Assembly (NCBI GenBank): GCA_903928685.1
Contig: CAIYRS010000007.1
Coordinates: forward strand, 1 to 44,000
Source: an uncultured Methylococcaceae bacterium
GTDB lineage: Bacteria > Pseudomonadota > Gammaproteobacteria > Methylococcales > Methylomonadaceae
Length of the DNA stretch: 44,000 nt
Reading direction: 5' to 3'
Made by a program: the position numbers and the translations under genes. This document shows, one piece after another, positions 1 through 44,000 of the stretch. The notes under the pieces are model-generated. The model worked only from the letters and a program-made list of their open reading frames with translations. It had not been told where the DNA came from and searched no databases. Numbering within the stretch: the stretch's first letter is position 1; each line of letters opens with the position of its first letter.

Positions 1-1101
1 CAGCAGGAAAATTTCCAAACCAATGGCCCATTGCAAGGCATTGACAAAATTCTTGTCTTTGTATTTGAACGGCACGACCCCGCAACCGGCATCGCATTCG
101 ATGTCCATGACCACCCATTTGCCATTGTGGGCATGGCTGGCATTGGCAAATTGGCGTTGCGAGTCGCCGGAGGCGGTGACGGTTGCGCCAAACAACACTT
201 TCCCCACATCCATGGTGATGTTCTTGTTTTTGTTGAAGGCTTCGGCAATCTGCGCCGCGCCGGAGGAGAATTTGAAATCGCCTTCAGTGCCGTAGCTGTG
301 GAATTGGATGTGCGTCAAGTGCATGGGCAAGCCGCCGATGCCTTGGATGGTGTCCAGCGTAGTTTGCACGTTACCGGGTACGCCTAAGTTACAGCCGTGG
401 ACATGCAGCGGATGGCTAACGCCCAATTCTTTAACCGCGGTTGCCAACACTTGCAAAATGTCGCGTGGCGTTACCCCGTAATGGGCGTTTTGCTCGTCCA
501 AATCCAGTTTGCGCTGGTTGAATTTGAAGGCATTGATGCCGCCAGGATTCACGACTTTTACGCCGATGGCTTTAGCGGCATTCATCGTCCACGCGACATA
601 ATCGTTGATGGCTTTTTGGTCTTTTTTGGCGGTGAGCATCCGCAGCAAATAATCATCGCTGCCGAGCATGACGTAACCGCCTTTGTCCAAAATGGGAATA
701 TCGCCCATTTCCATGTGCGCTTGGCGGGCGTTGATCGGCAATACGGCGGGTTCAAACCCAGCGGTGTAGCCCATTTCTGCATAACGGTAGCCTGTTACAA
801 ACGTGCTGGGCATGGCGTGCCCGCAACCGGAGCGGCAAATATGGGTGCTGGCGACAGGGTCTTGGCGGTGATCTTCCGGCAACATGGTACGGGCGATATT
901 GCCTTTGCCGCCGCCGATGTGCGTGTGCATATCGATAGCGCCGGACATCACGACTTTGCCCCTTAAATCGTATTCTTTATCGGGTTTGGCTTCCGCTGGC
1001 GGGTTGATGATGCGCCCGTCTTGGATGTAAATATCTTGTTGTTGGCCTGCGATGCCAGCGGCGGGGTCGTAAATGGTGCCGCCTGTGAGTTTGATTAACA
1101 T
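1..1101 (-). CDS. fhcA: Formylmethanofuran dehydrogenase/hydrolase subunit A, C-terminus cut by window edge
   Basis: The minus-strand frame is open from the ATG at 1101 to the window edge and gives 367 residues. The family is about 550 residues, so roughly the C-terminal third is missing. It begins MLIKLTGGTIYDP and carries the amidohydrolase metal-binding pair in DMHTHIGGG (His59 and His61), followed by the family-typical stretch RTMLPEDHR. In methylotrophs the Fhc complex converts formyl-H4MPT to formate plus H4MPT through a methanofuran-like carrier, and subunit A is the formyl-hydrolysing subunit. An AAGGA ribosome-binding site precedes the ATG. The upstream partner fhcB is separated from it by about 1.4 kb of unrelated genes, which is unusual. 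The family call is very secure; the catalytic role rests on family knowledge. Confidence 0.96.
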   Translation of the reverse strand, partial: MLIKLTGGTIYDPAAGIAGQQQDIYIQDGRIINPPAEAKPDKEYDLRGKVVMSGAIDMHTHIGGGKGNIARTMLPEDHRQDPVASTHICRSGCGHAMPSTFVTGYRYAEMGYTAGFEPAVLPINARQAHMEMGDIPILDKGGYVMLGSDDYLLRMLTAKKDQKAINDYVAWTMNAAKAIGVKVVNPGGINAFKFNQRKLDLDEQNAHYGVTPRDILQVLATAVKELGVSHPLHVHGCNLGVPGNVQTTLDTIQGIGGLPMHLTHIQFHSYGTEGDFKFSSGAAQIAEAFNKNKNITMDVGKVLFGATVTASGDSQRQFANASHAHNGKWVVMDIECDAGCGVVPFKYKDKNFVNALQWAIGLEIFLL

Positions 1102-1181
1102 GGGGTTTCCTTAAAACGGATTTTGTAATTTAAAAATACAGTAAATTGGCGATAGTTTGGTCGCGTATAAATGTTTGCTGA

Positions 1182-1598
1182 TTATTGGGGAACAACAACG
1201 ACAGGCGTTAAACCCATGCGCGTGGCTCGTTTAGCAAATTTTTTGTCATCAAAAGAAGCCATTTTTGCGCAATCTTTATAGCTGGCGTGATGCAAAGCAT
1301 CGGCAAAATCAAGACCACAATTCATAGTGGCAACAGCCTGTTGAATATCCTCCCTGTCTTCTAAACTGACATATTCAAGCGACAGCAAATGATGGAATAC
1401 AGTGGCTATTTCTGTGGCTGAAAAAGCGTAGTAACCACGCATTACCCATTCAAATTCTAGCAAAACAGTTTTGCAAACCATCAGGGCTTGGCCAGACTCC
1501 ATAAGTGACCTTGCAAGCTCATGTTGCTTTTGAGCTTCTTGGTCAGCTTCATCCTGAATGTAATAACGCGCCAAAATGTTGGTATCAAGCCCTATCAT
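1182..1598 (-). CDS. PIN-domain toxin (VapC-like RNase)
   Basis: The 138-residue protein starts MIGLDTNILARYY, the PIN-domain N-terminus with its first metal-binding Asp. It continues with an internal acidic residue in VLLEFEWV and the second conserved cluster DFADALHHAS. PIN toxins cut RNA (tRNA, rRNA or mRNA) using Mg2+ held by these acidic residues; the target here is unknown. The start overlaps the end of the upstream AbrB-type antitoxin gene by 14 nt, so the pair should be translationally coupled and is best read as a type II toxin-antitoxin module. It lies between fhcB and fhcA in the same direction, so fhc transcription could read through it. Confidence 0.9.
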   Translation of the reverse strand: MIGLDTNILARYYIQDEADQEAQKQHELARSLMESGQALMVCKTVLLEFEWVMRGYYAFSATEIATVFHHLLSLEYVSLEDREDIQQAVATMNCGLDFADALHHASYKDCAKMASFDDKKFAKRATRMGLTPVVVVPQ

Positions 1599-1827
1599 CG
1601 TTCAATAAATTAGCTGGGTCAAAATCGGCTGGTACAGCGGCCCGACGGCTTTTTAACATGCCAAATCCTGTCGTGACTTGTTCAGTATTGTCATCGCTCA
1701 GGCGCAATTCGATATGGTCACCTACAATGGTGGCTAACATTTTACAGCCTGCATTGATACCCAATTGCTCCCGAATGCTTTTGGGGAGTGTTATTTGCCC
1801 TTTGCTAGTGACAGAGGTGGTTTGCAT
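1585..1827 (-). CDS. AbrB/MazE-type antitoxin (VapB-like)
   Basis: This 80-residue protein has the SpoVT/AbrB swapped-hairpin DNA-binding signature near its start (TSVTSKGQITLPKSIREQLG), followed by a short tail expected to bind the toxin (for example DFDPANLLNDD). The gene overlaps the PIN toxin gene by 14 nt. Such antitoxins neutralise the toxin and repress their own promoter, so an operator is expected just upstream of 1827; I did not define one. The antitoxin-first order and the overlap support a complete and probably functional module. Confidence 0.9.
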   Translation of the reverse strand: MQTTSVTSKGQITLPKSIREQLGINAGCKMLATIVGDHIELRLSDDNTEQVTTGFGMLKSRRAAVPADFDPANLLNDDRA

Positions 1828-1867
1828 GGTGTCCTATTAATACTATGTGTTATTGGCTTAAATTCAT

Positions 1868-2485
1868 TTAATCTTGTGCCCAAGTATCAAATATCTCATT
1901 CACACTCATTGCCAATTCTGGAAATAGATACGGCACGGCAATATCATCGTTGGTGTACATGTGCTGCAATTCATATTTTTGTTGTTCGTTTAATACGAAT
2001 TGGTGAATGGCTTGATGACCAGGAAACACTAGCCAATATTCCATCACACCGCTTTCTTGGTAAAGCTCATAGTTGGTGTGGATTTCCCGTTTGGCTGTGC
2101 CTTTAGAGAGGATTTCAATAATCCAATCGGGTGCGCCGTTGCAGCCTTGTGTATCGAGTTTTTCTTCCGGTTGACACACAACGCAAATGTCCGGCTGGAC
2201 AACGGTGTGTATCTCTTCATTTTTTAAGATCGATTTTTTGCGGTCATAAAGCCGGACATCAAACGGTGCGGCAAAAACACGGCATTTTTTGTGCTTAAAA
2301 AAAGCGTGTAGCAGCGCGTGTAAATTTCCAGAAATGCTTTGATGAGCAACGTTCGGCGCAGGCGACATCAGCATAATCTTGCCTTTAATCAGCTCCACCG
2401 CTTCCTTTAACTGCCATGTCAAATATTCGGCATAGCTGTAGCTTTGGGTTAAATCCAGTTGGTCGAGGAGGATGATCTTAGGCAT
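1868..2485 (-). CDS. Uma2 family (DUF820) putative endonuclease
   Basis: The 205-residue protein shows the Uma2/DUF820 layout: an N-terminal SYAEYLTW segment, ELIKGKIMLMSPAP, the central VQPDICVVCQPE strand, then PDWIIEILSKGTAKREIHTNYELYQESGV in pieces, which carries the PD-(D/E)xK-like acidic residues. Family members are common in cyanobacteria and methanotrophs, often in many copies, and are predicted restriction-endonuclease-fold nucleases with no established role. It sits between fhcB and the toxin-antitoxin pair, all on the minus strand. A hairpin repeat lies immediately upstream at 2512-2540. The family is confident; the activity is inference. Confidence 0.88.
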   Translation of the reverse strand: MPKIILLDQLDLTQSYSYAEYLTWQLKEAVELIKGKIMLMSPAPNVAHQSISGNLHALLHAFFKHKKCRVFAAPFDVRLYDRKKSILKNEEIHTVVQPDICVVCQPEEKLDTQGCNGAPDWIIEILSKGTAKREIHTNYELYQESGVMEYWLVFPGHQAIHQFVLNEQQKYELQHMYTNDDIAVPYLFPELAMSVNEIFDTWAQD

Positions 2486-2511
2486 AAGGCTCTCAATTTT
2501 GTAGCTACATC

Positions 2512-2540
2512 GTTGGGTTACGGCTAGCGCCTAACCCAAC
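2512..2540. repeat. Hairpin repeat overlapping the fhcB stop codon
   Basis: The arms GTTGGGTTA (2512-2520) and TAACCCAAC (2532-2540) are perfectly complementary around an 11-nt loop. The sequence looks like a common REP-type extragenic palindrome. The stop codon of fhcB (2531-2533) and its last codons, Cys-Arg-Leu-Gly, lie in the right half, so the palindrome has supplied the end of the protein. It marks the left border of fhcB with the inserted genes. Confidence 0.75.
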
Positions 2541-3796
2541 CTACATTGAGTTTCTATCGCATTCATTACGTCTGCGGTGCTTGGCAAACCAGAATCCCGC
2601 AATTTTTTCAACCGAATTGCCACAACGCTATCCATGCGGTAAACATGTCCGGCGTGGTCGATGCCGGGTGTGCCGACGGGGATGAACACATCGGGTTCTT
2701 TCTCAAAAACCATGCCGGAGCGTCCGACGACAATGGTTGGCAAGTCGGTCATAGGTGGAATGGAAGCGGTGTTATAGGCTTGTACCCAAACCAGCGCGTC
2801 CGCTTCGCCGTTTGCCACTAATTCACGGGAATCATTCAGGAACGGGTCGTATTCGGGATAGCCACGGCTAAAGCTTGTGCGTGCCGGATAGCCTGTCGTC
2901 CAACCACAAACTTGGTTGGCGGTTAGGTCGCCTTCTTTGCCTGACAGCGGCAAACCTGAACAGCGCGTATTCATGTCATTTAAGTCTTTAATCATTTCTG
3001 ACAGGGTTTGTACGGTCAGATCGGCTTGGCGGTAATCCAGTTGACCTGCCGACCAAGTGACTACGCCGTATTTTGCGGCTTTCAATTGGTCGGCAATGGT
3101 TTGCAAGTCGCTGACGGCAATGCCCGCCACGCTTTCGGCGCGGATCGGGTGTTTTTTAACTAAAGCCCGTAACACGGCGATAACTTCCGGCAAGTCGGCG
3201 GTGGCGCATTCCAAGACTTTGGCTTTATTGCCATTTGGTGAGGTTGAAGCCTCAGTAGACGGAGCTTTGCCCAGATAAATCACTTGGCGTTGGCTGCTGT
3301 CCTCTAAGAACATGGCATCTGTCCACAGATACCGTTCAAAAAAACGCGGTGCGAAGGATTCCAAATCCTTACCGACCACCAATAACACATCGCAACGGTT
3401 TTTGACTTCCGCCAGTGTGGTGTTCATCCACCCTGAGTCTTGCAAGACTAAATAATTAGTGCGTGCACGGGAAAAATTCATTTGATCGACCACCGCACCA
3501 ACGCGGTCTGCTAAGGCCAGCAAGCCGCGCATCCCGTTTACGTCCGTGGAGCAACCGCCAATCACTGGCAGTTTGGTGTCTTTCAGTAGCTCGGCAGCTT
3601 TGGCGACAGCGGCTTCTAGGCTGACTTCCTTGCCGTCCACGCGTGGGCTGGTGTCGCTGATGGGCTGTTCAAACAGTGGCGTGTTGACCGCGCAGCCGTT
3701 GGCGATCACTTTCACGGTGTTACCGTCTATTTGGATGCTCAGGTCATCGGTGCCGATGCCGCAAAAAGGACTGGGTACTTCGGTTATTTCGGTCAT
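2531..3796 (-). CDS. fhcB: Formylmethanofuran dehydrogenase/hydrolase subunit B
   Basis: The 421-residue protein has the FhcB/FwdB pattern: an N-terminal PSPFCGIGTDDL motif, PVIGGCSTDVNGMRGLLALA, and a C-terminal molybdopterin-enzyme-like half including IPPMTDLPTIVVG and PVGTPGIDHAGHVYRMDSV. In bacteria that use H4MPT for C1 oxidation, subunit B is needed for the formyltransferase/hydrolase complex but does not act as a true formate dehydrogenase. Its length is normal. The last four residues are encoded inside a hairpin repeat, so the native C-terminus may have been altered. fhcB is usually directly followed by fhcA; here a Uma2 gene and a toxin-antitoxin pair intervene. Confidence 0.95.
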   Translation of the reverse strand: MTEITEVPSPFCGIGTDDLSIQIDGNTVKVIANGCAVNTPLFEQPISDTSPRVDGKEVSLEAAVAKAAELLKDTKLPVIGGCSTDVNGMRGLLALADRVGAVVDQMNFSRARTNYLVLQDSGWMNTTLAEVKNRCDVLLVVGKDLESFAPRFFERYLWTDAMFLEDSSQRQVIYLGKAPSTEASTSPNGNKAKVLECATADLPEVIAVLRALVKKHPIRAESVAGIAVSDLQTIADQLKAAKYGVVTWSAGQLDYRQADLTVQTLSEMIKDLNDMNTRCSGLPLSGKEGDLTANQVCGWTTGYPARTSFSRGYPEYDPFLNDSRELVANGEADALVWVQAYNTASIPPMTDLPTIVVGRSGMVFEKEPDVFIPVGTPGIDHAGHVYRMDSVVAIRLKKLRDSGLPSTADVMNAIETQCRLG

Positions 3797-3924
3797 TAAC
3801 GGTCCTTACAAGAAGAGTTTTGGTAGGTTGGGGATGGCCCAACGGCTTGGTTTTAGTTTCGGTATTCTAACGCGATTTAAATTGGCTGTCTTAAGAAACA
3901 CGGCAATGAGCAAGGGCTGGCGCA

Positions 3925-4083
3925 TTAAAATGAAGATATTAGCCACATAATTAAATACTCAAAGACCGTGCTGTTGATGGCAAAACTGTGTTGTTTATCT
4001 GCAGCGGCACAATGCCGACACGCGAACGCATCGTAAAAACCACCAACTGCGCCTGTGCCGATTACTAAAACGTTTAGTGTCAT
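3925..4083 (-). pseudogene. Truncated ketopantoate-reductase-like fragment
   Basis: A 52-codon frame begins MTLNVLVIGTGAVGGFY, which is the N-terminal Rossmann GxGxxG nucleotide-binding motif typical of 2-dehydropantoate 2-reductases (about 300 residues). After about 17 residues the similarity stops and an unrelated tail runs to a stop at 3925. It abuts the IS5-type remnant that begins near 4095 in the opposite direction. The simplest reading is a panE-type gene cut off by rearrangement. The fragment is short, so any Rossmann-fold oxidoreductase is possible. Confidence 0.55.
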
Positions 4084-4094
4084 GGATTGGGTAA

Positions 4095-4456
4095 TTTAGA
4101 GTTTATGCCTTGGACAATCCGATCAGTCTGTTGCTAACCGCTGGCCAAATATCAGAATATACCCAAGCCGAATCATTGATTGCAGGCTTTACCACTGGGT
4201 ATGTTTTGGCGGATAAACGCTACGATTCGGATCAGTTCGTGGCCGCCATAACGGCTAGCCAGGTTGTTATTACTGTCATACCCTCGAAAAAGAACAGGAA
4301 AACACCAAGGGCGTTGGACAAAACCCTTTATAAAGAACGTAACCTGGTTGAGAGAAGTTAAAGCATTTCAGGCATGTGGCTACACGCTATGAGCGCTTGG
4401 CAAGGAATTATCTGGCCAAGCTCTGTTTGGTTTCCACGGTAATATGGCTCAATTGA
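4095..4456 (+). mobile_element. IS5-family transposase remnant, frameshifted
   Basis: The first part reads YALDNPISLLLTAGQ and GYVLADKRYDSDQFV, the region around the second catalytic Asp of IS5/IS1031-type DDE transposases, and ends NLVERS at a stop near 4359. The C-terminal part continues in another frame from 4361 with KHFRHVATRYERLARNYL, ending VIWLN and a stop at 4454-4456. Together they form the end of one transposase broken by a frameshift, with the N-terminal half missing. No terminal inverted repeats were recognised. A small palindromic repeat follows at 4485. Confidence 0.85.
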
Positions 4457-4484
4457 GAACACCAATTCGGCGCTTGGATCGGGG

Positions 4485-4578
4485 AATAGGATGTGCCTAC
4501 GAAGAAGTGCATCTGTCGAGTCACGCGAACGATGCGCTTCGTTCCTTTTATGCCCTTTGGGTACAGCACATCCTATTT
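4485..4578. repeat. Palindromic repeat family A, copy 1
   Basis: The outer arms AATAGGATGTGC (4485-4496) and GCACATCCTATT (4567-4578) are perfect inverted repeats. The interior holds GTGCATCTGTCGAG and an imperfect second stem. Related copies occur at 5570-5650 and 23380-23455, sharing the outer GGATGTGC and the core GCATCTGTCGAG. It has no coding capacity and looks like a small non-autonomous (MITE- or REP-like) element. Confidence 0.8.
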
Positions 4579-4652
4579 TTGCTGAATCATAGCTTTAGGG
4601 GGGATTTCCATATAAGAAACCCCACCCTAAATTCCAGAATCTTACAAAGTTT

Positions 4653-5054
4653 TTAGTTACCGTTAATCGTGGCTTTTTTCTCTTCAAAACCGCTATAGCC
4701 AATATGGCCTGACCTTTCTTCCTCTTCTGAGACAAATTTGCGATGGGCTGAATCAGTCGATGCTTTATCAGGATTGTTACTAGGAGCAACCGTTACAGTG
4801 CCAGTGGCTTGTTTGCCGTTAACAGCTGCCTTCTCTTCAAAACCGCTGTAGCCAATATGCCCTGATCTTTCTTCCTCTTCGGAAACAAATTTGCGATGGG
4901 CGGACTCAGCCGATGCTTTATTGCCATCTTTATCATGGTTAACCGATTCAGCATTGGCAGCAAAGTGTTCAGAGCCAGCAGTTACATCCGCAAATAAAGG
5001 TGCAGAAACTAAACAAGCAACTAAAGCAAAACTGGTATAAATATTTTTGTTCAT
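4653..5054 (-). CDS. Secreted protein with two near-identical repeats, unknown function
   Basis: The 133-residue protein opens with a signal peptide (MNKNIYTSFALVACLVSAPL, cleavage expected after FA near residue 22). The mature part is hydrophilic and contains two copies of a roughly 35-residue unit at about 46-80 and 97-132. Each unit reads SAHRKFVSEEEERSGHIGY and then SGFEEK; that 25-residue core is identical in both. The unit has an acidic EEEER run and conserved His, Tyr and Phe residues, but I recognise no family. An export role in the periplasm is inferred. The start is supported by GGAGAA just upstream. It was probably the downstream neighbour of hda before the restriction unit arrived. 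Confidence 0.8.
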   Translation of the reverse strand: MNKNIYTSFALVACLVSAPLFADVTAGSEHFAANAESVNHDKDGNKASAESAHRKFVSEEEERSGHIGYSGFEEKAAVNGKQATGTVTVAPSNNPDKASTDSAHRKFVSEEEERSGHIGYSGFEEKKATINGN

Positions 5055-5384
5055 GGTAATTCTCCAAGAATAAATTATGTTTGATGATGTTAATTTCGTA
5101 TTTTTCCGTCCTTGGTTTAAACAAGTTTGTTATCCATCACAATTGTCATTAAGCAGCTTCAATGCCATCATGTAAAAAAATTAAAAAAGACATTAATAAT
5201 CAATTACTAAAGAATATTTTTTGAAGAAAAATAACCGTAAAATTTTATCTTGTTTGCTTTGGGCCATGGTTAAATGGTTGAAATGAACACTTTTATTTGG
5301 TTGAAAACATCAACATGAATATTGATTTGATGAAGTAGCGTTGTTGCGTAAAAGAATAAGAGTCTGAATCAAGATTCTGACTTT
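5055..5384. other. A+T-rich intergenic region
   Basis: About 330 bp with no convincing frame. It is rich in A and T with homopolymer runs and should hold the promoter of the minus-strand secreted-repeat gene near 5055-5150. Nothing else is recognised. Confidence 0.6.
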
Positions 5385-5567
5385 TTAATCCCTAAGCACT
5401 TGCTTTAAAAAAGGAATCGTCAACTTGCGCTGTGCTGCCAGCGAGGCTTTATCTAGCTTATCCAGCAATGCCCAGAGTGAAGGCAAATCACGGTCGAAAT
5501 GGGTGAGCAGGAAGCGCCCGACTTGTGGGGATATGTCAAAACCGAGTTGTCCTGCTTTAAACATCAG
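5385..5567 (-). pseudogene. Duplicated 3' end of hda (left direct repeat)
   Basis: These 183 bp match 7675-7857, the last 60 codons plus stop of the intact hda gene, with 7 mismatches (about 96% identity). The match starts at the stop codon and ends abruptly at 5567, where a family A repeat begins. The fragment has no start and is not functional. With the intact copy it forms a direct repeat that exactly brackets the restriction-modification unit. Confidence 0.95.
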
Positions 5568-5569
5568 TG

Positions 5570-5650
5570 AATAGGATGTGCCAACGGAGAAGGCGCATCT
5601 GTCGAGTTATACGAACGATACGCTTCGTTCCTCAGTACACCTTAGTTCAT
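5570..5650. repeat. Palindromic repeat family A, copy 2 (decayed)
   Basis: It begins AATAGGATGTGC and has the family core GCGCATCTGTCGAG, followed by CGCTTCGTTCCTCAG. The right arm is eroded relative to copy 1. It begins three bases after the hda fragment ends, so it marks the left junction of the inserted segment. Confidence 0.75.
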
Positions 5651-5762
5651 CTTATTGGGTTGTTAATGCTAAGACCGTGTTGTTTAACCACAGCATAATC
5701 GGAGCGACAACACCGAATTATTTATCCAACGTTATGTAGGGATTTTAGCTGCATAAAAATAA

Positions 5763-6899
5763 CTACTGCAGTATTTTCGTCGCTAACGCCGCACCAATTT
5801 TTTCGGCAAGTAACACAGGGACTGCATTTCCAATTTGGCGCATAGCTTCACCCCATGCCCCCTTAATAACAAAGTCATCTGGAAAAGTTTGTATTCGCTT
5901 CGCCTCAAAAGTTGTGAAATATCGAACACTACCGTCATTAAAGCGAATCATATTTTCACCACCGGGTACACCGTGTCCACCTGCCTTAATGGTTTTAGAC
6001 GGCCAATCAAAATCACTGCCCGTATGTCCTGGATAAGTGCGGGCACCATCACGAAAAATATGATCAATTATTCCGTGGTTTGATTTCGGGTCTGGCGCAT
6101 CAAATAAAGCATCTCGGATAGTTTTCCAAGGTAGGGATTCGGGTTCAAACATGCCATACCTATCATATAACTTGGCTATTTTTTCTTTAAAAGAGCCTTT
6201 TAAAACAGGACGTAATGATTTTTGAATTTTATGACGCTCCCAATATTCCCATGTTATGTACATATCCCAAAGTAGCCTATCTTCAGAGTGCGTTGCTGAT
6301 GGAAATATCCAAGGTAGACAAAGGTCACTCCTAATGCCAACAATAACAACACGTTCGCGTGTTTGTGGAACACCATAATCGGCGGCATTGATTAACTTAA
6401 AAGTAACATCGTATTTTTTTTGCGTTGGATTATATCGATCAATATTCCGGAGCTGGTCAAGATGGTGTTCCCAATTTGAGTTTTTCGAAATGGCAAAATC
6501 AGGGTAACCCAGTCTTAAAATGATATATTCAAAATAATCCGAAAAACTTGGGCGAAGTAAGCCTTTTACGTTTTCAAATACAAAGGCTTTTGGAACAAGC
6601 CGTTCGATAGCCCTTATGGCATAAGGGAACATGTCGCGACTATCTTGATTGGCTTGATGCTTGCCGCCAAGTGAAAAAGGTTGGCAAGGTGGCCCGCCAG
6701 CGACTAAATCGATTTGCTCAAGACTATCTAAATCAAAATCTTTAATATCACCAAAAAACACACATTTGGGATCAAAGTTTTCAACGAGAGAATTACAGGC
6801 GTGTTTATTGAATTCCACAAATGCAGCATGTTTAAATCCTGATAACTCTAAACCTTTTGCTAATCCTCCTGCTCCTGAAAAAATTTCAAGGGTTCTCAT
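5763..6899 (-). CDS. DNA (cytosine-5-)-methyltransferase, Eco29kI-type
   Basis: Starting at the ATG at 6899 gives 378 residues with the C5-methyltransferase motifs in order: LEIFSGAGGLAKGLE (motif I, AdoMet), GGPPCQPFSLGG with catalytic Cys72 (motif IV), FVFENVKGL (VI), GVPQTRERVVIVG (VIII) and MRQIGNAVPV (X). It transfers methyl groups to cytosine in a specific site. Its partner upstream is an Eco29kI-like endonuclease, for which the known site is CCGCGG, so that site is the prediction. The gene overlaps the endonuclease frame by 14 nt. A GTG-rich upstream extension to 6941 is possible, but the start used here gives the canonical N-terminus and follows GGGGTG. All motifs look intact. Confidence 0.95.
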   Translation of the reverse strand: MRTLEIFSGAGGLAKGLELSGFKHAAFVEFNKHACNSLVENFDPKCVFFGDIKDFDLDSLEQIDLVAGGPPCQPFSLGGKHQANQDSRDMFPYAIRAIERLVPKAFVFENVKGLLRPSFSDYFEYIILRLGYPDFAISKNSNWEHHLDQLRNIDRYNPTQKKYDVTFKLINAADYGVPQTRERVVIVGIRSDLCLPWIFPSATHSEDRLLWDMYITWEYWERHKIQKSLRPVLKGSFKEKIAKLYDRYGMFEPESLPWKTIRDALFDAPDPKSNHGIIDHIFRDGARTYPGHTGSDFDWPSKTIKAGGHGVPGGENMIRFNDGSVRYFTTFEAKRIQTFPDDFVIKGAWGEAMRQIGNAVPVLLAEKIGAALATKILQ

Positions 6900-7542
6900 A
6901 TTGACACCCCAATGTTTGTAGATGTAGCTGAGTATTAGCAATGATTACGCTTTTTTCAGTATGTTTACCATTGCATTTATTAGCCAAAACTCTTCCTTCG
7001 TGAATAACATCCCAATCTGATTTTGCCTGCTCATACCGACCACTTCCGGGATCATGATTGCCAAAACCATCAACAACGGTATTCCAAAGTGGCTTGTTGA
7101 GTTTTATTAAAGCAGCTTCGATTGTGCTAATCATGTCTGAGCCTTCATCTTCAAAAATGATGAAGCGACACATAAAATCCTCAAGGCTCAAATCATTGCT
7201 TAAGCTAATGTTTCTACTGTGTTCTTTAAGTCAAGTAATAAGTTCGCGCGATGTGCTTAGTGTGTTTTCAGAAGCACGAGATTGCCTCCATCCTTTGGGA
7301 ACAGCTTTTCCAACATAGATAGGATAACTATAAGAAAGACGATTTAATTCTGCGTATTTTTTGTATAAAGAATTTTGTCCTGTGTAATAAAGGGCATATA
7401 CGCCTGTTCCCAAGAAAGATTCAGGCGGTGGAAGTGCATGAACAGGTGTTCCGTTAAAAAATCTAATTGCATCTTTTACCAATTCCGCAAATGCTTCATT
7501 TTTGTAAACATGTTCATTACGATCAAACGATTGTGGTTTCAT
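6886..7542 (-). pseudogene. Eco29kI-family GIY-YIG restriction endonuclease with an in-frame stop
   Basis: One continuous frame of 218 codons is broken only by a TGA at codon 104 (7231-7233). The N-terminal part has GVYALYYTG (Tyr49) and YPIYVGKAVPKGW (Tyr76), the GIY-YIG signature. After the stop the frame resumes LKEHSRNIS (His108) and continues with Glu142 and Asn154. These residue numbers coincide with the catalytic positions I recall for Eco29kI (Tyr49, Tyr76, Arg104, His108, Glu142, Asn154). The stop therefore sits at the catalytic arginine, most simply a CGA to TGA change. Length matches the family (about 214). The nuclease should be inactive, leaving a solitary methyltransferase. Confidence 0.9.
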
Positions 7543-7674
7543 TGAATAAATATTTCCTTATTTCAATAGAAGTATTTTCTCATACGGGATAATTTGTTGT
7601 ACTGAATGCTCATTTGAATGGCATCCATACATAACTTTAATTACAAGGTGGTTTTAAGATGATATTCATTCTAA

Positions 7675-7857
7675 TTAATCCCTAAGCACTTGCTTCAAAA
7701 AAGGAATAGTCAACTTGCGCTGTGCTGCCAGCGAGGCTTTATCTAGCTTATCCAGCAATGCCCAGAGCGATGGCAAATCGCGGTCGAAATGGGTGAGCAG
7801 GAAGCGTCCGACTTGTGGGGATATGTCAAAACCGAGTTGTCCGGCTTTAAACATCAG
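7675..7857. repeat. Right copy of the 183-bp direct repeat (within hda)
   Basis: This is the 3' end of the intact hda gene and the partner of 5385-5567. The segment between them (5568-7674, 2107 bp) contains one family A repeat and the restriction-modification pair. Removing one copy plus the insert rebuilds a simple hda locus. Confidence 0.95.
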
Positions 7858-8367
7858 CACGGCGATTTTGTCTTGGTCTTGCAGGGGCTGTAGTTTTAAG
7901 GTTAGTCCCCAGTTGAGGCGGGTTTTTAGATCGGGCAGTTTAATGCCGAGTTGGTCGGGCGGGTTGTTGGCGGCGAGGATGAGGTGGTGCGCCAAGCTGC
8001 GGTGTTGGTTGTAGAAGTTGAACAAGGCCAGTTCCCAATCGCTATGGCCTGCGAGAGCGTCGATATTGTCCAAACACACCAAATCCAATTTTTCTAAGCC
8101 GATTAACAACGCCGGATCAGGCAAGTTTTCAGCAGCAAAGGCGAAATAAAAGGCTGATAACCCTTGTTGGTTGGCTTGTTGGCAGCAGGCTTGCAATAGA
8201 TGGCTTTTGCCGAGGCCAGATTCTCCCCAAAGATAAATTTGCGCTTCGCCCGCGCCTGTTGCGCTGGCTTGTAAATGCGTTAGCGCTTCTTGGTTACTGC
8301 CGGGGTAAAAGTCGCTGAAGCTTTGGTTGGCGCGGAATTCGAACGCTAAGGGAAGTTGTTCTGCCAT
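7675..8367 (-). CDS. hda: Hda, DnaA regulatory inactivator
   Basis: The 230-residue protein has the Hda layout. The N-terminal QLPLAF motif (residues 4-9) binds the DNA-polymerase sliding clamp. The Walker A is WGESGLGKSHLL (about 47-58), the Walker B region LVCLDNIDAL, and the C-terminal part is the AAA+ lid and DnaA-like domain. With the clamp on DNA, Hda stimulates hydrolysis of ATP on DnaA and so prevents re-initiation. It starts one base after the DUF2069 stop, as the last gene of an overlapping minus-strand run that also contains an ArsC-like gene, a neighbourhood also known around hda in E. coli (yfgD-hda). The 3' end is duplicated at 5385-5567, but this copy is complete. Confidence 0.95.
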   Translation of the reverse strand: MAEQLPLAFEFRANQSFSDFYPGSNQEALTHLQASATGAGEAQIYLWGESGLGKSHLLQACCQQANQQGLSAFYFAFAAENLPDPALLIGLEKLDLVCLDNIDALAGHSDWELALFNFYNQHRSLAHHLILAANNPPDQLGIKLPDLKTRLNWGLTLKLQPLQDQDKIAVLMFKAGQLGFDISPQVGRFLLTHFDRDLPSLWALLDKLDKASLAAQRKLTIPFLKQVLRD

Positions 8368-8368
8368 G

Positions 8369-9656
<1,288 letters not shown>

Positions 9657-9721
9657 GGTGGATAAGCCCCCGTGAAAACAAAGCGGTTATAATAGCACCA
9701 ACAAAACTCTTATGATGAAAG

Positions 9722-10576
9722 ATGATGGATAAATTAAAACAGTATTGGTTGTTGGCCCGATTTGATCGCCCGATAGGCACGTTGATTTTACTCTGGCCGA
9801 CTTTATGGGCGTTATGGGTGGCAGGTGATGGCAAACCGGATGGCTTGGTGCTTACCGTTTTTGTCTTAGGCGTGGTGCTGATGCGGGCGGCGGGCTGTGT
9901 GATAAATGATTATGCCGACCGCGATTTTGATCCGCATGTAGAACGCACCAAACAACGCCCCATTGCCGCAGGCAAGGTAAAGCCCAAAGAAGCCTTGATA
10001 TTATTTGCGGTGCTGTGTCTGATTGCTTTCGGACTGGTGTTATTGATGAATATCTACACCATTTTATTATCGTTTATTGGCGCATTCCTCGCCGCCAGTT
10101 ACCCGTTTATGAAACGCTACACCCAGTTGCCGCAAGCCTATTTAGGTATCGCTTTCGGATGGGCAGTACCGATGGCCTTCGCCGCGCAACGTGGAGAGAT
10201 TCCTCTTGTTGCTTGGTTGATGTATCTGGCGGTGATGTTATGGGCTTTGGTTTACGACACCATGTATGCCATGGTGGATAAAGACGATGATTTAAAAATC
10301 GGCGTTAAATCCACGGCGATTTTATTTGGCGATTACGACCGCCACATCATGGCGATATTGCAAACCATTATTATCGGTTTGTTAATTGCCGTCGGGATAT
10401 TGGCACAACTGCAATGGCCTTATTACCTTGGTGTAGCAGCGGCGACGGGCTTGTGCGGCTATCAACAAAAACTGATTTTCCATCGCCAAAAAGCCGCTTG
10501 TTTTAAAGCCTTTTTAAACAGCAATTGGTTTGGGTTGGCGGTGTTTTTGGGATTGTTGGTTAGTTATCAGCTGTAA
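9722..10576 (+). CDS. ubiA: 4-hydroxybenzoate polyprenyltransferase
   Basis: The 284-residue integral membrane protein has the UbiA family Asp-rich motifs: NDYADRDFD with the following [12 protein letters not shown], and a second in [19 protein letters not shown]. About eight hydrophobic helices follow the usual pattern. It attaches the polyprenyl tail to 4-hydroxybenzoate in ubiquinone synthesis, in the inner membrane. The chorismate lyase gene that often accompanies it is absent here. The gene is divergent from the arsC-wrbA-hda run, with about 65 bp between the starts. An in-frame ATG at 9725 is an alternative start. Confidence 0.95.
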
Positions 10577-10689
10577 TTTTTTCACCGCAAAATACCGTTG
10601 ATTGCTTGCAAGCATGACTAAAAGTTTCCCTCAGCAAATGGATAACGGTAAAATCCGCGCATTTATCTTTTCACTGGAGCAATAAACAC

Positions 10690-11406
10690 ATGGGCAGAGC
10701 CTACCAAAACCGCAAAGAGTCAATGGCGAAAACTGCGGGTGCAAAAACCAAAGTCTATAGCAAATACGGACGTGAACTTTACGTTTGTGCCAAAGCTGGC
10801 GGCGCCGATCCGGACGGCAATTTAGCGTTACGCGGTTTGATGGAACGCGCCAAAAAAGCCCAAGTACCTTCCCATGTAATCGACAAAGCCTTAGATAAAG
10901 CCAAAGGCGCAGGCGGCGAAGATTTTTTCCCAGCCCGTTACGAAGGTTTTGGCCCAGGCGGCTGCATGGTGATTGTCGATTGCCTTACCGACAACCCCAA
11001 CCGCACCTTCAATGATGTGCGCCAATGCTTTACCAAAACCAAAGCTAAAATCGGTATTCAAGGCGCGGTCAGCCACATGTTTGACCACTCAGCGATTCTG
11101 GCTTTCATCCATAGTGATGAAGAAGCGGTTTTGGATGCCTTGTTATCAGCCGATGTCGACGTGACCGATGTAGAAAGTGAAGACGATAAAATCACCGTTT
11201 TTACCCCACCAGGCGACTACTTTAAAGCTAAACAAGCATTGGCAGATAGTTTAAGCGTGACTGATTTTGACGTCGATGAAATCCAATTTTTGCCAAGAAG
11301 CACCACCGCAATCAGCGGGGACGATTTGATTATGTTTGAAAAATTCTTAGATATGCTCAACGAATTGGATGACGTGCAGAATATTTATCATGATGCGGAA
11401 TATTAA
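10690..11406 (+). CDS. yebC: YebC/PmpR-family protein
   Basis: The 238-residue protein begins [19 protein letters not shown], matching the short-N-terminus gammaproteobacterial YebC/YeeN-like branch, and contains the family core [23 protein letters not shown] in pieces. It was long annotated as a transcriptional regulator; recent work on the family supports a ribosome-associated role in relieving stalls at proline-rich sequences. It is monocistronic as far as visible. A GGAG site precedes the ATG. The longer MGRAYQN start is preferred because it matches the family N-terminus. Confidence 0.93.
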
Positions 11407-11444
11407 ATAAGCGCTTATCCATCAATTGTTGTCGTGTATTTAAT

Positions 11445-11472
11445 TGGAGTCCAAAACATGTTTTGGACTCCA
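11445..11472. terminator. Perfect 28-bp palindrome between convergent genes
   Basis: The half site TGGAGTCCAAAACA is followed directly by its exact reverse complement. It lies between the convergent ends of yebC and the PfkB-family gene. There is no long T run on either side, so it may act as a bidirectional terminator or mRNA 3' end stabiliser, or be a binding site. The location favours the first. Confidence 0.5.
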
Positions 11473-11486
11473 CCTATGTTGAATAT

Positions 11487-12422
11487 CTAAAACCACTGTA
11501 TTTCAACCCGTCCCAAACATTGCGCCATTAAAGCGTAATCGAATTGCCCAGGCTCCATACTAAACAAATTGGCTGTGCCGCAAGCCACGGCGAGTTTTAC
11601 AGCATCCTCCAAAGCCAAGTCTTGCACAAACGCCACCGCCACGCCTGCCAATAACGCATCACCACAACCGACATGGCTATGTATCGGTTCAGGTAACTCG
11701 TTAAGCTTTGCCGAAAGCACGCCTTGCTCGCCAACGACCAACACCCCTTCCGCACCTCTGGAAACCCAGACCCACTTTACCCCTTGGGCAATAATCGCTT
11801 GCGCGGCGACGATGATGGTATGGGTATCGATTAAATTTTCGCCAGTAAGATCCGCCAATTCCTGTTGATTAGGTTTGATAGCATAAGGCTTGGCTTTAAT
11901 GCCTTCGCGTAGCGCTGCACCGCTACTGTCCAAAAAAACCGTTACCGATTTTTGCTGACATAAAGCGATTAAAGTTTGGTAAAAATTCTCCGGCGCACCT
12001 TTCGGTAAACTGCCAGAAATCACCACCACATCACCCGCAACAACCAAGCCATCAAGTTGTGCCAATAACCGTTGGCAATCGGCAGCGGTAACGCTAAACC
12101 CAGCGGTTCGTATATGGTTTTCTTGCGCGCTTGCCGTCGCCCGCAAGGTAATATTGGTGCGGGTTTTACCGTTGACGGCGATGAAGTCGGTTTGTAACAG
12201 CGGCGAGCTTATCGCAGTAAACGCCGCTAAGGATTGCTCACCGACAAAACCTAAGCAGCGCACCTGCTGGCTTAGCTGCGTTACAGCCTTACCGACATTA
12301 ATGCCTTTACCACAAGCAAAATCATGGCTGCTTTCAGCGAGTATGGCATCGCCCGTTAAATCTTTAACGGTAATAAAAAAATCAATCGCGGTATTTGTGG
12401 TGATGGTGATGATGTTTGCCAT
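11487..12422 (-). CDS. PfkB-family sugar-phosphate kinase (1-phosphofructokinase-like)
   Basis: The 311-residue protein follows the 1-phosphofructokinase / tagatose-6-phosphate kinase subfamily. It has the N-terminal ITTNTAIDF, FACGKGINVGKAVTQL (sugar-phosphate site), VVISGSLPKGAPENFY, KPNQQELADLTGE and the C-terminal anion hole HVGCGDALLAGVAVAF with catalytic Asp in GCGDAL (usually GAGDS or GAGDA). It phosphorylates a sugar phosphate with ATP; the exact substrate cannot be told from sequence, and no fructose PTS genes are visible. It is the last gene of a compact minus-strand run, 16 bp after yigZ. Confidence 0.88.
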   Translation of the reverse strand: MANIITITTNTAIDFFITVKDLTGDAILAESSHDFACGKGINVGKAVTQLSQQVRCLGFVGEQSLAAFTAISSPLLQTDFIAVNGKTRTNITLRATASAQENHIRTAGFSVTAADCQRLLAQLDGLVVAGDVVVISGSLPKGAPENFYQTLIALCQQKSVTVFLDSSGAALREGIKAKPYAIKPNQQELADLTGENLIDTHTIIVAAQAIIAQGVKWVWVSRGAEGVLVVGEQGVLSAKLNELPEPIHSHVGCGDALLAGVAVAFVQDLALEDAVKLAVACGTANLFSMEPGQFDYALMAQCLGRVEIQWF

Positions 12423-12437
12423 AACAAGTTGAGTGTT

Positions 12438-13007
12438 TTAATAATGCGAAGGAAATGCTGCCGTCAATACCGCTAATTGCTCGGCGGGCAATTGCACTAT
12501 CAATTTCACTTGTTCGGTGAAATCTTGCTGGATGATATAACCGTTAATTTTCTTTAATAAATACTCTAAAGCTTGCAGGTCTTTGTAATCTAAATTCAAC
12601 GGCACGGTTAGCCAGTCAATATTCGGGATTAGCGTTGCGGCTTCGATGACATGTTTGGCGGTGTTGCCATAAGCGCGGGTAAGCCCCCCTGCCCCCAGTT
12701 TTATCCCGCCGTAATAGCGGATGACAGCAACTAAGGCATTGACCAAGTTTTTACCCTCCAAATGCAGATAAATCGGTTTGCCAGCAGTGCCTGGGGGTTC
12801 GCCTGCATCGTGGAATCGGTAAATTAGGCCATCTGGAGCTTTTATCCGGTAGGCGAAGGCGATGTGGGTGGCGCTAGCGTGATCGATATGCAATTGCCGT
12901 AATTGGCTATGCGCCTCGGCTTCGCTGTTACAGGGGCTGAGCACACCAATAAAGCGCGATTTTTTGATGATTTCTTCATAGATTTGTGGCGCTTCAACGC
13001 AATACAT
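12438..13007 (-). CDS. yigZ: YigZ/IMPACT family protein
   Basis: The 189-residue protein has the two-domain YigZ layout. The N-terminal UPF0029/IMPACT domain shows KKSRFIGVLSPC, HIAFAYRIK, the signature FHDAGEPPGTAGKPIY and VVIRYYGGIKLGAGGLTRAYG (with Ala in place of one Val). A C-terminal DUF1949 domain follows. The eukaryotic relative IMPACT modulates Gcn2; the bacterial role is not settled. It lies 6 bp downstream of the zinc-ribbon gene and before the PfkB kinase, so co-transcription is expected. Confidence 0.92.
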   Translation of the reverse strand: MYCVEAPQIYEEIIKKSRFIGVLSPCNSEAEAHSQLRQLHIDHASATHIAFAYRIKAPDGLIYRFHDAGEPPGTAGKPIYLHLEGKNLVNALVAVIRYYGGIKLGAGGLTRAYGNTAKHVIEAATLIPNIDWLTVPLNLDYKDLQALEYLLKKINGYIIQQDFTEQVKLIVQLPAEQLAVLTAAFPSHY

Positions 13008-13013
13008 CCGCGC

Positions 13014-13655
13014 TTAACGTAAGAATTGGCTAAACAAGGTATTCAACACATCAAGCATACCGATTTCGGTATTATCGGCCCGGTATTCCAAGTGCTGATT
13101 GGAAAGGCCCGAGGGTTTTTGGGGCGGGACAGCTTGGGTATTTTTGTTCTGCAATAGATCACCACCAGCCGATTTCCATTCTAATAAATGCGTTAACTCG
13201 CCGTTTTCTAACCAAATGCCATGTAATTGGCATTGGTCAACCACCACGCCGCTTCGGTAGGCAAATACATGACGGTTCATGAATGCTTGGCAGACGGGGC
13301 ATTTAAGATATTTAAACGGTTTATTGCCTTGGTAGCGGTCTTGGTTGATGGTGTCTAGCAATTGCAGATTGATTTGTAAGCTTTCAGAAACCGTTGCCGC
13401 CAATAAGGTTTCAACTTGTCCAGGATTAAAAAATAAACCGTAACAACCGTTGCAGCGATGTACCAAAATATCTGCACTTTTAATGGTGATATTTTCTAGG
13501 TTGATTTCGCACTGCGGACAATGTTTGTCTTCGGCAATACCATTGCTTTGGTAATGGTGGTTACCTTGCAGATCAATATCATTGCGGGCATTACAGTAAC
13601 GGCAAACGGTGGTACTCGCCATTAACGGTGCAGAACAATAGGTGCATTTAGCCAT
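13014..13655 (-). CDS. Zinc-ribbon protein with zf-TFIIB-like domains
   Basis: The 213-residue protein has three cysteine clusters: an N-terminal CTYCSAPL...CRYCNARND zinc ribbon, a TFIIB-like unit CPQCEINLENI...HRCNGCYGLFFNPGQVETLL, and a second one CPVCQAFMN...VVDQCQLHGIWLENGELTHLL. Such domains occur in small bacterial proteins of unknown role, often next to SPFH/YdjI-type proteins as here. Its start lies one base after the SPFH gene stop, so the two are almost certainly translated together. Confidence 0.85.
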   Translation of the reverse strand: MAKCTYCSAPLMASTTVCRYCNARNDIDLQGNHHYQSNGIAEDKHCPQCEINLENITIKSADILVHRCNGCYGLFFNPGQVETLLAATVSESLQINLQLLDTINQDRYQGNKPFKYLKCPVCQAFMNRHVFAYRSGVVVDQCQLHGIWLENGELTHLLEWKSAGGDLLQNKNTQAVPPQKPSGLSNQHLEYRADNTEIGMLDVLNTLFSQFLR

Positions 13656-13656
13656 G

Positions 13657-14661
13657 TTAAAAATCGTTTAACAGTTGTTGTTTTTTGCTGGCGTAATCTT
13701 CATCAGAAATTAAACCTGCATCTAACAAGCTTTTAAGCTCAGTCAGTTTAGTGGTGATATTGCTTGCGGCAGCCGTTGGTGGAGTGATCGCTTGCGACAG
13801 GTTTTGCCCAAAGCTGATACCGGCTCCCAATCCCATACCCATTCCCGCCCCGCCGCCTTCGTTTCTGGCAGCTTCGCGCATGGCTTCCAATTGCTGCAAT
13901 TGTGCGTAATCCAAACCTGCGGCTTTGGCGGCTTGGGCTTCGGCTGTCAAATCGGCAATGCGGTTGATACGGGATTGGGTTTCTTCATCAAAATCCGTGC
14001 CTTCAATACGAAAATCGGTCAGATGTAAACCAAGTCCGGTAAATATGCCCGACAAGGTTGTTCGCATTTCTAAGGCAATGTCATCGCGGTTTTGGTCAAT
14101 ATCGGTATAGCTAAAATGGCTGCTGGCAAGAAAATCACTCAGCGGTTGCAAAAACCGTGATGCCATTACGGTGCGGAAATCATCGATATAAAAGGCTTCT
14201 TGACTGCCGACAACAGCTTCAAACAAATGTCGCGGTTCAACAATCCGGTAACTGTAATTGCCGAATGCTTTTAAGCCCACAGGAAAGTGGTATTGCGGGT
14301 CTTGGTATTTGATGGCTGAGGTGGTGCCCCATTTCTGGTCGATGATGTCGGTGCGTTTAAAAAAATAAATACCGACTTTATGCTCGCTTTCAAAAAACTG
14401 CATTACCCGGCTGATGGTTGTCCAAAACGGGATGTTGTCAGTTTTTAAATTGATGGCACACGGCTCTTGAATCACCGCTTGCACTTTACCTTTATAAACG
14501 AAAATACAACCCTGCCCTGGGCCAACTATCAACGTGGAAGCGTTTTTAATTTCGTCGCCATTATCCGTCCACTGTTGGAACAAACAATTTGCATCCGGTT
14601 GTTGCCATTCAATTACCGAACGTAGCTGCCGTTTTATGCCATCAAATAGTGCCATTTTCAC
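13657..14661 (-). CDS. SPFH-domain protein with SHOCT tail (YdjI-like)
   Basis: The 334-residue protein begins MALFDGIKRQLRSVIEW after an optional two-residue start (ATGs at 14661 and 14655). It is typical of YdjI-like SPFH proteins: a beta-rich first half (LIVGPGQGCIFVYKGKVQAV), an SPFH core ending FTGLGLHLTDFRIEGTDFDEE, a coiled-coil-like alanine-rich helix near 235-265, a glycine-rich linker and a C-terminal SHOCT motif (LKSLLDAGLISDEDYASKKQ). In Bacillus the relative YdjI is recruited to the membrane in phage-shock-type responses. That role is only suggested here. First gene of the four-gene minus-strand run. Confidence 0.87.
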   Translation of the reverse strand: MKMALFDGIKRQLRSVIEWQQPDANCLFQQWTDNGDEIKNASTLIVGPGQGCIFVYKGKVQAVIQEPCAINLKTDNIPFWTTISRVMQFFESEHKVGIYFFKRTDIIDQKWGTTSAIKYQDPQYHFPVGLKAFGNYSYRIVEPRHLFEAVVGSQEAFYIDDFRTVMASRFLQPLSDFLASSHFSYTDIDQNRDDIALEMRTTLSGIFTGLGLHLTDFRIEGTDFDEETQSRINRIADLTAEAQAAKAAGLDYAQLQQLEAMREAARNEGGGAGMGMGLGAGISFGQNLSQAITPPTAAASNITTKLTELKSLLDAGLISDEDYASKKQQLLNDF

Positions 14662-14753
14662 ATTCCAAAAGTTATGAATAGACGTTGATTGTATGTCAAT
14701 ATGCGGTTTTTTTTATAGTATGAATTCACCACCGACATCGTTAAGGAGATCAG

Positions 14754-15281
14754 ATGACAATAAAAGCATTTAAAGGCCGCTATCCCACACTCGGCGAAAG
14801 CGTGTTCATAGACGACTCTGCCGTGGTAATTGGTGATGTTACCTTGGGCAATAACGTGTCTGTATGGCCGACAACCGTAATACGCGGCGATGTCGAAAGC
14901 ATTACTATCGGCGATGACACCAATGTACAAGACGGCGCGGTGCTGCATGTTTCCCATGCGGGCAAGTTTTCACCTGTCGGGCAGCCGTTACGGATTGGCA
15001 AAGGCGTAACCATTGGGCATCGGGCGGTAGTACATGCGTGTACTGTTGGTGATTATTGCTTGGTCGGCATTGGTGCCATCATTTTGGATGGTGCGGTGCT
15101 TGAAGATTATGTGATGCTGGGTGCAGGCGCATTAGTTGCGCCGGGTAAACGTTTAGAAAGCGGCTTTTTATATGTCGGCGCACCCGCCAAACAAATCCGC
15201 CCGTTAAGCGTTACTGAAAAGGAATTTTTAGCCTATTCGGCAGAGCATTATGTGAGTTTGAAAAATAATTATTTGGAATAA
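14754..15281 (+). CDS. Gamma-class carbonic anhydrase family protein (YrdA/PaaY-like)
   Basis: The 175-residue protein is a left-handed beta-helix with hexapeptide repeats (GNNVSVWPTTVIRGDVESI, IGDDTNVQDGAVLHV). It keeps the three metal-site histidine regions in VLHVSHAGK and IGHRAVVHAC. Such proteins bind zinc or iron; some hydrate CO2, others act in CoA-ester metabolism, so carbonic anhydrase activity is likely but not proven. An AAGGAG site precedes the ATG at a good distance. It is divergent from the SPFH gene and its stop touches the moaC stop from the other strand. Confidence 0.93.
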   Translation: MTIKAFKGRYPTLGESVFIDDSAVVIGDVTLGNNVSVWPTTVIRGDVESITIGDDTNVQDGAVLHVSHAGKFSPVGQPLRIGKGVTIGHRAVVHACTVGDYCLVGIGAIILDGAVLEDYVMLGAGALVAPGKRLESGFLYVGAPAKQIRPLSVTEKEFLAYSAEHYVSLKNNYLE

Positions 15282-15755
15282 TCAACGCTGCCAATGCCCC
15301 GATTTCCCGCCCGCTTTTTCCAATAATTGCACCGATTGGATCACCATACCCCGATCAACCGCCTTGCACATATCGTAAATGGTCAGCAAGGCGATTTGCG
15401 TAGCGGTTAACGCCTCCATCTCCACGCCCGTTTGTCCGGTGGTTTTTACTGTGCATTGGCAGCGTATCCGTTGCCGTTCGGTTTCAATCTGAAAATCCAC
15501 CGACACATGGCTGATTGGCAAAGGATGGCATAGCGGGATTAAATCAGCGGTTTTTTTTGCCGCCATAATCCCCGCGATTCGAGCAATCGCCAGCACGTCA
15601 CCTTTTTTATGGCCGCCTTCGGCAATCAATCTAAGGGTATCGGCTTGCATCTCAATATAACCTTCGGTGACAGCCACCCGGTCAGTTATGGCTTTGTTGC
15701 CGACATCCACCATATGGGCTTCGCCGGATTCGTTAAAATGGGTCAGTTGCGGCAT
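15282..15755 (-). CDS. moaC: Cyclic pyranopterin monophosphate synthase
   Basis: Using the ATG at 15755 the protein has 157 residues, the family norm; the open frame continues upstream to 15974 but that part overlaps moaD and is not family-like. It shows the N-terminal [32 protein letters not shown]-type helix ([18 protein letters not shown]), the LCHPLPIS metal/substrate motif and the C-terminal [20 protein letters not shown] with MCKAVDRGM. MoaC makes cyclic pyranopterin monophosphate in molybdenum-cofactor synthesis. It is divergent from moaD with 61 bp between starts, which should hold both promoters. Confidence 0.95.
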
Positions 15756-15816
15756 TTGTTCAGTACAATGGAAAAAATGGCTATTATCTTGGTATTTGTT
15801 AACGGTGTGAATGTTT

Positions 15817-16050
15817 ATGTCAATTAAAGTGCGGTACTTCGCGAGTTTAAAAGAGCGTTTGGGGTGTTCAGAAAGCCACTTAGATTTTGCCGAAGGTTTA
15901 ACGGTACAGGCGGTTTGGCAACAGCTAAATCCGGATTTAAGTTTGCCGAACAACATCTTGGCGGCGGTAAACATGGATTATGTAGGCTTAGATGCCATTG
16001 TTGCCGATGGTGACGAAGTGGCGTTTTTCCCGCCAGTGACCGGAGGTTGA
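15817..16050 (+). CDS. moaD: Molybdopterin synthase small subunit (sulfur carrier)
   Basis: From the ATG at 15817 the product has 77 residues: a ubiquitin-like fold beginning [16 protein letters not shown] and ending [12 protein letters not shown]. The C-terminal Gly-Gly becomes a thiocarboxylate that donates sulfur to precursor Z with MoaE. An alternative start at 15811 adds only two residues. The stop is one base before the moaE start, so the pair is coupled. MoaC lies divergently upstream. Confidence 0.95.
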
Positions 16051-16051
16051 A

Positions 16052-16498
16052 ATGTTGATAACAATAGCCGAACAGGCGTTTGACCCTTGGCAAGCCGTAC
16101 AAACTTACCAAGCCGAACATTTGCCTGCGGGCAGTTATGGCGCAACCAGTATTTTTATCGGCACTATGCGGGATTTTAACGAAGGCGCAGACATTACCGC
16201 GATGTGCTTGGAATATTATCCCGGCATGACCGAAAAACAACTGGAAAAAATCGTTAGTGAAGCCAGCCAACAATGGGCGGTGTTAGATGCGCTAGTTGTC
16301 CATCGGGTTGGCGACATCCTGCCCAACGACCCCATCGTCATCGTCGCCGTCTGGACAGCCCATCGCGGCGACGCCTTCGCCGCTTGCCGTTACATCATGG
16401 AAGCCTTGAAATCCAAAGCACCGTTTTGGAAAAAAGAGCAATTGGTATCTGAGCAAGTGCGCTGGGTTGAAAGCAATACCGTCAACAAAGCAACATAA
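16052..16498 (+). CDS. moaE: Molybdopterin synthase catalytic subunit
   Basis: The 148-residue protein has the MoaE signatures: GATSIFIGTMRDFNEG, MCLEYYPGMTEKQLEKI, VHRVGDILPNDPIVIVAV, HRGDAFAACRYIMEALKSKAPFWKKE in pieces with the catalytic lysines of KSKAPFWKKE. It forms the heterotetrameric molybdopterin synthase with MoaD. The start overlaps a good GGAGG site that lies in the moaD 3' end. Confidence 0.96.
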   Translation: MLITIAEQAFDPWQAVQTYQAEHLPAGSYGATSIFIGTMRDFNEGADITAMCLEYYPGMTEKQLEKIVSEASQQWAVLDALVVHRVGDILPNDPIVIVAVWTAHRGDAFAACRYIMEALKSKAPFWKKEQLVSEQVRWVESNTVNKAT

Positions 16499-16695
16499 AA
16501 TGAGAGTGCGGTCATCTTGACCGCACAACAGGCAGGATGACTCAAATTCCACCTAACAAAACAACTGAAAAACAGACCATTTAGATAGACGTTTATTTTT
16601 CGAAGAGACAAATTTACGCGATTTGCACAAATCAATTGACAAAAAAGTTAGCATCGGCAATTCTTCTAACTTCTGTTTTATCAAGAGATGCAACA

Positions 16696-18531
16696 ATGAA
16701 AAAGTGTATTTGTAATTTGGTCTACAGTTTATTTCTAATTTTGTTAAGTTCCTGTGCCTCAACGCCGCCGCCAACTGAAAACGTGGTTGAACATAAAGAT
16801 GGCGACAGGACCCTAGTTCGCAGACCACCAGCGGCTGAACCACAGCTTTTGACCGCCCCACCAAAATCAGTTACCACAGCCACAGCCAATAACAAACACG
16901 CCTTACTGATTGGCGTTGGTCAATACGATCCCCCATATGAATTAGAAGGCCCACCAAATGATGTTGAAGATTTAGAGCAAGCCTTGTTAAAGAACTGGGC
17001 GTTTTCAAGTGAAAACATCACCAAATTAGTTAATAAAGACGCCACTAAAAGCAATATTCTGCAAGAAATTAAAAAAATGCAGGAAACCACAAAGGCTGGC
17101 GATGAAATATTTATCTATTTCAGCGGTCACGGCACCAGCGCCAAAGATGAAGGTTTTGGTGGTGCAATGAAACTGCCTTATTCTTCCGGCGCTATAGTTC
17201 CGTATGGATTTAAAGGCAAAGATTCGTTAATTGTTGGCAAAACCGATTTAAAGCCGTTACTGACTAAATTAGATCAAGGCGATCGGCATATGTTGGTGGT
17301 TTTCGATTCTTGCTACTCAGGCAACTCAGTCCGTAGTTTATTTTCAGGCGGTAAGGCCAAAACCAAAGCCCGTTTTATGAAGCTTCCCGCTTCCGAAGCC
17401 GATAGCAGCCCCTCTGAAGAAATACCCGCAGCAAGTAAAAGCATGGCGCGCGTCGAACCCTATCCCTACCGAAATATCGTTTATATGAGTGCCGCACAAG
17501 AAAATGAAACGGCAAACGATATACCCGGTGGTAGCCGTACCTTTGATGGCCAAGCACATGGCGCATTCACTGACGCTTTACTACGTATTTTAAACAAACA
17601 AAGCCGTGCTGACATAAACAGCGATGGCAACATTACCTTCCAAGAAATTTACGAATCCTCCAAAGATTTAGTCGCGCAACAGCATTGGCCGCAAACGCCG
17701 ATGGCACTCCCCTTAAATAGTGGCAATTCCTCAGCAACAGCCTTGCCTGTTTTTAATACTGGTTCAGTAACCGCCGCTACCGTCAAACCAGCCGCCCCCG
17801 CAAACAACACACCATTACGCCTATCTGTTTCCGCTTTGGGTGCAGAATTCCAATCGGCATTAACAGGCTTAAGTGGCGTGCAACTGGATGACAGCAATCC
17901 TGATTTAGTTATCGCCAAATCGGGCAACGGTAAATTAACCGTCGCTACAGGTTCTGGTGACCGTATTACCGATGATTTGGGAATTGCTACACCGCAACAA
18001 TTGAGTTCTTGGGTTCAAAGCCGCGCTGCATTTGACAAACTGGTAAAACAATCCAAATCCAAAGCAGATTTTGCAGTCAGTCTTGAATTGGGCAATGGTT
18101 TGGCAGGATCGGCTGTTATTGAAGGACAGCGTTTCAACTTTACCTTACAAGCAGAACGAGCCGCCTATTTATTGCTGCTTTCGGTCAACGCACAAAACCA
18201 GATCAATGTGCTTTATCCCTTTAACCCACAAGAGCTGGAAGCACGCGATGGCAATAAAGCTATCCATTTTCCAGGCATAGCCGATAACGAATTGATTGAA
18301 GCAACTGCACCATTTGGCAGCGACCAATTGCTGCTGCTGGCTTTTGATGCTAGTGCAAAACGCCCAGAAATTTTGGATTCATTGATGGGAAAAGATCAAT
18401 TATCAATTGATGCCGTAGAAATGAAACAGCTTCAAGAGGCGTTGCAAACAAGCCAAGCCCATTATGCAGCCTCCTCGCTTTCATTGGTTTCGGTATCTAA
18501 GGCTGATGCATCTAAATTAGTCCATCAATAA
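16696..18531 (+). CDS. Exported lipoprotein with caspase-like domain and DUF4384-like C-terminus
   Basis: Starting at the ATG at 16696 gives 611 residues with a lipoprotein signal peptide ending LLSSC (Cys20). The caspase-fold (peptidase C14) domain runs from HALLIGVGQYD near residue 68 through the catalytic His145 in IYFSGHG to Cys206 in VVFDSCYSG, and ends with the typical HGAFTDALL block near 300. The C-terminal part (about 470-600) resembles DUF4384, with LLLLSVNAQNQINVLYPFN. Bacterial enzymes of this type cleave peptide bonds after particular residues. Here it would be anchored in the envelope facing the periplasm, unlike defence caspases, which are cytosolic. It is the first gene of a three-gene plus-strand group. 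Confidence 0.9.
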   Translation: MKKCICNLVYSLFLILLSSCASTPPPTENVVEHKDGDRTLVRRPPAAEPQLLTAPPKSVTTATANNKHALLIGVGQYDPPYELEGPPNDVEDLEQALLKNWAFSSENITKLVNKDATKSNILQEIKKMQETTKAGDEIFIYFSGHGTSAKDEGFGGAMKLPYSSGAIVPYGFKGKDSLIVGKTDLKPLLTKLDQGDRHMLVVFDSCYSGNSVRSLFSGGKAKTKARFMKLPASEADSSPSEEIPAASKSMARVEPYPYRNIVYMSAAQENETANDIPGGSRTFDGQAHGAFTDALLRILNKQSRADINSDGNITFQEIYESSKDLVAQQHWPQTPMALPLNSGNSSATALPVFNTGSVTAATVKPAAPANNTPLRLSVSALGAEFQSALTGLSGVQLDDSNPDLVIAKSGNGKLTVATGSGDRITDDLGIATPQQLSSWVQSRAAFDKLVKQSKSKADFAVSLELGNGLAGSAVIEGQRFNFTLQAERAAYLLLLSVNAQNQINVLYPFNPQELEARDGNKAIHFPGIADNELIEATAPFGSDQLLLLAFDASAKRPEILDSLMGKDQLSIDAVEMKQLQEALQTSQAHYAASSLSLVSVSKADASKLVHQ

Positions 18532-18615
18532 TTATGATGGCACAAAAACAATTTGATATTTTTCTGTAAGTTTTTAACGTTTTGAAAAATTTAATAAATA
18601 TAAAAGGGGATCAAA

Positions 18616-19956
18616 ATGAAGTTGATAAAAAATAGTTTTTTATTATTACCTTGTGCCATCTTATTTATTTCAGGATGTGCACCCAAATTAGTCAAAGAAG
18701 AGGCTACACAAACAGAAGCTAAAACAGTTAAAGCTGATGTTAAGTTGGAAATGTTAACCCCACCAACCTCAAAAAAATTAGCTGAAAGCCTAATAACACC
18801 ATTAGAAATCGGTCAATTTAGGGTTTTAGGTAGTAATGCTACTGGTCTTGGCGAGTTAATTTCAGACAAAATTAATGCAAGCATTAACCAAACTGGGTAT
18901 GTTCAAGTTGTAACTAAAAGTGCAAAAGCAATACTTAGCGGCACGGTAACTATCAGCCAATTAGAAAATGGGGCTTCTAGTAAAAGCTTGCTTCAAAATA
19001 CACTTGAAAGTGGCGATAGCTCGGAGACAGAGCCTGGCGCTGGACAAGATAACTCCGCTTTGAGTGGTTTAGGGGCAAGTGCCCTTAACAATGTCGGTGG
19101 GGCGGTATTGAATGTTTTTGCTGGTGGCGTAGGGACAGCTTTAACTAGCCAAACCATGCAAGAGTCATCTAAAAGAATTTCTGCTGTTTTGGTTTATAAA
19201 ATTACCGACACCAGTGGACAAATTTTAGTTTCAGGAAACTTGGAACACGAACTGAGCGAAAAACAGACCGCCATGCTACTTAGCAAGGGAATGCCTACTA
19301 GCATGAATGCTAACCTTTCAAGTGATTCTCGCATCACTAATAAGTTATTAGATATTATGGCTGATAAAGTAGCCGAAGAAGTTAGCCCTCATCCTCATGT
19401 ATTTTTATTTAATTGGATTTCTACTGGCTGCGGTGTCGATGATTCATTTGATTCCGCAATAAAATATGCCTCACAAGGTTTAGACAGTGAAGCGGAAGAT
19501 AAATGGAAAAAACTTGAAGTCACTGCAAAAGACAGCAAATGCCGAGCCGCATCGCTTTTTAATCATGGGCTTTTAAAACTTCGTAAAGATCAAAACTCAA
19601 AGATAAATCAAAAAGAAGCTTATGACATGTTTGTAGAAGCTGACGCATTAGATTCTGGTAACAAAGAAATTACGACTGGCATCAAAAAATTGAAAAAAAT
19701 TGCTTTCACCAACTATGAGCCAATTGATCCAAAATCTCTAGCTGCGTCAGATATTGGTAAATATCACTTAACGGTAATGACAAAACCCAGAAATTGTGAC
19801 ATCACCATCATTGAAGCTGATGGTGAAACCGACTATGAAGAAGGTATGGCTTTAAAACCAGGTGATTACAAAGTAAAAGTTTCATCAGGCAACAAAAGTA
19901 AAACCAAAAAACTAACCATTAAAGATCGTGATGTGACTTTGAATATAAAACTGTAA
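18616..19956 (+). CDS. Lipoprotein with CsgG/LpoB-like, helical-repeat and PEGA-like parts
   Basis: The 446-residue protein has a lipobox (LFISGCAP, Cys21). Residues about 60-230 resemble CsgG/LpoB-type envelope lipoproteins: ITPLEIGQFRVLGSNATGLGELI, VQVVTKSAKAILSGTVT and KRISAVLVYKITDTSGQILVSG. A TPR-like helical stretch (about 280-370: YASQGLDSEAEDKWKKLE, ASLFNHGLLKLRKD) follows, then a C-terminal beta domain like PEGA (YHLTVMTKPRNCDITI to LTIKDRDVTLNIKL). No enzyme signature is seen; a scaffold or sensor role beside the two caspases is inference. An AGGGG site precedes the ATG. Codon use is visibly more A+T-rich than nearby housekeeping genes. Confidence 0.75.
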   Translation: MKLIKNSFLLLPCAILFISGCAPKLVKEEATQTEAKTVKADVKLEMLTPPTSKKLAESLITPLEIGQFRVLGSNATGLGELISDKINASINQTGYVQVVTKSAKAILSGTVTISQLENGASSKSLLQNTLESGDSSETEPGAGQDNSALSGLGASALNNVGGAVLNVFAGGVGTALTSQTMQESSKRISAVLVYKITDTSGQILVSGNLEHELSEKQTAMLLSKGMPTSMNANLSSDSRITNKLLDIMADKVAEEVSPHPHVFLFNWISTGCGVDDSFDSAIKYASQGLDSEAEDKWKKLEVTAKDSKCRAASLFNHGLLKLRKDQNSKINQKEAYDMFVEADALDSGNKEITTGIKKLKKIAFTNYEPIDPKSLAASDIGKYHLTVMTKPRNCDITIIEADGETDYEEGMALKPGDYKVKVSSGNKSKTKKLTIKDRDVTLNIKL

Positions 19957-19998
19957 ATCTTGAAGCTGCATCTTTAAAACCTATATAGGTGAATAATT

Positions 19999-20877
19999 AT
20001 GAAACAACTCAAATATTATCTTATTGTTGTTTTTACAATGCTTTGTTTGTTTGCAACAAGTATTGGCAATGCCGTTATTTGTGAGCCACCATTCTGTGAT
20101 AAAACCAAAGAAAAACGTTTTGGAGAAAGCGGCGAACGCTTTGCCTTAGTCATCGGCAACAGCAGCTATCCAGGGCAAGCACAATTGGCTAATCCACAAA
20201 ATGATGCGACAGACATTAGTCTAAAGCTTGAAGAAATGGGGTTTAAGGTAGAAACCTTGACCAATACCGATTTTGCCAGCATGAAAGCGGCTATTGATCG
20301 CTTGGGCTCTAAACTAATTCCTGGGGCGAAATCGGTAGGGTTATTCTTTTTTGCCGGACACGGTATGCAGCAAAGTGACCAAAACTTTTTGATACCCGTC
20401 GATACGGTAGAAAAAATTGAAAGCTCCGGTCAAGTTGATGGCAATGCCGTTTCACTTAATCAAGTCGTAGAAGCCATGAATAATGCCGGTGTGAGCATTA
20501 TTGTTTTAGATGCTTGCCGAAATAATCCAATGGCTGAGTCCATTTCAGGCAGCGGGCGCACCTTAAAACGGGCTGAAGCATCAGCGAGTTCTGGGCAAAC
20601 GTCAACCACTCGGCAAGTCATGGGGTCAGGTTTGGCACAACCGCCAAAAGCAAAAAATCGTGCTTTATTTGCTTACGCCACCTCGCCTGGCGATACCGCA
20701 GCGGATGGCACTGGGCACAATAGCCCATTTACCACAGGCCTGTTGACATCCATTAGAAAAGAACATCGCTTAGAGGAAGTGTTTGCTGAGGCTGCCGAGT
20801 CAGTGCGTACTACTACCAGCAAAAAACAAACGCCTTGGTTAACCCATTCATTAGGTGATGTAAGATTCTATTTTTAA
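19999..20877 (+). CDS. Exported caspase-like protease
   Basis: The 292-residue protein has a signal peptide (MKQLKYYLIVVFTMLCLFAT, no clear lipobox) and one caspase-like domain: RFALVIGNSSYPG near residue 47, the catalytic His121 in LFFFAGHGMQ, Cys173 in IIVLDACRNNPM, and FAYATSPGDTAADG with SPFTTGLL at the end. It resembles the common bacterial caspase family with an N-terminal VIGN motif. It should act in the periplasm. A GGTGA site precedes the ATG, 42 bp after the lipoprotein stop, so it is likely in the same transcript. Two different caspases in one exported gene set suggests a cascade or one acting as a decoy. Confidence 0.9.
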   Translation: MKQLKYYLIVVFTMLCLFATSIGNAVICEPPFCDKTKEKRFGESGERFALVIGNSSYPGQAQLANPQNDATDISLKLEEMGFKVETLTNTDFASMKAAIDRLGSKLIPGAKSVGLFFFAGHGMQQSDQNFLIPVDTVEKIESSGQVDGNAVSLNQVVEAMNNAGVSIIVLDACRNNPMAESISGSGRTLKRAEASASSGQTSTTRQVMGSGLAQPPKAKNRALFAYATSPGDTAADGTGHNSPFTTGLLTSIRKEHRLEEVFAEAAESVRTTTSKKQTPWLTHSLGDVRFYF

Positions 20878-20884
20878 TAACAAC

Positions 20885-20965
20885 GTTCTGGTGTGAAAGC
20901 AGCCTATTTCATACCAGAACTAAATTAGCAAAATTAAAAAGCGGTTAGGGATTACCCCAACCGCT
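20885..20965. terminator. Two hairpins, the second a rho-independent terminator
   Basis: The first hairpin pairs GTTCTGGT (from 20885) with ACCAGAAC (ending 20920). The second pairs AGCGGTTAGGG with CCCCAACCGCT (20940-20965) and is followed by a run of seven T. It is bounded by A runs on the left, so it can end transcription of both the caspase group and the facing lipoprotein gene. Confidence 0.85.
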
Positions 20966-20972
20966 TTTTTTA

Positions 20973-21428
20973 TTATTTCTTTTTGTACAACATGATTTGC
21001 TTAACTTCACCTGAGCTTTTTTCATACTCAACAATCGCATCATATTCTTTCGCAGGGTTGTACATTATTTTATCTTGTGCCAAATCAAACAGCTTTACAG
21101 CCATATCCATTAAAAGAGACATGTCTTTAGTAGGTGTTGGCGAATATTCTTTAAGCTGAACATTGCCATTTTCTTGTTTGATTTTAGAAAGCCATCTATC
21201 AACACGTTCTGGCAATTTATTCACATTCAAAGGTGTCGACGGTTTAATAACAAACTTATCTGGATTTTGGCTAAGTTTACTGGATAAATCTTGATCGAAT
21301 ACCCCAGAATCAAAAAACGTCGCTTCCGTTAAATTTTCAGGTTGCTGATGCTCTTTTTTCACATCCCCAGCACAGCCAATCATTTGTGTAGCTATTAACA
21401 ATAACAATAAATTTTTCTTAGTCAGCAT
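20973..21428 (-). CDS. Hypothetical lipoprotein
   Basis: The 151-residue protein has a lipoprotein signal (MLTKKNLLLLLIATQMIGC, Cys19) and a hydrophilic mature part that ends with YDAIVEYEKSSGEVKQIMLYKKK. No family is recognised. It is convergent with the caspase gene, sharing the terminator at 20940-20965. Its size, envelope location and place next to the caspase set make it a possible partner, but that is only context. AGGAAA precedes the ATG. Confidence 0.75.
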   Translation of the reverse strand: MLTKKNLLLLLIATQMIGCAGDVKKEHQQPENLTEATFFDSGVFDQDLSSKLSQNPDKFVIKPSTPLNVNKLPERVDRWLSKIKQENGNVQLKEYSPTPTKDMSLLMDMAVKLFDLAQDKIMYNPAKEYDAIVEYEKSSGEVKQIMLYKKK

Positions 21429-21817
21429 TTTCTGTTTCCTTTAATAATTAAAAAGTGGGGATCAAATTAAAAGCGCTTTTAAAAAGAACAAAAACCGTTG
21501 AATAAAGACAGTGGCATTGAGTTCTATGTGCAGATAATAACTGATATTTACTGTTAATTTCTCGTCTAATGCTACTTTTAAGCGAGTCGCCATTTTTGCG
21601 TAAAGATTTTTCGGGCATCCTGCCCAAAAATCCGCAAAAACTACGCGACGGTTAGATTACTCCGCAAGCCCGCGCCGTCCTGTCACAATATCGCCCCGAC
21701 CCAACAAGGGGATCGGGTCATCGTGCCACTGACTCTACGCCCTCAACATCGCCCGGTTACATTTTATTCTTCGCAAAAAGCATGCTCGAAAAAACGCCGG
21801 TTGCGATAAGGGCTACG
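21429..21817. other. Noncoding region with nested inverted repeats
   Basis: No gene is supported here. Nested stems occur: TTTTTGCG (21593-21600) with CGCAAAAA (21633-21640), around GATTTTTCGGGCA (21605-21617) with TGCCCAAAAATC (21621-21632). The remainder to 21817 is more G+C-rich than its left flank and looks structured. It may be part of a repeat or of the site where the IS110 element landed. I do not recognise it. Confidence 0.5.
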
Positions 21818-21880
21818 CGGGACTAACGGCACTAACTTCTCCCGACTCCGGTTCGAAGTTCCATGTGCCGTCAGCGAATG
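21818..21880. repeat. 63-bp direct repeat, left copy, flanking IS110
   Basis: It starts CGGGACTAACGGCAC and ends GTGCCGTCAGCGAATG, with ACGGCAC and GTGCCGT able to pair around AACTTC/GAAGTT. The right copy at 23068-23130 differs at two positions. The two are exactly 1250 bp apart and bracket the IS110 transposase gene. Confidence 0.9.
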
Positions 21881-22054
21881 ATATATTGCCTAGCTAGCAT
21901 TATATCAAAGCGCATGATCAGAGTTTGTATAAGGGCTGAGACGAAAAGTCTGTCAAGTAGATAAAACCCATGCGCTTCCTTTCTTAATACTGAATGGTAT
22001 CCAAGTCCTTCCCTAATGGGAAAGAGGCTGTATGAACAAGCGGAGCACGGGGAA
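21881..22054 (+). ncRNA. Candidate IS110 bridge RNA region (left noncoding end)
   Basis: The 174-nt noncoding leader between the left 63-bp repeat and the transposase ATG has the size and position of the bridge RNA encoded by IS110-group elements, which folds into two loops that specify target and donor DNA. The stretch contains short self-complementary segments but I cannot fold it reliably. The assignment rests on family knowledge plus position. Confidence 0.35.
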
Positions 22055-23032
22055 ATGAACATAATCGGTGTCGGTGTCAGCAAAGCCAAACTGGATTGTG
22101 CTTGGCTAAAAACGGATAGCAAAATCAAGGCCAAAACCGTCAATAACACACCGGAAGGTTGGCAACAATTGGTCTTGTGGGCCCAGCAAAACGCTGGCCT
22201 TGAAATTGGCGGACTGCACTTTGTGATGGAAGCGACGGGCATTTACCACGAAAACCTGGCGGCATGGCTTTACGACCACGGTGCCAACGTGTCCGTCGTC
22301 AACCCGGCCCATGTCAAGCACTATGCCCAGAGCTTGGGCGTGCAGACCAAAAACGACAAAAAGGACAGCGCCATGTTGGCGCGTTACGGGCAGCGGGAAC
22401 AGCCCAGCCTCTGGCAACCCGCTCCGGCGGAAGTCAGGACACTCAAAGCCTTGCTGGCCCGTCTGGCGGCGGTCGAAAAAGACCTGCAGCGTGAGAAAAA
22501 TCGCCAGGAGAAGGCCATCGTGGCGGACACGCCGGACACCGTCCTGAAATCCATTACGCACATGATCGGGCTTTTCGAGGCCGAACAGGCGGCCTTAGAA
22601 AAACTCATTGACGAACACATCAAGAAGCACAAAAAACTAAAGGACAACAAGGTGTTATTGGAAAGCATACCCGGCGTAGGCAAAGTGATTTCACGGCAGA
22701 TGCTGATGGTGCTGGGTTCACACCAGTTTGCCAGTGCCAGCCAATGTGCCGCCTATCTCGGCTTGGTGCCCGTGCAGAAGGAATCGGGCAGTAGCCTCAA
22801 AGGCCGCCCGCAACTGGCAAAAAACGGTAGCCCCAAGATACGCGCCAAACTCTACATGGCGACCGTCACCGCAACCCGCTATAACCCTGACATCAAGGCC
22901 CAGTATGAACGCCTGACCGGAAAGGGTAAAAGCAACATGTCAGCTCTGGGAGCCGCCATGCGGAAGCTGGTACAGATTTGTTATGGTGTCATAAAACACC
23001 AGCAACCCTATCAACCACAAGTGGCTGTGTAG
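22055..23032 (+). mobile_element. IS110-family transposase, first catalytic Asp replaced
   Basis: The 325-residue protein (ATG at 22055 after GGGGAA) has the two IS110 domains: an N-terminal RuvC-like DEDD domain and the C-terminal Transposase_20 domain (LESIPGVGKVISRQML, AAYLGLVPVQKESGSS). The acidic residues Glu59 (VMEATG), Asp101 and Asp104 (KNDKKDSAMLAR) are present. The first, normally in a DVSK motif, is changed: the protein reads IIGVGVSKAKLD with Gly7. This should abolish or greatly reduce catalysis. IS110 enzymes insert using a bridge RNA and leave no classical target duplication. The 63-bp direct repeats at 21818 and 23068 bracket the element. Confidence 0.93.
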
Positions 23033-23067
23033 CCTCTTGTGGTTGGTGTGGAGAGATGGTATCTATC

Positions 23068-23130
23068 CGGGACTAACGGCACCAACTTCTCCCGACTCCG
23101 GTTCAAAGTTCCATGTGCCGTCAGCGAATG
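23068..23130. repeat. 63-bp direct repeat, right copy, flanking IS110
   Basis: It matches 21818-21880 with two differences (ACCAAC for ACTAAC and TTCAAAG for TTCGAAG). It begins 35 bp after the transposase stop and runs into an IS1-type transposase fragment. Both copies keep the ACGGCAC/GTGCCGT arms. Confidence 0.9.
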
Positions 23131-23327
23131 CCACGCATGCTAGGCCGCTCAAAATAGGCATTGAGTATCTGCTCTTTTTCTGCCTCGCTGTGCTTGGACT
23201 TTCTGGCATTAATGACACCTCGGCGGCCGCAAGCTTTGCAGATATATTGCTGTTTGCCGCTGTCGGAATGGTCATTTTTTATCAAATCAGTGCTTTCACA
23301 AGCCTGACATCGGTAGGTGATTTTTTT
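23124..23327 (-). pseudogene. IS1-family transposase N-terminal fragment
   Basis: The minus strand encodes, in pieces, KKITYRCQACESTDLIKND, SGKQQYICKACGRRG and KEQILNAYFERPSMRGIR, which is the zinc-finger N-terminus (InsA-like) of IS1-family transposases. There is no start codon in frame, and the frame ends within the 63-bp repeat at 23121. The missing remainder does not resume on the other side of the IS110 element (before 21818). It is a relic, probably cut when the IS110-linked repeat arrived. Confidence 0.75.
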
Positions 23328-23379
23328 CTATCATGTGATGAATTATCCATCATCACTATAAATTTAACCACTACCCGCG

Positions 23380-23455
23380 TAGGATGTGCTGAGAAACGTA
23401 AGCGCATCTGTCGAGTTTTCGCGGTTGATACGCCTCCTATAGTCAGCACATCCTA
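23380..23455. repeat. Palindromic repeat family A, copy 3
   Basis: The outer arms TAGGATGTGCTGA (from 23380) and CAGCACATCCTA (ending 23455) enclose AAGCGCATCTGTCGAG and GGTTGATACGCCTCC. It shares its core with the copies at 4485 and 5570. It lies between the IS1 fragment and hypA, ending 20 bp before the hypA start, so it may affect hypA expression. Confidence 0.8.
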
Positions 23456-23475
23456 TATCCATATTAAATTAGCCC

Positions 23476-23817
23476 ATGCACGAACTCTCTCTGCTCGAAA
23501 ACGTCCGTGAAATTTTGGAAGATCACGCTATCCACCAGCAATTTTCCAAAGTCAACCAAGTCACTTTAGCGGTCGGTAAGTTGTCGTGTATAGAACCGGA
23601 AGCCTTACGCTTTGGTTTTGATGTGGTGATGAAGGGTTCGCTGGCGGAAAATGCTAAACTAATCATCACCGAATTACCTGGGCTGGGTGAATGCCGCCAA
23701 TGCAAGCAACAAAGCGAATTGCTCAATTTGTACAACCCGTGCCCTTATTGTGGCAACCCGCAAATGACGGTACTGAAAGGTACGGAAATGAAAATTAAAG
23801 ATTTACTGGTCAGTTAA
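23476..23817 (+). CDS. hypA: Hydrogenase/urease nickel incorporation protein HypA
   Basis: The 113-residue protein begins MHELSLLENV with the nickel-binding His2, and has the zinc site Cys73-x2-Cys76 (GECRQCK) and Cys89-x2-Cys92 (NPCPYCG). HypA delivers nickel with HypB to [NiFe]-hydrogenase large subunits. No other hyp or hydrogenase gene is visible; the genes on both sides are a repeat and a 405-bp gap. It may have been separated from its operon by the nearby mobile elements. The protein itself is complete and well formed. Confidence 0.94.
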   Translation: MHELSLLENVREILEDHAIHQQFSKVNQVTLAVGKLSCIEPEALRFGFDVVMKGSLAENAKLIITELPGLGECRQCKQQSELLNLYNPCPYCGNPQMTVLKGTEMKIKDLLVS

Positions 23818-24222
23818 AGGAAAAATCGATGTTAAGTATGGGTCTTAAGAGTTTTGAATTGATAGCCTTTTGTTCAGCCCATCCTATTAGCTGATTGGCA
23901 TTTTTTTTGCTGTCGCCATTGCCTATGTATTAGAGGCTGCTTTGCAGATTCCGTTTTGTCTATTCACAATTCGGTGCATGACGCTTCGCTTATACACCCT
24001 ACTTTGTTCTACCGTTTGTGAATTTATATCTAACTATGTCCGCTATCACGTGCCGAGAGGATATTATTTTTTCAAGTTTAATTTGCTGGAGCGACAAATA
24101 CATCTGTAACTGAACTCATTGGCCTATTAAGCGATTTTCCTCCCGAACGGTTAGGCATCATATAGACGCCATTATGACATTTCCCGAACTATGAGGCGCT
24201 TGCTGGAGTTAACGGGGCAAGA
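23818..24222. other. Intergenic region, nothing recognised
   Basis: About 405 bp between hypA and tilS (convergent orientation). No frame is convincing. Fragments resembling degraded repeat sequence (for example CCCATCCTATTAGC) occur near 23880, but no clear element is found. Confidence 0.5.
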
Positions 24223-25533
24223 TCAAGCCGATTGCCAATGCAAACGCACACAACCATCATGGCTTTCTTGGTAAAAATCTGCGCTAAGCCAACGATCCGC
24301 CACTGCCGCCAGCCGACCATCCAAATAAATCAACGGCATTACTGACCTTTGCCAAGGCGGAATCCCGGCTTCTTGGCAAAGCTTTTTCAAATCGTGGCTA
24401 CCTTGCCGATGCGGCAAACGGATTTTTTCACCACCTTGCCGATACTGAATGCTTATTTGCGCTTGCTGCCACACCGACAAATCAATGCCTTGTGATGCCA
24501 TTGACCAGCGCAAATAATCGCCGCCGCCCAAATACAACGGATTGGTTGAGCTATCCCATACCCCTTGAAAAGGACTTTCCGCCGCTTTAGTTTGCAAACA
24601 AAACAATTTGTTACGGTAACGCCGCAAGCTATAACCCTTGCCCGCCAACAGTGGCTCACGGTCTTCATTCGCCGCCAGCACTTCGGTAAACAATCGCCCT
24701 AAAGTGGCTTGTGAAGGCATTTTTAAGCCCATTTGCCCAAACCATTGACGAATCACCCAGCGCTGCTCGGCAGCCGATAGCTGCAATAACTTGTCGATAG
24801 GCAAAGTGTTGTCGGTTAAATCAATCAGGTTTGCCAATAAATCCTTGGCGACATCTGCCAACATCGCTTGCGCCTCTGCACAATGCCGTGCCGACCGCGA
24901 CACCGATTTTGCCAATCCAGGCCAGCGTTGCTGCAATTGCGGCACGATGTCATTGCGTAAAAAATTGCGGTCATAATCTGAAAGCTTATTGCTTGGGTCT
25001 TCAATCCACTGCAAAGCGTGGCTTTTGGCATACTCATCAATAAGGTGTTTGCCAATGTTTAATAACGGCCTAAGCAGCAAGCCCGAGCCAAACACGGCAA
25101 TTTCAGGCATTGCCGACAAGCCCTTTAAACCACTACCACGAAATAATTGCAGCAACACCGTTTCCAATTGGTCTTGCTGATGTTGCGCCACCACTAGTAA
25201 ATCTTCCGATGACAATAACGGCTTCAATGCCTGATAACGGGCATTTCTGGCGGCTTCTTCCGGACTTTCTCCTGGTTTTGGCGAAGCATTAACCCGCAAC
25301 ACCAAACAATCAACCCCTAATGCTTGTGCGGTATGCTGGCAATGATCCGCCCAAGCATCCGCCGCCAGTTGCAGCCCGTGATGCACATAAACGGCGGACA
25401 ACTTATTTTTTATCATTGGCGAAATTGCACATAAATGTAGCAAAACATGGGAATCAACACCGCCGCTATAGGCGACATAAATACGCTTTGCCTGCTGATG
25501 CTGTGGCAATAACGCCTCAATATTCAATACCAT
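24223..25533 (-). CDS. tilS: tRNA(Ile)-lysidine synthase
   Basis: The 436-residue protein has the PP-loop ATP-pyrophosphatase motif YVAYSGGVDSHVLLHL near its start, VHHGLQLAADAWADHC, and the central LLVVAQHQQDQLETVLLQL (family HHxxDQAET, here QHQQDQLET), followed by C-terminal TilS domains. TilS modifies C34 of the minor tRNA-Ile to lysidine so that AUA is read correctly; it is essential in bacteria. The LRPLLNIGKHLI and DPSNKLSDYDRNFLRN segments are typical. It is a single gene as far as visible. Confidence 0.95.
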   Translation of the reverse strand: MVLNIEALLPQHQQAKRIYVAYSGGVDSHVLLHLCAISPMIKNKLSAVYVHHGLQLAADAWADHCQHTAQALGVDCLVLRVNASPKPGESPEEAARNARYQALKPLLSSEDLLVVAQHQQDQLETVLLQLFRGSGLKGLSAMPEIAVFGSGLLLRPLLNIGKHLIDEYAKSHALQWIEDPSNKLSDYDRNFLRNDIVPQLQQRWPGLAKSVSRSARHCAEAQAMLADVAKDLLANLIDLTDNTLPIDKLLQLSAAEQRWVIRQWFGQMGLKMPSQATLGRLFTEVLAANEDREPLLAGKGYSLRRYRNKLFCLQTKAAESPFQGVWDSSTNPLYLGGGDYLRWSMASQGIDLSVWQQAQISIQYRQGGEKIRLPHRQGSHDLKKLCQEAGIPPWQRSVMPLIYLDGRLAAVADRWLSADFYQESHDGCVRLHWQSA

Positions 25534-25741
25534 GCAACCTCTATCTCGAATAATTCAATAAACCACCAACCCAGCTTAGCACCACACACCAGCCAACCAA
25601 CACAGTGCAGATTTTAACGAAAACGCACCAAGCAAGTGACGACACGAAAATAGCCACAGCAGACTGGCTAAAGCCTTAACAATAGCCCTATAATTGCCCA
25701 AGATAGCCAAATTTAAGCACTTTAACCTTACGGAGTAACAA

Positions 25742-26752
25742 ATGCACACTATTACCTTAATCAAAGGCGACGGCATCGGCCCATCAATTATGGACGAAGC
25801 GGTAAAAGTGATAAATGCCACTGGCGTTAAAATCGAATGGGAAGAAGCCTATGCAGGTCTGTCCGCGTTTGAAAAATTTGGCACGCCGCTGCCAGAAGAA
25901 ACCATGGCCTCGTTCGACAAAACCCGCGTTGCCTTCAAAGGCCCGCTAACCACGGTAGTGGGTTCTGGTTTTAGAAGCATCAACGTCGCCTTACGCCAAC
26001 AATACGATTTATACGCCAACGTCCGTCCTGCCAAAAGCTGGGCCGGCATCAAAACCCGTTATGAAGATGTTGATATTGTTATCGTTAGAGAAAACACCGA
26101 AGGCTTATACGTCGGCTTGGAACATTATTTGTCACCGAAAAAAGACATAGCCGAAAGTTTGGCAGTTGTGACCCGCACCGCTTCTGAGCGCATTGTTGAA
26201 TACGCTTTCCAATATGCCCGCGACAACAACCGTAAAAAAGTCACCGTTTGCCACAAAGCCAACATCTTGAAATTCAGCCAAGGCTTGTTTTTGGATGTCG
26301 CCCGCGAAGTGGCGGCACGTTACCCTGATATTGCTTTCGACGAAAAAATCGTCGATGCGGCCTGTATGCACATGGTGATGAAACCTGAGCAATTTGATGT
26401 TGTGGTCACCACCAATATGTTTGGCGATATTTTGTCGGATTTAACCGCAGGTTTGGTTGGCGGTTTGGGCTTAATTCCAGGTGCCAACATTGGCGCAGAT
26501 GCCGCCTTGTTTGAAGCCGTCCACGGCAGCGCACCCGACATCGCTGGCAAAAACTTAGCAAACCCCATCGCCGTCATCATGGCAGGGGCAATGATGTTAA
26601 GCCACATAGGCGAAGTGGAAGCCGCTGAAAAAGTGATTAAAGCAGTAGAAAAAGTGGTTAATGAAGGCATTTATGTAACACCTGATTTAAACCCTGATTC
26701 CAAATACGGCACCATAGAAATGGGTAACGCCATCGCCGCAGCAGTGGAATAA
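25742..26752 (+). CDS. NAD-type isocitrate dehydrogenase
   Basis: The 336-residue protein belongs to the isocitrate/isopropylmalate dehydrogenase family: TLIKGDGIGPSIMDEAV, the substrate-binding VALRQQYDLYANVRPAKSW with its arginines, IVRENTEGLYVGLEH, the metal-binding NMFGDILSDLTAGLVGGLG and GSAPDIAGKNLANP. The short form, the serine-lacking phosphate loop and the ENTEG motif suggest the NAD-dependent isocitrate dehydrogenase branch rather than LeuB. It oxidises isocitrate to 2-oxoglutarate. A GGAG site precedes the ATG. A strong terminator follows. Confidence 0.92.
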   Translation: MHTITLIKGDGIGPSIMDEAVKVINATGVKIEWEEAYAGLSAFEKFGTPLPEETMASFDKTRVAFKGPLTTVVGSGFRSINVALRQQYDLYANVRPAKSWAGIKTRYEDVDIVIVRENTEGLYVGLEHYLSPKKDIAESLAVVTRTASERIVEYAFQYARDNNRKKVTVCHKANILKFSQGLFLDVAREVAARYPDIAFDEKIVDAACMHMVMKPEQFDVVVTTNMFGDILSDLTAGLVGGLGLIPGANIGADAALFEAVHGSAPDIAGKNLANPIAVIMAGAMMLSHIGEVEAAEKVIKAVEKVVNEGIYVTPDLNPDSKYGTIEMGNAIAAAVE

Positions 26753-26779
26753 AAAGATAGTTATTAGTATTTTTTCTGC

Positions 26780-26812
26780 AAACCTTTCAGGTCTTCAAGA
26801 CCTGAAAGGTTT
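26780..26812 (+). terminator. Rho-independent terminator after isocitrate dehydrogenase
   Basis: The stem AAACCTTTCAGGTCTT pairs perfectly with AAGACCTGAAAGGTTT around a single central base, and is followed by TTTT. It ends transcription of the isocitrate dehydrogenase gene. Confidence 0.85.
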
Positions 26813-26941
26813 TAATGTAAGTGTAGGTTTTATGCGGCACCGGAGTAAAAAAACATGTTTTTTATTCCAAATACTTAAATAAACCCAATACGTTGGAATC
26901 AAAGTAAAATCCAAACACACTTGCATTAACCCCATCCTCGT

Positions 26942-27598
26942 ATGCCTTCAATAAAGCAGTTTTTTCGCCACCATCCCCATCCCCGCTTAGTTATAGCCGT
27001 CATTATCGGCGTTGCTTCTGGCCTTATATTGCCTACCGATTGGCGATGGGTTACCAAAGCGCTAGTCGGCTGGAATATTATGGTATGGAGTTATTTGCTG
27101 TTGATGGCTTGGCTGATGTTACGCGCCGACCATGCGCGGGTGATAAACATCGCCAATCAAGAAGATGAGCATGGCGCGACTATTTTGGCATTATTTTCGA
27201 TAGCCACTTTAGCTAGCATTGGCGCGATTATCTTGGAATTGTCCGGCAAACCGCTGGCAGATTCATTAACGCCTTACAATTATTTACTGACCGCAGCGAC
27301 CATTTTGGGATCTTGGTTATTTATTGGCGTGTTATTTACCTTCCATTATTCCCGCTTGTATTACAGCAGCAATAGCGGACAACCATTGTTGCGGTTTCCT
27401 GATGAGGAACTGCTACCGAATTATTGGGATTTCTTATACTTTGCTTTCACCATTGCCGTAGCCGCGCAAACAGCGGATGTTTCGGTTACCAGCCGTTCCT
27501 TGCGAAAGGTGGTGCTGTCGCAAGCCATTTTGAGTTTTTTGTTCAATGTCACTATTGTCGGTTTGTCCATTAATGTCTTCGCCAGCTTACTCAACTAA
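26942..27598 (+). CDS. DUF1345 membrane protein
   Basis: The 218-residue protein has about five hydrophobic segments and the DUF1345 pattern ending LYFAFTIAVAAQTADVSVTS and VLSQAILSFLFNVTIVGLSI. The family has no known biochemical role. No close partners are visible: it is preceded by a terminator and followed by a hairpin repeat. The start at 26942 was chosen because it gives the family N-terminus; the upstream RBS is weak. Confidence 0.9.
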   Translation: MPSIKQFFRHHPHPRLVIAVIIGVASGLILPTDWRWVTKALVGWNIMVWSYLLLMAWLMLRADHARVINIANQEDEHGATILALFSIATLASIGAIILELSGKPLADSLTPYNYLLTAATILGSWLFIGVLFTFHYSRLYYSSNSGQPLLRFPDEELLPNYWDFLYFAFTIAVAAQTADVSVTSRSLRKVVLSQAILSFLFNVTIVGLSINVFASLLN

Positions 27599-27617
27599 GG
27601 AATCCCTGAACAAAGCC

Positions 27618-27698
27618 TTGGACAAGCTCAGGCCGAACGGTAACTAATTGATGCCGTTCGTGCTGAGCTTGTCGAAGCATGAATGGAATCAATTAGTT
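27618..27698. repeat. Inverted pair of family B repeats
   Basis: The arms TTGGACAAGCTCAGGCCG (27618-) and CCGTTCGTGCTGAGCTTG (27654-27676 region) are inverted copies of a common dispersed bacterial repeat. A second pairing, AACTAATTGAT with ATCAATTAGTT (ending 27698), extends the structure. Related copies lie at 42254-42276 and 42320-42342. It may also act as the terminator for the DUF1345 gene and the facing Nudix gene. Confidence 0.85.
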
Positions 27699-27718
27699 CA
27701 GATATTCCCTTACAACCA

Positions 27719-28153
27719 TCACATCCGCAAAGGCGTAACCTGCCCGGTTTCCCGATAACGGCGATAATCCTCCAGCACCATTGCATGGTCAAACGCCAAT
27801 AATTCCGGCTGCGTGGCAAAAGTAAAAATGCCACAATTTTTGGCATCATCCGCTGCTTTTGGCAAACCATTGGCTTCGGCGATATAAACAGCCGTCACTG
27901 TGTGATTACGCGGATCACGGCTAGGATTGGAATACAGCCCCAGCAACGCCGTCAAACGCACATCCAAACAAATTTCTTCCTTAGCTTCACGCACCGCCGC
28001 GTGTTCAATGGTTTCGCCGACATCCACAAAACCACCCGGCACCGCCCAACCATAAGGCGGAAAAGCGCGTTCAATCAACACAAACGGACGTTCAGGTAAA
28101 TCCACCAGTTCGATAAGAATATCAGCGGCAAGTAATGGGGTGATAGGTTTCAT
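27719..28153 (-). CDS. Nudix hydrolase
   Basis: The ATG at 28153 sits six bases after GGAGA, giving 144 residues. The Nudix box reads [22 protein letters not shown], written here in two parts as [15 protein letters not shown] and REAKEEI, with the required G-x5-E-x7-RE-x-EE spacing. The family hydrolyses nucleoside diphosphates linked to another group. [11 protein letters not shown] suggests the ADP-ribose or 8-oxo-dGTP type; the substrate cannot be told. A longer start at 28165 is possible but places the RBS inside the gene. Confidence 0.92.
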
Positions 28154-28180
28154 ATGATTCTCCAAAAATCAAAATATTAG

Positions 28181-28254
28181 GTAGCCTGTATGTGGCGTTA
28201 GCGGAATACAGGAGTGGCAAAGCCATGTATTCTACTGCGTTGCATACAAGCTAC
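28181..28254. repeat. Complex palindromic repeat (REP-like)
   Basis: The outer arms GTAGCCTGTATG and CATACAAGCTAC are near-perfect inverted copies, enclosing GAATACA with TGTATTC and GGCAAAGCC. It lies between the Nudix gene and the end of the RTX gene and may act as a mRNA 3' end structure. Confidence 0.7.
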
Positions 28255-28264
28255 GCTTTATCTA

Positions 28265-30553
28265 TTAAATCACCACAAAATCCGCATAGGTCAATACTGG
28301 ATGCGTGGTAACGCCCAACACTGCTATTTGCACCGCCGTGCCAGCACCGTTGCCATCAGCATCGTAGTAGAGTCCACCCGTAGCTTGATTGTAGACGATA
28401 AAATCATCAGCATCTGTTGCTGCATTGCCGAAGATTAGATTATTTAAGTCGAACATGCCTGTGGTTTGTAACTTAGTGAAAAGCGCGTTTTCTAATTTAA
28501 TTGTGTCATCCACAGGATTAAAATCGGCGATTGTATCCACCGTGCCATCAAACTTACCGTTGAAAATAAAATTATCTTTGCCTGCACCACCGCGTAAAAT
28601 ATCCGCCCCCGCTCCGCCATTAAGGCTGTCATTACCATCACCGCCATTTAATAAATCACTACCTTTGCCACCGACTAAATGGTCATTGCCAGCTTCTCCA
28701 TTGAGCAAATCATTTCCTTCACCGCCATTTAAGTAGTCATTACCGATGTCGCCATCAAGCAAATCATTACCTGCATAGCCCGTTAATTTGTCATTACCGT
28801 TACCACCTTGTAACAAATCGTCTCCAGCTGTGCCGTTTAAAGTCAGGCTGTTGAAATAGGGCACCTTGCTGGTAATGATACTGCTAACGCTTTCCAGCGC
28901 CCCCGAACCATCGGTATAGCTGGCAAGCACATGAATGGTTTTACCAGCATCCGCGGCACTGACTGTGTAGCTATTGCCTGTGCCGACTTGGGTATTGTTA
29001 GCAAACCACGTGTACACCACAGTTCCTAGACCTTCTTCGTCAAAAAGGGTGTTGCTTACCATCAATGTTTGTTTGATTTCTGGTTTACTGTTGCTGATAA
29101 CAACATTACCTTTAGGGGCGTTGTTGGTGATGGTAACAACATCGTTGGTGTTAATATCGGCACCGCTGATGACACCGGAGCTTAATAACCCAGCCACCGC
29201 ATTGCTGTTGCCGCCATAATAGCTATCTCCCCAAGTGACCATCGAGCCGTCAGTACGCAAGGCGGTAAAGGCAGCTTCAGTGGAATAGATTTGCACTACA
29301 TCCACCGTGCCGTTAAGCTGCGCTGCCACCGCGCGGCTGTCGCCACCAAAACGTCCCCAAGTAACCACCGAACCATCGGCACGCAAAGCGGCAAAAGCAT
29401 CACTAGTGGAAAAGATTTGCACCACATCAATCACACCGTTGAGCTGCTCCGCCACTAATAAGTTATTGCCTCCTTTATAGAACTCTCCCCAAGTAACCAC
29501 CGAGCCGTCGGCACGTAAGGCGGCAAAGGCATAATCATTGGAATAAATTTGCACCACGTCAACTGTGCCGTTGAGTTGCTCTGCCACCTCGCTGCTATCG
29601 CCGCCATAGTTAAAATTGCCCACGTCATAATATCCCCAAGTAACCACCGAACCGTCGGCACGCAAGGCGGCAAAGGCAGAACCAGTGGAAAAGATTTGCA
29701 CCACGTCCAACGTGCCATCGAGTTGCGCCGCCACTGCACTGCTGTCGCCACCTTGTTCGATATCACCCCAAGTGACTACCGAGCCATCGGCACGCAAAGC
29801 GGCAAAGGCAGAACCAGTGGAATAGATTTGCACCACGTCCAACGTGCCATCGAGTTGCACCGCCACCACGCTACTGTCTCCACCGTAATATTTATACCCC
29901 CAAGTGACTACCGAGCCGTCGACACGCAAGGCGGCAAAGCCTGAATAGGTGGAATAGATTTGCAGGACGTCCAGCATACCGTTGAGCTGCGCCGCCACCA
30001 TGCTGCTGTCGCCGCCAGACGCACCATACCCCCAAGTAACTACCGAGCCGTCGGCACGTAAGGCGGCAAAAGCAGAACCAGTGGAATAGATTTGCACCAC
30101 ATCCAGCGTGCCGTTGAGCTGCGCCTCTACCGCACTGCTGTCTCCACCAGATGTAGCGTTCCCCCAAGTAACTACCGAGCCATCGGTCCGTAAGGCGGCA
30201 AAGGCAGAACCAGTGGAATAGATTTGCACCACATCCCGCGTGCCGTTGAGCTGCGCCGCCACCACCAAGCTGCTATCGCCACCCATATCACTACGCCCCC
30301 AAGTAATCACAGAACCATCGGCACGCAAAGCGGCAAAAGCAAAACCAGTAGAAAATATTTGCTTAACATCCAACTTGCCGTTGAGCTGCGCCGCCACTGT
30401 GCTACTGTCGCCGCCATATGCACTATTCCCCCATGTGACCACAGAGCCATCGGCCTTGATGACGGCGAAAGCACTGAAATTACGAAACTCTCCTAAACTG
30501 TGACTAGGATAAGATTGGATATTATTGGTTTTGGTTACGGTATAAGCGCCCAT
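28265..30553 (-). CDS. Secreted RTX protein with ten RCC1-like repeats
   Basis: The 762-residue protein has three parts. Residues about 25-470 hold ten tandem repeats of roughly 44 residues, each with [20 protein letters not shown] and [17 protein letters not shown]. This looks like an RCC1/BNR-type propeller. An Ig-like stretch follows ([15 protein letters not shown] to [11 protein letters not shown]). From about 585 come many RTX nonapeptides ([17 protein letters not shown]) that bind calcium, and a C-terminal serralysin-like end ([27 protein letters not shown]). RTX proteins leave by type I secretion with an uncleaved C-terminal signal; no transporter gene is near. The repeats are also near-identical in DNA, so repeat number may vary. 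Function is unknown; adhesion is possible. Confidence 0.87.
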
Positions 30554-31026
30554 AGTAATTGCCTGTATAGTGAATTAATGTCAATCGATAAGGTTTCTTA
30601 ACTTGTGTTTTCGGTTTTTCATGCCGTTTTCTCTAGTATTTCGACCTGTTAGGCTGGCGAGGTAAACTAACCCATAACTCATTATTTGTATAGCCATATA
30701 GGATATGCCGTACCTACAGGACATAAAAAATATGAAACGCATCATTCGCATTTATGGACGCGAATGATGCGACTTCTTTAGTCAGAACATACTATTGCTT
30801 ATCCAACTGCAACGACATTTATTAGAAATAGCTTAGATAAAGCCTTCAATAAACTGAGTCTGAAAAGTAATTAATTCTGTTCTTTATCAATTGCAGGGGG
30901 AAACGCTCTTTAAGAATAGGTCAGTTCCCGAAAACCTGTGAATTTTGAGCGGAATCAATTCATTCAGCACTTTCTTAACCTAACAATAAAAAATCGTTTT
31001 TTCGTGACGTTCGTAGACAAACCTAT
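30554..31026. other. Intergenic region with a strong hairpin
   Basis: No gene is recognised in this 473-bp stretch, which should hold the promoter of the RTX gene. CGCATCATTCGC (30738-30749) pairs perfectly with GCGAATGATGCG (30760-30771) around a 10-nt loop. It lacks a T run, so it is more likely a regulatory or repeat structure than a terminator. Confidence 0.55.
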
Positions 31027-32325
31027 TTACTGCTGCGCCAACCAATAAGCATCCAGTTCTGCCAAGTGCTTGAGTTTTTCGGCGATTTTTATCTCCAAAC
31101 CTCTCGGTACGGGGTGATAGTAATGGCTGCCTGCTAAGGGTTCTGGGAAGTAGTTTTCGCCTGCGGCGTAGGCTTCGGGTTCGTTGTGGGCGTAACGGTA
31201 GTCTTTACCGTAATCTAAGGACTGCATCAGTTTGGTGGGGGCATTGCGTAAATGCACGGGGACGGGTTGGCTGCCGCTGGCTTTGGCATCGTGCATGGCG
31301 GCTTTGTAGGCGGCGTAAACGGCGTTGCTTTTCGGCGCACACGCCAGGTACACCACTGCTTGCGCTAGGGTTAATTCGCCTTCTGGGCTGCCTAGCCGTT
31401 CTTGGGCTTCCCAGGCGTTTATGGCGATTTGTAAGGCGCGGGGGTCGGCATTGCCGATGTCTTCGGAAGCCATTCTGACGATACGGCGCGCCAGATAGGA
31501 TAAGTCGCAGCCTGCATCAATCATGCGGCATAGCCAATATAATGCGCCATCTGGCGAACTGCCGCGCACGGATTTATGGAGGGCGGAAATCTGGTTGTAA
31601 AACTCTTCGCCTTGGTTATCAAATCGCCGCACGCCGCCTGTAAGCACTTCGGTGGCGATGGCTTCATTAATGGTTGTGGTGTGTTGCGCGGCGGCAAGTT
31701 CCACGGCGAGTTCTAGCAAATTTAATAAGCGACGGGCATCGCCGTCTGCCGTTTGGGCAAATTGCTGTTTTATGTCGTCGTTGATGGTTAATTCGGGATA
31801 TTGGCTGGCGAGTGCTTGCGCTAAAACTTGGATTAAATCATCGCTAGTCAAGGCGTTCAGCACATATACTCGTGCCCGTGACAGCAAAGCGTTATTGAGT
31901 GCGAACGATGGGTTTTCGGTGGTTGCGCCAATAAAATACACAGTGCCATCTTCAACATGCGGCAAAAACGCATCTTGTTGGGCTTTGTTAAAACGGTGTA
32001 CTTCATCAACGAACAATATGCTGCGCCGATGTTGGCTAAGTTGGATTTTTTTGGCGGCTTCGACGGCTGCTCGGATGTCTTTAACGCCAGACAATACCGC
32101 TGAAATCGGCATAAATTCGGCATCAGAATGTTTGGCAATCAGCCGCGCCAAGGTGGTTTTGCCAGTGCCTGGTGGCCCCCAGAAAATCATGGAATGCAGG
32201 CGACCAGAAACGATGGCTTCATACAGCGGTTTACCCGCTTTTAAGATGTGCTGCTGACCAATATACGCCGCCAAAGTGTTGGGGCGCATTCGGTCTGCTA
32301 GCGGTTTGGTAAGATCATCAAACAT
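31027..32325 (-). CDS. rarA: Replication-associated recombination protein A
   Basis: The 432-residue AAA+ protein starts MFDDLTKPLADRMRP, has Walker A FWGPPGTGKTTLARL (about 49-62), Walker B ILFVDEVHRFNKAQQ, the sensor motif FIGATTENPSFALN and the C-terminal MgsA domain with GSPEGELTLAQAVVYLA and VPRGLEIKIAEKL. RarA (MgsA) is related to clamp loaders and acts at stalled replication forks. It starts three bases after the lolA stop; the lolA-rarA order is common in gammaproteobacteria. Confidence 0.96.
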   Translation of the reverse strand: MFDDLTKPLADRMRPNTLAAYIGQQHILKAGKPLYEAIVSGRLHSMIFWGPPGTGKTTLARLIAKHSDAEFMPISAVLSGVKDIRAAVEAAKKIQLSQHRRSILFVDEVHRFNKAQQDAFLPHVEDGTVYFIGATTENPSFALNNALLSRARVYVLNALTSDDLIQVLAQALASQYPELTINDDIKQQFAQTADGDARRLLNLLELAVELAAAQHTTTINEAIATEVLTGGVRRFDNQGEEFYNQISALHKSVRGSSPDGALYWLCRMIDAGCDLSYLARRIVRMASEDIGNADPRALQIAINAWEAQERLGSPEGELTLAQAVVYLACAPKSNAVYAAYKAAMHDAKASGSQPVPVHLRNAPTKLMQSLDYGKDYRYAHNEPEAYAAGENYFPEPLAGSHYYHPVPRGLEIKIAEKLKHLAELDAYWLAQQ

Positions 32326-32328
32326 CGC

Positions 32329-32961
32329 TTACTCAGCGAAGACATCGGCGTTTTTAGGGGCTTTAAATTCAAACACGCTGGCATTAATGGGGGTGTTGGT
32401 TTTCATATTGGAGAAATAAATGCGCGTTAATTGCCCGAAGTTGTCGCTCAATTCCATGCCGCTCAGTGCGCCTTTATCCAAACCAATCAATAAGTATTTA
32501 AAGCTGCTTTCGGCATTTTTTGGCACCAATTTTATCCATTGCATAGTGCCTTCTACGCCTTGCTCTTCCATGGCGTAGTTGGCTTCTAAGGAGACATCAC
32601 CGCTTAGCAATAATGCGGGGGTTGAGCCAACCGATTCATCCAGTTTTTTGATGGTGACTTGTTCCAAATCGGTATCGTAAAACCACACTTTGCCGGAGGT
32701 GGAGACGATTTGTTGTTGGAAAGGCTTTAAGTAATTCCAGCGGAATTTGCCCGGACGTTGCAGATAAAACACGCCAAAACTGGTTTGTGCGGGATTGCCT
32801 GCTTCGTTAAGCAGCACTTGTTTGAAATCGGCGGTTAAGGAATGGGTGGCGGCTAAGTAGCTTTTTAATTGATCGACGGGTTTAGTGTCTGCTTGGCTGA
32901 CGGCAGTCACTAATAAACTGGTCGCCAATAACAACACACGAAAGGTAAAACGCTTGTTCAT
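32329..32961 (-). CDS. lolA: Outer-membrane lipoprotein carrier protein LolA
   Basis: From the ATG at 32961 the product has 210 residues with a signal peptide MNKRFTFRVLLLATSLLVTAVSQA (cleavage after SQA). The mature part has the LolA pattern: LKSYLAATHSLTADFKQVL, YLQRPGKFRWNYLKPFQQQI, VWFYDTDLEQVTIKKLD. LolA carries lipoproteins through the periplasm from LolCDE to LolB. The open frame extends upstream into mrcB, but those codons are not signal-peptide-like. It lies between mrcB and rarA on the minus strand. A TAGAGCAAG stretch with weak RBS precedes the ATG. Confidence 0.94.
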   Translation of the reverse strand: MNKRFTFRVLLLATSLLVTAVSQADTKPVDQLKSYLAATHSLTADFKQVLLNEAGNPAQTSFGVFYLQRPGKFRWNYLKPFQQQIVSTSGKVWFYDTDLEQVTIKKLDESVGSTPALLLSGDVSLEANYAMEEQGVEGTMQWIKLVPKNAESSFKYLLIGLDKGALSGMELSDNFGQLTRIYFSNMKTNTPINASVFEFKAPKNADVFAE

Positions 32962-32995
32962 AACTTGCTCTAGGTCAGTGTTATTCGGGTAAGGT

Positions 32996-35332
32996 TTATT
33001 CGGGTAAAAATTCTTCAAACCAGGTTTTTTCTTCTTCAACGGGGGCGTTGCCACAATCGGAATAACTGGTCGGCTCTGAACCGACTATATAAGGATATTC
33101 TTTGGCATTACCGCAAGCGCCTTTTGCCAACAAGCCGTTGCTGCGGTCTACGCGCACCAGTTTGACATTATCCGGCGGTGTTAAGTTGACGGGTTGGGTG
33201 GAAATACTCCGCATCAGGTTTAGCCAAACAGGCAAGGCCCCGGTTGCACCTGTTAATCCTATCGGCTTGTTGTCATCGCGACCAACCCAAACCACGGAGA
33301 GAAAATCGCCAGTAAAACCTGCAAACCAACTGTCTTTGGCATCGTTGGTGGTGCCTGTTTTACCCACCAAACCGTAATCTCTGGGGAAAACACTCGATGC
33401 TATCGCGCCTGTGCCTTCGGTCATCACTTCTTGCAACATGGTGTTGACGATATAAACCGCGCCCGGGTCAACTGCTTGCCGGACATTAAACGGATAGCTT
33501 TGCAGATGTTCGCCGTTAGCGGCAATAACGGCGCGAATCGCCTTAACAGGGATTAGAAAACCGTCGCCCGCTAAGGTTTGGTACATTTGCGTGACTTCCA
33601 AAGGCGTTAGTGATGATGCCCCCAGCAACAGCGACGGGAACAGATCAACTTTTTTACTCACGCCCATGTCAGCCAAGGTTTTTGCAGTGCGGGCAATGCC
33701 GACATCCATACCAATACGTACGGTCGCCAGATTGTAAGATTTCGCTAAGGCTTTGTGCAGCGGGATGCGCCCGTGTTCTTTGTGGTCGTAGTTTTTCGGT
33801 ATCCAATCAACGCCATTTTGCCCATGCACGGTAATGCTGCTGTCGTTTACCCGCGTGGTGATGGTGTATTTGTCGGGATAGGCCAAGGCGGTCAAATATA
33901 CTACTGGCTTAATTAATGAGCCTATCGGGCGCACGGCATCTAAGGCGCGGTTAAAGCCAGTGGCGGTGTTGTCGCGTCCACTAATCATGGCGACAATCTC
34001 GCCGCTATCGCGACGGGTAAGGATAACGGCGGTTTCCAAATGCTTAGCTTTGGACTGTTTCTCCAAATCATTCAGTTTATTGGTGACAATATCTTCTAAT
34101 GAATCTTGGATTTGGGTATCTAAAGTAGTGAAAATCCGCAGGCCATCAGAGGTGAAATCTTCTTCGTGGTATTCCTCTTTCAAGCGGCGTTTGACTAAAT
34201 CCAGAAAGCCAGGATAACGGTTGGCTTGGCGTTGGGTGCGGGGAATAACACCCAATGGCTTGGTTTTGGCGGTATCCACTTGCTCTTGTGGCAAATAGCC
34301 TTCCAGCACCATTTCATCCAGCACTAAATTTCGGCGTTGGATGGCGCGGTCGGGAAAGCGGCGTGGATCGTACTCCGAAGGCCCCCGCACTAAGGCCACT
34401 AAGGATGCCAATTGCTCCAAAGGCAGGTCTTTTAATGGCGTACCAAAATAAAACTCGCTTGCCAAACCAAAGCCGTGTACACCGCTAGCGCCATTTTGGC
34501 CTAGGTAAATTTCGTTTAAATAGGCTTCTAAAATTTGGTCTTTGCTGTAACGGAATTCCAGAATAAATGCCATCACCGCTTCTTTCAGTTTGCGCGATAG
34601 GCTGCGTTCCGAACTTAAATAAAAATTCTTCGCCAACTGCTGGGTGATGGTACTGCCGCCTTGCACCATGCCACCCGCCCGCAAATTAGCCCAGATAGCA
34701 CGGGCAATGCCGCGCAGGGATACACCAAAATGCTGGTAAAAATCGCGGTCTTCGGAAGCCAATAAACCTTTGATGAGCGGATCGGGGGCATCGCTCAGCT
34801 TAATCAACACCCGATCTTCTTTAATGGTGGGATAAAAACTGCCGATTTGCACCGGATCCATGCGGACAATGTCGATTTCCTTGCCTGTATGTAAATCTAC
34901 CAGCGCATTAACACCTGCCACACCGAAATTCACTTGCATCAAACGGCTGGTCTGGGTTTCATCCCAAAAAGCAAACTCGCGGGTGCGGACGCTGATTTGG
35001 CCTTCGCCTTTAAAGTAAGTACCTTCTACCGATAATTTGCTGTCCTTGCGGTAATGTAATAATTTCAGTAATTCTTCAAAGCGGTTTATGGACGTGGTGC
35101 TACCTGCGTATAAATCCACAGGACTGGCATAAACCCGCGCTGGAATCGCCCAACGTTTGCCATCAAACTGACTACGGACGGTGTAATCCACATAGCCCAC
35201 ATACAACATCAACACAAACGCCAGGCCGGAAAGAGCAATCAACAGTAAATTGCCCAACCAGTTAAAGCCTCTTCGGGTTAGTGTTTTTTTGCTGCCATAG
35301 CGCACGCTGGGTTTTTTAGAACGGTCTGCCAT
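32996..35332 (-). CDS. mrcB: Penicillin-binding protein 1B
   Basis: The 778-residue bifunctional enzyme has a transmembrane anchor (about 24-46), a UB2H-like region, a GT51 glycosyltransferase domain with catalytic Glu194 in LLASEDRDFYQHFG and GGSTITQQLAKNFYL, and a transpeptidase domain with Ser472 in RPIGSLIKPVVYL (SxxK), KSYN (SxN) and LVGKTGTTND (KTG). It polymerises and cross-links peptidoglycan in the periplasm. Its length and order fit PBP1B. It is followed by lolA and rarA. The LpoB activator was not recognised in the window, although the lipoprotein at 18616 has a distantly LpoB-like part. Confidence 0.95.
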   Translation of the reverse strand: MADRSKKPSVRYGSKKTLTRRGFNWLGNLLLIALSGLAFVLMLYVGYVDYTVRSQFDGKRWAIPARVYASPVDLYAGSTTSINRFEELLKLLHYRKDSKLSVEGTYFKGEGQISVRTREFAFWDETQTSRLMQVNFGVAGVNALVDLHTGKEIDIVRMDPVQIGSFYPTIKEDRVLIKLSDAPDPLIKGLLASEDRDFYQHFGVSLRGIARAIWANLRAGGMVQGGSTITQQLAKNFYLSSERSLSRKLKEAVMAFILEFRYSKDQILEAYLNEIYLGQNGASGVHGFGLASEFYFGTPLKDLPLEQLASLVALVRGPSEYDPRRFPDRAIQRRNLVLDEMVLEGYLPQEQVDTAKTKPLGVIPRTQRQANRYPGFLDLVKRRLKEEYHEEDFTSDGLRIFTTLDTQIQDSLEDIVTNKLNDLEKQSKAKHLETAVILTRRDSGEIVAMISGRDNTATGFNRALDAVRPIGSLIKPVVYLTALAYPDKYTITTRVNDSSITVHGQNGVDWIPKNYDHKEHGRIPLHKALAKSYNLATVRIGMDVGIARTAKTLADMGVSKKVDLFPSLLLGASSLTPLEVTQMYQTLAGDGFLIPVKAIRAVIAANGEHLQSYPFNVRQAVDPGAVYIVNTMLQEVMTEGTGAIASSVFPRDYGLVGKTGTTNDAKDSWFAGFTGDFLSVVWVGRDDNKPIGLTGATGALPVWLNLMRSISTQPVNLTPPDNVKLVRVDRSNGLLAKGACGNAKEYPYIVGSEPTSYSDCGNAPVEEEKTWFEEFLPE

Positions 35333-35549
35333 AATGTCATCAGGGAGAAAAGGAAGCTTTGGCTATTATACATAAATAGCATAACTGGGCATGTACGCTG
35401 ACTTTATAGCTGGATAAGTGAATGTTGGATGAATTGGGTTAGGATATAAATTATGGAACCGCATCTAGTATCGCTGCATTTAGATGGCTTTCCACAAGCC
35501 TATCTTTTAAAAACATCCATTAATAAGCCATTATATTTTGGGAGGAATA

Positions 35550-36674
35550 ATGAAAAATTGTGTTATCCATGTTGGCATGCATAAAACGGGAACATCATCC
35601 TTACAACAATCGTTTTATCAGCAATTAGATAACGATCAGTGGCTGTACCCTATTTTTGATAAATCTGAAAATCACAATCGAATATTGGGGATGCTATTCA
35701 ATGAGCATTTTTTATTAAAACAAAAAAATAATCGTCTAAAGCAACTTAACCCCAAAAACCAGTTGGAAGAAAATGAAATTATCGAAAATTTTGTCGGTAA
35801 ATTTACAAATGAAAGGCAATCTCTATTGGCAATCTGGGATTCCGTGCTTAGTAAGTGTACCTCTGAAAATGTATTAATTTCCGGTGAAATACTTTGTTCA
35901 CTTCAATTCACTGAAATTGAAATAGCAAAGCTTCGCGATACTATTAAGAAATACAGTAGTAGCTTTCAAATTATTGGATATGTAAGGTCGCCTAAAAGCT
36001 ATATGGAAAGTGCTTTTCAACAAACACTAAAAACAAACAACGTTAAATTAAATTTCAATCAATTATGTATTGATTACCGTAAAGTTTTTGAAAAGTTCGA
36101 CAAGGTTTTTAGTAAAGAAAATGTAAACCTTCGTAAATTTGACCCAGCATCGTTCCCTAATAGTTGTGTTGTCCAAGATTTTTGCAAACAGTTAAATATC
36201 GGCTTCCCGGTTGAAGCTATTAAAAAAACCAATGAAAGCCTTTCTCATCCTGCTGTTTGTTTGTTATACACCTATCGTCATTACGCGCCACTAAACAGTA
36301 AATTTTTCTCAAATCAGCAAAATCATTTATTGGTTAATCACTTGACAGAATTATCTGGCGACAAATTCAAGTTTGCCCCTTCGGCTGTTATGCCAATTAT
36401 TGAAGCGAATAAAAATAGCATTAAATGGTTAGAAGAACGCATCGGGATCACTTTAGATGAAACCATAAAGGAAAGCGAAACCGACATCCATTGTGAAAAC
36501 GATTTATTCCAGCATCAATACGAAAGTTTACAGTGGTTAGCCGCTAAATTATCCCCATCCCATGTTAAACAATGCCGTCCTGAAATGCCCTCGGAAACAG
36601 TTGCCTTTTGGATGTATGAATGGCACAGCCAATTGGTAGCGCAAAACAAGCCCAATAAACGCAATAATCCCTGA
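35550..36674 (+). CDS. Sulfotransferase-like protein (PAPS P-loop)
   Basis: From the ATG at 35550, which follows GGGAGG, the protein has 374 residues. The start HVGMHKTGTSSLQQSFY is the phosphate-binding loop for PAPS in carbohydrate-type sulfotransferases, and GYVRSPKSYMESAFQQT matches the second conserved region. It would transfer sulfate to a sugar or lipid acceptor, which is unknown. The gene is A+T-rich compared with mrcB and hrpA on either side, has a strong RBS and is followed by repeats, all consistent with acquisition. No glycan gene cluster is nearby. Confidence 0.85.
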   Translation: MKNCVIHVGMHKTGTSSLQQSFYQQLDNDQWLYPIFDKSENHNRILGMLFNEHFLLKQKNNRLKQLNPKNQLEENEIIENFVGKFTNERQSLLAIWDSVLSKCTSENVLISGEILCSLQFTEIEIAKLRDTIKKYSSSFQIIGYVRSPKSYMESAFQQTLKTNNVKLNFNQLCIDYRKVFEKFDKVFSKENVNLRKFDPASFPNSCVVQDFCKQLNIGFPVEAIKKTNESLSHPAVCLLYTYRHYAPLNSKFFSNQQNHLLVNHLTELSGDKFKFAPSAVMPIIEANKNSIKWLEERIGITLDETIKESETDIHCENDLFQHQYESLQWLAAKLSPSHVKQCRPEMPSETVAFWMYEWHSQLVAQNKPNKRNNP

Positions 36675-36723
36675 GCCAACAATCATTTCAATTTGTAAAG
36701 TTTATCGAAAAGCAAAAAATTAA

Positions 36724-36938
36724 AAGTTACCCACAAAACGTGTGGATAACTCTGTGTGTTAATTGTTAGATTGATGGCTTAGTTGCGGTTTTTACAGCAG
36801 TTTTGTTAAATCGTACAATTCTAAGTCAGAATATTTATTTTTTAAAAATCAATAACTTGAATAAATTTTACTCTCTTAGCAAACAGCGCTTGACATCATC
36901 TAAGTCCCTGATTGTTTCTGTGGGCAACTGCTTTTGGC
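36724..36938. repeat. 215-bp direct repeat, copy 1, with DnaA-box-like inverted pair
   Basis: This stretch matches 37250-37464, with the same length and moderate divergence; best-conserved parts include GTTGCGGTTTTTACAGCAG and CTGATTGTTTCTGTGGGCAA. Near its start TTACCCACA (36727-36735) faces TGTGGATAA (36741-36749). The latter is an exact DnaA box on the minus strand, the former one mismatch from it. No protein is supported. Confidence 0.85.
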
Positions 36939-37249
36939 AGCAACCTTATCCTTTTATCCGCAATTTAAGTAGGCACGATTACAAGAATGCAATTACAAGC
37001 TCTCAAAATAAGAACAGCGATTGCATGTAGAACTTAGTTAACGATTCTTTGTCGGGTCAATATAAGCCTGAAGATGTCGACGGCTGTCCGTCTTTTTTAG
37101 AACCCTTAGCAAATCCTGTCGCTACAATGCGAGCAGCAGCTCGCCCCTATGAAACAATACTTACAATTAAACATTGACTGGATACTAGTGTAACGATGCC
37201 TTAAAAACATAAATACCCCATTAGTTAAAAAGCGGATGGCAATAATTAC
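36939..37249. other. Spacer between the two 215-bp repeats
   Basis: About 311 bp, A+T-rich, with no convincing gene. Short frames here have no ribosome-binding site or recognisable motif. Confidence 0.5.
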
Positions 37250-37464
37250 AAGTTACCCACAAAACCTGTGGATAACTCTGTGTGTTAATTGTTAGCTCAA
37301 TCGCTTAGTTGCGGTTTTTACAGCAGTTTTGTTAAATCGTACAATTCTAAGACAGCATATTTAAATATTAATAATCAATAACTTAAATTACTTACACCCA
37401 CCTAGCAAACACCGCTTGACATCCCCTAAGTGTCTGATTGTTTCTGTGGGCAACTACTTTTGGC
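37250..37464. repeat. 215-bp direct repeat, copy 2, with DnaA-box-like inverted pair
   Basis: Second copy of the 36724-36938 sequence. It carries TTACCCACA (37253-37261) and TGTGGATAA (37267-37275) with the same 5-bp spacing. It ends 17 bp before the hrpA stop region at 37482, so it lies at the hrpA 3' end. Confidence 0.85.
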
Positions 37465-37481
37465 TCAAAACCATTTTCGGT

Positions 37482-40400
37482 TTATTCACTGCCTGCGTGT
37501 TCATCCCAAAGCTTATCCAATCGTTTTGCCGAAACCGGAAACGCCGTCTTCAATTGCTGGGCAAACAGCGATACCCGCAGTTCTTCAATTGCCCATCGGA
37601 ACATATGCCGCTCAGCGATTACCTGGTCTTTTTTCATACGCTTTTCCACATCTTTCCAATAACGCACGGCGTAACGGTTCACTTCTTGGACTTTTTGCGG
37701 ATTGTTATCTCGTTTATCCAAACGGTATTGCATGGCTTTCAGGTAACGGGGGATGGCTTTCAACTGCTCGTGTGGAGTGGTGCGGACAAAACCTGAATAA
37801 ATCAGCAAGGCCAGCTGTTGATTTAAGTCTTGCGCGAGCGGGTCGTTGGCGTTAAAGCGTTGCAATTGGCTTTGTAAGGTATTGTATAAAGTTAAGATGT
37901 CCAGCACGGTTTGCCCGGCGGTATTGGCAAAGCTCAACAGGCCGTTTTTGTTTTGCTTTAAGCTTTGCTCAAACACCGATTGGCTGCGGATATTGGCACC
38001 ATTGATGAACACGCTATCCAAAATCATCGCCAACATATCATTCTTATAAGTATGCACTTGCTCATCGGCTAATACCGGATGCTTGGGCAAACGTTGATAT
38101 GCCAATTCAGCGGCGGCAGATTGCGGCATATTTTTTAATAAATAAGTGCAGTCTTTGCGTAATTGCAATTGGAATAAGCGCAAAAGACCTGCGTGATGTT
38201 GGTGTTCGGCTTTTTGGCGGGTATCAAAAATCCGCACGCCGACCGCATCGCCCTCATCAATAATCGCCGGAAAACCGCTAAAGGTTTGGCCTTGCTGGAT
38301 GAATTGGTAATGCTCTGGCAAGTCGTCAAACGCCCAGCCAATACAGCCAGTGAAATTCAGTTCATCGGCGGCGATTTGGTCAAAACTGTCGCCCGCTTTT
38401 ACCGCATGGGCAAGCTGGAGTTTTTTCAGATCGCGCCCGTAATCCAGCAATTTGCCGTTTTCGTCGATCACGCGGAAATTCATTTTTAAATGCTCCGGCA
38501 AACCCTCCATAGTCCAAGCATTCAGCGGAATGGCTTCGCCAGTGAGTTTGCGTAAGCGGTTGCCCAGCCATTCATAAAGTGAGCCTTTAAAATCCGGCTC
38601 AATTTCCAAACATTGTTTGATGGTTTGCGGCACTGGCACAAAATGCTTGCGGATTTGTTTGGGCAAGGCTTTAACCAAGGCCACGCATTTTTCTTCCAAC
38701 ATCCCCGGTACCAGCCAATCGAACGGCGTGGCGGTGAGTTGGTTGAGTTGATGCACAGGAATCACGGCAGTTACGCCATCTTCGTCATGCCCAGGTTCAA
38801 AACGGTATTGCAAGGGAATAGTCAGGCTGGCGATTTTCTTGCTATCGGGATAATCCCATTCGTTAACGAAACCTTCTTCCTCGCGGGTTAAATCTTCCTT
38901 GGTCAAAAATAGGATTTTTGGATTGGCTTTTTCCGCAGTCTTACGCCATTGGTCTAAGGTGATGCCATTAACGACTTCGGCGGGCAGTTTGCTGTCATAA
39001 AACTGATACAGCCATAACTCATCTTCAACCAAATCCACCCGTCGGCCTTTGTGTTGGATATAACCGACTTCTTCCAGCAGCTTTTGGTTGGCGGTAAAAA
39101 ACGGCGCGTTGCTATGGTATTCGTGCGACACCAAAGCCGATTGGATAAACATCATCCGCGCGCCATTGGCATCGACATTTTCATACGGAATTTTGCGTCC
39201 GGCTTGCAACGTCAGCCCGTACAGCAAAGTGCGCGCGTACACGGCAGTACGTCCGGCTTTTTTCTCCCAATGCGGGTCGTAATAATTGTGTTTGACCAAA
39301 TGCGCCGCGCATTGCTCTACCCATTCTGGCTCAATTTTCGCTACGGTACGCGCATAAACTTTGCTGGTTTCCACCTGCTCCGCCGCCATAATCCACTTAG
39401 GTTTTAATTTATGCTGACCAGAACCTGGAAAGATATAAAACTTTAAACCACGCGCACCTAAGTATTCGTTTTGCTCATGGCGAAAACCAATATTCGATAA
39501 CAAGCCCGTCAGCAAAGCAAAATGGATTTGCTGATAATTGGCGGGATTTTCATTGGCTTTCATGCCCAAATCGCCCTTAATCACTTGCATGATTTGCGCG
39601 TGGTTGTCGTACCACTCACGCATCCGCAGGTAAGACAGGAAGTTATCGCTGCAATATTTCCGCAACTTGCTGTTAGACAGATGCTTTTTTTGTACTTCAA
39701 ACTCATGCCATAAATTCAGCAAAGTCATAAAATCGGATTCAGGATGCCGGAAAGCTGCGTGTTTGGCTTCGGCTTGCGGCATTTTGTCGGCGGGTTTATC
39801 GCGTGGGTCTTGGATGCTCAACACCGCAACGATGATGGCGACTTCCGTTAAACTGCGTTGCTCATTGGCGGCAACCAGCATCCGCGCCAATTTCGGGTCG
39901 GTGGGGAATTTCGCCAACTGCCTGCCGATGTCGGTCAAGCGGCCTTCCTTATCCAGCGCGTTGACTTCCTGCAACATGGTTTTGCCATCGCGGATCATCT
40001 TATCGTCCGGCGGCTCAAGGAACGGGAAGTCGGCAATATCACCCAACTTTAACGCCGCCATTTGCAAAATCACCGCCGATAAATTGGTACGCAGGATTTC
40101 CGGCTCGGTAAACAGCGGGCGCGCCTCGTAATCTTGGCGCGAATACAAACGAATACAGATACCTTCCGCCACCCGACCACAGCGCCCTGCCCTTTGGTTG
40201 GCGCTGGATTGCGATACCCGCTCTATAGGCAAGCGTTGGATTTTACTTTTGTGGCTGTAACGGCTGATGCGCGCGTGTCCGGTATCGATTACGCCGCGAA
40301 TGCCTGGCACAGTAAGCGAGGTTTCGGCAACGTTAGTCGCCAACACAATCCGCAGCTTGCCGCCTTTGGGGTTAAACACCCGTTCTTGTTCACTGACGCT

Positions 40401-41387
40401 GAGTTTGGCGTACAACGGCAGGATGTCGTATTGGGTGGGATGGTGTTTTTTTAGCGATTCGGTGGTCTCGCGGATTTCGTGTTCGCCGCTTAAAAAAATC
40501 AGCACATCGCCGCGCAAATCCCGGTATAGCTCATCGACAGCATCGAGGATTGCCTGCTGCAAATCATCCCGGCTTTCGTCTTCCTCTTCGTCCTTTTCCT
40601 GCTCAATCGGGCGATAGCGCACGTCCACCGGAAACGTCCGCCCAGAGACTTCAATAATCGGCGCATCATTGAAATGTTTGGAAAAGCGCTCGGTGTCGAT
40701 GGTCGCCGAGGTGATGATGAGCTTTAAATCCGGACGCTTCGGCAACAGCCATTTCATATAGCCGAGCAGAAAATCGATATTCAGGCTGCGCTCGTGGGCT
40801 TCGTCGATGATGATGGTATCGTACTGGTTCAAGTACGGATCGTTCTGCGATTCGGCCAGCAAAATGCCGTCGGTCATCAGCTTAACCAAGGTTTCCGCGT
40901 GGGTTTTGTCGTTAAAACGCACTTTGTAACCAACCGATTTGCCGATAGGCTCGCCTAATTCTTCGGCAATACGGTCAGCGACCGTCCGCGCGGCAATCCG
41001 CCGTGGCTGGGTGTGCCCGATAAATCCGGCAGCACCTCGGCCTATAGCAAGGCATATTTTCGGCAACTGGGTAGTTTTTCCTGAGCCAGTCTCGCCGCAC
41101 ATAATCACCACCTGATTGGCTTTGATTAAGTCGGCAATATCATCTTTTTTATAAGTGACGGGTAAATCGGGGAAATTTAATGGCGGAATACTGGCAAGCC
41201 GCTGGTTTCTGGCTGCCACCGAGCGGGCGATTTTACTGGCGAGTGCGCCGAGTTGGCTGCTGGGGTCTTTGCCTTTTTGGTATTCGCTGCGGAAACGGTC
41301 CAGCTGACGTTTAAAGCCGTGCCTATCAACATTAAGGCACAAAGGAAGCTGATTGCTGAGTTGTTTAATCTGATCGGAAGAGGACAT
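37482..41387 (-). CDS. hrpA: ATP-dependent RNA helicase HrpA (DEAH box)
   Basis: The 1301-residue protein is full length for HrpA. It has motif I GETGSGKTTQLPK (about 97-109), the DEAH box in IIIDEAHERSLN, motif III ITSATIDTERFS, motif V ATNVAETSLTVPGI and motif VI QRAGRCGRVAEG, followed by the helicase-associated and OB-fold regions and the long HrpA-specific C-terminal part. HrpA is reported to act on stalled or collided ribosomes and in mRNA processing. It is a single gene. The stop lies just beyond the second 215-bp repeat. Confidence 0.96.
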   Translation of the reverse strand: MSSSDQIKQLSNQLPLCLNVDRHGFKRQLDRFRSEYQKGKDPSSQLGALASKIARSVAARNQRLASIPPLNFPDLPVTYKKDDIADLIKANQVVIMCGETGSGKTTQLPKICLAIGRGAAGFIGHTQPRRIAARTVADRIAEELGEPIGKSVGYKVRFNDKTHAETLVKLMTDGILLAESQNDPYLNQYDTIIIDEAHERSLNIDFLLGYMKWLLPKRPDLKLIITSATIDTERFSKHFNDAPIIEVSGRTFPVDVRYRPIEQEKDEEEDESRDDLQQAILDAVDELYRDLRGDVLIFLSGEHEIRETTESLKKHHPTQYDILPLYAKLSVSEQERVFNPKGGKLRIVLATNVAETSLTVPGIRGVIDTGHARISRYSHKSKIQRLPIERVSQSSANQRAGRCGRVAEGICIRLYSRQDYEARPLFTEPEILRTNLSAVILQMAALKLGDIADFPFLEPPDDKMIRDGKTMLQEVNALDKEGRLTDIGRQLAKFPTDPKLARMLVAANEQRSLTEVAIIVAVLSIQDPRDKPADKMPQAEAKHAAFRHPESDFMTLLNLWHEFEVQKKHLSNSKLRKYCSDNFLSYLRMREWYDNHAQIMQVIKGDLGMKANENPANYQQIHFALLTGLLSNIGFRHEQNEYLGARGLKFYIFPGSGQHKLKPKWIMAAEQVETSKVYARTVAKIEPEWVEQCAAHLVKHNYYDPHWEKKAGRTAVYARTLLYGLTLQAGRKIPYENVDANGARMMFIQSALVSHEYHSNAPFFTANQKLLEEVGYIQHKGRRVDLVEDELWLYQFYDSKLPAEVVNGITLDQWRKTAEKANPKILFLTKEDLTREEEGFVNEWDYPDSKKIASLTIPLQYRFEPGHDEDGVTAVIPVHQLNQLTATPFDWLVPGMLEEKCVALVKALPKQIRKHFVPVPQTIKQCLEIEPDFKGSLYEWLGNRLRKLTGEAIPLNAWTMEGLPEHLKMNFRVIDENGKLLDYGRDLKKLQLAHAVKAGDSFDQIAADELNFTGCIGWAFDDLPEHYQFIQQGQTFSGFPAIIDEGDAVGVRIFDTRQKAEHQHHAGLLRLFQLQLRKDCTYLLKNMPQSAAAELAYQRLPKHPVLADEQVHTYKNDMLAMILDSVFINGANIRSQSVFEQSLKQNKNGLLSFANTAGQTVLDILTLYNTLQSQLQRFNANDPLAQDLNQQLALLIYSGFVRTTPHEQLKAIPRYLKAMQYRLDKRDNNPQKVQEVNRYAVRYWKDVEKRMKKDQVIAERHMFRWAIEELRVSLFAQQLKTAFPVSAKRLDKLWDEHAGSE

Positions 41388-41505
41388 TAAAACGGCTAGG
41401 TAAAATTAAGGCTATTATAATAGCAGTTTGTCGGATGTCGCTGTGCGGGCTTTACCGAAACAGCGACAACGCATTCGACCCGTTTAACCATTAGAGGAGC
41501 AAGCC

Positions 41506-42138
41506 ATGAACATTTCATCTGCGTTATTACCCGATTTGATTGATGCCGTTGCCGATACCATCGCCAGCCATGCCGAAGAAGTGACGGCATTGGATCAAGC
41601 CATCGGCGATGGCGACCATCTGATTAATCTGCAACGCGGCTTGAATGCGTTAATGGCGCAATCCGATGAATTGGCAGAATTAGCTTGGCCTATCGCTTGG
41701 CAAAAAATCGGCATGACCATGATGTCCACCATTGGTGGCGCATCCGGCTCGTTATTTGGCACCTTGTTTGTCGCCATGAGCAAAGCCGCGCGCGAATTGC
41801 CACTCAACCAAACAGGCTTTGCCGAGATTTTTATGGAAGCCGTCAATGCCGTCAAACAACGCGGCAAATCCGATATTGGCGAGAAAACCTTATTAGACGT
41901 GTTATGTCCTGTCGCTGATTATTTGCAAACCGCAGTGGCTGAAAATGTTGAACTAGCAACCTTGCTGACCGAACTGGACAAAGTTGCCATAGCAGGCATG
42001 GAAACCACCCGCGATATGCTGGCAACCAAAGGCCGGGCAGCATTTTTGGATGAACGTAGCCGAGGACATATAGATGCAGGCGCTAAGACCACGCAGTTGA
42101 TGATTGCGGCGGTGGTGGAGGTGTTGTTGGCGGCTTGA
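41506..42138 (+). CDS. dhaL: Dihydroxyacetone kinase subunit DhaL
   Basis: The 210-residue protein has the DhaL ADP/Mg-binding signature DQAIGDGDHLINLQRG with clustered Asp residues, and TIGGASGSLFGTLFV, DIGEKTLLDVLCPV and GRAAFLDERSRGHIDAGAKTT in pieces. DhaL provides the ATP or phosphoryl-donor side of dihydroxyacetone kinase; DhaK holds the substrate. The gene has a good AGAGGAG site. dhaK lies 0.6 kb downstream in the opposite orientation instead of next to it. No DhaM is visible, so the ATP-dependent type is likely. In methylotrophs this kinase could assimilate dihydroxyacetone from C1 metabolism. Confidence 0.95.
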   Translation: MNISSALLPDLIDAVADTIASHAEEVTALDQAIGDGDHLINLQRGLNALMAQSDELAELAWPIAWQKIGMTMMSTIGGASGSLFGTLFVAMSKAARELPLNQTGFAEIFMEAVNAVKQRGKSDIGEKTLLDVLCPVADYLQTAVAENVELATLLTELDKVAIAGMETTRDMLATKGRAAFLDERSRGHIDAGAKTTQLMIAAVVEVLLAA

Positions 42139-42148
42139 GTTTTCGCTA

Positions 42149-42172
42149 GCTCCCAAGCTCCCGCTTGGGAGC
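42149..42172 (+). terminator. Hairpin after dhaL
   Basis: GCTCCCAAGC (42149-42158) and GCTTGGGAGC (42163-42172) form a perfect 10-bp stem with a four-base loop, 10 bp after the dhaL stop. There is no T run, so it may work as a stabilising 3' end or be part of the repeat nest that follows. Confidence 0.6.
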
Positions 42173-42180
42173 TCTAGTCC

Positions 42181-42236
42181 GAGAAGCTCTAGCTTCGAGA
42201 AAACAGGAAGCTAGAGCCTCCAAAACCGCATTCCCA
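42181..42236. repeat. Family C hairpin repeat, copy 1
   Basis: The stem GCTCTAGCTTC (42186-42196) pairs with GAAGCTAGAGC (42207-42217). The whole 56 bp recurs at 42394-42449 with few changes. Confidence 0.85.
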
Positions 42237-42253
42237 GAACAAGCGAACACAAG

Positions 42254-42342
42254 CCGTTCGTGCTGAGCTTGTCGAAGCATGAGCGGCTTGTGTTACGAGT
42301 GACGGATTTTCCATTCATCCTTCGACAAGCTCAGGACGAACG
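42254..42342. repeat. Inverted pair of family B repeats, second locus
   Basis: CCGTTCGTGCTGAGCTTG (starting 42254) is inverted relative to GACAAGCTCAGGACGAACGG (ending 42342). The same family occurs at 27618-27676. Nested shorter pairings (ACAAGCCG with CGGCTTGT) lie inside. Confidence 0.85.
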
Positions 42343-42393
42343 GAAAAATCCTTAACTTAAGACGGTGAAGCTTCAGCTTGGGAATTCAAGTCA

Positions 42394-42449
42394 GAGAAGC
42401 TCTAGCTTCGAGAAAACAGGCAGCTAGAGCTTCCAAAACGGCATTCCCA
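42394..42449. repeat. Family C hairpin repeat, copy 2
   Basis: Direct copy of 42181-42236, with GCTCTAGCTTC at 42399 and CAGCTAGAGC at 42421. Together with the family B pair between the copies it fills the gap between dhaL and the small membrane-peptide gene. Confidence 0.85.
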
Positions 42450-42572
42450 AGCGGGAGATTGGGAACAAGCTAAACCTAAAAACACAAAAATATCGCCAAA
42501 AACTTGCAATTAAAATTATTCAGGATAAGTTGATATTTCCAATAATTACAATTAAAAGCAAGGAGTTATCTC

Positions 42573-42689
42573 ATGAAAAATCTTTATGGTTTTTTAGTAG
42601 CTATCGCTGGCGTGGCGGTGCTTTATTCAATTTTAGTTTTTATGCCTATGTTGTTTACTTATATTTCGTCTGGCGATTTTCGCCCGTAA
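42573..42689 (+). CDS. 38-residue small membrane protein, unknown
   Basis: The frame encodes MKNLYGFLVAIAGVAVLYSI, then LVFMPMLFTYISSGDFRP. It has a single long hydrophobic stretch and a strong AGGAG site seven bases before the ATG. This is too short for usual gene calls but has good translation signals. It may be a small membrane subunit or a toxin-like peptide; no family is recognised. It points toward the convergent dhaK gene. Confidence 0.55.
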   Translation: MKNLYGFLVAIAGVAVLYSILVFMPMLFTYISSGDFRP

Positions 42690-42750
42690 AATTTAGTTGT
42701 CACTCGGCGTGCAAAAGCTTTGCACGCCAAACTCACCAGATTTTCCCTGC

Positions 42751-43740
42751 TTAACAACCCCACCGTAATGCCGCTGTATGCACTGGCGCATCCCAAAGTG
42801 ATAGCAAGTGCTCATCCATTAAACTCAAAGTGATAGAACATCCTGCCATATCTAATGAAGTGGTGTAATTCCCGACTAACGAGCGGGCGATAATAACGCC
42901 GCGTTGTTGCCAATAGTGCGCTGCCAATTGGTAAATCATATACAACTCCATGTTGGGCGTTGCGCCAAAACCGTTGACATGCAATAGCACCGATTGCCCT
43001 GCTTGCGGCTGCAATTCGGCATCAATCGCGCTCGCCAATTGTTCGACGATGGCGGTGGCAGTCGCCAACGGCAAGGTTTGTCGCCCATGTTCGCCGTGAA
43101 TGCCTACGCCCATTTCCATTTCGTCATCCGCCAATTGAAAAGTCGGCACACCCAATGCAGGCACGGTGCAGCTACTCAAAGCCACGCCCATAGACGCTGT
43201 ATTTTGGATGAGCTGTTCGCCGATTGCTTTACAGCTTGCCAAATCCGCGCCGTTTTCTGCCGCTGCACCTAGGATTTTTTCGACGATTAAAGTACCAGCA
43301 ACACCGCGCCGTCCGTTGACGTGATTTTTCGGCAGGGAAACATCATCATCAATCAAAACACTGGCATTGGCGCAATCTAGCATTTCGGCGGCAATCTCAA
43401 AATTCATGACATCGCCTGCGTAGTTTTTGACGATAAACAACACGCCACCGCCAGTTTCCACTGCTTGCGCCGCCGCCAACATTTGGTCTGGGGTCGGCGA
43501 CGTGAATACTTGGCCTGGGCAAGCGGCATCTAACATGCCGAAACCAACAAAGCCGCTGTGCAGCGGTTCATGCCCTGAGCCACCACCAGAAATCAACGCG
43601 ACTTTGCCTTTACGGCTGGGTGTTAAGCGGCTAATAAAATTAGGCTGGCTATGCAGCTGGACTATATCGGCATGAGCTAAAGCAAAGCCGCGCAAGCTTT
43701 CGTCGAGTAAGCTTTCTGGGGTGTTGAGGAATTTTTTCAT
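42751..43740 (-). CDS. dhaK: Dihydroxyacetone kinase subunit DhaK
   Basis: The 329-residue protein begins MKKFLNTPESLLDESLRGFA and has the DhaK substrate-binding features ALISGGGSGHEPLHSGFVG, FIVKNYAGDVMNFEIA and the histidine that bonds covalently to dihydroxyacetone in EMGVGIHGEHGR. DhaK presents dihydroxyacetone to DhaL. Here the two genes are convergent and 0.6 kb apart, whereas they are usually adjacent or fused. Its promoter must lie to the right of 43740. DhaM is not seen. Confidence 0.96.
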   Translation of the reverse strand: MKKFLNTPESLLDESLRGFALAHADIVQLHSQPNFISRLTPSRKGKVALISGGGSGHEPLHSGFVGFGMLDAACPGQVFTSPTPDQMLAAAQAVETGGGVLFIVKNYAGDVMNFEIAAEMLDCANASVLIDDDVSLPKNHVNGRRGVAGTLIVEKILGAAAENGADLASCKAIGEQLIQNTASMGVALSSCTVPALGVPTFQLADDEMEMGVGIHGEHGRQTLPLATATAIVEQLASAIDAELQPQAGQSVLLHVNGFGATPNMELYMIYQLAAHYWQQRGVIIARSLVGNYTTSLDMAGCSITLSLMDEHLLSLWDAPVHTAALRWGC

Positions 43741-44000
43741 GGTTAGGATATTTTTATTGTTATGTAACTTACGTTACGCAGTAACGCGCTTTTCTACCGT
43801 TTGCCGCGTCGAGCACCGGAGTATTTGTCGGGAATAGCCCGAAGGGGTGCGGCATGGATGCCGCACGGCGGCAGATGGGCAGGAAGCCCATTCTGCCGTC
43901 CCCCGACAAATGCGAGGAGCGCAAGACATGAGCGGCAACCGGGCCGCCTTTTCTTTGGCTACTTTCTTTTGGCGGCGCAAAAGAAAGTAGCTCGCCTTCG
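43741..44000. other. Noncoding end region with nested palindromes
   Basis: This stretch upstream of dhaK holds several stem pairs: TGCGGCAT with ATGCCGCA near 43850, GCAGATGGGC with GCCCATTCTGC (43870-43895) and TATTTGTCGGG with CCCGACAAAT as an outer arm pair. The last is GCTACTTTCTTTTG (43958-43971) against CAAAAGAAAGTAGC (43978-43991), a perfect 14-bp stem. A frame on the minus strand is not credible as a gene. These look like dispersed extragenic repeats. Confidence 0.65.

Follow-up and report, generated by a model that had tools for sequence, protein, structure and literature searches.

How did a restriction-modification unit come to lie between two copies of the end of hda? The route by which restriction-modification genes enter chromosomes without a transposase of their own is unsettled, and "insertion with long target duplication", reportedly described for such units by Nobusato et al. 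in 2000 and by Furuta et al. in 2010, names a pattern. The locus considered here lies on contig C7 of the draft genome of a methane-oxidizing bacterium, 3.38 Mb in 117 contigs; the window is the whole stretch of DNA that was analyzed, 44,000 bases.

Two copies of the end of hda

5385-5567, minus strand: putative displaced 3' end of another hda allele, comprising 60 codons plus the stop codon, with seven synonymous mismatches to the intact gene
7675-8367, minus strand: hda, intact, 230 aa (NCBIfam TIGR03420, 277 bits, over the cut-off; Pfam Hda_lid), whose last 183 bp (7675-7857) are the right copy of the repeat

The duplication of 183 bp with seven mismatches, at 5385-5567 and 7675-7857, proved exact as the original prediction had it, and a search of the 117 contigs of the same genome (E up to 0.001) places the sequence at these two positions and at no third. 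The longest exact run shared by the copies is 59 bp. As had also been claimed, one copy is the 3' end of the intact hda and the other is a fragment that starts at the same stop codon and runs up to a repeat; it ends at 5567, 4 bases short of a MITE-like element whose inverted end begins at 5572. The identity of the copies begins exactly at the stop codon in both. All seven mismatches are at third codon positions and synonymous, and the 60 encoded residues are the same in both copies. Since they are the same, recombination between the copies could possibly, as had been supposed, delete what lies between them without altering the Hda protein.

Long direct repeats of the target gene flank the restriction-modification unit. 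In this the locus resembles insertion with long target duplication, known here through citing papers, in which restriction-modification genes lie between direct repeats of the order of 100 bp and the target gene is whole. The two differ in that the copies in the window look like diverged alleles.

Divergence of the two copies

A copy made at insertion should start out identical to its source, and a truncated copy should then drift at all codon positions. In the 183-bp stretch, 24% of the possible single changes are synonymous. The chance that seven of seven changes would be so is 4.7e-5 with equal mutation weights and 3.4e-4 with transitions weighted six-fold, and a Fisher test of seven differences over 43.3 synonymous sites versus none elsewhere gives 4.2e-5. 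Because all seven differences are synonymous, a meeting of two functional alleles accounts better for the copies. The argument against a single target is statistical, not a direct observation; it argues for alleles that diverged while both worked rather than for one target copied and then drifting, and we consider such an origin probable. Of the earlier proposal of an insertion with long target duplication, the architecture stands, and the descent of both copies from one target, identical at the start, does not fit seven synonymous differences out of seven.

The classical form of that proposal would hold that the insertion copied 183 bp of one hda and that homologous import afterwards altered only synonymous sites of the working copy. 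The architecture and the length of the repeat do match the published descriptions, as far as the citing papers give them, but the truncated copy should show random changes, none of the differences alters the protein, and a second, separate import into hda is required. We regard this explanation as unlikely.

Differences confined to synonymous sites are also what a mixture of strains would show, and the genome is a draft in 117 contigs, so that an assembly chimera of two strains has to be weighed; the second copy at the nqrF locus described below, moreover, ends at the end of its contig. Against a chimera, there is no N in 4000-9000, the contamination estimate is 0.13%, and a false join would presumably need a k-mer shared at the junctions, where none is known, with 59 bp being the longest exact run that the copies share. 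An assembly artifact is very unlikely on these grounds.

The relatives give little purchase on the order of events. No close relative, empty site or donor was found among 20 genomes of the genus, and the closest Hda protein in the 60 other relatives shares 71% identity; we therefore infer the order and direction of events. Among the matches listed for the 60 other relatives there is no extra piece of the hda 3' end. What else matched hda in them was DnaA, larger frames with a weak match (G039, G054), genes that are split or run off a contig end (G014, G015, G049) and, in G038, another full-length match. Polarizing the seven sites with 29 hda loci of relatives was abandoned, the third positions being too variable to tell which copy is ancestral.

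The restriction-modification unit

5763-6902, minus strand: Eco29kI-like cytosine-5 methyltransferase gene (M), intact frame, 379 aa from ATG (PF00145, 198.5 bits)
6886-7542, minus strand: Eco29kI-like restriction endonuclease gene (R), with one in-frame stop at 7231-7233 (PF09517 and the structures PDB 3mx1, 3mx4 and 3nic matched on both halves)

The methyltransferase is 84-91% identical to its counterparts in five relatives of the genus, and its frame alone is intact in the unit. The stop in R is codon 104 of the frame. In the 10 relatives whose R gene was read there is no stop before codon 216, and in four the stop at 216 is reached. A frameshift in R, suggested by two separate open reading frames, was rejected once the single in-frame stop was found. 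Because of this stop, restriction is probably off, which would leave a solitary methyltransferase. An Eco29kI-like unit between the hda copies had been predicted, and the family assignment is borne out; the R gene is not intact. As in the Eco29kI system, a PF09517 endonuclease adjoins a PF00145 methyltransferase and a homolog has been solved (3mx1/3mx4/3nic); unlike there, the endonuclease gene is broken by a stop and has no open frame.

Probable relation to integron cassettes

5731-5737, minus strand: ACATAAC, candidate cassette end (R''-like), shortly behind M; reverse complement of 7629-7635, possibly by chance
7629-7635, minus strand: GTTATGT, candidate for the opposite cassette end (R'-like), 93 nt before R starts, possibly by chance

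Scanning the collection of genome contigs with the methyltransferase of the window gave 41 loci. At 10 of these (L075, L076, L077, L078, L081, L082, L085, L086, L087 and L090) a covariance model finds an attC site directly behind M. The model was built from 12 sites, eight of them the 3' sites of these same loci; because eight of the 10 loci supplied sequence to the model, the independent matches are those at L077 and L086 and the further sites in L076 and L082. An attC site is also present upstream of R in L075, L076, L078, L081 and L082. In L082, from an uncultured proteobacterium, 227-5312 is an array of attC matches in which the restriction-modification unit is one cassette.

A tree of 39 methyltransferases places the window in a clade of nine rows (support 100/97) that includes four attC-bearing ones; the rows nearest to it, L073 and L074, are both without attC. 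These placements suggest that the unit probably descended from an integron gene cassette. This kind of gene pair ends in attC at 10 of the 41 related loci, whereas the covariance model finds no attC in the window or in the rest of its genome (for the genome the empty answer is weak, there being no positive control), and no integron integrase in that genome passes the family cut-off, where 12 of the 20 genus genomes searched have one that does. Since neither was found, the unit should no longer move as a cassette here.

Of the cassette ends, the window keeps no more than a degenerate pair. The candidate 7-mers listed above have a shuffle frequency of 0.027, and R'/R'' pairs were seen in 8 of 34 own combinations versus 36 of 1122 mismatched ones. 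The candidate end in the window stands 49 nt, not 28-29 nt, from a GTATG stretch shared with L078 and L079. One family of restriction-modification units occurs both as integron cassettes and outside integrons. Restriction-modification systems on integrons are already in print, in the excerpts available; a literature search for attC integron cassettes with type II restriction and methyltransferase genes gave no match, and a looser integron topic did.

Surroundings of the unit

2531-3796: formylmethanofuran dehydrogenase subunit B gene (TIGR03129)
3968-4094, minus strand: second panE relic, which keeps the start codon with about 11 preceding bases and is followed by deletions (from comparison with intact panE)
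4101-4463, no strand assigned: end of a multi-copy insertion sequence, with a transposase fragment at 4110-4361 (profile match and repeats in the same genome)
4487-4576, no strand assigned: MITE-like copy, long form, both inverted ends kept (from alignment within the same genome)
4653-5054, minus strand: gene for a small two-repeat protein, the left neighbor, with a signal-like start (open reading frame; secretion read by eye)
5572-5644, no strand assigned: MITE-like repeat, short form, with the inverted end TAGGATGTGC; multi-copy, aligned with 19 other stretches of the same genome; the other end is degenerate and uncertain by about 10 bp
5661-5716, minus strand: panE relic, about codons 29-48, with a 2-base gap; aligned with the intact panE of contig C77 in 58 columns, at 84% identity

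It had been stated that between the hda copies lie only a repeat and the Eco29kI-like unit. Both are there, and so is the panE relic at 5661-5716. This gap content, together with the interrupted R gene, is a further difference from insertion with long target duplication as the citing papers describe it. In G018 and G009 panE comes after hda, with 2 bases between them. In the window panE is gone from behind hda save for the relics at 5661-5716 and 3968-4094. The intact panE of the genome is on contig C77 (L114, 279-1238), behind a gene without a Pfam match and not beside hda; about 11 bases before its start are common to the relic at 3968-4094. The right end of the window (43797-44000) is a repeat, 91% shared with the start of contig C77.

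The panE relics carry indels and amino-acid changes. Because they do, the adjacent scar in hda looks younger than the decay around it, and the two hda copies look like working alleles that were joined recently.

The relics bear on a further explanation, that a full second hda stood in tandem, was functional for long and diverged synonymously, until a deletion beside the MITE truncated it. The order of the two relics is as expected from a tandem hda-panE duplication, and the fragment does end 4 bases before the MITE. Among the 60 other relatives, however, a second full-length match to hda is seen only in G038, on another contig, and the repeats found in 4000-10000 do not include the upstream neighbor of hda. 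We hold a tandem origin to be improbable.

The MITE-like family with the inverted ends TAGGATGTGC has a long form, about 90 bp, and a short form, with 19 further stretches in the same genome; related stretches are also present in G003, G006 and G016. The copies at 4487-4576 and 5572-5644 bracket the hda fragment and the small gene in direct orientation, as if the two had been moved by composite transposition, independently of the restriction unit. The genome has no second copy of such a block, though: within 3950-5384 only the insertion sequence, MITE and panE parts match elsewhere in it, and the hda fragment matches only hda. Composite transposition was dropped for lack of support and is most improbable.

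The small two-repeat gene has no Pfam match and no match in the 40 other genomes searched. Left of the formylmethanofuran dehydrogenase gene, 1182-2485 holds what we take to be VapC-like, antitoxin-like and Uma2-like genes. Two further readings were dropped. A weak hairpin is present behind the left copy, where alone the hda terminator might have been kept, but the terminator scan does not list it. For the gap as a whole, terminator-like sites are about as frequent as in shuffles and promoter-like sites fewer.

Proposed one-sided recombination between alleles

We lean toward a history in which two hda alleles were joined at one locus when a block bearing the unit entered by one-sided recombination. 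The block would have come from a related lineage whose hda was already followed immediately by the Eco29kI-like unit, with the panE relic and the MITE beyond it. The unit must have lain there in such a donor because the match between the copies breaks off precisely at the stop codon, and this position is a coincidence that the recombination model has to accept. On one side the incoming block would have paired homologously within hda. On the other, where hda codon 171 meets the end of the MITE, it would have been joined without long homology, either because a linear fragment underwent homology-facilitated illegitimate recombination or because a circularized fragment entered by a single crossover. 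The working hda would now be completed by the incoming end, with 5385-5567, the end of the other allele, left as a scar.

Both routes of one-sided integration, homology-facilitated illegitimate recombination and the single crossover of circularized linear DNA, are described in the accessible text of PMC3240628. Displaced gene ends are ascribed, as a hypothesis, to homology-facilitated illegitimate recombination, which is called rare, in that of PMC5361080. One homologous anchor, one illegitimate join and displaced gene ends are common to the process in these two sources and to the history proposed here; the locus in the window differs in being known as finished sequence only. The way the two hda copies have diverged fits a homologous anchor supplied by a diverged donor.

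If the copies are diverged alleles, the pattern follows from ordinary recombination with the DNA of relatives. The event would then be datable from the synonymous differences, and the published cases could be tested by counting synonymous against non-synonymous ones. It is conceivable, and we suggest it tentatively, that, at least in the Eco29kI-type family, the long target duplications flanking restriction-modification units are scars of one-sided allelic recombination and not of transposition-like insertion: the unit would ride in with a diverged core-gene copy, and the end of the losing copy would stay behind. In the literature excerpts retrieved on target duplication by restriction-modification units with synonymous differences and homologous recombination, the match concerned another gene.

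Parallel loci and frequency of flanking repeats

The same signature is found at three Eco29kI-type loci with three host genes, hda, nqrF and a pilC/gspF-like gene. In L099 (CAIQZX010000080.1) the restriction-modification genes and one further gene lie between a full nqrF (TIGR01941) and a fragment of the start of nqrF. The repeat, 254 bp around the nqrF start, is at 8909-9162 and 14198-14451 (the contig end); its copies have 13 mismatches, 12 synonymous and one not. A difference in codon 79, located at the first base outside the repeat, was excluded from the count. On the side of the fragment, the frame in front is presumably the end of nqrE, as its translation reads.

In L195 (genome G185, 78% complete) the order is an intact pilC/gspF-like gene (PF00482; below every NCBIfam cut-off), M, R, and then the last part of that first gene again. 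The repeat is 498 bp with 13 mismatches; of the 10 in coding sequence, nine are synonymous. The binomial tails are 3.4e-5 for the pilC/gspF-like gene and 3.3e-7 for nqrF. Together, 21 of the 23 coding differences at these two loci are synonymous, and 28 of 30 when hda is included.

At L195 the likeness reaches into the beginning of M, where 31 of 33 bases agree over the best stretch, and for this reason the displaced allele may itself have carried a unit. Judged from its sequence, the history of L195 is more complex than a simple scar model. After the displaced gene end, 3659-3760 looks like what is left of the beginning of another methyltransferase gene.

Flanking direct repeats were uncommon, being found at 2 of 32 testable loci of the 41-locus scan. 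The test took 34 of the 41 loci, two of which had too little flank, with a limit of 80 nt; L086, L091, L097, L101, L108, L112 and L113 were left out, their genes being partial, split or at a contig edge (L108 has no R match). Random positions had such repeats in 5 of 54 cases in one control and in 0 of 110 in a second, which omits the L091 and L108 of the first and adds other loci. An enrichment of flanking repeats at restriction-modification units was dropped in view of 2/32 versus 5/54 and 0/110. Thirteen loci were added, of which L201 is the same as L103, five have no R match and two have repeats (L195 and L201). Four more followed, among them L210, whose two repeats (55 and 59 bp) fall short of the 80-nt limit, and L212, without an R match. 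At L103/L201, one locus seen twice, a 176-bp direct repeat spans the unit.
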